Below, piece by piece: positions 1 to 39,835 of a DNA stretch of 39,835 bases (its first letter is position 1; every line of letters starts with the position of its first letter). The stretch is from Minisyncoccota bacterium. GTDB taxonomy: Bacteria > Patescibacteriota > Minisyncoccia > Minisyncoccales > Minisyncoccaceae. The position numbers were made by a program, and so were the translations under genes. Below the pieces are notes generated by a model, which had not been told where the DNA came from, searched no databases, and was given only the letters and a program-made list of their open reading frames with translations. The stretch spans positions 1 through 39,835 of the forward strand of contig JAQWEU010000003.1 of assembly GCA_028704755.1 (NCBI GenBank), given 5' to 3'.

Positions 1-23
1 GTTATTGTTTCTTCTTTGGTCAT
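1..23 (-). CDS. Possible 5' end of a transposase gene (partial)
   Basis: On the minus strand an ATG at 23-21 opens a frame reading MTKEETI before the window ends. Its position, directly inside the presumed IS end and pointing away from it, fits a transposase start. Seven codons cannot show homology, so this rests on context alone. The start codon overlaps the base of an inverted repeat (22-57), which would hinder translation initiation. Confidence 0.3.
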
Positions 24-57
24 ATATCAATCAATTATTGTTATTTGATTGATATAT
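22..57. repeat. Inverted repeat (13-bp arms) over the minus-strand start codon
   Basis: Arms 22-34 and 45-57 are perfectly complementary, with a 10-nt loop at 35-44. In minus-strand RNA this hairpin would end inside the AUG of the presumed transposase. Structures that hide the start site are a known way for IS elements to limit transposase synthesis. The stem is very AT-rich, so its strength is modest. Confidence 0.6.
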
Positions 58-74
58 ACCTTAAAGTGTCTTAC

Positions 75-118
75 TAGGACATTTTCATTTTGCTCTAAGT
101 AGGACATTATCACGTTGC
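75..118. repeat. Two direct 19-bp boxes, 25-bp period
   Basis: Box 1 (75-93) and box 2 (100-118) share TAGGACATT, then CA, then TTGC at identical spacing. Fifteen of nineteen positions match. Their place inside the presumed IS end suggests transposase-binding sites. Confidence 0.6.
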
Positions 119-144
119 CACTACATACAGACCAATACAAACAC

Positions 145-174
145 TTGACAACTTTTAGGTATCGGGAGTATAAT
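145..174 (+). promoter_or_regulatory. Consensus sigma-70-type promoter
   Basis: TTGACA (145-150) and TATAAT (169-174) are perfect consensus boxes, 18 bp apart. Transcription would start near 181. The promoter lies about 20 bp outside the IS end and reads into the region with a strong terminator at 271-297. Confidence 0.8.
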
Positions 175-180
175 ATTATT

Positions 181-297
181 GTAACGATCGTTAATCAATT
201 TCCCGCTTTCCTTAAAGCGGTACCGCTCTTTTAAATATCAATATATTTTGCACTTTTCTTTTTAATAAATAGAGATACTTAAGTATCTCTCTTTTTT
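181..297 (+). ncRNA. Candidate small RNA or attenuated leader
   Basis: The stretch between the promoter at 145-174 and the terminator at 271-297 has no ATG and no ORF on the + strand. It holds a short palindrome (183-192) and two mutually exclusive hairpins: 203-220 (7-bp arms, CCTT loop) and the 12-bp palindrome AGCGGTACCGCT at 216-227. The RNA would be about 115 nt long. It could be a free small RNA, or a leader whose terminator controls read-through into the gene at 368. No known RNA family is recognised. Confidence 0.45.
271..297 (+). terminator. Intrinsic terminator
   Basis: A perfect 20-bp palindrome (271-290, arms AGAGATACTT and its complement) is followed by C and a run of seven T. 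It lies downstream of the promoter at 145-174 and upstream of a second promoter at 309-337. Confidence 0.8.
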
Positions 298-308
298 TAT
301 CTTTTTAA

Positions 309-337
309 TTTACCTTAATGGTTTTATTTGCTACAAT
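309..337 (+). promoter_or_regulatory. Promoter of the 368-2433 unit
   Basis: TTTACC (309-314), a 17-bp spacer and an extended -10 TGC-TACAAT (-10 at 332-337) stand 30 bp before the ATG at 368. The extended TGn element recurs upstream of many genes in this window. Confidence 0.6.
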
Positions 338-367
338 AATATTATTAATAAATTAATAAATATAAAT

Positions 368-832
368 ATGCAGCATATTTGGTCAGTACTATGTCAAAAA
401 TCCTCTATTGATTTCGAAACAAATTTAGTAAGTTTATTCGAATGTATTGAGGAAGTCAATTTGGTATTCAATAATACTAAGGATGCTAATAGTGAAAAAA
501 TCGTTATTCCTGTAAATTGGCAATTGGTCAATTACTGGGTTGTTGATAGTGGTGAGGAGGAAGGTGATTTAGAGATGAAGATTGAATTCGTAAATCCAGA
601 TGGAGTGATTTTCAATAGTTATGAGAATAAGATTAGCTTGCAAAAGAATATAAAGAGGTTTAGGAGTAGGACGAATATAAATGGTTTCGAAGTTTCGAAG
701 AGCGGAAGGTATAAAGTTTTTGTTAATTATAAGAAGGGGGGAGAGTATGTAAAAATTTCTGAGCTTCCTGTCGATATAAATATAAGTTTCAATATTCCTC
801 CAGAAGGGAATATCGGATTGAATAATAATTAA
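368..832 (+). CDS. Small beta-rich protein of unknown function (DUF6941-like fold?)
   Basis: The 154-residue protein has no signal peptide or membrane segment and alternates hydrophobic and polar residues, as in a beta sandwich. The start reads MQHIWSVLC and an SLF motif follows near residue 22. A G-Y-Y/K-V strand near residues 112-118 is typical of Ig-like folds. The pattern reminds me of DUF6941-type proteins, but I cannot confirm it. It lies 11 bp upstream of the TIGR04141/DUF6119-type gene and shares its promoter, so the two products probably act together in the cytoplasm. No catalytic motif is visible. Confidence 0.8.
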   Translation: MQHIWSVLCQKSSIDFETNLVSLFECIEEVNLVFNNTKDANSEKIVIPVNWQLVNYWVVDSGEEEGDLEMKIEFVNPDGVIFNSYENKISLQKNIKRFRSRTNINGFEVSKSGRYKVFVNYKKGGEYVKISELPVDINISFNIPPEGNIGLNNN

Positions 833-843
833 GAGAAGATAAA

Positions 844-2433
844 ATGGCAGATCCTAGAATCAATAGAGTATCAGTATATCTGATAAAAAAGCATGTATTC
901 CTAGAAGAGGTTTTGAAGAAGAAATTACAAGTCCATAAAATCGAGATACCCAATAGTGGTATCTTGTTTGTTGGAGAAGCAAGAATCAATCCACCGAAAT
1001 GGATCAGGAGTTTTTTTCCTGATGCAGAAATTGATTATGAAAAATTGAAGATATTCAATTCATATCCGAGTGCTGTTTTCTTGACGAAGATCGATACTGG
1101 AAACAATGAAGAGAGGGTGTTCGCTATTACTTTCGGCGGTGGGTGGCAAATGATAGAAGGGGAGGCTATCGAGGATAATTTTGGATTAAGAACTACTTTG
1201 AATCTGATCAATCCAAAAGGATTGAAGAGCATTGATAAAAAGAATCTGAGCTTGGTCCAAAAAAGGAGTAGGGAGAATATAGGGAAAGAGGGAGTCGTTT
1301 CTGATTTCGGTGTCGATATTGACCAGGACCTGATACAGTCAGTTGTCGGACGTTCAAAGGATAGGTCTTTTGGAACTACTTTGAGCGGTAAGGATTCTTT
1401 GCATCTATCGATAGAAATCGATATGAACAATCTGAAAGAGAAATTGGCTGATTATTATAAGGCATATAATAGTGAAGAGTATAAGAATAATTTTTCGTGG
1501 ATTGATCAGGTGAAAGAGATTTCAAATAAATCCTTAATCATCAGATTGAATGAAAGAGTTGTATCGGCAATGAAGGAGAATGAAATAACAGAGAAGATGT
1601 GGCTGTCTATTCCAGATGTAATAAATTGGGAAGATGTGGCTGGTTTCAAGTATGGGAATAAGAAAGAAACGCTTTATCCTGATCTCTATCTAGCTGATTT
1701 CAAAGCAGTCTTTGCTGATGAGAATCTGGAGCTTGATCTCTTAAAGAGGACCAGTGTGAATTGCATGAGCGTTTCGAAAGAGAATACTATGTATTCCTGG
1801 AAGGTGTTCAAATGTCTTTATGCAGAAATCGAAGATAATGGTAATAGATATATATTGAATGGTGCAAGATGGTATCAGATCGATAAAGAATTCTATGATG
1901 CAGTTAGTGAGGATTATTCATCAGTTCCTCTTTCGGATATCAAGTTGCCTGATTGCCCAAAGGATAAGAACGAGTCCGAATATATAAAATGGGTAAGTGA
2001 TAATAATGATTATGCTTGTCTGGATGGGGCAAGGATAAATTATGATGGACATAGTTCGATAGAGTTCTGCGATCTTCTTTCTCCTAATAATGAGATAATA
2101 CATGTAAAGAGGTATGGAGGATCGTCTGTCCTGAATAACATGTTCGGGCAGGCGGTAATTTCGGGAAGGCTATTCTTAACCGATCCTGCCTTTAGAAAAA
2201 GGATTAATTCTAGGCTGGTTGAGAATTATAAGCTGAAAGATATCGAAAACAAGAAAATTGATTCATCAAAATATAAGATAGTGATAGGGGTAATCAGTTC
2301 TTCGGAAAAGGATCTGATCGAGATGCCATTTTTCAGCAAGGTTTCTTTGAGGAGTACAAGAAGGATGCTTGAAGCTTTTGGGTATGATGTTTCTTTCAAG
2401 AAAATATATTCTTTGGAAAAGGGTTTGGATTAG
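844..2433 (+). CDS. TIGR04141/DUF6119-type sporadically distributed protein
   Basis: The 529 residues match the usual length of the TIGR04141 (DUF6119) family. Conserved blocks are FGGGW (97-101) followed by an FGLR stretch, SFGTTLSGKD (175-184), HVKRYGGSS (420-428), and a C-terminal block around 496-520 with FFSKVSLRSTRR and GYDVS. The family's biochemical activity is unknown to me. It is scattered among bacteria and often found in variable or defence-rich regions, which fits its position beside an IS end here. No membrane segment or signal peptide is present, so the protein is cytoplasmic. It follows the small beta-rich protein by 11 bp in one unit. The family call comes from recalled motif spacing, not from a search. 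A defence role is inference. Confidence 0.75.
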   Translation: MADPRINRVSVYLIKKHVFLEEVLKKKLQVHKIEIPNSGILFVGEARINPPKWIRSFFPDAEIDYEKLKIFNSYPSAVFLTKIDTGNNEERVFAITFGGGWQMIEGEAIEDNFGLRTTLNLINPKGLKSIDKKNLSLVQKRSRENIGKEGVVSDFGVDIDQDLIQSVVGRSKDRSFGTTLSGKDSLHLSIEIDMNNLKEKLADYYKAYNSEEYKNNFSWIDQVKEISNKSLIIRLNERVVSAMKENEITEKMWLSIPDVINWEDVAGFKYGNKKETLYPDLYLADFKAVFADENLELDLLKRTSVNCMSVSKENTMYSWKVFKCLYAEIEDNGNRYILNGARWYQIDKEFYDAVSEDYSSVPLSDIKLPDCPKDKNESEYIKWVSDNNDYACLDGARINYDGHSSIEFCDLLSPNNEIIHVKRYGGSSVLNNMFGQAVISGRLFLTDPAFRKRINSRLVENYKLKDIENKKIDSSKYKIVIGVISSSEKDLIEMPFFSKVSLRSTRRMLEAFGYDVSFKKIYSLEKGLD

Positions 2434-2441
2434 TTCTCTAT

Positions 2442-2471
2442 TTGAATAAATACATCTAATTGTGGTAATAT
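2442..2471 (+). promoter_or_regulatory. Promoter of the 2504-3729 unit
   Basis: TTGAAT (2442-2447), an 18-bp spacer and an extended -10 TGG-TAATAT (2466-2471) lie 32 bp before the ATG at 2504. Confidence 0.6.
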
Positions 2472-2503
2472 AAATGAAAGATTATTTATTTAAGAAGTAA
2501 ATC

Positions 2504-3346
2504 ATGCTAAATCAAGAATTAGTAAATTACATTGAAAAATCTCTAAACTCAGGAGCTAAAAAAGAAGATATTAAAAAGAAGCTCTTTGAGGTGGGATGGA
2601 AGGATTGGGACATTGATGTTGCCTTTTCTTTTGTTGAAGTAAATGTGAAAGAAGATCTAGGTGGAAATTCTCCTAAGCCAGTAATTGAAGAGATAAAGAC
2701 TATTGATGATTTGGTCTGTGACATGCTCAGGCAAGGGAAGTCGAGGGATAATATTTTCGAGGAGCTGTTGAATGCATATGATTATGGAGAGATTAAACGT
2801 GCTTTTGATAGGTATGTCGCTGAAGAAGAAAAAAAAATGAGTCCGACAGCTTCTTTTGGATTCATAGTAGTCGCGCTTGCTTTTGTCTCTTTCATTTCAA
2901 TCGCTTGGGATAAACTGATGGGGGATTTCCGAATGTATGCAATCCTAATCTTTTGCTTGTTCTATTTCCTTTCTGGATTATATATCAAGTATAGGGAAAA
3001 GATCATCTTAGGAGGGGAGATAATATGTTTTTTTTCCGTCGTTGCTTCTGGGTTCTCTGTCTATCTCTTATCAAATAGTTTCTTAGTGAACCTATCTTGG
3101 GTGCAGGATGTCATATTATGGATGTTCATAATCCTGTTCATGGGGGTGCTTGCTGATAGTCTCTTGATCCTGAAGTTCGCTTTGCTAGTCGGATTGGTTC
3201 CGGCAATTGCTTACCCTTTCATGATGATCAGGAGTGGAGAGTCTTTTGTGACCCAAGGTTTTACATGGTCTAATGTATACATGATAATGTTCTTCGTTAC
3301 GTTGTTCTTGGTCGCTATCATAATAAATAAGAGGTCGCATAATTAA
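2504..3346 (+). CDS. Membrane protein with duplicated N-terminal helical motif, DUF2157-like
   Basis: The 280-residue protein has two parts. Residues 1-45 form a small helical module (MLNQELVNYIEKSL, then GW and IDVAF) of a type often seen at the N terminus of CPR membrane proteins. A second, diverged copy seems to sit at residues 66-103 (DDLVCDMLRQGKS to EIKRAFDRY). From about residue 112 to the end there are roughly seven hydrophobic segments, in a pattern like DUF2157 predicted membrane proteins. The two copies of the module probably face the cytoplasm. No enzymatic motif is seen. It is followed after 14 bp by another small membrane protein gene, so the two are likely co-transcribed. Confidence 0.75.
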   Translation: MLNQELVNYIEKSLNSGAKKEDIKKKLFEVGWKDWDIDVAFSFVEVNVKEDLGGNSPKPVIEEIKTIDDLVCDMLRQGKSRDNIFEELLNAYDYGEIKRAFDRYVAEEEKKMSPTASFGFIVVALAFVSFISIAWDKLMGDFRMYAILIFCLFYFLSGLYIKYREKIILGGEIICFFSVVASGFSVYLLSNSFLVNLSWVQDVILWMFIILFMGVLADSLLILKFALLVGLVPAIAYPFMMIRSGESFVTQGFTWSNVYMIMFFVTLFLVAIIINKRSHN

Positions 3347-3360
3347 TTAAAAAAAATATT

Positions 3361-3729
3361 ATGGAAAAATGGTTAGAGTTCATATTAACTAATCTTTCAA
3401 TTATGGTAATCGAATTGCCAATATTATTCATAATTGGAAAGTTCATCTTAAAGGATAGGTATGAATCTGATACGATTATCTTTTCAGGGGCAATCGCCAC
3501 GATGATGAGCACTCCTTATCTTTGGTACGTGTGCCCACTTTTTTTTAATGTATCTTCTCCTTATTATCTTTATTTCTCTCAGGCAATAGTCATCTTAGTC
3601 GAGTCGATTGTCTTTTGTAATGCTTTGCGGATGCAGATTAGTAAGGCATTGTTAATTTCTGCCGTAATAAATATCGCAAGTTATTTGCTGTATTCTAAAG
3701 TGTTAGCATTCATAGTCGTGAAGATGTGA
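3361..3729 (+). CDS. Small integral membrane protein, function unknown
   Basis: The 122-residue protein consists almost entirely of four hydrophobic helices (about residues 9-29, 38-58, 66-86 and 98-118). It has a few charged residues in the first loop (KDRYESD). I do not recognise a family. It lies 14 bp after the DUF2157-like gene and ends 74 bp before the large macroglobulin-like gene, which has its own promoter. It probably works with its upstream neighbour in the membrane. Confidence 0.7.
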   Translation: MEKWLEFILTNLSIMVIELPILFIIGKFILKDRYESDTIIFSGAIATMMSTPYLWYVCPLFFNVSSPYYLYFSQAIVILVESIVFCNALRMQISKALLISAVINIASYLLYSKVLAFIVVKM

Positions 3730-3738
3730 TCCTGGCTG

Positions 3739-3767
3739 GTGACAAAAGCAGTAATTGTTAATATAAT
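3739..3767 (+). promoter_or_regulatory. Promoter of the macroglobulin-like gene
   Basis: GTGACA (3739-3744, five of six consensus bases), a 17-bp spacer and a perfect TATAAT (3762-3767) lie 36 bp before the ATG at 3804. This is one of the stronger promoters in the window. Confidence 0.7.
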
Positions 3768-3803
3768 GAATACGTATTAAATAAGAAATCAATTCAATTT
3801 TGC

Positions 3804-6800
3804 ATGGAGGATAAATTTGAGAAAAGCGAGGTAGGTAGTGATGAGGCAAAGACAACTAATCCAGTTGATCAGAATACTGGACCGGTCTTAAATAAGGATG
3901 TCTTGCGAGAATATATCGGCATACAAGAAAAAGAAAAATCTTCTAATTTCAAAGATAGGTTGGATTTTTATTTAGAGCAATTCAAAGAGAATATTGCAAA
4001 TAATGTAACGATACAGGAATTGAAGTATTTCTGGACTCCAATAAGGATGGGGGTGGTAGCAGGAGCTGTCTTATTAGTTTTTGTGGTATTCTATCTTTTT
4101 GCTTTAGTCGACGTGAATAATAGTAAACTTGTTTCCCAGTACAGATTAGTTCCGGAAAAGATTTCTAAATCAGCAGCCATACGGATCTCGATACCAGATG
4201 ATATAGATGTAGAAAAGGCAAAAAATTCTGTAGTCTTCAATCCTAGGATCGATGGATCATGGGTTGATAAAAAATATTCTATCTTCGATTATGTCTTTGC
4301 TGGTGATGGAAAGAAGATGTTATTCTTCAAGCCGAATAATCAATTAGTGGAGGATAGGTATTATCAAGCATCACTGGACATGGGAGACGGGAAAAAAATA
4401 AAGGCTGATTTCTTGGCAGTCGACGATCCAAAGGTAGAGGCTGTCTTTCCTGGTAATACTGAGGAGGCAATGGAAGATTCAAAGATAATTATCGCTTTCA
4501 ATAGGCCAATGATCTCTTTTGATAGTGAAAGCGTCCAAGACGTTCAGAATCCTCCTATTGAAATAATTCCTGAAACAAGAGGAAAATTCAGGTGGATCAG
4601 TCCGAACGTCCTTCAGTTCCAGCCAGAGGAGAATCTAATCTCTTCGATGAATTATAATGTCAAGGTCAAGGAAGGATTCGTTTCTTTGGATGATATAAAG
4701 GTACCTGGAGGAGATTTTTCTTTTAAAACAAGAACATTGAAATATCTGGGTGATAATAAGAATGATCGGGCAATAGTTTACAATCAGCCTATTAGGATAT
4801 ATTTCAACCAGCAGGTAGATATTAAAAAAATCGCTTCAGAGATAAGTATTTATGGCAATGGACATAAAATTCCTTTCTATATCGGATATGCGGATAAGAG
4901 CGGGAGCGCGGAGGTAAAAAATGATTCTCAACCTGATATTATCAGCAGTATCGTAGATACTGTTTCTTCCAGTATTAATAACATGGGGAATGGGGTTGAT
5001 TATTTTGTTTCAGGAGATTATTTTGTCGATACTAATGAAAGCAATAAGGATCTTAATGTCATTGAGATATATAATAAGAACGATAAGAATAATAATGATA
5101 GGATATGGGACTTAGATGTCAATTATTCGATGATTGTGAATAAGGTTTATCCAGTAAAAGGTGATATTGCCTTAGAAGAAAAAAGAGAAATTAATTTTTC
5201 TATACTGAGTATAATAAAAGATATCAATGCTTATTCCCAGAGAACGACATATTCTTCCTTAGATTCATTTGATCCTCAGGGTTATGTCTCGATCGATTTT
5301 TATGAAGATGTTGATCTCAATAAGAGTAGGATAGAGTCTTCTTCGGGTATAGAGAAGACTGAGTATGGTGAGAAGTGTCTGGATGATAATATGAGTAATA
5401 GCAGTTGCCTGAAGACAGTCAATAAGAAGGAGCTGCGTATTCATTTTAATGAAAAGCAATTAGCGGACAAGACTAAGACAAATCTTGTCATAAAAGAGGT
5501 TGTCGGGGAGAGCGGTAGGAAGATCAATTCTTCCGATATCTCTTATGAGATAAAGACTTATAGGCCACTTGATATTAAAATAGGAAAAGATAAAAATAAG
5601 AGTAATTTTTCTGCATTGATCTTATGTTCAAATAATCCTTTGGAGGTTCCGAATAAAGAAGATTTTAAGAAAGTCATCAATGCTGATGGTGATTATGAAA
5701 TATTTTCATGGGGGGTGTCTTGGCAGAATAATTACTATGATGATAATTATTGTCCAAAAGGAGATTTTGTCACGACTGTTGATGTCGGATTCATACCTGA
5801 GAAAAATTATTCTCTAGGATTTCTATTGAATGATGTCTTCGGTCAGAGTGTTGAACAGAGTTTAGGGATTGTTACCGATAAGGCGACTAATGAGGATATT
5901 TCGATCTTTTCAATGCAAAAAGATTATAATATAACTTCTTCTAAGAAGACGAGTGTCTCATTTGGGGTGAAAAATATTGATTATGCTGATATCGAGATAT
6001 GTAAGAAGTATGACGCTGCTAGTTTTTATGATTCATATATCAAAAGAGATTCTTTAATGTCAAATTGCGAGAATTCGAAAAAGGATAAAGTGCAGTTGCC
6101 TCTGAAGAGATGGGTCAACAATTATTTCGATATAGATATCAAGAAATATTTTGATGAGCCATTGGGTAATTATGTGGTAAAGATATCGCATCCTAATTTC
6201 AAGAATAAGGATGGAGGGAATGAGATATATTCTTTCATCACTATTACCAACATCGCTGTCTCTGAGAAGAGGGTTGACCTAACTGATTCTAAAGCTGAGG
6301 AGAACGGTGATATCTTTGGCGAAGTCAAGAATATCTATTGGATAACTAATGTCGAGACCCAGGAACCGATCGAGGGGGCAAAAGTCAAGATATATGCTTC
6401 AGGAAAAATAATCGAAGGACTTTCTAATAAAGAAGGATTAGCATTCATCACTCCTGTTTCTAATTTTGATGAGATAGTCGTCGAATATGGAAGAGATAGT
6501 ACTGTGATATCGAAGGATGATTATCTGAGTGATCCCACAAAGGCCTATGCGGTCAAGAAGGCATATATCTATACTGATAAGCCTGTCTATAAGATGGAGG
6601 AAACGGTGAATATAAGGGGTTTATTCAGATTAGGGTATGATGGTATTTATAAGATACCTACGAATGAGGTGCAGCTAGAAATATCTAATCCAAAAGGAGA
6701 AAAAATATCAAATGCTACTATTGCTTTGGGCGAGTTCGGAACTTTTACTAGTTATTTCAAGGTAGAAAAAGATGCTCCATTGGGAGATTATTCTATTTGC

Positions 6801-9800
6801 GCAACTGATTATGGTTGTAGTCATTTCAACGTCCAGGAGAATATTCCTTCTGCTTTTGAGGTCAATGTTATTCCTACTAAGGACGAGTTCGTCTCAAAGG
6901 AAGTGATAAAGTTGAATTTAAGCGCTAATTATCAATTCGGGGTTCCAGTCGAGAATGCTGAAGTGGAGTATACGATAAGTGCACAAGATTTTTATTTTGA
7001 TAGGGCTAAAGAGGTGGGCGTGAGTTTTGAGAGTGACGATGGTGAAGATGATGGCGAGATAATTTTTGCAAAAGGGAAAACTATCCTGGATATCTATGGG
7101 AAGGGAGAAGTTTCTGAGATAGTCGATATTGAAAAGGTATTTAAAAATTCTTCGAGAAGCAAGGTGTTATATTTTGATTTCAATGTCAAGAGCTCTTTCG
7201 GACAAAGAGTAAGTTATCGTAAGCAGATCATCCTCCATCAAGGTGACTTTTATCTAGGTGCTTCTGTCAATCCATATTTCTTGAAGGTCAATAAGAATCT
7301 AATATTCAAAATCATGACAGCTGATGGTTATGGTAAACCAAAAGCAGTGAAGGATATGGTTACAAATATTTATAGGGTAAGTTGGGAACATGAAAAGAAT
7401 AAGAATCCTGATGGTACTTATAGTTATTCTTGGAAGAAGAAAAGAGATTTTGTAAAAAGTGGAAAAATTTCGACAGATAGGAATGGAACATTTTCAAGAT
7501 CAGGAGATTCCATCGCTGTCGAGGGAGAATATGAGATTGATTTTTCTGGTTCTGATACTTATGGTAATAAGATATCTTTAACGAAGTTATTCTATGTGTT
7601 CGGGGAGAAGCAAGTCGAAGTGAGATCAAATGATGGTTTGAACTTGGATTTGGAAGTAATAAATCCAAATATCAATCTGTCGGAAAAAGGTCATTTGATA
7701 ATCAAGTCACCTTATCCAAAGGCAAAGGCTTTGGTAACAGTTGAAAGGGGTAGAGTATTCGAGCATAAGGTGATTGACATAGTCGGCGGCTTATATGATT
7801 TCGAGTTTACGCCTAAGGGAGAATATTTTCCGAATGTATATGTTTCTGTGTTATTACAGGGGCCTGATTCGGCAATAAGGTTCGGGTCAAAAGAATTCTT
7901 CATAAAGAGCGGTTTAAGTAATCTTAATATCTCGGTCACGACAAATAAAGCTAATTATCTTCCTGGAGAGGAGGTGTTAGTCAAGATCAGGACGCTTGAT
8001 GGTAATCGTTCACCGACTCCTTCTGAGGTCTCATTGTCGGTTTTTAGTAACGATCTTCTAAAGAGTGAAGTCAATATCAATAAGGACCCTTTTAGCTATT
8101 TCTATACTGAATTCCCACTAACTGTTTCTGCTTATTCGAATATGAAAAATGTTATTGGTGGTGATATGATCAAGATGAAAGGCAATAGTTCTTCAGGTGA
8201 TGAGGTCTTAGCAAAAAAGTTCAGGGACGTCATATATTGGAATGGGGAGATCCAGACGAATACTGATGGTTATAAGGAAATCACCCTTAAGCTGCCTCAG
8301 GCTTTGGGTAATTGGAGAATAGAAGCCATTGGCGTCAATAAGGGATCTAATGTCGGTATTGGTTATGCAGATTTTGTCTCTCGAAAGGAGTTGATGATCA
8401 CCCCCTTGAGGCCTTCTTTCATAATTCCTGGAGATAAGTTCTATGTAGGGGCTGAGATCGTTAATCAGACTGATACGAAAAAGACTGTCAATGCTTCTTT
8501 TGCTAGCGATACCTTGAATTTCTTGGGTGGAAATAAGGAGACGTTGTTAAATATTGAACCAGGTGATTCTCAAACTGTTTATTTCTTCGTAGAAGCTCCA
8601 TTCATATACCTAAGAGGACAGCATTCTTTTATCGTTAATACCGATATACAGGACAGTGATACTTTAGTACCTTGTACTGCCGAGAAGGATGAATCCTCTG
8701 TAAGAGGTAAGTGTGGATCTGTTAATGGGCAGAAGCTATCAAGTAAGCCAGAAAATGATTTGTGCAAGGTGGGTACTCCTTCCCAGGTTTCTGGTGAGGG
8801 GCCTTGGAGTTGGACCTGTGAAGGTTTTAATGGAGGAAAGGCAACGACATGCAAGTCTTTGAAAGTTGAGTCTTCTTTTGATGGCAGGTGTGGAAAAGTA
8901 AGCGGAAAGAAAACTGCTTTTGCTCCTGATCAGGACCTTTGTTCTGTGGGGAAGGCGTCTGAGGTCTTAGGTTTTGGTCTGTGGACATGGACTTGTGAAG
9001 GTTTTGGTGGTGGTAAGTCCGCATCTTGTAGCGCTCCGCGGGATGAATCTGTCATTGATGGAGAATGCGGTCGGGCTGATAAGAAGTTTTCTCCAGATAC
9101 TCCAGTTGATTATCTTTGTGATTATGGAAAACCTTCTCCAGTCTCAATTTTCTGGACTTGGACTTGCGAAGGAGCTAATGGGGGAATCAGTGCTGATTGT
9201 TCAGCAAAGAAGTCTGATGATTCGAAGAACAAATGTGGTTCGGCTGATAAGAAGAAATTCTTCTCATCTCCTACTGAGAATCTTTGTTTAGTGGGGACTC
9301 CTTCTAAGGTTACTGGTGAAGGGCCATGGGCATGGACTTGTGGAGATACTCATAGTTCTGTTGAGGAAAAAATAGATGTCCGAGAGAACAATACATATGA
9401 CTATGTCTATATCGGAGGAGGGACCAATGAGAATGAAGTAGATGAGGTCATTTATGTTCCTGATGGTATTTCTACTGATAAGGGAGAGTTATCAATAAGA
9501 ACTTCTCCGAATATTTCAGTGTTTTTATCTGATTCTTTAAATTATCTTGTTAATTATCCATATATTTCATCTGAACAGTTAGCAAGTAAATTGAAATCAA
9601 TGATCCTTTCTGGGCAGGGACTAGGAATAACGAGTATTTTCGAAAAGTTCAAATTGGAAAGCAGTAACCGTGATCCTAAATATGGATTGAATGAGGAGAT
9701 AGAGCAAAGCTTGAAGAAACTTTATAACAATCAGAACTATGATGGTGGGTTCAGCCTGTGGGGAGCAAAAAGTTCTGATTATAATAAAAGTGTTGCTATC

Positions 9801-11075
9801 TTAGATTCCTTAATAGTCTTGAATAATGCCGATAAGATCAAGGATGATGATAAGAAATTCTTGAGCTTGATCGATTATGTCTATAATAATTCCTTCAATG
9901 GAGATACCTCACAGATAAGTGCGGACAGATCGATCTCTTCGGCATATGTATTATTATCTTCAGGAAAGTACAAGAATGATAAGAAGATCAAGGATTCGCT
10001 TGAGAAGATATTGAAGGATGATGTGTTGCTCAAGGAGAAAATAAGTAATCAGACATTAGCCAAACTTGCTATCATAGCCAATGGAGGAGGTTTTTCTTGG
10101 GGCATGGATGATAAGGTCAATAAGCTATTAGAGTCAAGATTGGTTTCCGATTCGAAGGGGGTCTTCATCGAACCTAAGAAGGATAATACCTTATATGATA
10201 ATTATGAGACCTCAATAAATGATACTGCTTTGTATCTTAAGTCGTTGGCTGTGGGAAAGAAGGATAAGGGTAATAATGAGAAGATCATCCAGTGGCTCGT
10301 AAATTCTAAATCTAGGGATGGGTCTTGGGGGTCAACAAAAGATACGGCTGAAGTCATCGATGCTTTTGTGAGTTATCTGAATTGGAAAAGGTTTAACGAT
10401 TCTAATTATGAACTTTCAGTGATCTTCAATGGAGAGAAAGTCGATTCTTTGAATTTCGGGGCTGGTTCGACAATGGACCAGACGAGTAAGAGGATCGAAA
10501 TATCGAAAATGAAGCATAAGGATTATAATGTGATAAGCTTTGACAAGTCTAAGCATAGGCCGTTATTCAAGGATAATCTTTATTACGATATCTTATTCAA
10601 GCAATATATTTCTGCAGAAGCTAAGCCAGAGGATTCAGGACTTTCTATAACAAGAGGATTCTACTCCTTGAATGATTCAAAGAATGATAATCCAATGACT
10701 TCCATATCGATGGGTAATATCCTGAAAGTCCATTTACAGATAGTCGTTCCAAAGGAAAGCAGATCGATAATTGTCGAAGATCATATCCCAGCTGGAATGG
10801 AGGTAGTCGATATTGACCTTGCCACAGAAAAGAATTATTCGAAGAATATAGAGAAGGGGGTGAGGAATGATTATTTCTATCCTGATCATGGTGAGATAAA
10901 GAGTGACAGAGTATTCCTTTACAAGGATAATGTTTCTCCTGGCGTCTATTATTTTGATTATTATGTAATTGCTAAGACAAAAGGAGTATATTCATATCTG
11001 TCTTCAATCGTTTCTGAGGCGTATAATCCTCGAGTGTTCGGAAGGACTGGTGGAAGTCATTTCGAAATAAAATAG
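3804..11075 (+). CDS. Giant alpha-2-macroglobulin-like surface protein with a degenerate thioester motif
   Basis: This 2423-residue protein has a short cytoplasmic N terminus and one membrane anchor (about 83-103), with no lipobox, so the bulk lies outside the membrane. Ig-like domains (about 207-420) follow. A macroglobulin MG2-like domain starts at AYIYTDKPVYK (920). A variable stretch (about 1437-1475) sits where the bait region would be. An A2M core starts near residue 1478 (YWNGEI), then four Cys-rich repeats (1635-1848), an alpha/alpha-toroid thioester-type domain (about 1900-2250) and a C-terminal beta domain. Bacterial macroglobulins trap proteases cut in the bait; in thioester forms a Cys in a YPYGCxEQ-type motif links to the target. 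Here that motif is YPYISSEQ (1918-1925), with Ser1922 in place of Cys, so no thioester can form. The protein may trap sterically or act as an adhesin. Protease inhibitors encoded just downstream support the protease-control reading. Confidence 0.85.
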   Translation: MEDKFEKSEVGSDEAKTTNPVDQNTGPVLNKDVLREYIGIQEKEKSSNFKDRLDFYLEQFKENIANNVTIQELKYFWTPIRMGVVAGAVLLVFVVFYLFALVDVNNSKLVSQYRLVPEKISKSAAIRISIPDDIDVEKAKNSVVFNPRIDGSWVDKKYSIFDYVFAGDGKKMLFFKPNNQLVEDRYYQASLDMGDGKKIKADFLAVDDPKVEAVFPGNTEEAMEDSKIIIAFNRPMISFDSESVQDVQNPPIEIIPETRGKFRWISPNVLQFQPEENLISSMNYNVKVKEGFVSLDDIKVPGGDFSFKTRTLKYLGDNKNDRAIVYNQPIRIYFNQQVDIKKIASEISIYGNGHKIPFYIGYADKSGSAEVKNDSQPDIISSIVDTVSSSINNMGNGVDYFVSGDYFVDTNESNKDLNVIEIYNKNDKNNNDRIWDLDVNYSMIVNKVYPVKGDIALEEKREINFSILSIIKDINAYSQRTTYSSLDSFDPQGYVSIDFYEDVDLNKSRIESSSGIEKTEYGEKCLDDNMSNSSCLKTVNKKELRIHFNEKQLADKTKTNLVIKEVVGESGRKINSSDISYEIKTYRPLDIKIGKDKNKSNFSALILCSNNPLEVPNKEDFKKVINADGDYEIFSWGVSWQNNYYDDNYCPKGDFVTTVDVGFIPEKNYSLGFLLNDVFGQSVEQSLGIVTDKATNEDISIFSMQKDYNITSSKKTSVSFGVKNIDYADIEICKKYDAASFYDSYIKRDSLMSNCENSKKDKVQLPLKRWVNNYFDIDIKKYFDEPLGNYVVKISHPNFKNKDGGNEIYSFITITNIAVSEKRVDLTDSKAEENGDIFGEVKNIYWITNVETQEPIEGAKVKIYASGKIIEGLSNKEGLAFITPVSNFDEIVVEYGRDSTVISKDDYLSDPTKAYAVKKAYIYTDKPVYKMEETVNIRGLFRLGYDGIYKIPTNEVQLEISNPKGEKISNATIALGEFGTFTSYFKVEKDAPLGDYSICATDYGCSHFNVQENIPSAFEVNVIPTKDEFVSKEVIKLNLSANYQFGVPVENAEVEYTISAQDFYFDRAKEVGVSFESDDGEDDGEIIFAKGKTILDIYGKGEVSEIVDIEKVFKNSSRSKVLYFDFNVKSSFGQRVSYRKQIILHQGDFYLGASVNPYFLKVNKNLIFKIMTADGYGKPKAVKDMVTNIYRVSWEHEKNKNPDGTYSYSWKKKRDFVKSGKISTDRNGTFSRSGDSIAVEGEYEIDFSGSDTYGNKISLTKLFYVFGEKQVEVRSNDGLNLDLEVINPNINLSEKGHLIIKSPYPKAKALVTVERGRVFEHKVIDIVGGLYDFEFTPKGEYFPNVYVSVLLQGPDSAIRFGSKEFFIKSGLSNLNISVTTNKANYLPGEEVLVKIRTLDGNRSPTPSEVSLSVFSNDLLKSEVNINKDPFSYFYTEFPLTVSAYSNMKNVIGGDMIKMKGNSSSGDEVLAKKFRDVIYWNGEIQTNTDGYKEITLKLPQALGNWRIEAIGVNKGSNVGIGYADFVSRKELMITPLRPSFIIPGDKFYVGAEIVNQTDTKKTVNASFASDTLNFLGGNKETLLNIEPGDSQTVYFFVEAPFIYLRGQHSFIVNTDIQDSDTLVPCTAEKDESSVRGKCGSVNGQKLSSKPENDLCKVGTPSQVSGEGPWSWTCEGFNGGKATTCKSLKVESSFDGRCGKVSGKKTAFAPDQDLCSVGKASEVLGFGLWTWTCEGFGGGKSASCSAPRDESVIDGECGRADKKFSPDTPVDYLCDYGKPSPVSIFWTWTCEGANGGISADCSAKKSDDSKNKCGSADKKKFFSSPTENLCLVGTPSKVTGEGPWAWTCGDTHSSVEEKIDVRENNTYDYVYIGGGTNENEVDEVIYVPDGISTDKGELSIRTSPNISVFLSDSLNYLVNYPYISSEQLASKLKSMILSGQGLGITSIFEKFKLESSNRDPKYGLNEEIEQSLKKLYNNQNYDGGFSLWGAKSSDYNKSVAILDSLIVLNNADKIKDDDKKFLSLIDYVYNNSFNGDTSQISADRSISSAYVLLSSGKYKNDKKIKDSLEKILKDDVLLKEKISNQTLAKLAIIANGGGFSWGMDDKVNKLLESRLVSDSKGVFIEPKKDNTLYDNYETSINDTALYLKSLAVGKKDKGNNEKIIQWLVNSKSRDGSWGSTKDTAEVIDAFVSYLNWKRFNDSNYELSVIFNGEKVDSLNFGAGSTMDQTSKRIEISKMKHKDYNVISFDKSKHRPLFKDNLYYDILFKQYISAEAKPEDSGLSITRGFYSLNDSKNDNPMTSISMGNILKVHLQIVVPKESRSIIVEDHIPAGMEVVDIDLATEKNYSKNIEKGVRNDYFYPDHGEIKSDRVFLYKDNVSPGVYYFDYYVIAKTKGVYSYLSSIVSEAYNPRVFGRTGGSHFEIK
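8706..9350 (+). repeat. Four tandem Cys-rich repeats of about 57-59 codons
   Basis: The units start near 8706, 8884, 9060 and 9231. Each reads roughly G-x-C-G, about 12 residues, P-x3-LC-x2-G-x2-S-x-V, W-x-WTCEG-x-NGG, x2-A-x-C. The last unit stops at WTCGDTHSS and lacks the NGG part. Four to six Cys per unit suggests disulphides or another rigid extracellular fold. Similar repeats occur in many bacterial surface proteins. Here they interrupt the segment between the A2M core and the thioester-type domain. Confidence 0.85.
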
Positions 11076-11079
11076 TTTA

Positions 11080-11109
11080 TTGCTATTTTAGGGGTTTTTA
11101 TGGTAAAAT
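11080..11109 (+). promoter_or_regulatory. Promoter of the 11117-12737 unit; points to a leaderless mRNA
   Basis: TTGCTA (11080-11085), an 18-bp spacer and an extended -10 TGG-TAAAAT (11104-11109) place the transcription start at about 11116-11117. The upstream ATG at 11108 overlaps the -10 box and would not be in the mRNA. Confidence 0.6.
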
Positions 11110-11116
11110 GTCATTA

Positions 11117-11662
11117 ATGAATAATGAAATAAAAAAAATCTATTCTTTTTTCTCTTTCCTAGTTTTTGGATCTTGTTTGTTAATAGCAGCAAACCATGAT
11201 TTCTTGACAGAGAAGAAAGTCCAAAAGACTCTGCCCGTAAAGGCGGTTGAGCAGGCAAGTGATAATGGGGGAAAGTTAGAGCAATTACCGACTATTACGA
11301 AAAAAGAAGATGTTTCTCTGAGTGCTGAACCTGAACTTAATGAAGTCATACAAAGTGATAATTATATCGGGAATTGGAAGCGAGTGAAAATGACAATAGG
11401 GGGAGTAGATGTTCCTTCAATAGGTTCATATCTGATCTTGCGAGAAGGATATTTCAAGAAGATAACGGATTGTAAGATATCTGGCGACCTAGTAGTAAAT
11501 GAAACTAAGATGGCAATAAGGGTCACTAATGATGAATGCAATCAGGGTCAGCAGAGCTTCATAAATGATTATACTCTTTCAAGTGATCATAATACCTTGA
11601 CCTTGATAATGAAAGATTCTAATTATGAAGCGCAAGATATTTATGAAAGAATAATTAAGTAA
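11117..11662 (+). CDS. Small membrane-anchored or secreted protein with lipocalin-like beta domain
   Basis: I start the gene at 11117 rather than at the longer option 11108, because 11108 lies within the predicted -10 box. The 181-residue product begins MNNEIKK, then has one hydrophobic segment (about residues 8-26), then a polar Lys/Glu-rich linker. The C-terminal domain (about 82-181) has the strand pattern of small lipocalin-like folds: it starts IGNWKRVKM and contains a Cys pair (TDCKIS and NDECNQ). A lipobox is not convincing (FGSC). It precedes the protease-inhibitor gene by 10 bp and follows the macroglobulin-like gene by about 40 bp, so it may belong to the same surface system. The function is unknown. 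Confidence 0.75.
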
Positions 11663-11672
11663 CATTAATATC

Positions 11673-12737
11673 ATGAAAAAAGTAATCTTATATACGTTAT
11701 TAACTTTTGCCTTATGTCCTTTATTTTTAGTCAGTGCTAATACAGAAACTAGTACTGGTAGTAATTTAGTTTATAGTGATTCTATATCTGTAAACGCTAT
11801 TCTTGATAATGGAAAAGTCTTGGTCAAATGGTCTCCATATAATTTAAGTGATAATTTTTCTTATTATAAGGTGGTCAGGTCCCAGACAAATATTAATCCT
11901 GTCTATCCTGATGACGGTTATATCTTTTACTCATCTGATAAGAGCGTAGTGAGCTATGTGGATGAGAATGTGCCAGCCGGAGTAAGTTATTATAGGGTAT
12001 GCCATGTGACTTCTAGTCAGAGGATATGTTCTAAGAAAGTCATAACAATAAATAATGCAGTTAAGGAACAGGGGAATGATCAGATGATCTGCACTTTGGA
12101 ATATAATCCGGTCTGTGGGGCTGATGGGAAGACTTATGGAAATAAATGTGCAGCTAATGCTGCGGGAGCTGTTATTGCATATACCGGAGAATGTAATTCT
12201 TCTAAGGAAATCGATTGCACTAGCAGTGAAGACCTTTGTCGAGTGAAGCTTGAGAATAAGATTGTTATTAGTCTTGATGAGAATCAGACTACGGGGTATC
12301 AGTGGGTACTTGATTACGATAAGACTAAGTTGAAGTTCATAGAGAAAACTTCAAAAAGTTCTTGTGAGAGTGGTATGGCTGGCTGTGGATCCAAGGTTTC
12401 TTATTCTTTTACTCCTTTAATCGCAGGAACTTCTGAAATATCATTCAAGTACATGAGACCATGGGAGAGCGTCGCCCCAGTAGAAAGCAAGACATATAAG
12501 GTGGTGGTTGTTTCGGGTCAGGAGTGTTATAAGATATATGATCCAGTGTGCGGAAAAGATGGAAAGACTTATGATAATGATTGCATAGCTAGTGCAAATG
12601 GGGTAGATATAGATCATAAGGGAAGCTGTAGCAGCGCAGGAGTAGATAAGTCTCCTAATAGTATGACAAGGGAAGAGTTGATTAATCTCATAATAACTTT
12701 ATTGCAAGCTCTATTGTCGAAAGGTAGTAATCTATAA
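11673..12737 (+). CDS. Secreted compound protease inhibitor: FN3-like, Kazal, chagasin-like, Kazal
   Basis: The 354-residue protein has a signal sequence (residues 1-22), then an FN3-like domain (about 33-122). Kazal domain 1 (Cys140-Cys174) starts [16 protein letters not shown], and Kazal domain 2 (Cys285-Cys319) starts [16 protein letters not shown]. Between them lies a chagasin-like domain (inhibitor family I42) with its two contact motifs, NQTTGYQW (204-211) and RPWE (262-265). Kazal domains block serine proteases by a substrate-like loop; by analogy with ovomucoid the P1 residues are Leu142 and Lys287. Chagasin domains block papain-like cysteine proteases. The C-terminal tail ([10 protein letters not shown], about 331-354) is amphipathic and resembles tails of other CPR surface proteins. 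It shares a transcript with the small protein upstream and ends at a strong terminator. The domain calls are motif-based and quite secure. The targets are inferred. Confidence 0.9.
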
Positions 12738-12740
12738 TTT

Positions 12741-12770
12741 AATCTCCCACACATTAGTGGGAGATTTTAT
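12741..12770 (+). terminator. Intrinsic terminator after the inhibitor gene
   Basis: Perfect 10-bp arms (12741-12750 and 12757-12766) with a 6-nt loop are followed by TTAT. This separates the anti-protease unit from the export operon. Confidence 0.8.
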
Positions 12771-12785
12771 TATAGGAAAAATCTG

Positions 12786-12814
12786 TTGAATATTATTACT
12801 TTTTACAATATAAT
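12786..12814 (+). promoter_or_regulatory. Promoter of the MacAB-like operon
   Basis: TTGAAT (12786-12791), a 17-bp spacer and a perfect TATAAT (12809-12814) lie 30 bp before the ATG at 12845. Confidence 0.7.
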
Positions 12815-12844
12815 CTTGAGGAAGAGGAAAATAACATAAATAAT

Positions 12845-14581
12845 ATGAAAAAAATTAATTTCAAGTCAAAATCTTTATGGATCGGAATAGTGATTGTAAT
12901 AGTAATAATCATCGTATTGATTCCAAAGGGAAGCCAGGGTCCTAAATATGAAACCGTTAAAATAGAGAAGGGTTCAGTAATACAGACAGTCGATGCGACT
13001 GGAAAATTGGAATCCTCCAATGGGGTTTCTCTTAGATTTCAGATGAGCGGGAATATAGGGAATATGAATGTAAAAGAAGGAGATAGTGTAACGAAAGACC
13101 AGTTCTTAGCAAGTCTGTACTTGCCCGAATTGGATGCTTCAATCGCTCAAGCTCAAGCTTCTTTGAATCAGAAATTAGCCGGAGCTACTAATGAGCAGAT
13201 CGAAGTGAGCAAGAAACAATTAGAGTCAGCAAAGATAGCATTGGAAAAGGCGGAGAAGAGCCTTATTGATGTCACTAAGCTAGCAGATGATAATCTGAGT
13301 TCTGTGAATTATTCATTGGAAAAGGCTGAGAATAGTCTAGCGGATGTCACTAAGCTAGCAGAAGAGAATTCTAAGTCTAAATATAATTATGCTTCTTCTT
13401 CTCTAGATGATGCCAATATCAAGATATATAATTCATACACACTGATAGATTCTATAAGAAATAGTTATTTTACTAATACTGATCAGCAGGGGTTGAAATT
13501 CAAGACAATAGTAGATACCAAATTGCATACTTCAATGGAGAATTCAAAAAGTATCATCCTGGGATTGAAAGGGGCGGATAGTGGCGTGATAGACATTGCA
13601 TTAGGGCAGATGATCTCTAATCTAGATATGGTCTTGAGTTCCTTAACAGAAGCAAGAGACATATGTGATCAGTATACTTACAAGACTTCTATTCCTGATA
13701 CAGTGAGGAATTCTATCGATTCTCAGAAATCAATCGTCAGCACGGTAAAGAACTCAATGGTCTCTCTGCAGAACGATATAAATGTTCTGAAGATACAGAA
13801 TGGAAATAATATAAATGCGGCAAAGAATGCTGTTAATTCAGTAAACAAGGAAATCAATGTAGTAACGACTCAGAATAAGAACAATATAAATAATGCCAAC
13901 TCAGCCATTGATACTGCCAGATCGAATGTCGCTATCCAGGAGGCAAATCTCAACTCAGTAAAAGCTGGTCCAAGGGAAGTCGATATCGCTTATAGCAGGG
14001 CTGTATTGGAGCAGGCAAAGGCAAGCAAGTTAAAATCATTGTTATATTCTCCAACTGATGGAATCGTCGGAAAGATAAGCAAGAAAAGCGGGGAGTTGGT
14101 AGGACCATCTGATGTTGTCATAGAAATAATATCTCCGCATCAGGAGGTCGAGATAGACGTTTCGGAGACTGATGTCGTGAAGCTGAACATAGGTGATGAA
14201 GCTAGTGTTGATTTCGATGCTCTGGGTTCTGATCTGAAATTCAAAGGAAAGGTCTTGACGATAGAACCAGCTTCAACAGACATACAGGGAGTGGTCTATT
14301 ATAAGGTGAAGATCGGTTTAGAAGATGAGAATAAGTCGATAAAAAGTGGAATGACGGCCAATGTCTTGATCGAGACAGAAAGAAGAGAGGGAGTTCTGAA
14401 TCTGCCGAATAAAGTATTGGTGACTAAGGATGGAAAGAAATACGTCAAGGTGTTACAAGAAGGGAAGAATATTATCGAGAAAGAGGTCTTCTTAGGAGTA
14501 AAGGGAGATGGAGGAGTCATTGAAGTAGTTTCTGGTTTAACAGAAGGAGAAGAAGTGATCTTAAAAACTTTAGGTAAATAA
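12845..14581 (+). CDS. MacA-like membrane fusion (adaptor) protein of an ABC exporter
   Basis: The 578-residue protein begins with a membrane anchor (about 9-29). The first half of a biotinyl-lipoyl-like domain follows (about 36-90, containing VDATGKLE and MNVKEGDSV). A long alpha-helical coiled coil (about 95-385) comes next, then the second lipoyl half (TDGIVGKISKKSGELV, from about 401) and a beta-barrel/membrane-proximal region ending at TLGK. This is the order of HlyD/MacA-type adaptors. The helical hairpin is longer than in classical MacA and contains a 25-residue tandem duplication (13239-13388). The gene is followed after 2 bp by the ATPase and then by two permeases, giving a complete MacAB-type unit. 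In a monoderm cell the adaptor would extend into the cell wall rather than to TolC. The substrate is unknown. Confidence 0.9.
   Translation: MKKINFKSKSLWIGIVIVIVIIIVLIPKGSQGPKYETVKIEKGSVIQTVDATGKLESSNGVSLRFQMSGNIGNMNVKEGDSVTKDQFLASLYLPELDASIAQAQASLNQKLAGATNEQIEVSKKQLESAKIALEKAEKSLIDVTKLADDNLSSVNYSLEKAENSLADVTKLAEENSKSKYNYASSSLDDANIKIYNSYTLIDSIRNSYFTNTDQQGLKFKTIVDTKLHTSMENSKSIILGLKGADSGVIDIALGQMISNLDMVLSSLTEARDICDQYTYKTSIPDTVRNSIDSQKSIVSTVKNSMVSLQNDINVLKIQNGNNINAAKNAVNSVNKEINVVTTQNKNNINNANSAIDTARSNVAIQEANLNSVKAGPREVDIAYSRAVLEQAKASKLKSLLYSPTDGIVGKISKKSGELVGPSDVVIEIISPHQEVEIDVSETDVVKLNIGDEASVDFDALGSDLKFKGKVLTIEPASTDIQGVVYYKVKIGLEDENKSIKSGMTANVLIETERREGVLNLPNKVLVTKDGKKYVKVLQEGKNIIEKEVFLGVKGDGGVIEVVSGLTEGEEVILKTLGK
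13239..13388 (+). repeat. 75-bp tandem duplication in the adaptor coiled coil
   Basis: Two 75-bp copies (13239-13313 and 13314-13388) encode LEKAEKSLIDVTKLA and LEKAENSLADVTKLA followed by related residues. The DNA of the first 48 bp or so of each copy is nearly identical, so the duplication looks recent. It adds 25 residues to the coiled coil. Confidence 0.75.
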
Positions 14582-14583
14582 TT

Positions 14584-15303
14584 ATGTTGATAAGCGTAAA
14601 AAATTTAAAAAAATGCTTCAAGGAGGGAGAAGTCACGACGAAGGTCTTAAGGGGAATTTCTTTTGATGTAAAAAAAGGAGAATTCGTTTCCATAATGGGA
14701 CCGTCTGGTTCGGGTAAGTCTACTCTGATGCACATATTGGGTTTTTTGGATAATCTTACTGTAGGCAAGTACTATTTTGAAGATGAGGATGTCAGCAGTC
14801 TTTCTGATAATCAATTAGCAAAGATGAGGAATAAGAAAGTCGGTTTCGTATTCCAGTCTTTCAATCTCCTGAATAGGATGTCTGTCTTAGAGAATGTGAT
14901 GCTCCCATTGACTTACGATACTTTTTCTCTTGAGGAACGCAAGGAAAAGGCAACTAAGATATTAGACCAGATGAATCTTTCTCATAGGCTTAATTATCTG
15001 CCTAATAACATATCTGGTGGGGAAAGGCAGAGAGTGGCAATAGCAAGAGCTTTAGTAAATGATCCAGAAGTTATATTTGCTGATGAGCCTACTGGCAATC
15101 TTGATTCGAAGTCAGGATTCCAGGTCATGAAGATATTGCAGGAGCTGAATGATAATGGGAATACGATCATCTTGGTCACTCATGAGAAGGTGACTGCTGA
15201 ATATGCTGATAGGATAATAAACATAAGGGATGGGTTGATAATAGACGATTCTATGGTTACGAATAAGCAAATCGCTTCGAAGAACCAGGAGTTGATCAAG
15301 TAA
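14584..15303 (+). CDS. MacB/LolD-type ABC transporter ATPase
   Basis: The 239-residue protein has Walker A GPSGSGKST (39-47), a Q-loop (FVFQSFNLL), the ABC signature SGGERQ (from 144), Walker B ending in Asp167-Glu168 (FADEPT) and the switch His200 (VTHE). The spacing and the LNRMSVLENV region are typical of the MacB/LolD group, which powers FtsX-type permeases by mechanotransmission rather than by carrying substrate through the membrane. It is separated by 2 bp from the adaptor gene and by 1 bp from the first permease gene. Confidence 0.95.
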   Translation: MLISVKNLKKCFKEGEVTTKVLRGISFDVKKGEFVSIMGPSGSGKSTLMHILGFLDNLTVGKYYFEDEDVSSLSDNQLAKMRNKKVGFVFQSFNLLNRMSVLENVMLPLTYDTFSLEERKEKATKILDQMNLSHRLNYLPNNISGGERQRVAIARALVNDPEVIFADEPTGNLDSKSGFQVMKILQELNDNGNTIILVTHEKVTAEYADRIINIRDGLIIDDSMVTNKQIASKNQELIK

Positions 15304-15304
15304 T

Positions 15305-16537
15305 ATGGATTTAAAAGATTCTATCACAACCGCTTGTCAGATGATATTAAGGAATAAGGTCCAGTCGTTTTTGACTATGCTGGGAATAGTAATAGGCGTG
15401 ATGGCGGTCATCATAATAATGTCATTGGGGGCAAGTGCTCAAGAATTCATATTGGGTCAAGTCAAGAGCTATGGATCGAATATGGTGGCTCTACTTCCTG
15501 GAAAATCTGAGGAATCAGGTCCTCCTTCGTCGGCGTATGGCTTGATAATCACTAGCTTGAAGAACAAGGATGGGGAGGATATCCTCAATATGAAGAATCC
15601 TCATATCGAAGGACTTGCCATGTATGTGAAAGGAAATGATGTCGTTTCTTGGGAGGATAATGTGAAGAGCGTGACATTCTACGGCACGAGTAGTAATTAT
15701 CCAGATATAGAGAATGCTTCTTTGGAGAAGGGGAGATTCTTCGATCAAGAAGAGGAGAGTGAGAGCGTAGCTGTCCTTGGGAGCAAGATCGCTGATGAGT
15801 TATTCGATAATGGAGATCCTATCGGGAAAAAGATAAGGATAAAAAAGACAAACTTTACTGTGGTAGGAGTTTTCAAGTCAAAAGGTGGAAATTTTATCCA
15901 GAATCAGGACGAACAGATATTCATTCCGATCAAGACAGCTCAAAATCGCTTATTAGGAATCAATTATTTGGATTTTATCCGAATAAGGATTGATAATGTG
16001 GAGAACTTTGATTATGTCAAAGAAGATATAGCTTCCTTGCTGCGGGCGAACCACGATATAAATAGTGCAGATGAGGATGATTTCTCTATCAGGTCAGTAG
16101 CTCAAGCAATCCAGACAATTTCTTCAATAACTGATATCTTGAAGTTCTTCTTAGTGGCGGTTTCGGCCATTTCCTTAGTGGTTGGAGGTTTCGGGATAAT
16201 GAATATAATGCTTGCTATCGTCCAGCAGAGGATAAAGGAAATAGGGTTAAGGAAAGCTTTGGGAGCGAATTCGAAAGATATCGTCTGGCAGTTCCTAGTC
16301 GAAACCGTGACGATTACTTTCATAAGCGGGGTCATAGGAATAATACTGGGAATTTCCATATCGTATGGGGCTGCACAAATAATCAACCTATTAGGCTATA
16401 AATGGACCTTTATAGTGTCTTATGACGGAATATTGATAGGTTGCTTGGTTTCTATCCTTATCGGTCTCATATTCGGTATTTTCCCTGCATTAAGAGCAAG
16501 TAAATTAGATCCAATTGATGCATTGTCTTATGAATAA
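15305..16537 (+). CDS. MacB-like FtsX-type ABC permease 1
   Basis: The 410-residue protein has the MacB layout: an N-terminal helix (about 18-40, MLGIVIGVMAVIIIMSLG) and an extracellular MacB-type periplasmic core domain (about 45-265). The C-terminal FtsX domain has three helices and contains IKEIGLRKALGA and FPALRASKLDPIDAL near the end, both typical of the family. The TAATATG junction with the ATPase gene leaves 1 bp between stop and start. The next permease overlaps its 3' end. Two different permeases in one operon suggest a heterodimer. Confidence 0.92.
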   Translation: MDLKDSITTACQMILRNKVQSFLTMLGIVIGVMAVIIIMSLGASAQEFILGQVKSYGSNMVALLPGKSEESGPPSSAYGLIITSLKNKDGEDILNMKNPHIEGLAMYVKGNDVVSWEDNVKSVTFYGTSSNYPDIENASLEKGRFFDQEEESESVAVLGSKIADELFDNGDPIGKKIRIKKTNFTVVGVFKSKGGNFIQNQDEQIFIPIKTAQNRLLGINYLDFIRIRIDNVENFDYVKEDIASLLRANHDINSADEDDFSIRSVAQAIQTISSITDILKFFLVAVSAISLVVGGFGIMNIMLAIVQQRIKEIGLRKALGANSKDIVWQFLVETVTITFISGVIGIILGISISYGAAQIINLLGYKWTFIVSYDGILIGCLVSILIGLIFGIFPALRASKLDPIDALSYE

Positions 16538-17765
16538 TATCATCAAATATTTTCAATCAGCGTATATCAACCTGATCCATCAGAAGTCAAGGAGTTTTTT
16601 GACTATTTTTGCTATGGCAATAGGTATCGCATCTTTAGTAGTGATAATCACTGCTAGTGAGAATTTCAAAGGATCCATTACTAAGCAGTTGGATATCTAT
16701 AGTCCTAATTCGATAAATGTCGAGGTCAGAGTTCCTGGAAACAAGGGGGCGGCTGCCGCTACTTCAGGACTTAATATTACCACCTTTAAGAATTCAGACA
16801 TTGATGCGATAAAGAAAATAAAGAATGTCGATAAGGTCTACGGATACTTGACTGCTCAAGAAACGATAAAGCGCGAAGGAGAAAAGGAGAATGCTCTGAT
16901 CTTCGGTTATGGGGCTGAGGCGGGGGATATAGAGAAGATGGATTTCGTAAGGGGGAGATATTATACTGTAGAAGAAGAGAATTCTCTGAGTCCGGTAGTC
17001 GTCATAGGAAAAAAGATAAATGATAATTTCTTCGGAGATAATGATGCTATAAACCAGATAATATATGTCAAAGGAAAGCCTTATAGGGTTGTCGGAGTCT
17101 TAGCTAGTAAGGGAGCGAATTTCGGTTTCGATATGGATAAGGTCATATATATACCGGCAAAGGTGGTACAGAAGAAGATACTGGGAGTAGATTATGTCCT
17201 TGGAGCAATGATATCGACTGTTGATGCGAAGATGATCGATCAGACGAAAGAAGATATATTACAGGTCATGAGAGACAGGCATGAGATAGAAGATGAGAGC
17301 CGGGATGACTTCGAAGTCATGACCATGAAGGAAGCTTCCGATATGGTGAATACTGTGTTGTCTGGGATGACCTATTTCTTAATGGCTCTGGTGGGCATAT
17401 CTCTTTTAGTCGCAGGAGTCGGGATAACCAATATCATGTATGTGACAGTCATAGAGAGGACTTTTGAAATCGGATTGCGAATGGCAGTCGGAGCGAGGAA
17501 AGGCGATATATTGATGCAATTCATTGCTGAGACTATCATATTGACTTTTGCTGGCGGCGTTCTTGGAATATTGATGGGAGCTGGTATTGCTTATTTCATT
17601 TATTATTTAGCAATCGTCTTCAGTTTTTCTTGGTCTCCGATAATACCGTCATGGGTAATAGTCTTCTCATTGACATTTTCGACTTTTATCGGATTATTCT
17701 TCGGGGTATATCCTGCAAAGCTAGCATCTAATCTTGACCCTATAGATGCCATAAGGAAGGATTGA
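16530..17765 (+). CDS. MacB-like FtsX-type ABC permease 2
   Basis: I take ATG 16530 as the start (411 residues, MNNIIKYFQSAY), which overlaps the previous gene by 8 bp. A longer form from 16515 would overlap by 23 bp. The layout is the same as permease 1: an N-terminal helix (about 20-42), a MacB-type outer domain, and a C-terminal FtsX domain with TFEIGLRMAVGA and YPAKLASNLDPIDAI. Sequence identity with permease 1 is clearly partial, so the two are old paralogues. The gene ends the MacAB-like operon. No clear terminator is seen before the rubrerythrin promoter. Confidence 0.9.
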   Translation: MNNIIKYFQSAYINLIHQKSRSFLTIFAMAIGIASLVVIITASENFKGSITKQLDIYSPNSINVEVRVPGNKGAAAATSGLNITTFKNSDIDAIKKIKNVDKVYGYLTAQETIKREGEKENALIFGYGAEAGDIEKMDFVRGRYYTVEEENSLSPVVVIGKKINDNFFGDNDAINQIIYVKGKPYRVVGVLASKGANFGFDMDKVIYIPAKVVQKKILGVDYVLGAMISTVDAKMIDQTKEDILQVMRDRHEIEDESRDDFEVMTMKEASDMVNTVLSGMTYFLMALVGISLLVAGVGITNIMYVTVIERTFEIGLRMAVGARKGDILMQFIAETIILTFAGGVLGILMGAGIAYFIYYLAIVFSFSWSPIIPSWVIVFSLTFSTFIGLFFGVYPAKLASNLDPIDAIRKD

Positions 17766-17769
17766 TGAA

Positions 17770-17798
17770 TTGCTTTAATCGTCAAACATTGGTATCAT
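17770..17798 (+). promoter_or_regulatory. Promoter of the rubrerythrin gene
   Basis: TTGCTT (17770-17775), a 17-bp spacer and an extended -10 TGG-TATCAT (17793-17798) lie 33 bp before the ATG at 17832. A TATAAT at 17803-17808 is an alternative -10 without a good -35. Confidence 0.55.
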
Positions 17799-17831
17799 AT
17801 TATATAATAATAATTTAAGAGATATATAAAT

Positions 17832-18416
17832 ATGGAAAAAACATTACATAATTTAGCCCAAGCCTTCACTGGCGAGAGCCAGGCAAGGAATAGGTATACG
17901 TTCTATGCGAAGATCGCAAGGACTGAGGGGTATGAGAAGATCGCAGAAGTCTTCCTATTGACTGCTGACCAAGAAAAGACACATGCTCATTGGCTGATGA
18001 AAATGATAAATTCATTGAAGGCTAGATCCGGTCAGAATGATCTGACAATGAAAGTAGAAGCAGAGGTTCCGACAGTCCATGGAACAACAATGGAAAATCT
18101 TGATGCTGCGATAAGTGGAGAGAATCATGAGTACACTTCGATGTATCCTGAATTCGCAAGAGTCGCAGAGGAAGAGGGGCTTCCAGAAGTCGCTGCAAGA
18201 TTAAGAGCCATAGCTAAGGCTGAGGAGCATCATGAGGAAAGGTATAAGAAGATATTGGAACAATTAAAAGCTGGGACATTATTCAAGAAGGATGAGGAGG
18301 TGTGCTGGGTGTGTCGAGAATGTGGATATCAATATGTTGGATCAGAGCCACCTGCACTGTGTCCATCTTGCGATCATCCAACAGCTTTTTATGAGAAAAA
18401 GTGCGAAGAATTCTAA
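17832..18416 (+). CDS. Rubrerythrin
   Basis: This 194-residue protein has the normal length and both domains. A ferritin-like four-helix bundle (about 1-145) carries the diiron ligands in ExxxR/ExxH-type motifs ([43 protein letters not shown]). A C-terminal rubredoxin domain (about 154-194) has two Cys pairs ([10 protein letters not shown] and CPSCDHP). Rubrerythrins reduce hydrogen peroxide in the cytoplasm of anaerobes and microaerobes, using electrons passed through the rubredoxin site. The gene forms its own transcription unit, with a promoter at 17770-17798 and a terminator at 18422-18445. It suggests an anaerobic or low-oxygen lifestyle with some oxidative stress. Confidence 0.97.
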
Positions 18417-18421
18417 GAAAG

Positions 18422-18445
18422 AATCCCTTTTAAAAGGGATTTTTT
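18422..18445 (+). terminator. Intrinsic terminator after rubrerythrin
   Basis: A perfect 20-bp palindrome (18422-18441, arms AATCCCTTTT and its complement) runs into a T-stretch ending at 18445. Confidence 0.85.
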
Positions 18446-18450
18446 GTTTC

Positions 18451-18479
18451 TTGAGATTAATGAGAATGTTTGCTATCAT
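18451..18479 (+). promoter_or_regulatory. Promoter of the VanW-type gene
   Basis: TTGAGA (18451-18456), a 17-bp spacer and an extended -10 TGC-TATCAT (18474-18479) lie 35 bp before the ATG at 18515. Confidence 0.6.
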
Positions 18480-18514
18480 ATTATCAATAACATATTAATC
18501 ATAGTCGAATCATT

Positions 18515-20290
18515 ATGATCTTCCGTAAAAAACGAAAGAGCGTCTTCAAAATAATCTATCTTATCTTTAGCTACCTAGTCATCATATTTTCGGCGATTTT
18601 TTCATTCTATGTCTATTGCGAGGTCAATTACAAGGATAGGATATTGCCAAATGTCTATGCAGGAAAGGTGGATCTTTCGAATAAGACTGTCGAAGAGGCT
18701 AGAAAGCTCATCAACCAGAAGATAGATGTTTTTAATCTAGAGGGGATAGTGTTCAATAATTCTAAGAAGATATATATCTATCCAGTAGAGTCTTCCTCTT
18801 CTGGAGAAATATTGAATTACTTGGTGTTTTTCGACATGGAAGAAGCTCTTAGTAATTCCATGAAAATCGGACATTCCGGGAATGTCGTATCTGATTATCT
18901 AGCAAGGCTGAGATCGATACTGTTCAGGAGTAAAGAAGTCAATTATCTGTCCGTTAAGGTAGACCATGAGAAAATATTGGAAAGGATCGAGAAGGAGCTA
19001 TCAGAATATAGGTCATATAATGCTTATTATTATGTCGATGATAATGGGGAATTGAAGGTACATAAAGAGGTTGTCGGCAAGAAATTCGATTATGATTTCA
19101 AGTCATTGGAGGATAATCTGAGATCCTTGAATTTTTCAGGAATGAATCTTTCAGCAGCAAAGCATGTTCCTGAGGTAGTCGAGAGAGATTGTCTCGATAA
19201 GAAAGGGGAGTTAGAAAATATGTTGAGTCATTCGCCGATCTATATGGTTTATAAAGGAGAGAATTGGGAAATAGAAAAAAGGGATCTAGTGAGCTGGGTC
19301 GAGCTATCGAAGACCGATAAGGGGTTTTCTTTTAAGATAAACAAGGATAAAGTCACTTCATATATCAAAGAAAATGTATCGATTGCGATCGATATCCCTC
19401 CGCAACCTCCTGAATTCAGTATTGAGAATGGCAAATTGAAGGATTTCAAGCCTGGAAAGGATGGATTAGAAGTTGATATAGAAAAGATGGTTGGTAATCT
19501 GAGCCAGTTCTTCGTCGGTCAGAATCGCTTCGAGATCGAGATGAAAAAAGCTCGTCAGGTAGCGGAGATGGATAGTAGTGAAGGGGATTTTTCGGGAATA
19601 AAGGAAATAATAGGAGAGTACTCCCTTTCCTTCGCTGGCTCCAGTGCGAGCAGGATGAAGAATATTAAGAATGGGGCGAGTAAGATAAGCGGAGCAATAA
19701 TAAAGCCTGGGGAAGAGTTTTCTACAGTAAAGCTCTTGAGCCCTATTGATATTAGCAATGGTTATGCGAAGGAAGCGGTGATCAACGGAGGGGCAATAAC
19801 CTATGAAGTCGGTGGAGGGCTTTGTCAATTAAGCACTACTTTATTCAGGACTATCCTGAATACGGGATTGCCGATTACCATGAGGAAGAACCATACTTAC
19901 GATATGTCGTACTATCTGCCCGTCGGAGTGGATGCAGCAATCTATGATCCATCTCCTGATTTCAAGTTCCTTAACGATACAGGTAATAACATCCTTGTTG
20001 TCGCTTGGGTAGATGGAGTAAAATTGAACATGCAGGTCTGGGGAGTGAGAGACGGGAGAATGGTCCAGAGGACTGATCCTGTAAGGTATAATATCTCAAG
20101 GCCGGGAGCTGCTAAGATAATTCCTAGCAGTAGCCTAGCGAAAGGGGTTACCCAGTGCAGTTATGCTTCGTATATCGGGTCTGATACATACTTCGATTAT
20201 ACAGTCACTTATTCGGATGGAACGAAGAAAGAGTCCCGTTTTTCATCTCATTATGCTCCTCGTAGGGGAATATGCTATGTAGGAATATAA
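18515..20290 (+). CDS. VanW family protein with putative peptidoglycan-binding domains
   Basis: The 591-residue protein has a basic N terminus and one membrane helix (about 10-35), then an extracellular part. Two regions resemble the PG_binding_4 domains usually paired with VanW: about 45-200 (LPNVYAGKVDLSNKT) and about 215-345. The VanW domain covers about 365-515, with typical blocks at ASRMKNI, PGEEFS, GGGLCQLSTTLF and YDPSPDFKFLND. A C-terminal stretch of about 70 residues completes it. VanW proteins are envelope proteins found in some glycopeptide-resistance clusters and in many Firmicutes and CPR genomes. Their reaction is not established. The gene is a single unit, ahead of the uvrB promoter. 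A D,D-carboxypeptidase of the VanY type is encoded a few genes downstream. Confidence 0.92.
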   Translation: MIFRKKRKSVFKIIYLIFSYLVIIFSAIFSFYVYCEVNYKDRILPNVYAGKVDLSNKTVEEARKLINQKIDVFNLEGIVFNNSKKIYIYPVESSSSGEILNYLVFFDMEEALSNSMKIGHSGNVVSDYLARLRSILFRSKEVNYLSVKVDHEKILERIEKELSEYRSYNAYYYVDDNGELKVHKEVVGKKFDYDFKSLEDNLRSLNFSGMNLSAAKHVPEVVERDCLDKKGELENMLSHSPIYMVYKGENWEIEKRDLVSWVELSKTDKGFSFKINKDKVTSYIKENVSIAIDIPPQPPEFSIENGKLKDFKPGKDGLEVDIEKMVGNLSQFFVGQNRFEIEMKKARQVAEMDSSEGDFSGIKEIIGEYSLSFAGSSASRMKNIKNGASKISGAIIKPGEEFSTVKLLSPIDISNGYAKEAVINGGAITYEVGGGLCQLSTTLFRTILNTGLPITMRKNHTYDMSYYLPVGVDAAIYDPSPDFKFLNDTGNNILVVAWVDGVKLNMQVWGVRDGRMVQRTDPVRYNISRPGAAKIIPSSSLAKGVTQCSYASYIGSDTYFDYTVTYSDGTKKESRFSSHYAPRRGICYVGI

Positions 20291-20295
20291 TATTC

Positions 20296-20323
20296 TTGCA
20301 AAAAGATTATAAAATGGTAATAT
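20296..20323 (+). promoter_or_regulatory. Promoter of the uvrB operon; near-leaderless
   Basis: TTGCAA (20296-20301), a 16-bp spacer and an extended -10 TGG-TAATAT (20318-20323) predict a transcription start near 20330, only about 3 nt before the uvrB ATG at 20333. A TAAAAT at 20310-20315 is an alternative -10 without a matching -35. Confidence 0.5.
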
Positions 20324-20332
20324 GAATTACCT

Positions 20333-22348
20333 ATGGATTTTGAATTGAAAGCAAAGATGTCGCCTAAAGGCGATCAGCCTAAGGCGATTAAGGAATTGGT
20401 TGACGGGTGGAACAAAGGTTTTAATAGGCAGACATTATTAGGAGTGACTGGTTCGGGAAAAACCTTTACCATCGCTAATGCCATAGCACATATCCAGAAG
20501 CCGACTCTGGTGATTTCGCATAACAAGACTTTAGCAGCTCAATTGTGCAATGAATTCAGGGAATTCTTTCCTGATAATGCAGTAGAGTACTTCGTCAGTT
20601 ATTATGATTATTACCAACCTGAGACTTATATGGTCAATTCTGATACATATATTGAAAAGGAAGCTCAGATAAACGAAGAGATAGACCGATTGAGGCACGC
20701 ATGCACTCAAGCCTTGATGACGAGGAAGGACGTAATAATAGTCGCTTCCGTTTCTTGTATTTATGGCTTAGGGTCTCCTGAGCAGTATAAGAGCATCATC
20801 CTTACTCTAGAGAGAGGGCAGATGATAAACAGGCAGGAGCTAGCGAGGAGATTGATCGATATGCAATTCGAGAGGACTAATGCTGACCTGTTATTGGGTA
20901 CATTCCGTCTACATGGACAAGTGTTGGAGATAATGCCAGTGAATGCGAAGCATATCTATAGATTCGTCATATCTGATAGGATAGAGTCGATCGAGATAAT
21001 CGATGCGATAAGGAAGAATATTCTGGAAGAGATAAAAGAGGTCAATATCTTCCCTGCTAAGCACTATGTGATAAATGAGGCAATAAGGGATGGTGCATTG
21101 GAAATGATAAGAAAGGAACTGGAAGAAAGGTTAGAGTATTTCAAGAAAGAAGACAAGGTCTTGGAGTATGAAAGATTGAAACGTAGGGTGAATTATGACT
21201 TGGAATTGATCCAGAATATCGGCTATTGCCAAGGAATAGAAAACTATTCACGTCATTTCGATGGAAGGAAAGCAGGGGAGCCTCCATTCACCTTGATGGA
21301 TTATTTCAAGGAGAATGGTGAGTATATGGTAGTGATAGATGAGTCTCATGTGACTTTGCCACAGATAAGGGCGATGTATAATGGTGATAAGGCAAGGAAG
21401 GGCTCATTGATCGATTATGGATTCAGACTGCCAAGTGCTTATGACAATAGACCTCTTAAGTATGTTGAATTCGAGGATCTGGCAAAGAAGATCATATATG
21501 TTTCGGCTACTCCTAATGAAGTGGAAATCAATCAGAGTGATCAGATAGTCGAACAGATCGTAAGACCGACTGGGCTAGTTGATCCGGAAGTAGTAATAAG
21601 GCCTGTGACCCAAACGAAAGACAGTCTGTCCCAGATAGATGATCTAGTCGAGCGAGTAAATGATCAAGTGAAGAAGAAGGAGAGGACCTTGGTCACGACA
21701 TTGACCAAGAGGATGGCAGAGGATCTGACTGATCATTTGGAGAAGAGGGGGATAAAAGTGAAATATTTACATAGCGACATAAAGACATTGGAGAGGATAG
21801 AGATAATAACTGAACTGAGGAAGGGGAATGTCGATGTCATCGTGGGGGTCAATCTCTTGAGAGAGGGATTGGATATTCCAGAAGTTTCCTTGGTGGCAAT
21901 ACTAGATGCTGATAAGGAAGGATTCCTGAGGAATGAGACAAGCCTTATTCAGACAATAGGAAGAGCTGCAAGAAATTCCAATGGAAGAGTAGTCCTTTAT
22001 GCTGATCGCCTGACCGATTCTATCAAGCGGGCAGTGAAAGAGACGGATAGGAGGAGGGCTATCCAAACGAAGTATAATGAGGAAAATGGAATAACTCCTA
22101 CTACCATTGAAAAGAATATCAAGAACATACTAGAAGAGTTCGGCTTGAGCGTAAAAGGAACGAAGAAGAAAAGGTTCGTAGAAGAAATATTGAAGATGGA
22201 TATGATCGGAGATACTAGACCGCTCAAGGAGATAATCAAGGATAAGAAGGTTAAGATGAAAGAAGCAGCTGAAAGTTTGGAATTCGAATTAGCTGCTATC
22301 TTGAGAGATGAGATCCATCAATTAGAAAAAGAATTAAAGAAAAAATAA
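20333..22348 (+). CDS. uvrB: UvrB, excinuclease ABC subunit B
   Basis: The 671-residue protein is full length. It has Walker A GVTGSGKT (from 37), the damage-probing beta hairpin region YYDYYQPE, and helicase motifs including the DESH box (VIDESHVTLPQ) and the C-terminal arginine motif (QTIGRAARN). A C-terminal UVR domain (about 630-671) contacts UvrC. UvrB is loaded by UvrA at damaged DNA and then recruits UvrC for incision. uvrA follows with one base between the genes, and uvrC lies further down the same unit. Confidence 0.98.
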   Translation: MDFELKAKMSPKGDQPKAIKELVDGWNKGFNRQTLLGVTGSGKTFTIANAIAHIQKPTLVISHNKTLAAQLCNEFREFFPDNAVEYFVSYYDYYQPETYMVNSDTYIEKEAQINEEIDRLRHACTQALMTRKDVIIVASVSCIYGLGSPEQYKSIILTLERGQMINRQELARRLIDMQFERTNADLLLGTFRLHGQVLEIMPVNAKHIYRFVISDRIESIEIIDAIRKNILEEIKEVNIFPAKHYVINEAIRDGALEMIRKELEERLEYFKKEDKVLEYERLKRRVNYDLELIQNIGYCQGIENYSRHFDGRKAGEPPFTLMDYFKENGEYMVVIDESHVTLPQIRAMYNGDKARKGSLIDYGFRLPSAYDNRPLKYVEFEDLAKKIIYVSATPNEVEINQSDQIVEQIVRPTGLVDPEVVIRPVTQTKDSLSQIDDLVERVNDQVKKKERTLVTTLTKRMAEDLTDHLEKRGIKVKYLHSDIKTLERIEIITELRKGNVDVIVGVNLLREGLDIPEVSLVAILDADKEGFLRNETSLIQTIGRAARNSNGRVVLYADRLTDSIKRAVKETDRRRAIQTKYNEENGITPTTIEKNIKNILEEFGLSVKGTKKKRFVEEILKMDMIGDTRPLKEIIKDKKVKMKEAAESLEFELAAILRDEIHQLEKELKKK

Positions 22349-22349
22349 T

Positions 22350-24905
22350 ATGCAAGATAAGATAATCATCAAAGGGGCAAGGGAACATAATCTGAAGAAC
22401 GTAAACTTGGAATTGCCAAGGAACAAGATGGTGGTATTTACAGGTCTTTCTGGCTCAGGGAAATCTAGTCTTGCTTTCGATACTATTTTTGCCGAGGGAC
22501 AGAGAAGGTACATAGAGTCACTTTCCTCATATGCCAGACAATTTTTAGGCGGTATGCAAAAGCCTGATGTCGATGATATCCAAGGCTTGTCTCCAGCAAT
22601 ATCCATCAGTCAGAAAGCCCATAGTTCCAATCCAAGATCTACTGTTGCGACGATAACGGAGGTCTATGACTATCTGAGGGTGCTGTTCGCAAGAATAGGA
22701 AGGCCATATTGTCCTGATTGTAATATACCGATCGAGAAGATGACGATCGATGAGATAAGAGAGAAAGTAATATCTACTCTGAAAGAGAAAAATATGGATG
22801 GTCCTTTATTGATACTTTCACCGATAGTGAGAGGAAGGAAAGGAGAGTATTATCAGATGCTCCAGGACATATATGAGTCTGGCTATCTGGAAATAAGGTT
22901 GGATGGGAAGATGAAGAGTCTGAGAGAGAGAGTCGATATGGAAAAGAATAAGAAGCATACTATCGAGATAGTGATCGATAAGATATATTTTTCCCAGGTA
23001 GATGATGATTTCGAATTCAGGCTCAATGAGTCGATAGAGAATGCTATCGATATGTCAAACAGCTTATGTTCGGTGATATATCCTGATGAGGAGGAGAAGA
23101 TATTCAGTACTGAGTATTCTTGTCCTAAGTGCGGTTTCAGTTTTCCTGAAATCGAGCCAAGACTTTTCAGTTTCAATAGTCCTTATGGTTTTTGTGAAGA
23201 ATGCCATGGACTTGGAACCGAGAGCCTATTCAGTGAAAAACCTTGTCCTGTCTGTCAGGGGAAGAGATTGAGCAAGAATGCTCTGAGCGTTAGGATCGAT
23301 GATAAGAATATTTATGAAATCACTGAATTCGATATCGATAGGGCTATTAGTTTCTTCATCCAGCTCGATGAAAAAATGAGAAAGAAGGAGAAGGAGATCG
23401 CTGAAATAATCCTTAATGAGATAAGGAATAGATTGAGTTTCATGATGAGTGTGGGATTACATTATATCAATCTGAACAGGATGGCAGGAACCTTGTCCGG
23501 AGGAGAATCTCAGAGAATAAGGTTAGCTTCACAAGTAGGAACTAAGTTAGTAGGAGCCTTGTACGTACTCGATGAGCCGACGATCGGACTACATCAGAGA
23601 GATAATGAGATGCTAGTCAAGACACTTAGGAATCTTTGTGATGCAGGTAACAGTATCATTGTCGTAGAACATGATGAGGATACTATCTTGGCAAGTGATT
23701 GGTTAGTCGATTTCGGTCCGAAGGCTGGAAAGCATGGAGGCGAGGTGGTGTATTCTGGAACTTTGGATAATCTATTATCGAATAAGGATGAAAAAGTAAT
23801 ATTCGATTGCAAGACATCGGGAAGCCCTAAGAAGTCGTTGACAGGAAAATATCTAAGAGGGGAAGAGTTGATTGAGATCCCTGAGAAGAGGAGGAAAGTC
23901 GATGATGAGACTTTGAAGATAAAGGTAGTCAAGGCCAATGAGAACAATCTTAAAAATCTAAGCGTTGACATACCCTTAGGAAGATTTGTCTGCCTGACAG
24001 GAGTTTCTGGTTCTGGAAAATCGACCCTGATGAACAATGTGATCAATAGTTACATAACGGGGAAGATAAATCATTTTAAGAGAGATATAAAGGTTGAGGA
24101 GATAAAAAATGTCGAGTATATCGATAAGATAATAAGGATAGATCAGTCTCCGATAGGAAGGACTCCGAGATCCAATCCAGCGACTTATACCAAAGTATTC
24201 GATGAGATAAGGGAGATATACTCCATGACGCCCGAGGCGAAGATGAGGGGGTATAAGAGTGGAAGGTTCAGTTTCAATATGCCTGGTGGGAGGTGCGAGA
24301 ATTGCCAGGGAAAAGGGACTTTAGAGATTGAGATGCATTTTCTTCCTAGCGTGGAAATAGTCTGTGATGTGTGTAAGGGGAGGAGGTTCAATAGGGAAAC
24401 ATTATCTGTTCATTATAAAGGGAAGAATATCTCTGACGTATTGGATATGACAATAGAGGATGCTGAAGCTTTTTTCAAGGATATACCCTTCATACATGAC
24501 AAGCTGAAGGTATTGAATGAAGTAGGGTTAGGCTATCTGACACTGGGACAGCCTGCTACTACTCTTTCAGGAGGGGAATCACAAAGAGTAAAATTGAGCA
24601 AGGAATTATCAAAGCATGGAACGACTAGGACCCTTTATCTCTTAGACGAACCGACAACTGGATTACATTATGACGATATCAAGAAATTAGTATTATTGTT
24701 ACAGAGACTAGTCTCGCAAGGTAATACTGTCTTAGTGATAGAGCATAATCTTGATTTCATAAAATGTGCTGATTGGATAGTCGATCTCGGACCAGAAGGA
24801 GGGGATCTGGGTGGGCAATTGATGGCTCAAGGATCTCCAGAAGAGATCGCCCAAAGGGATACTTGGACTGGAAAATATTTGAGGCGAGTATTAAAAAAGA
24901 AATAG
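22350..24905 (+). CDS. uvrA: UvrA, excinuclease ABC subunit A, shortened
   Basis: The 851-residue damage sensor carries both ABC modules: Walker A motifs GLSGSGKSS and GVSGSGKST, two LSGGESQR signatures, and Walker B with LDEPTIGLH and LDEPTTGLH. Zinc module 1 has Cys258, Cys261, Cys282 and Cys285. The second has CENC and CDVC. The protein is about 90 residues shorter than the usual ~940. Only nine residues separate GLG (287-289) from CPVCQGKRL (from 299), where E. coli UvrA has a segment of roughly 85-95 residues. The reading frame is intact around the gap, so this is a true deletion, not a frameshift. UvrA works as a dimer that scans DNA and loads UvrB. Confidence 0.97.
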   Translation: MQDKIIIKGAREHNLKNVNLELPRNKMVVFTGLSGSGKSSLAFDTIFAEGQRRYIESLSSYARQFLGGMQKPDVDDIQGLSPAISISQKAHSSNPRSTVATITEVYDYLRVLFARIGRPYCPDCNIPIEKMTIDEIREKVISTLKEKNMDGPLLILSPIVRGRKGEYYQMLQDIYESGYLEIRLDGKMKSLRERVDMEKNKKHTIEIVIDKIYFSQVDDDFEFRLNESIENAIDMSNSLCSVIYPDEEEKIFSTEYSCPKCGFSFPEIEPRLFSFNSPYGFCEECHGLGTESLFSEKPCPVCQGKRLSKNALSVRIDDKNIYEITEFDIDRAISFFIQLDEKMRKKEKEIAEIILNEIRNRLSFMMSVGLHYINLNRMAGTLSGGESQRIRLASQVGTKLVGALYVLDEPTIGLHQRDNEMLVKTLRNLCDAGNSIIVVEHDEDTILASDWLVDFGPKAGKHGGEVVYSGTLDNLLSNKDEKVIFDCKTSGSPKKSLTGKYLRGEELIEIPEKRRKVDDETLKIKVVKANENNLKNLSVDIPLGRFVCLTGVSGSGKSTLMNNVINSYITGKINHFKRDIKVEEIKNVEYIDKIIRIDQSPIGRTPRSNPATYTKVFDEIREIYSMTPEAKMRGYKSGRFSFNMPGGRCENCQGKGTLEIEMHFLPSVEIVCDVCKGRRFNRETLSVHYKGKNISDVLDMTIEDAEAFFKDIPFIHDKLKVLNEVGLGYLTLGQPATTLSGGESQRVKLSKELSKHGTTRTLYLLDEPTTGLHYDDIKKLVLLLQRLVSQGNTVLVIEHNLDFIKCADWIVDLGPEGGDLGGQLMAQGSPEEIAQRDTWTGKYLRRVLKKK

Positions 24906-24916
24906 ATCCAATCTAT

Positions 24917-25729
24917 ATGAACATAGTGAAAACATTAAAAATCATATCGTTATCAATAATACTGTACTTGGTGGTATTCGTATGTGATATTTTTTATTTT
25001 CCTATTTCATATAATAAATTAGATTTTCCTCAGAGGACGATAGTCAATTCAATAAATACTAGTTGGGATGGGAAGGTCAAGAGCGTTCCTGCAGAAGAAC
25101 AAGGACTTGTCAGCCAGGATGAGTTGATGAAGTCTCTGAATTTCCTAGAAAGGAGATTCGTCGATAGGGTATTTGCAATCGATCCTAAGGTACTTGGTTT
25201 CAAGGGAGATTTCTTTTCAAAAGAAATCCCTTCTGATCTGGTCAAGGTGCTTGATAAGGAGATCAAGCTCGGAGATGTCGATGTCGGTATAAATTACTTG
25301 CCTCAAGCGGTTTTTGATGATTATTCATCAATGAATGAAAAGATGGAAAAGGATATCAATAAGGAATTGTTCGTCGAGTCTGGATATCGATCTCCTGGGT
25401 ATCAAGCTTATTTATTCTTTTATTATCTTCCTGAGAATAATTATTCCTTGATGGAAAATTCTAAATGGCTGACAATGCCTGGGTATAGTGAGCATAATTC
25501 CCAGAATACAGCAATCGACTTCATAAGTGCTGATGGGATAGATGGAGATGCGGGAGAACAGACGATCGATGATTTCATGCGATTGGAGGAGTATAAGTGG
25601 CTTGAGAACAATGCGATGGAATATAATTTCTATCTTTCTTATCCAGAGAATAATCCATATGGAATATCTTTCGAGCCATGGCATTGGCATTGGGAAAAGA
25701 AAATTGATATAATCAATGATAATAAGTAA
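24917..25729 (+). CDS. VanY-type D,D-carboxypeptidase, membrane-anchored
   Basis: I start at ATG 24917 (270 residues, MNIVKTLKII). An upstream ATG in this frame (24773) lies inside uvrA and is unlikely. An N-terminal helix (about 5-25) anchors the protein. The catalytic LAS-type domain (about 150-265) has ESGYRS, the zinc-ligand stretch SEHNSQNTAID (His193, Asp201) and EPWHWHW (Glu253, His256). Such enzymes remove the terminal D-Ala from peptidoglycan stem peptides outside the membrane. His193 and Asp201 are eight residues apart, whereas the usual SxHxxGxAxD has seven, and the Gly is missing, so activity should be checked. The gene sits 11 bp after uvrA and 1 bp before the P-type ATPase, inside the repair operon. 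Confidence 0.88.
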   Translation: MNIVKTLKIISLSIILYLVVFVCDIFYFPISYNKLDFPQRTIVNSINTSWDGKVKSVPAEEQGLVSQDELMKSLNFLERRFVDRVFAIDPKVLGFKGDFFSKEIPSDLVKVLDKEIKLGDVDVGINYLPQAVFDDYSSMNEKMEKDINKELFVESGYRSPGYQAYLFFYYLPENNYSLMENSKWLTMPGYSEHNSQNTAIDFISADGIDGDAGEQTIDDFMRLEEYKWLENNAMEYNFYLSYPENNPYGISFEPWHWHWEKKIDIINDNK

Positions 25730-25730
25730 T

Positions 25731-28250
25731 ATGAATACTGATAAGGAGTATAAGGGTCTTACAGAGAAAGAGGCGAACGAAATCCTTCAGAAAGAAGGAT
25801 TGAACCAATTACCAGAACAAAAAGGTAAAAGCATCTTTACTGTTTTTTGGCATGTCATTTCTGAGCCGATGTTCATGCTCTTGATCGCAGGAGTCCTGAT
25901 ATATTCCTTCATAGGGGAGGCTAGTGATGCGTTAATGCTTTCGACTTTCGTCCTATTGATAATCGGTATCACTTTCTATCAAGAAAGGAAGACTGAAAAG
26001 ACCCTTCAGGCATTGAAGGATCTTTCGAGTCCGATGGTATTGGTCCTGAGAGATGGAGAAAAGAAGAGGATATCGGGGTATGAATTGGTCAAGGGTGATA
26101 CCATCATCATCAGAGAGGGAGACAGAGTCCCTGCTGATGCTATCATGCTGAAGTGTGAGAATCTGTTCGTCGATGAATCTTTGCTGACTGGTGAATCTCT
26201 TCCTGTAAGGAAGAGTGAGTCCAAAGAAGAGAGTAATACGGTCCTGGGAGGAGATGATACGCCTTTTATCTATTCTGGAACAATGGCAGTTAGCGGATGG
26301 GGGATAGCCAGAGTAACTCATACGGGCATAAATACTGAAATCGGAAAGATTGGAAAGAGCTTGCAGGATATAAAGGAGGAGGATACTTTATTACATAAAG
26401 AAACTTCCCAAGTGGTCAAGGTGACTGCAAGCATAGGGTTGATCCTATGCGAATTAGTTGTCTTGTATTATTATTTCGTAAAAGGAAATCTTATTGCGGG
26501 GATATTAGCAGGAATTACTCTGAGCATGTCGATGGTTCCGGAAGAATTTCCAGTGGTGCTGATGATATTCTTAACATTGGGAGCTTGGAGGATCTCAAGG
26601 AAGAAGGTCTTAGCCAGAAAATCATCTGTTATCGAGACTCTTGGTGCTGCGACAGTCCTATGTACCGATAAGACTGGAACATTAACAATGAACAAGATGG
26701 CCTTAAGCATGCTTTTTTCTGATGGGAAGCTATATGAAATCAGTAAGCAAAAAGATCTATCTGTCGGATGCAGGGAACTATTGAGATGTGCAGCATTGGC
26801 AAGCAAGAAGGAACCTTTTGATCCGATTGAAAAAGAGATAATGAAGGCAACTAGTAGGTATTCGATAAACAGTATTTATGGGGGGTTGAATCTTTTGCAC
26901 GAGTACCCATTGTCGAAAATGTTATTGTCCTTGTCCCAAGTATGGGAAAGCGATAAGAGCGATGATCTGATCGTGGCAGCGAAGGGGGCTCCAGAGGCGA
27001 TACTCGATATATGCCATGTAGACGAAGAAGAAAGACAAGCTGTAATGGAAAGAGTAAGGGTGATGTCCGGAGAGGGGCTAAGGGTGTTGGGAGTAGCAAG
27101 GTCATCTTTTAAAGGCAGGGATTTGCCATCTGATCAGCATAATTTTAAATTTGATTTCATAGGCTTGCTCGGTTTTATCGATCCAGTAAGGCCAGACGCA
27201 AAGAAGTCAGTCGAAGAAGCTTATGGAGCAGGAATAAGGGTTATGATGATCACTGGAGATTATTTGGGGACAGCCCAGTTCGTTGCAAAGCAAGTCGGGA
27301 TAATAAATCCAGAAAATTATCTGACAGGAGGTGACCTGAAGAAGATAAATCATTTGGAGCTAAGGGAGCGGATAAAGACCGTGAATGTCTTTGCAAGGGT
27401 GATGCCTGAACAGAAACTATTGATCGTCAATGCCCTGAAAGCTAATAATGAAGTAGTAGCAATGATCGGTGATGGCGTGAACGATGCTCCTGCCTTGAAG
27501 GCTGCCCATATCGGCATATCGATGGGAGAAAGAGGAACTGACGTAGCGAGGGAAGCTTCTGCTTTAGTCCTACTCAATGATGATTTTTCTTCCATCTTAT
27601 CAGCTGTCAGATTAGGAAGAAGGATATATGATAATCTTAAAAGAGCTATGTGTTATATCATTGCTGTCCATCTGCCGATTGCGGGAATGGTGGTCCTACC
27701 TCTATTCTTCGGATTGCCTTCGATGTTATTCCCAGCCCATATCGCTTTCTTAGAGCTCATAATCGATCCCGCTTGTTCAATAGTCTTTGAAGCAGAGAAG
27801 GAGGGTAGGGGTATAATGAAGAGGAAGCCAAGGCCTATACGTCAATCGATGTTCAGTAGGAAAATGATATTAATCGGTCTATTGCAAGGGATGGGTGCTA
27901 TGATAATATCTTTTGCCTTGTTTTTTCTAGCAATCAAATCTGGGAGAGGGGAGGTAGAAGCAAGATCTTTTGTTTTTGCATGTCTGGTCGTAATAAATCT
28001 ATTGCTTATCATGGTAAATCTATCGTGGGAGAAGAATATTATACAGGTCTTGTTTTCGGGCAATAGGACTTTACTCATGATACTAGCTCTGGCGCTCGTT
28101 TCTCTTTCGATGGTATTTTATGTTTCACCTCTTGCTAATTTATTCCATCTGACTCCTTTGCGATCAGGAGATGTCCTGATGATCGTCGGGGTCTCTGTCG
28201 TCAGTATCCTATGGTTTGAATTGCTGAAGTCGGCAATCAGAGAAGAGTAG
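25731..28250 (+). CDS. P-type cation-transporting ATPase
   Basis: I choose ATG 25731 (839 residues), which gives the TAATATG junction seen at other operon joints here. A start at 25716 would overlap the upstream gene. The order is an N-terminal cation-ATPase domain, two helices, an actuator domain with LTGES, and helix M4 with PEEFP (270-274). The phosphorylation site follows, DKTGTLT (Asp313), then the nucleotide domain, GDGVNDAP (Asp581), and six C-terminal helices. This is the layout of P2-type ATPases such as Ca2+ pumps. PEEFP replaces the PEGLP of known Ca2+ pumps, so the ion cannot be named. The protein sits in the cell membrane. Confidence 0.93.
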   Translation: MNTDKEYKGLTEKEANEILQKEGLNQLPEQKGKSIFTVFWHVISEPMFMLLIAGVLIYSFIGEASDALMLSTFVLLIIGITFYQERKTEKTLQALKDLSSPMVLVLRDGEKKRISGYELVKGDTIIIREGDRVPADAIMLKCENLFVDESLLTGESLPVRKSESKEESNTVLGGDDTPFIYSGTMAVSGWGIARVTHTGINTEIGKIGKSLQDIKEEDTLLHKETSQVVKVTASIGLILCELVVLYYYFVKGNLIAGILAGITLSMSMVPEEFPVVLMIFLTLGAWRISRKKVLARKSSVIETLGAATVLCTDKTGTLTMNKMALSMLFSDGKLYEISKQKDLSVGCRELLRCAALASKKEPFDPIEKEIMKATSRYSINSIYGGLNLLHEYPLSKMLLSLSQVWESDKSDDLIVAAKGAPEAILDICHVDEEERQAVMERVRVMSGEGLRVLGVARSSFKGRDLPSDQHNFKFDFIGLLGFIDPVRPDAKKSVEEAYGAGIRVMMITGDYLGTAQFVAKQVGIINPENYLTGGDLKKINHLELRERIKTVNVFARVMPEQKLLIVNALKANNEVVAMIGDGVNDAPALKAAHIGISMGERGTDVAREASALVLLNDDFSSILSAVRLGRRIYDNLKRAMCYIIAVHLPIAGMVVLPLFFGLPSMLFPAHIAFLELIIDPACSIVFEAEKEGRGIMKRKPRPIRQSMFSRKMILIGLLQGMGAMIISFALFFLAIKSGRGEVEARSFVFACLVVINLLLIMVNLSWEKNIIQVLFSGNRTLLMILALALVSLSMVFYVSPLANLFHLTPLRSGDVLMIVGVSVVSILWFELLKSAIREE

Positions 28251-28277
28251 TTTCGTATCAGTCTAATCGAGAAATCT

Positions 28278-29525
28278 ATGAATTTAAAAGAAGAGATCAA
28301 AAAATTTCCTGACAGTCCAGGAATATATCTATTCTATAGCAAGAAAGAGCTTGTCTATATCGGAAAAGCGACTTCTTTGAAGAGGAGGGTCGCTAGTTAT
28401 TTTATGGGAAAAAGAACGAATAGGCCGATAGAGGCGATGATCAACGAAGTCGATAGTGCTAGGTATAGGGAAACAGATTCTGTCATAGAAGCGATAATAT
28501 TAGAAGCAAATTATATCAAGAAGTATCAGCCTAAATACAATGTGAAGGAGAAGGATAATAAGAGTTGGAACTATCTAGCTCTGACCAGGGAGGATTTTCC
28601 AAAATTAGAGGCAGTCCGAGAACATATATTGAAAGAAATGGGTGACTCCGTCAAGAAATCATATAAGCATGTGTTCGGACCATTTCCTTCTATGAAGACC
28701 AAGGAGGTGTTGAAGATATTACATAATCTTTTCTGTATTTCGCGATGCGGCCCGAATCAGAAGAGACCTTGTTTCGATTATCAGATAGGTCATTGCATGG
28801 GGGTCTGTTGCGGAGAAGTAAATAAGAGTGATTATAGGGATAGGGTGATAAAACCTTTGGTATATTTCCTGAATGGTAAGAAAAAGACTTTGCTCCTGAT
28901 GATCGAGCGAAATATGAAGAAGTCTTCTGACGGACTTGATTTCGAAGAGGCAAAGAGATTGAGGGACCAATTGAACGCACTGAAAAGAATAAGGGATATT
29001 TCGCTGTTGGATAAGTCATTCGTAAATGACTATTTCGATGATAAAGACGTGCTTATCAGGAGGTTTGAGGGGTATGACATATCGAACATGGGTGAAGATG
29101 CTAAAGTTGGCAGCATGGTAGTGTTCAACGGGAAAGGAGCAATGAGGGAGGAGTATAAGAAATTCAAGATAAAGACAGTAATCGGGCAAAGCGATGTTGA
29201 TTGCTTGAAGGAAGTCTTAAGCAGGAGGTTCAAGCATGATGATTGGAAGTTGCCTGATCTGGTCCTTGTGGACGGGGGTAAGCCGCAAGTCAGTATTGCA
29301 GAAAACGTATTAATAGGCTTTAATCTAGATATACCTGTTATTGGAATCGCTAAAGGGGCTGAGAGGAAGAAGAATGAGTTCATTTTCAATGATATCGAAG
29401 ATGAATTGGTACAATGGATAAGCGATAATGAGAATCTGTTAATACAGGCAAGGGATGAGGCTCATCGTTTTGCGATATCATACCAAAGACAGCTTCTCAG
29501 GAAAAAAGATTACGATCATAAATAA
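28278..29525 (+). CDS. uvrC: UvrC, excinuclease ABC subunit C, lacking the C-terminal HhH domain
   Basis: The 415-residue protein has the GIY-YIG nuclease (GIY at 15-17, YIG at 27-29), which makes the 3' incision. A Cys-rich part follows (FCISRCGPNQKRPC, IGHCMGVCCG). A UVR-like motif (DFEEAKRLRDQL) binds UvrB, and an RNase H-like domain with GYDISN, LVDGGKPQ and EAHRFAISY makes the 5' incision. It stops about 14 residues after EAHRFAISY, where typical UvrC of about 600 residues continues into a helix-hairpin-helix pair that binds DNA. No HhH remnant is seen in any + frame downstream. The gene lies 27 bp after the ATPase gene and 10 bp before the U32 gene. Confidence 0.95.
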   Translation: MNLKEEIKKFPDSPGIYLFYSKKELVYIGKATSLKRRVASYFMGKRTNRPIEAMINEVDSARYRETDSVIEAIILEANYIKKYQPKYNVKEKDNKSWNYLALTREDFPKLEAVREHILKEMGDSVKKSYKHVFGPFPSMKTKEVLKILHNLFCISRCGPNQKRPCFDYQIGHCMGVCCGEVNKSDYRDRVIKPLVYFLNGKKKTLLLMIERNMKKSSDGLDFEEAKRLRDQLNALKRIRDISLLDKSFVNDYFDDKDVLIRRFEGYDISNMGEDAKVGSMVVFNGKGAMREEYKKFKIKTVIGQSDVDCLKEVLSRRFKHDDWKLPDLVLVDGGKPQVSIAENVLIGFNLDIPVIGIAKGAERKKNEFIFNDIEDELVQWISDNENLLIQARDEAHRFAISYQRQLLRKKDYDHK

Positions 29526-29535
29526 GCATAAAAAT

Positions 29536-31371
29536 ATGTTGAATAAAAGAAAAATAGAATTATTGTCACCTGCGAAAAACTATGAATGCGGGGTGGCGGC
29601 GATAAACGCTGGAGCAGATGCAGTGTATATCGGAGGACCGAAGTTCGGAGCAAGGAAAGATGCTTCCAATTCGTTACGAGAAGTGATAAGCCTTATTGAG
29701 TATGCTCATCAGTTCAGGGTAAGGGTTTATGTAGCGATAAACACGATACTTTTTGATAATGAAATAGAGGAGGTAAGGGAGTTGATTGAAAAATTGTACA
29801 ATCATGGAGCAGATGGGATAATAATCCAGGATATGGCCATATTAGAAATGGACCTTCCTCCTATTAAGATAATCGCTAGTACCCAGTGTGATAATTATGA
29901 TATTGAAAAGATAAAATTTTTGGAGAAAGTAGGAATCAGGAGAGTGATCCTAGCTAGAGAACTGTCGCTCGAACAGATGAAAGCTATCAGGAAATCAACG
30001 AATATTGAATTAGAAACGTTTGTCCATGGAGCCTTGTGCGTGGGTATGAGCGGAAAATGCTATCTAAGCGAATTAGTCGCAAAGAAGAGTGCGAATAGAG
30101 GGCGTTGCCAGCAATTGTGCCGTTTTCCATATTCCTTAGTCGATGCTGAAGGCAAGGTATTAATAAGGAATAAATTCTTATTATCCTTGAAGGATCTTAA
30201 CCTATCCAAGGATCTGGAAGATATACTAGGAGCAGGGATAGATTCTTTGAAGATAGAGGGGCGATTGAAGGATGATGATTATGTCTCTAATGTTACTTAT
30301 TTCTATAGGCGAAAACTTGATAGGATATTGAAGCGAAGTAACGATCTCGAAAGGTCTTCAGTGGGAAATACCTATGTAAATTGGGAGCCAGAATTAGAAA
30401 AGAGTTTCAACAGGGATTTTACCGATTATTTCCTTAGGGGAAGACAGAAGGATATTCTATCGATCAATTCTCCTAAATCAAAAGGTAAATTGCTTGGAAG
30501 AGTAAAGACAGTCTCAACTAATTATTTCATTTTGGAAAAGAATGTAGAGGTTGAGAATAATGATGGTTTATGTTTCTTTGATGTGCATGGAAATCTCCAA
30601 GGCAGTAATGTCATAAAAGTCTTCGGACCAAAGATATATCTGAATGATATGTCTAAGTTGGAGCCAGGAGTGGATATTTACAGGAATTCTGATGTCGGGT
30701 TCTCGAAGGCTATAAAGTCAAATCCTCCAAAGAGATTGGTGCCAGTATTTTTTGAATTACATGAATTGGATAATGGTTTGAGGATAATAGTTCGTGATGA
30801 GGAAGGTAATGAGGCGATGATCGAGAAAGAGATCGAGAAGGTAGAGGCGGAGAATAAGGAAGGGGCAATGGAGAATATCAAGGGACAATTAGCTAAATTA
30901 GGAGATACGATATATGAGGCAAAGGATATAAGTATATTCTTTGAAAAGCCGTTGTTCTTGAAGATATCGGCAATAAATGCCTTGCGAAGAGAAGTGATTG
31001 TCATATTCGATAAGGTCAGGAAGAGTTCTTATAAGAGGGATGAGGATAAGATATCGAAAAGTACGGTTCCTTATCCAGAGAAGAAGTTAGATTATCAAGC
31101 TAATGTCTCAAATACTTTGGCTCAGAAATTCTATGAAAGGCATGGAGTAAAGGAAATAGAGCCAGCATTTGAAATCTTGAAGGACAAAAAAGGAAAGAAA
31201 GTGATGACAACAAAACATTGCTTAAGGCATTATTTTGGAAAATGCCTGAAGGATCTTGACAAGAGTATGAAGGAGCCTCTTTACCTAGTCGATTCTAAAG
31301 GATATAAATATAGGTTGAAATTTGACTGTAAGAATTGTCAGATGGAAGTTTATTACAAGGTTGATGAATAG
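29536..31371 (+). CDS. Peptidase U32 family protein, RlhA-like RNA hydroxylation protein
   Basis: I take the start at 29536 (611 residues, MLNKRKIELLSPAKN), 10 bp after uvrC. An ATG at 29455 lies inside uvrC. The N-terminal U32 barrel has GADAVYIGG, ASTQCDNYD and an FVHGALC motif, followed by a Cys cluster (CYLSEL, GRCQQLCRFPY) that may hold a metal site. The C-terminal part has an extended region and a Cys/His-rich end (KHCLRHYFGKC, FDCKNCQM), like YdcP/RlhA and unlike the shorter TrhP. RlhA makes 5-hydroxycytidine in 23S rRNA of E. coli, and relatives hydroxylate tRNA uridine. The RNA target here is not certain. Confidence 0.85.
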   Translation: MLNKRKIELLSPAKNYECGVAAINAGADAVYIGGPKFGARKDASNSLREVISLIEYAHQFRVRVYVAINTILFDNEIEEVRELIEKLYNHGADGIIIQDMAILEMDLPPIKIIASTQCDNYDIEKIKFLEKVGIRRVILARELSLEQMKAIRKSTNIELETFVHGALCVGMSGKCYLSELVAKKSANRGRCQQLCRFPYSLVDAEGKVLIRNKFLLSLKDLNLSKDLEDILGAGIDSLKIEGRLKDDDYVSNVTYFYRRKLDRILKRSNDLERSSVGNTYVNWEPELEKSFNRDFTDYFLRGRQKDILSINSPKSKGKLLGRVKTVSTNYFILEKNVEVENNDGLCFFDVHGNLQGSNVIKVFGPKIYLNDMSKLEPGVDIYRNSDVGFSKAIKSNPPKRLVPVFFELHELDNGLRIIVRDEEGNEAMIEKEIEKVEAENKEGAMENIKGQLAKLGDTIYEAKDISIFFEKPLFLKISAINALRREVIVIFDKVRKSSYKRDEDKISKSTVPYPEKKLDYQANVSNTLAQKFYERHGVKEIEPAFEILKDKKGKKVMTTKHCLRHYFGKCLKDLDKSMKEPLYLVDSKGYKYRLKFDCKNCQMEVYYKVDE

Positions 31372-31372
31372 T

Positions 31373-31401
31373 TTGAAAATTTTATCAGATAATGTTAAAA
31401 T
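31373..31401 (+). promoter_or_regulatory. Promoter of the 21-residue peptide gene
   Basis: TTGAAA (31373-31378), a 17-bp spacer and an extended -10 TGT-TAAAAT (31396-31401) lie 29 bp before the ATG at 31430. Confidence 0.65.
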
Positions 31402-31429
31402 CTAGTCATAATATAATAATATAAATAAT

Positions 31430-31495
31430 ATGGCAAAAGGTAATAATTCACAAAAAAAGGAAGTAAAGAAGCCTAAAAAGGATAAGAAGAAGTAG
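31430..31495 (+). CDS. Lys-rich micropeptide, 21 residues
   Basis: The ORF starts MAKGNNSQKKEVKKP and ends KKDKKK before TAG. About half the residues are Lys, so the peptide is strongly basic and probably binds nucleic acid or the ribosome. It has a start context AAATAATATG like longer genes here, its own promoter (31373-31401) and a terminator directly behind it (31500-31522). I recall very similar peptides in other CPR genomes but cannot verify this. The alternative is a small RNA of about 115 nt with an accidental ORF. A well-formed start and stop between two regulatory signals argue for a gene. Confidence 0.7.
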   Translation: MAKGNNSQKKEVKKPKKDKKK

Positions 31496-31499
31496 TATT

Positions 31500-31522
31500 T
31501 CCACCCTATCAGGGTGGATTTT
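31500..31522 (+). terminator. Intrinsic terminator after the micropeptide gene
   Basis: Arms TCCACCCT (31500-31507) and AGGGTGGA (31511-31518) with a 3-nt loop are followed by TTTT. Confidence 0.8.
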
Positions 31523-31538
31523 ACTAAAGACTAAATAT

Positions 31539-32105
31539 ATGAAAATAGAATCAGTAAAATTCGTCAAAGGGGTTACTGGAAGTGATAGTATTCTTGAGGA
31601 TGGGATACCTCAGGTGGCTTTTATCGGCAGATCAAACGTTGGAAAATCTAGTGTCATTAATTCCTTGACGGGAATGGGGGTTGCTAGAACAAGTGCTGTT
31701 CCTGGTTTCACTCAGCAGATCAATTTATTCTTATTGAATGGTCTGATATATCTAGTAGATCTTCCTGGTTATGGATATGCCAAGGTGGATCCTAAGAAAA
31801 AGAATAAGATCAGAGCAATGATAAATTGGTATTTTTTTGATTCTGATTGTGAGCAGAAGAAGGTGATCCTGATAATCGATGCTAATGTCGGTCCGACTCA
31901 GATAGATCTCGAGACTTTATACAGCTTGGAAGATAAAGGAAAGAATATAGTAGTAGTTGCCAATAAGATCGATAAGATCAAAAAAACTGAATATCCTAAG
32001 AAATGGCAGGAAATAGAAGAATTGATCGGTTCTCATAAGATCATTCCTTATTCAGCAGTGAGCAAGCAAGGAAGGGATGAGCTTCTTGAAGAGATCTTTA
32101 ATTAG
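31539..32105 (+). CDS. engB: Ribosome biogenesis GTPase EngB (YsxC/YihA)
   Basis: The 188-residue protein has the G1 loop GRSNVGKSS (30-38), the G3 region DLPGYGYAKV, G4 NKIDK, and a G5-like YSAVSK. The length and the GYGYA motif are those of EngB. This GTPase is needed for assembly of the large ribosomal subunit. The gene starts 17 bp after the micropeptide terminator, and no convincing promoter fits in that gap. It may rely on partial read-through from upstream. The flavodoxin-like gene follows after 11 bp. Confidence 0.96.
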   Translation: MKIESVKFVKGVTGSDSILEDGIPQVAFIGRSNVGKSSVINSLTGMGVARTSAVPGFTQQINLFLLNGLIYLVDLPGYGYAKVDPKKKNKIRAMINWYFFDSDCEQKKVILIIDANVGPTQIDLETLYSLEDKGKNIVVVANKIDKIKKTEYPKKWQEIEELIGSHKIIPYSAVSKQGRDELLEEIFN

Positions 32106-32116
32106 TAGATAAACAT

Positions 32117-32581
32117 ATGAAATCTTTAATAATATACTATTCATCACATCATAATAGTACCCAGAAGATAGCTGAAACAATCGCTAGTGAACTGCATGCT
32201 GATTTGGTAAAGATTTCAGAATTAAAGAATCTTGACGTCTCTTCATATGACTTGATAGGTTTTGGGTCTGGTATCTATATGACTAATTTCAATGGGTCTA
32301 TCCTTTCTGTAATAGATAAACTGATCGGACTCGAGGGGAAGAAGACCTTCATATTTTCCACTAGTGGGATGGGGAAGAGTTTTATAAATAATTTTGATAA
32401 AGGAATAAGGGATCGGATAAAGAGGAGGGGTGGAGTATTAATAGGTGATTTCAGTTGTTTAGGACTTGATACTTATGGCCCAGTGGGGTGGTTAGGGGGT
32501 TTTAACAGGAATAGGCCAGACGCTAATGACATCAAAAACGCGATATCTTTTGCTCGTAACTTACTACAAGGATCAAATTGA
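32117..32581 (+). CDS. Flavodoxin-like protein
   Basis: The 154-residue protein has a flavodoxin fold. The first strand and phosphate-binding loop read IIYYSSHHNSTQKIAETIA (residues 4-22), then LIGFGSGIY (about 47-55) and FSTSGMG (about 80-86). The loops around GLDTYGPVGWL could cover the flavin. FMN binding and an electron-transfer or protoporphyrinogen-oxidase-like (HemG) role are suggested by family resemblance only. The phosphate loop is unusual in having two His. The gene follows engB by 11 bp. Its stop codon lies inside the -35 box of the next promoter. Confidence 0.85.
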   Translation: MKSLIIYYSSHHNSTQKIAETIASELHADLVKISELKNLDVSSYDLIGFGSGIYMTNFNGSILSVIDKLIGLEGKKTFIFSTSGMGKSFINNFDKGIRDRIKRRGGVLIGDFSCLGLDTYGPVGWLGGFNRNRPDANDIKNAISFARNLLQGSN

Positions 32582-32606
32582 CATAAAAAGGTTATGGCTT
32601 TAAAAT
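32578..32606 (+). promoter_or_regulatory. Consensus promoter of the Nudix gene; leaderless
   Basis: A perfect TTGACA (32578-32583), overlapping the stop codon of the previous gene, is followed by a 17-bp spacer and TAAAAT (32601-32606). The predicted start of transcription, seven bases on, is the A of the ATG at 32613. Confidence 0.8.
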
Positions 32607-32612
32607 CATAGT

Positions 32613-33068
32613 ATGAAAAAGCTGTTTACATTATGTTTCATAAGGAAGGACGGAAGGATATTATTAGGTATGAAGAAGCGGGGATTCGGTGAAGGGAGGT
32701 GGAATGGGTTCGGTGGAAAGGTGGAAGATGGAGAGACGATAGACGATGCCGCAAAGAGGGAATTCAATGAGGAGTGTGGCGTGAATATTATTTCCTTAAG
32801 GGAATCTGGTGTGATAGATTTCACTTTCTTGGATAGCGGCAAGGAGTTAGAAGTCCATGTCTTCGAAGTGATCGATTATGTGGGAATACCAGAAGAGACG
32901 GAAGAAATGATTCCTGGCTGGTTTGATGAAGGTAGCATTCCTTTTGATAAGATGTGGATAGATGATGTTTATTGGATTCCGTTATTCTTACAGAGGAAGG
33001 TTTTCAAAGGCAATTTCGTTTTTGAAAACGAAGATAAGATCCGCAATTACGAATTAAAAATAGTGTAA
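32613..33068 (+). CDS. Nudix hydrolase, MutT/MTH1-like
   Basis: The 151-residue protein has a complete Nudix box at residues 35-57 (G-x5-E-x7-REF-x-EE-x-GV). The stretch WNGFGGK just before it is like MTH1-type enzymes. Likely substrates are oxidised purine nucleoside triphosphates such as 8-oxo-dGTP, which would keep the nucleotide pool clean. The substrate is inferred from the WNGFGGK context only. The mRNA is predicted to be leaderless. The CorA-type gene follows with one base between the stop and the next ATG. Confidence 0.92.
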   Translation: MKKLFTLCFIRKDGRILLGMKKRGFGEGRWNGFGGKVEDGETIDDAAKREFNEECGVNIISLRESGVIDFTFLDSGKELEVHVFEVIDYVGIPEETEEMIPGWFDEGSIPFDKMWIDDVYWIPLFLQRKVFKGNFVFENEDKIRNYELKIV

Positions 33069-33069
33069 A

Positions 33070-33993
33070 ATGACAGAAATTTTTTTCAAAGATATAAAGA
33101 AAAACAAGTTCCAGTCGATTGACACAATCAGGGATGGTGCTTGGATAAATATTGAAAATGTAACTAGTAGTGACTTAGAATATATATCTCAAATATCTAA
33201 TCTAAAGACTTCTGATCTTGAAGATATATTGGATCCATATGAGAGTCCCCGTGTAGAGAGGCATGGAGAGAGTGTTGTCCTATTCGTAAGAGATGTCTCG
33301 AGCGGAGAAGATTATAATTATACGAAGCCATTAGCAATAATAATAACTGATAGGTATTTCATAACAGCTTCCTTGACAAAGAATCGAACGATAAGGTCAG
33401 TTATCAATAACAATGACGATGTCCTGTCTACGACCCAAAGGACCAAGTTATTAGTAGCCTTATTGCTTTTGATCGCTAAGAATTATACAAAGGAAATCAA
33501 GAATGCGAAAGCAGAACTATCTCTTCAAAAAAAGAGTCTGGATAGTGTTGATGATGATGAGATAGTCAGATTGATTGAGAAGGAAGATATCTTGGATCAG
33601 TATATATCATCACTCATTCCAATGAAGAATACAATCGAGTCGATAATCCAGGGGAGTTATATAAAGTTTTACAGTTATGATAATGAATTAGTCGAAGATT
33701 TGTTGATTGCTACTAGGCAATTATTAGATAATTGTTCAGCAACAGTCAAGAATATCCGATCGCTTAGGGAGGCTTATCAGGCAATGTTAACGAATAAGCT
33801 TAATGATAATATCAGCATCCTGACCTCATTGACAGTGATATTAACCATTCCGACCATAATAGCTAGTTTGTTCGGGATGAATGTGAAGGTTCCATTCGAG
33901 ACAAGTGATTATGCTTTCATCCTGATAATCGGGATAATATTATTAATAACATTGACTCTTTATTTTGTTTTCAAGAAAAGAGATTGGTTTTAA
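33070..33993 (+). CDS. corA: CorA-type magnesium/divalent cation transporter
   Basis: The 307-residue protein has a large N-terminal cytoplasmic domain with a long helical part (about 150-240). The two C-terminal membrane helices have the signature GMN (269-271, followed by VKVPF). The tail ends in the usual basic residues (FKKRDWF). CorA proteins form pentameric Mg2+ channels gated by cytoplasmic Mg2+. The gene lies between the Nudix gene (1-bp gap) and the beta-propeller gene (3-bp gap). Confidence 0.95.
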   Translation: MTEIFFKDIKKNKFQSIDTIRDGAWINIENVTSSDLEYISQISNLKTSDLEDILDPYESPRVERHGESVVLFVRDVSSGEDYNYTKPLAIIITDRYFITASLTKNRTIRSVINNNDDVLSTTQRTKLLVALLLLIAKNYTKEIKNAKAELSLQKKSLDSVDDDEIVRLIEKEDILDQYISSLIPMKNTIESIIQGSYIKFYSYDNELVEDLLIATRQLLDNCSATVKNIRSLREAYQAMLTNKLNDNISILTSLTVILTIPTIIASLFGMNVKVPFETSDYAFILIIGIILLITLTLYFVFKKRDWF

Positions 33994-33996
33994 AAT

Positions 33997-35817
33997 ATGG
34001 AAAATAGAGATTATCTTAAATTTTTTTGTGGGTTTTTCTTCAGCGGAGTGTTAGTGCTCATAGCGATTCTTTTATTAGGCGTAATGCCATTCTCTATAAA
34101 AGGTTTTGTGATAGATTCTTCTTTTTGGACAATAGGAATGATTTCTTCTTGTCTTTTTGTGGTGATTTGTGCTTATCTAGGGTGGGAGAAGAAACAGGCT
34201 AATAGGATATCTGTTTCGGTCTTGCTGTTCCTTTCATTGATCGTCTTTTCAAACGGTTCGTATTTCGTGAATAATAAGGACTATATCTTCAATAATAATT
34301 TTGCAGCTTCTGCAGATATCGTAAAAGATGTCCAAGTGCAGGGTCTTACTCAGGATGATGTAAAAAATATGACGGCACTTACTTATGATTTTGGTCTAGG
34401 AGGTGAACGAGATGATTATGCAAGATTGATAGCAATCGATAAGGAGAATAATATCTATGTCACTGGTCATTTTTCTGGAACAATAAATCTTGACCAGGGT
34501 AATCTTAAGAGAACTTCTCTTGGGGGTGTGGGTGATACTTCTGATATCTACGTAGTCAAATATAATGCGAAAAAAGAGTTTGTCTGGGGATTCACTATCG
34601 GTTCCGTGGGTAATGATAGTCCTAATGTATTAAAGGTAGTAAATGGAGGTCTTTATCTGGCAGGTAGTATTGGCGGGAAAGTAGATTTTGATTCAGGGGA
34701 AAAGGAAGTCTCTTTCGATTCGGGAGTTGGGCAGGATGGGTTCATCGCTAACTATGATCTAGACGGTAATTATGTGTGGGCTAAGCCAATTGGAAATCCT
34801 GAGATCATTCCTTTTATCGAAGATGATACAAGGTTTGAAGATGTAACATCCGTAGCTATTGATAAGGATGAAAATGTTTTCGTGTCTGGTTATTTTGATG
34901 GAACACTTGATTTCGTCGATGCAAGTTCAAATATCAATTCTCTTACTAATGCTAATCAAAAAAAAGCGAGAGATATCTTTGTGGTGAAATATGATAAGGA
35001 TGGTAATTATCTCAAAGGATTTGCATTATTCGGTGATGGAAGGAAGGAATCGAATGGGCTATTAGTAGATGCAGATAATAATATTTATCTAGCTGGTACT
35101 TTTAACAGCAAGATATCTTTTGATAATGCTAATCCGAAAAAGATAACTTATACCAAAGGTGGGAAGGATATATTCTTGGTAAAGTATGATCAGGATTTCA
35201 ATCTGATCTGGGTCAAGAAATGGGGTAGTGCTAGTAATGATACTCTTTCGTTAAGTAATCTGATATTTGATAATGATAACAATATTTTGCTTTCTGGTAA
35301 CTTAGGAGGATATATGAATATCGATGGGTTCAAGAAGGGGACTAATGGTGTTCAGGATGTGTTCTGGGCAAAAATCGATAAAGACGGAGTCGTGGCATAT
35401 GTAAATTCTTTAGGAGGAGCCGGTAATGATGGGGTGAATGCGATAATGGTAGATAGTCTTAATAATGTCTACATCGGCGGTTATTTTAGCGGTTCGGTAA
35501 ATTTCGATTCCAAGGCAGGAGCAGGAGATGCAATCCTTTATTCTATTAGTAGTGGAGAGTCTTCAGATGCATTCTTAGTCAAGTATGACAAGGATGGTAA
35601 TTATCTATGGGCTAATTCTTTCGGGGGAGATGTCTCGCTTGCAGAGGAATCCCAAGCAGTAAGTTCTTTAGTGATCGATAATTTTGATTATCCTATTGTT
35701 GCTGGAAATTATTATAAGGATCTGATCTTTCATTCTTCTCCAGAACTTGACCTTTCTTCAAAAGGGCTGAGCGATGGAATCATTATCAAATATGACCCAG
35801 AAGGGGGAATAAAGTAA
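33997..35817 (+). CDS. Membrane-anchored SBBP-type beta-propeller protein
   Basis: The 606-residue protein starts with three hydrophobic helices (about 8-32, 42-62 and 72-92). The extracellular region then carries seven repeats of a motif like D-x-F-x-V-K-Y-D-x-D-G-N-Y-x-W, each preceded by an IYVTG-type or IYLAG-type strand. This is the SBBP (beta-propeller) repeat, and seven copies fit a seven-bladed propeller. Propellers of this type are thought to bind partners or sugars at the surface. No enzyme motif is seen. It is 3 bp after the CorA-type gene and 9 bp before the RsiV-like/Gmad2 gene. Confidence 0.88.
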   Translation: MENRDYLKFFCGFFFSGVLVLIAILLLGVMPFSIKGFVIDSSFWTIGMISSCLFVVICAYLGWEKKQANRISVSVLLFLSLIVFSNGSYFVNNKDYIFNNNFAASADIVKDVQVQGLTQDDVKNMTALTYDFGLGGERDDYARLIAIDKENNIYVTGHFSGTINLDQGNLKRTSLGGVGDTSDIYVVKYNAKKEFVWGFTIGSVGNDSPNVLKVVNGGLYLAGSIGGKVDFDSGEKEVSFDSGVGQDGFIANYDLDGNYVWAKPIGNPEIIPFIEDDTRFEDVTSVAIDKDENVFVSGYFDGTLDFVDASSNINSLTNANQKKARDIFVVKYDKDGNYLKGFALFGDGRKESNGLLVDADNNIYLAGTFNSKISFDNANPKKITYTKGGKDIFLVKYDQDFNLIWVKKWGSASNDTLSLSNLIFDNDNNILLSGNLGGYMNIDGFKKGTNGVQDVFWAKIDKDGVVAYVNSLGGAGNDGVNAIMVDSLNNVYIGGYFSGSVNFDSKAGAGDAILYSISSGESSDAFLVKYDKDGNYLWANSFGGDVSLAEESQAVSSLVIDNFDYPIVAGNYYKDLIFHSSPELDLSSKGLSDGIIIKYDPEGGIK

Positions 35818-35826
35818 TTCAAATCT

Positions 35827-36891
35827 ATGAAAAATAAAGGAATATTATTCATATTAGTCGTTTTAGTAGCTCTAGTCGGTTTTTGGGCTTATAATAATCT
35901 GATTGTCGGCAAGAGTAATGAAAATCCAGAAGTTCCTAAGAGGCAGGAAGAAATGAAGAAAGAGCCTGAGAGTAAGAAAGACTTTGTTCCTATTAATAAA
36001 GAAATAAAGGAAGGGGATTCGATTGATGTCAATTATCCTAGTTTTGGAAATGAAAAGATCGATTCAGAGATCAAGAATAATATTGATTCTCACTTGAAAG
36101 AGTTCAAGAGTTCATTGACTAGTGATAAAACCGATCAATTCTTAGAGATTTCTTATTCTGTGGAGAATTATTCTAGTGACGTAGTCGGGGTTAAGTATGT
36201 ATATTCATATAGTGGAGAAGTCAAGCCAGTATCGGAGGTGGAGTGTTTTACTTACGATTTATCTAATTCGAAACGTGTATTGCTTACCGATGTGTTCAAG
36301 AATAATTCTGATTATCTTAATAAATTATCTGCATTGTCTTATGATTATCTGATGAGAAGTTCGACAAGTGATTTCGTCAAGACGGGGACAGCTCCAAGTA
36401 TCGATAATTTCAGTAATTTTCTTCTTTTCGGTGATAGGATCGTTTTTTACTTCTCTCCTTGTATGGTTGATGCTTGTTCTGAAGGGATAAAGCAGTCCTC
36501 AGTCAAGTTGTCGGATGTTTCATCTTTCTTGAATGAAAGATTTTCTGTTTCCTTGAAAGAGGAGGGTGCTGGTTTAGTATTAGACAATATCAAAGAGGGA
36601 GATTTGGTGAAATCTCCGTTGGAGGTCATTGGGAAGGTGAATGGTGATGGGTGGATAGGGTTTGAAGGAAGGGTGGGGGTAATCGAAATACTTGATGATG
36701 ATAATAAGGTCATTGCAAGTAAGGAGATGATGGCGACTTCAGAATGGACAAAAGAGTCTATTGATTTCAAGGTGAAGGTAGAATTCGAGACTCCAAAAAC
36801 TGACAGCGGGTTCGTTGTTATTTATAATGAAAATCCGAGCGGATTGGAAGCAAATAATAGGCAAAAAATAATGAGAGTACGTTTTAAGTAA
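35827..36891 (+). CDS. Anchored envelope protein with RsiV/PdaC-like and Gmad2 domains
   Basis: The 354-residue protein has an N-terminal membrane anchor or signal (about 5-23) and a charged linker. Residues about 55-240 resemble DUF4163/DUF3298 as found in RsiV and PdaC (SYSVENYSSDVVGVKY, FTYDLSNSKRVLLTDVF). Residues about 247-354 look like the Gmad2 Ig-like domain (LVKSPLEVIGKV and so on). Gmad2 is usually fused to GerMN domains, and a GerMN protein is encoded two genes downstream. The protein probably sits at the outer face of the membrane and binds cell wall or a partner. Without a cytoplasmic anti-sigma part, it is unlikely to act as RsiV does. Confidence 0.8.
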   Translation: MKNKGILFILVVLVALVGFWAYNNLIVGKSNENPEVPKRQEEMKKEPESKKDFVPINKEIKEGDSIDVNYPSFGNEKIDSEIKNNIDSHLKEFKSSLTSDKTDQFLEISYSVENYSSDVVGVKYVYSYSGEVKPVSEVECFTYDLSNSKRVLLTDVFKNNSDYLNKLSALSYDYLMRSSTSDFVKTGTAPSIDNFSNFLLFGDRIVFYFSPCMVDACSEGIKQSSVKLSDVSSFLNERFSVSLKEEGAGLVLDNIKEGDLVKSPLEVIGKVNGDGWIGFEGRVGVIEILDDDNKVIASKEMMATSEWTKESIDFKVKVEFETPKTDSGFVVIYNENPSGLEANNRQKIMRVRFK

Positions 36892-36899
36892 TCAGGAAC

Positions 36900-36928
36900 T
36901 TGTATTCATCATAATTTTATTGTAAAAT
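36900..36928 (+). promoter_or_regulatory. Promoter of the 36956 gene
   Basis: TTGTAT (36900-36905), a 17-bp spacer and TAAAAT (36923-36928) lie 27 bp before the ATG at 36956. Confidence 0.6.
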
Positions 36929-36955
36929 CATAGTAATAATAATTAAATAAATAAT

Positions 36956-37501
36956 ATGAAATCAGAAAAACAAAATAAAGGAAATAATCAGACAGTTATA
37001 TTACTTGCAGGTGCAGTGATATTATTACTCATAGTCTTCGCTTTCTTGCTGATGTTGAAAAATAAGGATAATTCTTCTTCTAATACTAATATCAATCCAG
37101 TTCCTCAGTCGACTGGTGGGTATGTCAAGCAGAGGGGTAATCTTATGAAAGCTACTGAAAAGATATGGACTCTTGTCTATGATAAAGGAGGAGCTTCTAC
37201 GACTGTGGCTATTACGATCGACGAAAGTACTTTTTGTAAGAAAAGCGGAAAACCTATCTTATGTTCTCAATTGCAAAATGGTCATCGCGTAGATGCTACT
37301 GGCAATCTGGAAGGTAGTACCTTTACAGCAAAAGAAATAGATCTGTTGGATGAGATAACCGTAGAGGCTCCTACGACAAAGGCTCCTCAGGTTCAGGACT
37401 TACCAAAAGCTGAAACTACTCCTCCTGCTGGCAGTACCGCTCCTACAGTTACTCCCGAAGCTGGTTCTAAGGTTCCGCCTACGACCTCGACAAAGAAATA
37501 A
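36956..37501 (+). CDS. Single-pass envelope protein with DUF5666-like beta domain and Pro/Thr-rich tail
   Basis: The 181-residue protein has one membrane helix (about 12-34) and a small beta domain (about 50-127, GYVKQRGNLMKATEK to AKEIDLLD). The beta domain has a Cys pair (FCKKSGKPILC) and a VDATGNLEG turn typical of OB-like DUF5666 folds. The Pro/Thr/Ala-rich tail (about 130-181) probably spans or attaches to the cell wall. It has its own promoter and a strong terminator and so is a single-gene unit. The function is unknown. Confidence 0.75.
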   Translation: MKSEKQNKGNNQTVILLAGAVILLLIVFAFLLMLKNKDNSSSNTNINPVPQSTGGYVKQRGNLMKATEKIWTLVYDKGGASTTVAITIDESTFCKKSGKPILCSQLQNGHRVDATGNLEGSTFTAKEIDLLDEITVEAPTTKAPQVQDLPKAETTPPAGSTAPTVTPEAGSKVPPTTSTKK

Positions 37502-37514
37502 TATGATCAAGAAT

Positions 37515-37544
37515 CAAGTCACTTTAGTCAGTGACTTGTTTTTT
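37515..37544 (+). terminator. Intrinsic terminator after the 36956 gene
   Basis: Nine-bp arms (37515-37523 and 37530-37538) with a TTAGTC loop are followed by six T. It overlaps an in-frame ATG (37531) of the next gene, which rules out that start. Confidence 0.85.
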
Positions 37545-37557
37545 AAAAGTTAATCCG

Positions 37558-38058
37558 ATGAAAAAAGTATTTATTCTATTTATTGTCCTTAGTGCAATAG
37601 TCATGTTTATCGTCTTTAGTATTGGGCAGATCAATGATGATCTTTCTGAGGGGGTGGGGTCTAGTAAAGGTGATATCAGCGTGAAATTGTTCTATTATAA
37701 TGAAAAGGGGGATATAGAGAACACTTGCAATGAGAGTCATATCTTGCCAGTTATCAGAAAGATTGATAAGACAAATACTCCGATAAAGGATACTATAAAT
37801 ACTTTATTGAAGGAGAGGTTAACTGAAGAGGAAGAAAAAGAAGGCTTCAGGTCTGAATTTCCTAATGATGATTTCAAGCTTCTTTCTATCAATCTCTCTG
37901 AAGGAAAATTAATCTTGTTATTTTCCGAAGTTCCTGGCTTTACCTCAGGTGGTTCCTGTAGGGTTTCTATTCTTGCTAACCAGATCAGGATGACTGCTCT
38001 TCAGTTTCCCGAAGTGAAGGAGGTGGTAATCAAGCCAGAGACATTATTCCAGCCATAA
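37558..38058 (+). CDS. GerMN domain envelope protein
   Basis: I start at 37558 (166 residues, MKKVFILFIVL), because the upstream ATG at 37531 falls in the terminator hairpin. The signal or anchor covers about residues 3-22, and the GerMN domain covers about 38-160 (KLFYYNEKGD, INTLLKERL, SINLSEGKLILLFS, ILANQIRMTALQFPEVKEV). GerMN domains occur in sporulation protein GerM and in many envelope proteins of non-sporulating bacteria, often fused to Gmad2. Here the Gmad2 partner is a separate gene two places upstream. The location is the outer face of the membrane. Confidence 0.85.
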   Translation: MKKVFILFIVLSAIVMFIVFSIGQINDDLSEGVGSSKGDISVKLFYYNEKGDIENTCNESHILPVIRKIDKTNTPIKDTINTLLKERLTEEEEKEGFRSEFPNDDFKLLSINLSEGKLILLFSEVPGFTSGGSCRVSILANQIRMTALQFPEVKEVVIKPETLFQP

Positions 38059-38117
38059 TCTTTTTTTATGGCTGAAAATGATGTAAATTATAATTGTAAT
38101 AATAATCTTATTGTTTT

Positions 38118-39470
38118 ATGAAAGTCTCTTTTCATGGTGCATGTAGAGAGGTGACTGGATCATGTATTTTAGTCGAAACTTCCGATGTAAAATTTATAGT
38201 AGATTGTGGCTTATTCCAGGATGAAGATTCTGAGTTTAGGAATATGATTTCGTTCGATTTCAATCCATTTGATATTGATTTTGTTTTGTTGACTCATGCG
38301 CATGTCGATCATTGCGGAAAGATCCCGAAGCTTTTTAAGGAGGGATTTATGGGGAATGTGTACTGTTCTTATCCTACGGTTGATTTAGCAAATCAGATGC
38401 TACTTGATTCTGCAAAAGTATTTACGATGCGAGAAGGTGGCACTCCTCTTTATTTTCCTTCGGATGTAGAGAAAGCGATTGAGAACTTTAAGGCTGTCCC
38501 TTATGATCAGGAGTATTCGATTACTAATAATATCAGGATCAGGCTTAAAGATGCTGGGCATATCTTAGGATCTGCAATATTCGAAGTATGGATCAGGGAG
38601 GGGAAGAGGGAGGTCAAGTTGGTTTTTTCTGGTGATTTAGGCAATCCTCCTGCTCCAATAGTCAAAGATACTGATCTGATCGATGGAGCTGATTATGTCT
38701 TCATCGAATCGACCTATGGTGATAAAGTCCATCTTTCACGAGATAATGGAAGGAAGTTATTAGAAGAGAAGATTATTGAGGGCATTAAGAATGATGCCGT
38801 TATGATTATGCCAGTATTCGCACTGGAGAGGACTCAGGAGATGATAGTAGAATTGAAACGTATATTTGAAAAAGGGCATATTAAAAATATTCCAGTATTT
38901 CTCGATAGTCCATTAGCGTCAAGGGTAACTAATGTTTATAAGAAGTATGAGAGCTTTTTCGATGAAGAGGCGAAACGTATTTCGAAAAAGAAAAAGGATC
39001 TATTCTATTTTGAGAATTTCAAGATATCCAAGAAAAAGGGTGATCAGGCTAGTTTCTTAAAGCATTCTGGGGCAAAGTTCGTAATGGCTGGAAGCGGTAT
39101 GTGTGATGGGGGAAGGGTGTTGGATTATCTGAAAAAATATCTACCCAAGAAGAATACGGAGCTCTTAATCATTTCATATCAGGCTGAAAATTCTCTGGGT
39201 AGAAAATTAATGGAAGGAGAGAGTGAGGTAGATATCGGAAAGAAGAGGGTCAGAGTAAGGGCGAATGTTTCAAAGATACAAGCATTTTCTTCTCATGCTG
39301 ATAGTCTTAAGTTAGTTGATTGGATCGGGGAAATAAAAAAACCAAATCCGAAAACTATTTTTATAAATCATGGAGATGGTATTTCTTCAGAGGTATTATC
39401 TAATAATATCAAAGAAAAGTTTGATTTAAATACTTTAATTCCTGATTATGGAGAAGAATATGAATTATAG
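38118..39470 (+). CDS. Metallo-beta-lactamase/beta-CASP ribonuclease
   Basis: The 450-residue protein has the metal site HAHVDH (60-65), SGDLG and a later GAGxM-like GSGMCDGG. It also has a beta-CASP insertion (about 200-330) and a C-terminal RMMBL-type region with SSHAD and FINHGD. This is the layout of bacterial YSH1/CPSF-like proteins, which cut or trim RNA using two zinc ions. The true substrate cannot be told. The TATAAT at 38089-38094 is a plausible -10 without a clear -35. Confidence 0.92.
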   Translation: MKVSFHGACREVTGSCILVETSDVKFIVDCGLFQDEDSEFRNMISFDFNPFDIDFVLLTHAHVDHCGKIPKLFKEGFMGNVYCSYPTVDLANQMLLDSAKVFTMREGGTPLYFPSDVEKAIENFKAVPYDQEYSITNNIRIRLKDAGHILGSAIFEVWIREGKREVKLVFSGDLGNPPAPIVKDTDLIDGADYVFIESTYGDKVHLSRDNGRKLLEEKIIEGIKNDAVMIMPVFALERTQEMIVELKRIFEKGHIKNIPVFLDSPLASRVTNVYKKYESFFDEEAKRISKKKKDLFYFENFKISKKKGDQASFLKHSGAKFVMAGSGMCDGGRVLDYLKKYLPKKNTELLIISYQAENSLGRKLMEGESEVDIGKKRVRVRANVSKIQAFSSHADSLKLVDWIGEIKKPNPKTIFINHGDGISSEVLSNNIKEKFDLNTLIPDYGEEYEL

Positions 39471-39487
39471 GTTATTTTTAATTTCTA

Positions 39488-39496
39488 TGGTAAGAT
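39488..39496 (+). promoter_or_regulatory. Extended -10 promoter of the pilin-like gene
   Basis: TGG-TAAGAT (-10 at 39491-39496) lies 23 bp before the ATG at 39520. No good -35 box is visible at the usual spacing, so the TGn extension may compensate. Confidence 0.5.
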
Positions 39497-39519
39497 ATTA
39501 ATAATAATCATAATAATAT

Positions 39520-39835
39520 ATGAAAAGAAGAGCCTTCACTCTCATAGAATTAATAATTGTCATCGCCATCATCGGTATCCTAGCTGCCTTTATCATCGCT
39601 AATCTCGGTGGAAGCCGTTCAGCTGCCTATGATTCAGTCCGCAAGAACGACATAGCCAATATCTACAAGAGCATAGTAGGGAAGAAGACCTTGAATGAAT
39701 CAGGATACTATGAAGGAACAGCAGCTATCAAGGAGGGAGAGACTCCTGGTACTCTCCAGTCATATATCGATCAGTTCCTCAAGACTACTCCTTATGACCC
39801 TAATCCAGCTAAGGCTTATCTCTATACCAGTGATG
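39520..39835 (+). CDS. Type IV pilin-like protein, 5' part (cut by window edge)
   Basis: The visible 105 codons start MKRRA followed by FTLIELIIVIAIIGILAA, a classic class III prepilin N terminus: a short basic leader, cleavage before Phe, Glu at +5 and a hydrophobic helix. The residue before the cleavage site is Ala rather than the usual Gly, which prepilin peptidases can accept. The globular part begins at about residue 30. Codon choice (more GCC, ATC and CTC than in nearby genes) hints at high expression. It may be a major pilin or a pseudopilin for adhesion or DNA uptake. The C terminus lies outside the window. Confidence 0.92.
   Translation, partial: MKRRAFTLIELIIVIAIIGILAAFIIANLGGSRSAAYDSVRKNDIANIYKSIVGKKTLNESGYYEGTAAIKEGETPGTLQSYIDQFLKTTPYDPNPAKAYLYTSD

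Follow-up and report, generated by a model that had tools for sequence, protein, structure and literature searches.

A DUF6119 gene in a Patescibacteria contig: a predicted nuclease from a family linked to restriction-modification operons

The larger of two adjacent genes near the edge of a Patescibacteria contig most likely represents a family of DNA-cutting enzymes tied to restriction systems, as suggested by the genomic neighbourhoods of its relatives and by the predicted shape of its product. The window, i.e., the whole 39,835-nucleotide stretch that was analysed, is an entire contig (C21) of a 1.12-Mb Patescibacteria genome that is 91.6% complete. We put at roughly 60% the probability that it holds an orphan copy of a defence nuclease linked to restriction-modification (RM) systems, one whose catalysis is predicted and for which we infer a part in defence, coupling to RM and activity as an orphan. 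The idea of a defence role, raised in an initial annotation of this DNA, is supported, and can be sharpened to that of a predicted, RM-linked nuclease.

Two open reading frames, separated by 11 bp, are relevant here:

368..832, + strand: small DUF6941-like protein (154 aa), predicted to be all-beta; a dedicated partnership with DUF6119 is not supported
844..2433, + strand: DUF6119/TIGR04141 protein of 529 aa, predicted RM-linked nuclease

Both this layout with its 11-bp spacing and the TIGR04141/DUF6119 assignment had been proposed in the initial annotation, and both hold: the two reading frames are real and share a strand, and the product of 844-2433 is matched over its full length by Pfam as well as NCBIfam. 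Against DUF6119 (PF19614) it scores 451.6 bits (E 4.9e-135; cut-off of 27), with residues 9-521 aligned to profile positions 1-523 of 524, and against TIGR04141 it scores 433.3 bits from end to end (E 1.1e-129; cut-off of 35), such that family membership is given by whole-profile scores above the curated cut-offs. Gene structure and family were observed directly, as were the neighbourhoods and invariant residues described below, and the fold was predicted. The gene is intact and present in one copy in the source genome. As anticipated for a scattered family, DUF6119 exceeds the cut-off in only 7 of the 287 genomes examined from the phylum; plasmids from many genera and a single phage record carry it as well. 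Annotation pipelines still label the family ‘sporadically distributed’, without an assigned activity. The GC content of the two-gene stretch (368-2433; 0.357, vs. 0.379 for the window) gives no clear foreign signature. A literature search returned no paper on TIGR04141 or DUF6941, and mentions of DUF6119 only in unrelated work; a sequence search for relatives of the 844-2433 product among solved structures returned none at E <= 10. A PADLOC search with the same product gave no good match to a defence family (best E 0.018), and its assignment to a known defence family was dropped.

The link to restriction emerges from the loci in which relatives of the larger gene, drawn from GTDB genomes, the phylum, plasmids, phages and viral contigs, are situated. 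An RM gene directly adjoins DUF6119 in 11 of 30 non-redundant genomic loci, which were read by eye, and type I RM genes lie within 6 kb of it in 7 of 16 annotated plasmid or phage loci, these counts being descriptive because the plasmid rows were picked for taxonomic spread before their neighbour annotation was seen. Where DUF6119 genes are embedded among RM genes (i.e., flanked by hsdS/hsdR or by an HSDR_N-methyltransferase gene and hsdS), the gaps range from -17 to +57 bp. We call the family RM-linked in that, in independent lineages, its genes are located within RM operons or next to them, in the following arrangements and with the following other neighbours:

hsdS-DUF6119-hsdR: L055
hsdR-hsdM-hsdS-DUF6119: L060
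HSDR_N-N6_Mtase fusion, DUF6119, HsdS, with gaps of 2-3 bp: L048, L061, L063, L065
HsdS-DUF6119: L051
DUF6119-hsdR: L050
methyltransferase-DUF6119: L047, L078
hsdS-DUF6119-hsdR, with reading frames overlapping by 1-8 bp: Mameliella, Mesorhizobium and Actibacterium plasmids
DUF6119 beside type I RM: annotated plasmids of S. meliloti, Rhizobium, Streptomyces and Vibrio
Other defence neighbours: SIR2 (L016, L058), HerA (L053, L058), AbiH (L019)
Other defence neighbours: NACHT (L125), IetAS-like (L015)

The fusion layout was checked with Pfam on L061; the loci that share it (L048, L061, L063 and L065) are three-gene RM loci that lack an HsdR translocase and come from different phyla. In L078, the DUF6119 relative of another Patescibacterium (4323-5620) is disrupted by stops and frame changes, and the adjoining methyltransferase genes are intact. 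Genes for NB-ARC and TIR proteins are also among the neighbours, and some of the loci read (L124, L049, L056, L057 and L076) had no defence neighbour. Two DUF6119 genes occupy positions typical of accessory genes, one between integrases in a Pseudomonas phage (L017:9743-11452) and the other after an endolysin-like gene in a viral contig (L147:5995-7614).

The initial annotation had proposed that enrichment near known defence genes be scored. A PADLOC search at E 1e-10 covered 129 genes near DUF6119, taken from 18 loci, and as controls 129 genes located elsewhere in these genomes, in unrelated stretches. The neighbours matched 341 families, among which type I methyltransferase and specificity subunits ranked first with 4 members each, ahead of type IIG enzymes with 3, whereas the control genes matched 24 families, all of them singletons and none RM; since PADLOC models overlap, these family counts are not independent, and the meaningful contrast is that in RM members. 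Together with relatives that adjoin RM, SIR2, HerA, AbiH and NACHT genes and that reside on plasmids and prophages, this pattern gives good support to the transferable, defence-type role suggested for the larger gene.

What the protein might do is indicated by its predicted structure. An AlphaFold2 model built with 25 homologues has a pLDDT of 86.9 (91.4 for the C-terminal domain folded alone), and two of its parts can be delimited:

859..1485, + strand: N-terminal part, weakly RdgC-like (residues 6-214)
1909..2430, + strand: C-terminal domain, PD-(D/E)XK-like (residues 356-529), with E377, E407, D410, H420, K422 and Q436

A Foldseek search with the whole model gave weak, scattered matches, and the full model aligned to EndoMS/NucS with a Z of 6.6. 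For the C-terminal domain the best structural match is HamA of Hachiman (Z 6.7 over 144 aligned residues), followed by CdiA-CT nuclease toxins (Z 6.4), HamA of a second Hachiman structure (Z 6.0), and EcoT38I, Card1, PfoI, SduA, BglII and Can2 (Z 4.8-5.6); CD38 entries are interspersed among them, up to Z 5.8. Nucleases head this list, but because all Z values are below 8 and those of CD38 are nearly as high, the structural comparison cannot decide the matter by itself. The N-terminal residues align weakly with RdgC (2owl_B; Z 6.0, rmsd 4.7, 164 residues aligned), and matches of this part to phage RdgC have low probability. RdgC is not known to have a nuclease domain.

Conservation adds to the structural comparison. 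For comparison with the alpha-beta-beta-beta-alpha-beta core that typifies the PD-(D/E)XK superfamily, the predicted elements of the C-terminal domain are helices at 377-387 and 427-446 and strands at 397-400, 404-407, 417-423 and 478-485. All 44 DUF6119 sequences compared share E377, E407, D410 and K422, and Q436 is nearly invariant. The Asp on strand 2/3 and the Lys on strand 3 that characterise PD-(D/E)XK enzymes are present throughout, as D410 and K422, but the position two residues before the Lys, where an acid is usual, is H420 in 40 of the 44 and Q, N or C in the others. This pattern is consistent with an active site of a nuclease, located on strands 404-407 and 417-423; since the usual acid is missing, we regard the domain as PD-(D/E)XK nuclease-like and not as a proven member of that superfamily.

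Compared with known systems, what is new for DUF6119 (PF19614)/TIGR04141, to which the match here is full-length, is the predicted nuclease domain together with the RM linkage. HamA, formerly DUF1837, is an effector nuclease with a D-E(X)K motif (PMC12278908), which shows that a formerly uncharacterised protein of such a fold can be a defence effector. HamA nevertheless differs in that it has no sequence match to DUF6119, pairs with the helicase HamB, and carries in its ExK an E where DUF6119 has an H. The PD-(D/E)XK nucleases SduA (of Shedu), EcoT38I, PfoI, BglII, Can2 and Card1 are weak structural matches without sequence similarity to DUF6119, and they have other partners.

On the reading that we favour, the weakly RdgC-like N-terminal region would engage DNA, and the PD-(D/E)XK-like C-terminal domain would catalyse its cleavage through an active site formed by E377, E407, D410 and K422. 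In most contexts the protein would work with an RM system: because translation of the gene appears to be joined to that of hsdS/hsdR or of a methyltransferase gene, the RM complex likely keeps the protein inactive or targets it, and the nuclease might then cut invading DNA, or host DNA once restriction is overcome. As for the copy in the window, a reading of the list of open reading frames showed no RM gene within the 37 kb that follow, and what precedes the two genes is lost at the contig end, for which reason we read this copy as an orphan. Contig C25 of the source genome (G000) carries a type I RM locus (L136; 59.5-66.9 kb), which consists of hsdM, hsdS, an SppA/ClpP-like gene and hsdR, lacks DUF6119, and, as read from the sequence, has an RloC/PrrC-like ATPase adjoining hsdR. 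The orphan may function by itself or, in trans, together with this C25 system. If this is true, the DUF6119 family gains a testable function as a predicted nuclease wired into RM operons across phyla, many RM loci would include a fourth subunit or a guard that has so far gone unnoticed, and orphan copies in small Patescibacteria genomes, plasmids and prophages could be read as defence genes.

Several other readings account for parts of the same evidence. Within the three-gene systems that lack HsdR (i.e., HSDR_N-methyltransferase fusion, DUF6119 and HsdS), DUF6119 could be the missing catalytic subunit, and also a mobile RM-linked nuclease that many other defence systems have recruited, a proposal that we advance only tentatively. 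It is likewise possible, at a similarly modest level, that the protein is a guard comparable to PrrC, i.e., a latent effector of the RM operon, with either DNA or RNA as its target, that kills or arrests an infected cell when phage inhibitors disable RM. The gene prrC, which lies within the type I RM operon EcoprrI, encodes a latent nuclease that the RM complex keeps silent (PMC3874165; PMC2610378), and orphan copies of RloC lie beside mobile elements in genomes with type I RM elsewhere (PMC2610378). DUF6119 resembles both, sitting inside type I operons as prrC does, which suggests coupling to the RM complex, and occurring in the present genome as an orphan, beside a possible mobile element and with type I RM genes on another contig; its association with non-RM abortive systems also accords with a guard. 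However, PrrC is a tRNA anticodon nuclease of the ABC-ATPase type, and neither the ABC-ATPase nor the ACNase domain by which PrrC and RloC are recognised was found by Pfam and NCBIfam in the 844-2433 product, which returned DUF6119/TIGR04141 alone; moreover, the HSDR_N-methyltransferase/DUF6119/HsdS loci without a full HsdR suggest an integral role there.

The histidine in place of the active-site acid and the RdgC-like N-terminus (Z 6.0) could also denote a non-catalytic accessory, in which a degenerate nuclease-like domain modulates type I RM, for example through RdgC-like binding to DNA ends. We consider this unlikely, in that E377, E407, D410, K422 and Q436 hardly vary from one phylum to another, which one expects of a catalytic site and not of a decayed one. 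That the family is a housekeeping or metabolic protein whose proximity to RM genes is accidental is most improbable: although some DUF6119 loci have no defence genes, such a protein would sit poorly with the sporadic distribution (7/287 over the cut-off), the carriage on plasmids and prophages, the coupling with RM genes at the level of translation in phyla independent of one another, and the lack of RM matches among control genes.

The smaller gene (368-832) is a neighbour from a separate, widespread family associated with toxin-antitoxin genes and is not a dedicated partner of DUF6119. The initial annotation had suggested a profile search of its product, and this led to a DUF6941-like family: nine of 10 members of the small-protein family match DUF6941 (PF22091; best E 4.7e-8), but the window protein alone, at 18 bits, stays under the cut-off of 27. 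Members of this family were found in 10 relatives, with DUF6119 in 0/10 of these small-gene loci, and 14 of 15 genomes with matches to the small gene are without any DUF6119. Conversely, the small family occurs in one of the 44 DUF6119 loci searched (which include some genomic places fetched twice), and there it lies about 8 kb off, beside HicAB and not beside DUF6119; direct adjacency of the two genes was seen only in this window. Because the small gene and DUF6119 are not paired in the other loci searched, the two-gene ‘unit’ of 368-2433 is a local arrangement and no conserved module. A dedicated two-component module, whether toxin-antitoxin or sensor-effector, is compatible with the shared strand and 11-bp gap but is very unlikely in view of the co-occurrence counts, on which it was rejected. 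The dedicated partnership claimed in the initial annotation was thus not found outside of the window. That annotation had named two outcomes that together would speak against its reading, namely a lack of association between the genes elsewhere and a lack of enrichment near mobile or defence genes; for the pair this is borne out in part, by the first.

Five members of the small family follow toxin-antitoxin genes:

L037:7426-7872: DUF6941-like gene
L038:7189-7617: DUF6941-like gene
L039:2742-3140: DUF6941-like gene
L046:7177-7611: DUF6941-like gene
L060:1979-2386: DUF6941-like gene

In L037, L038, L039 and L046 the gene comes directly after an HTH antitoxin gene, accompanied in L037 and L038 by a Gp49/HigB-like toxin gene, and in L060 it lies downstream of a HicA-HicB-like pair. 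The DUF6941-like proteins encoded after HigB/HigA-like or HicA/HicB-like genes are possibly a third component, as in toxin-antitoxin-chaperone (TAC) systems. A SecB-like TAC chaperone was considered for the small protein and set aside, as it has no SecB match and Pfam gives DUF6941; a PDB profile search returned only weak Ig-type matches (E 0.004, sodium channel beta-4).

The region upstream of the two genes contains three short elements:

73..125, no strand assigned: repeated element of about 50 bp, possible transposon end, recurs in contig C41
145..174, + strand: perfect sigma-70-type promoter TTGACA-18-TATAAT, by consensus match only
271..297, + strand: terminator-like hairpin plus T run, between the promoter (97 bp before it) and the small gene

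The first has three further copies in contig C41 of the source genome (81-96% identity), and two 25-bp direct repeats, 80% alike, lie at 69-93 and 94-118. The contig edge also holds eight codons of a leftward open reading frame, and both features are compatible with a transposon end at which the assembly broke off. The IS end proposed in the initial annotation is supported only in part: the element recurs in C41, but no transposase is readable at the edge, a search of plasmid records with window positions 1-200 gave no match, and none of 60 relatives' genomes holds the pattern of the ~50-bp element.

The promoter at 145-174 is the sole exact TTGACA-18-TATAAT of the window, and, followed by the strong terminator-like hairpin (to 297), it might yield an RNA of about 115 nt or act as an attenuator; the arrangement (145-297) is not conserved in relatives. 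A leader RNA between promoter and small gene was rejected, as Rfam gave no match near the gathering score and the DNA matches in relatives resemble AT-rich noise.

Downstream of the two genes, 2504-3346 encodes a membrane protein of the DUF2157 family. Its first ~47 residues (MLNQELVNYIEKSL...GW..D.DIDVAF) also begin unrelated proteins in relatives, i.e., form a shared N-terminal module. Beyond it, a 2423-aa open reading frame (3804-11075) with Cys-rich repeats resembles, by eye, a giant alpha-2-macroglobulin-like (MG2) protein, here in a Patescibacterium.
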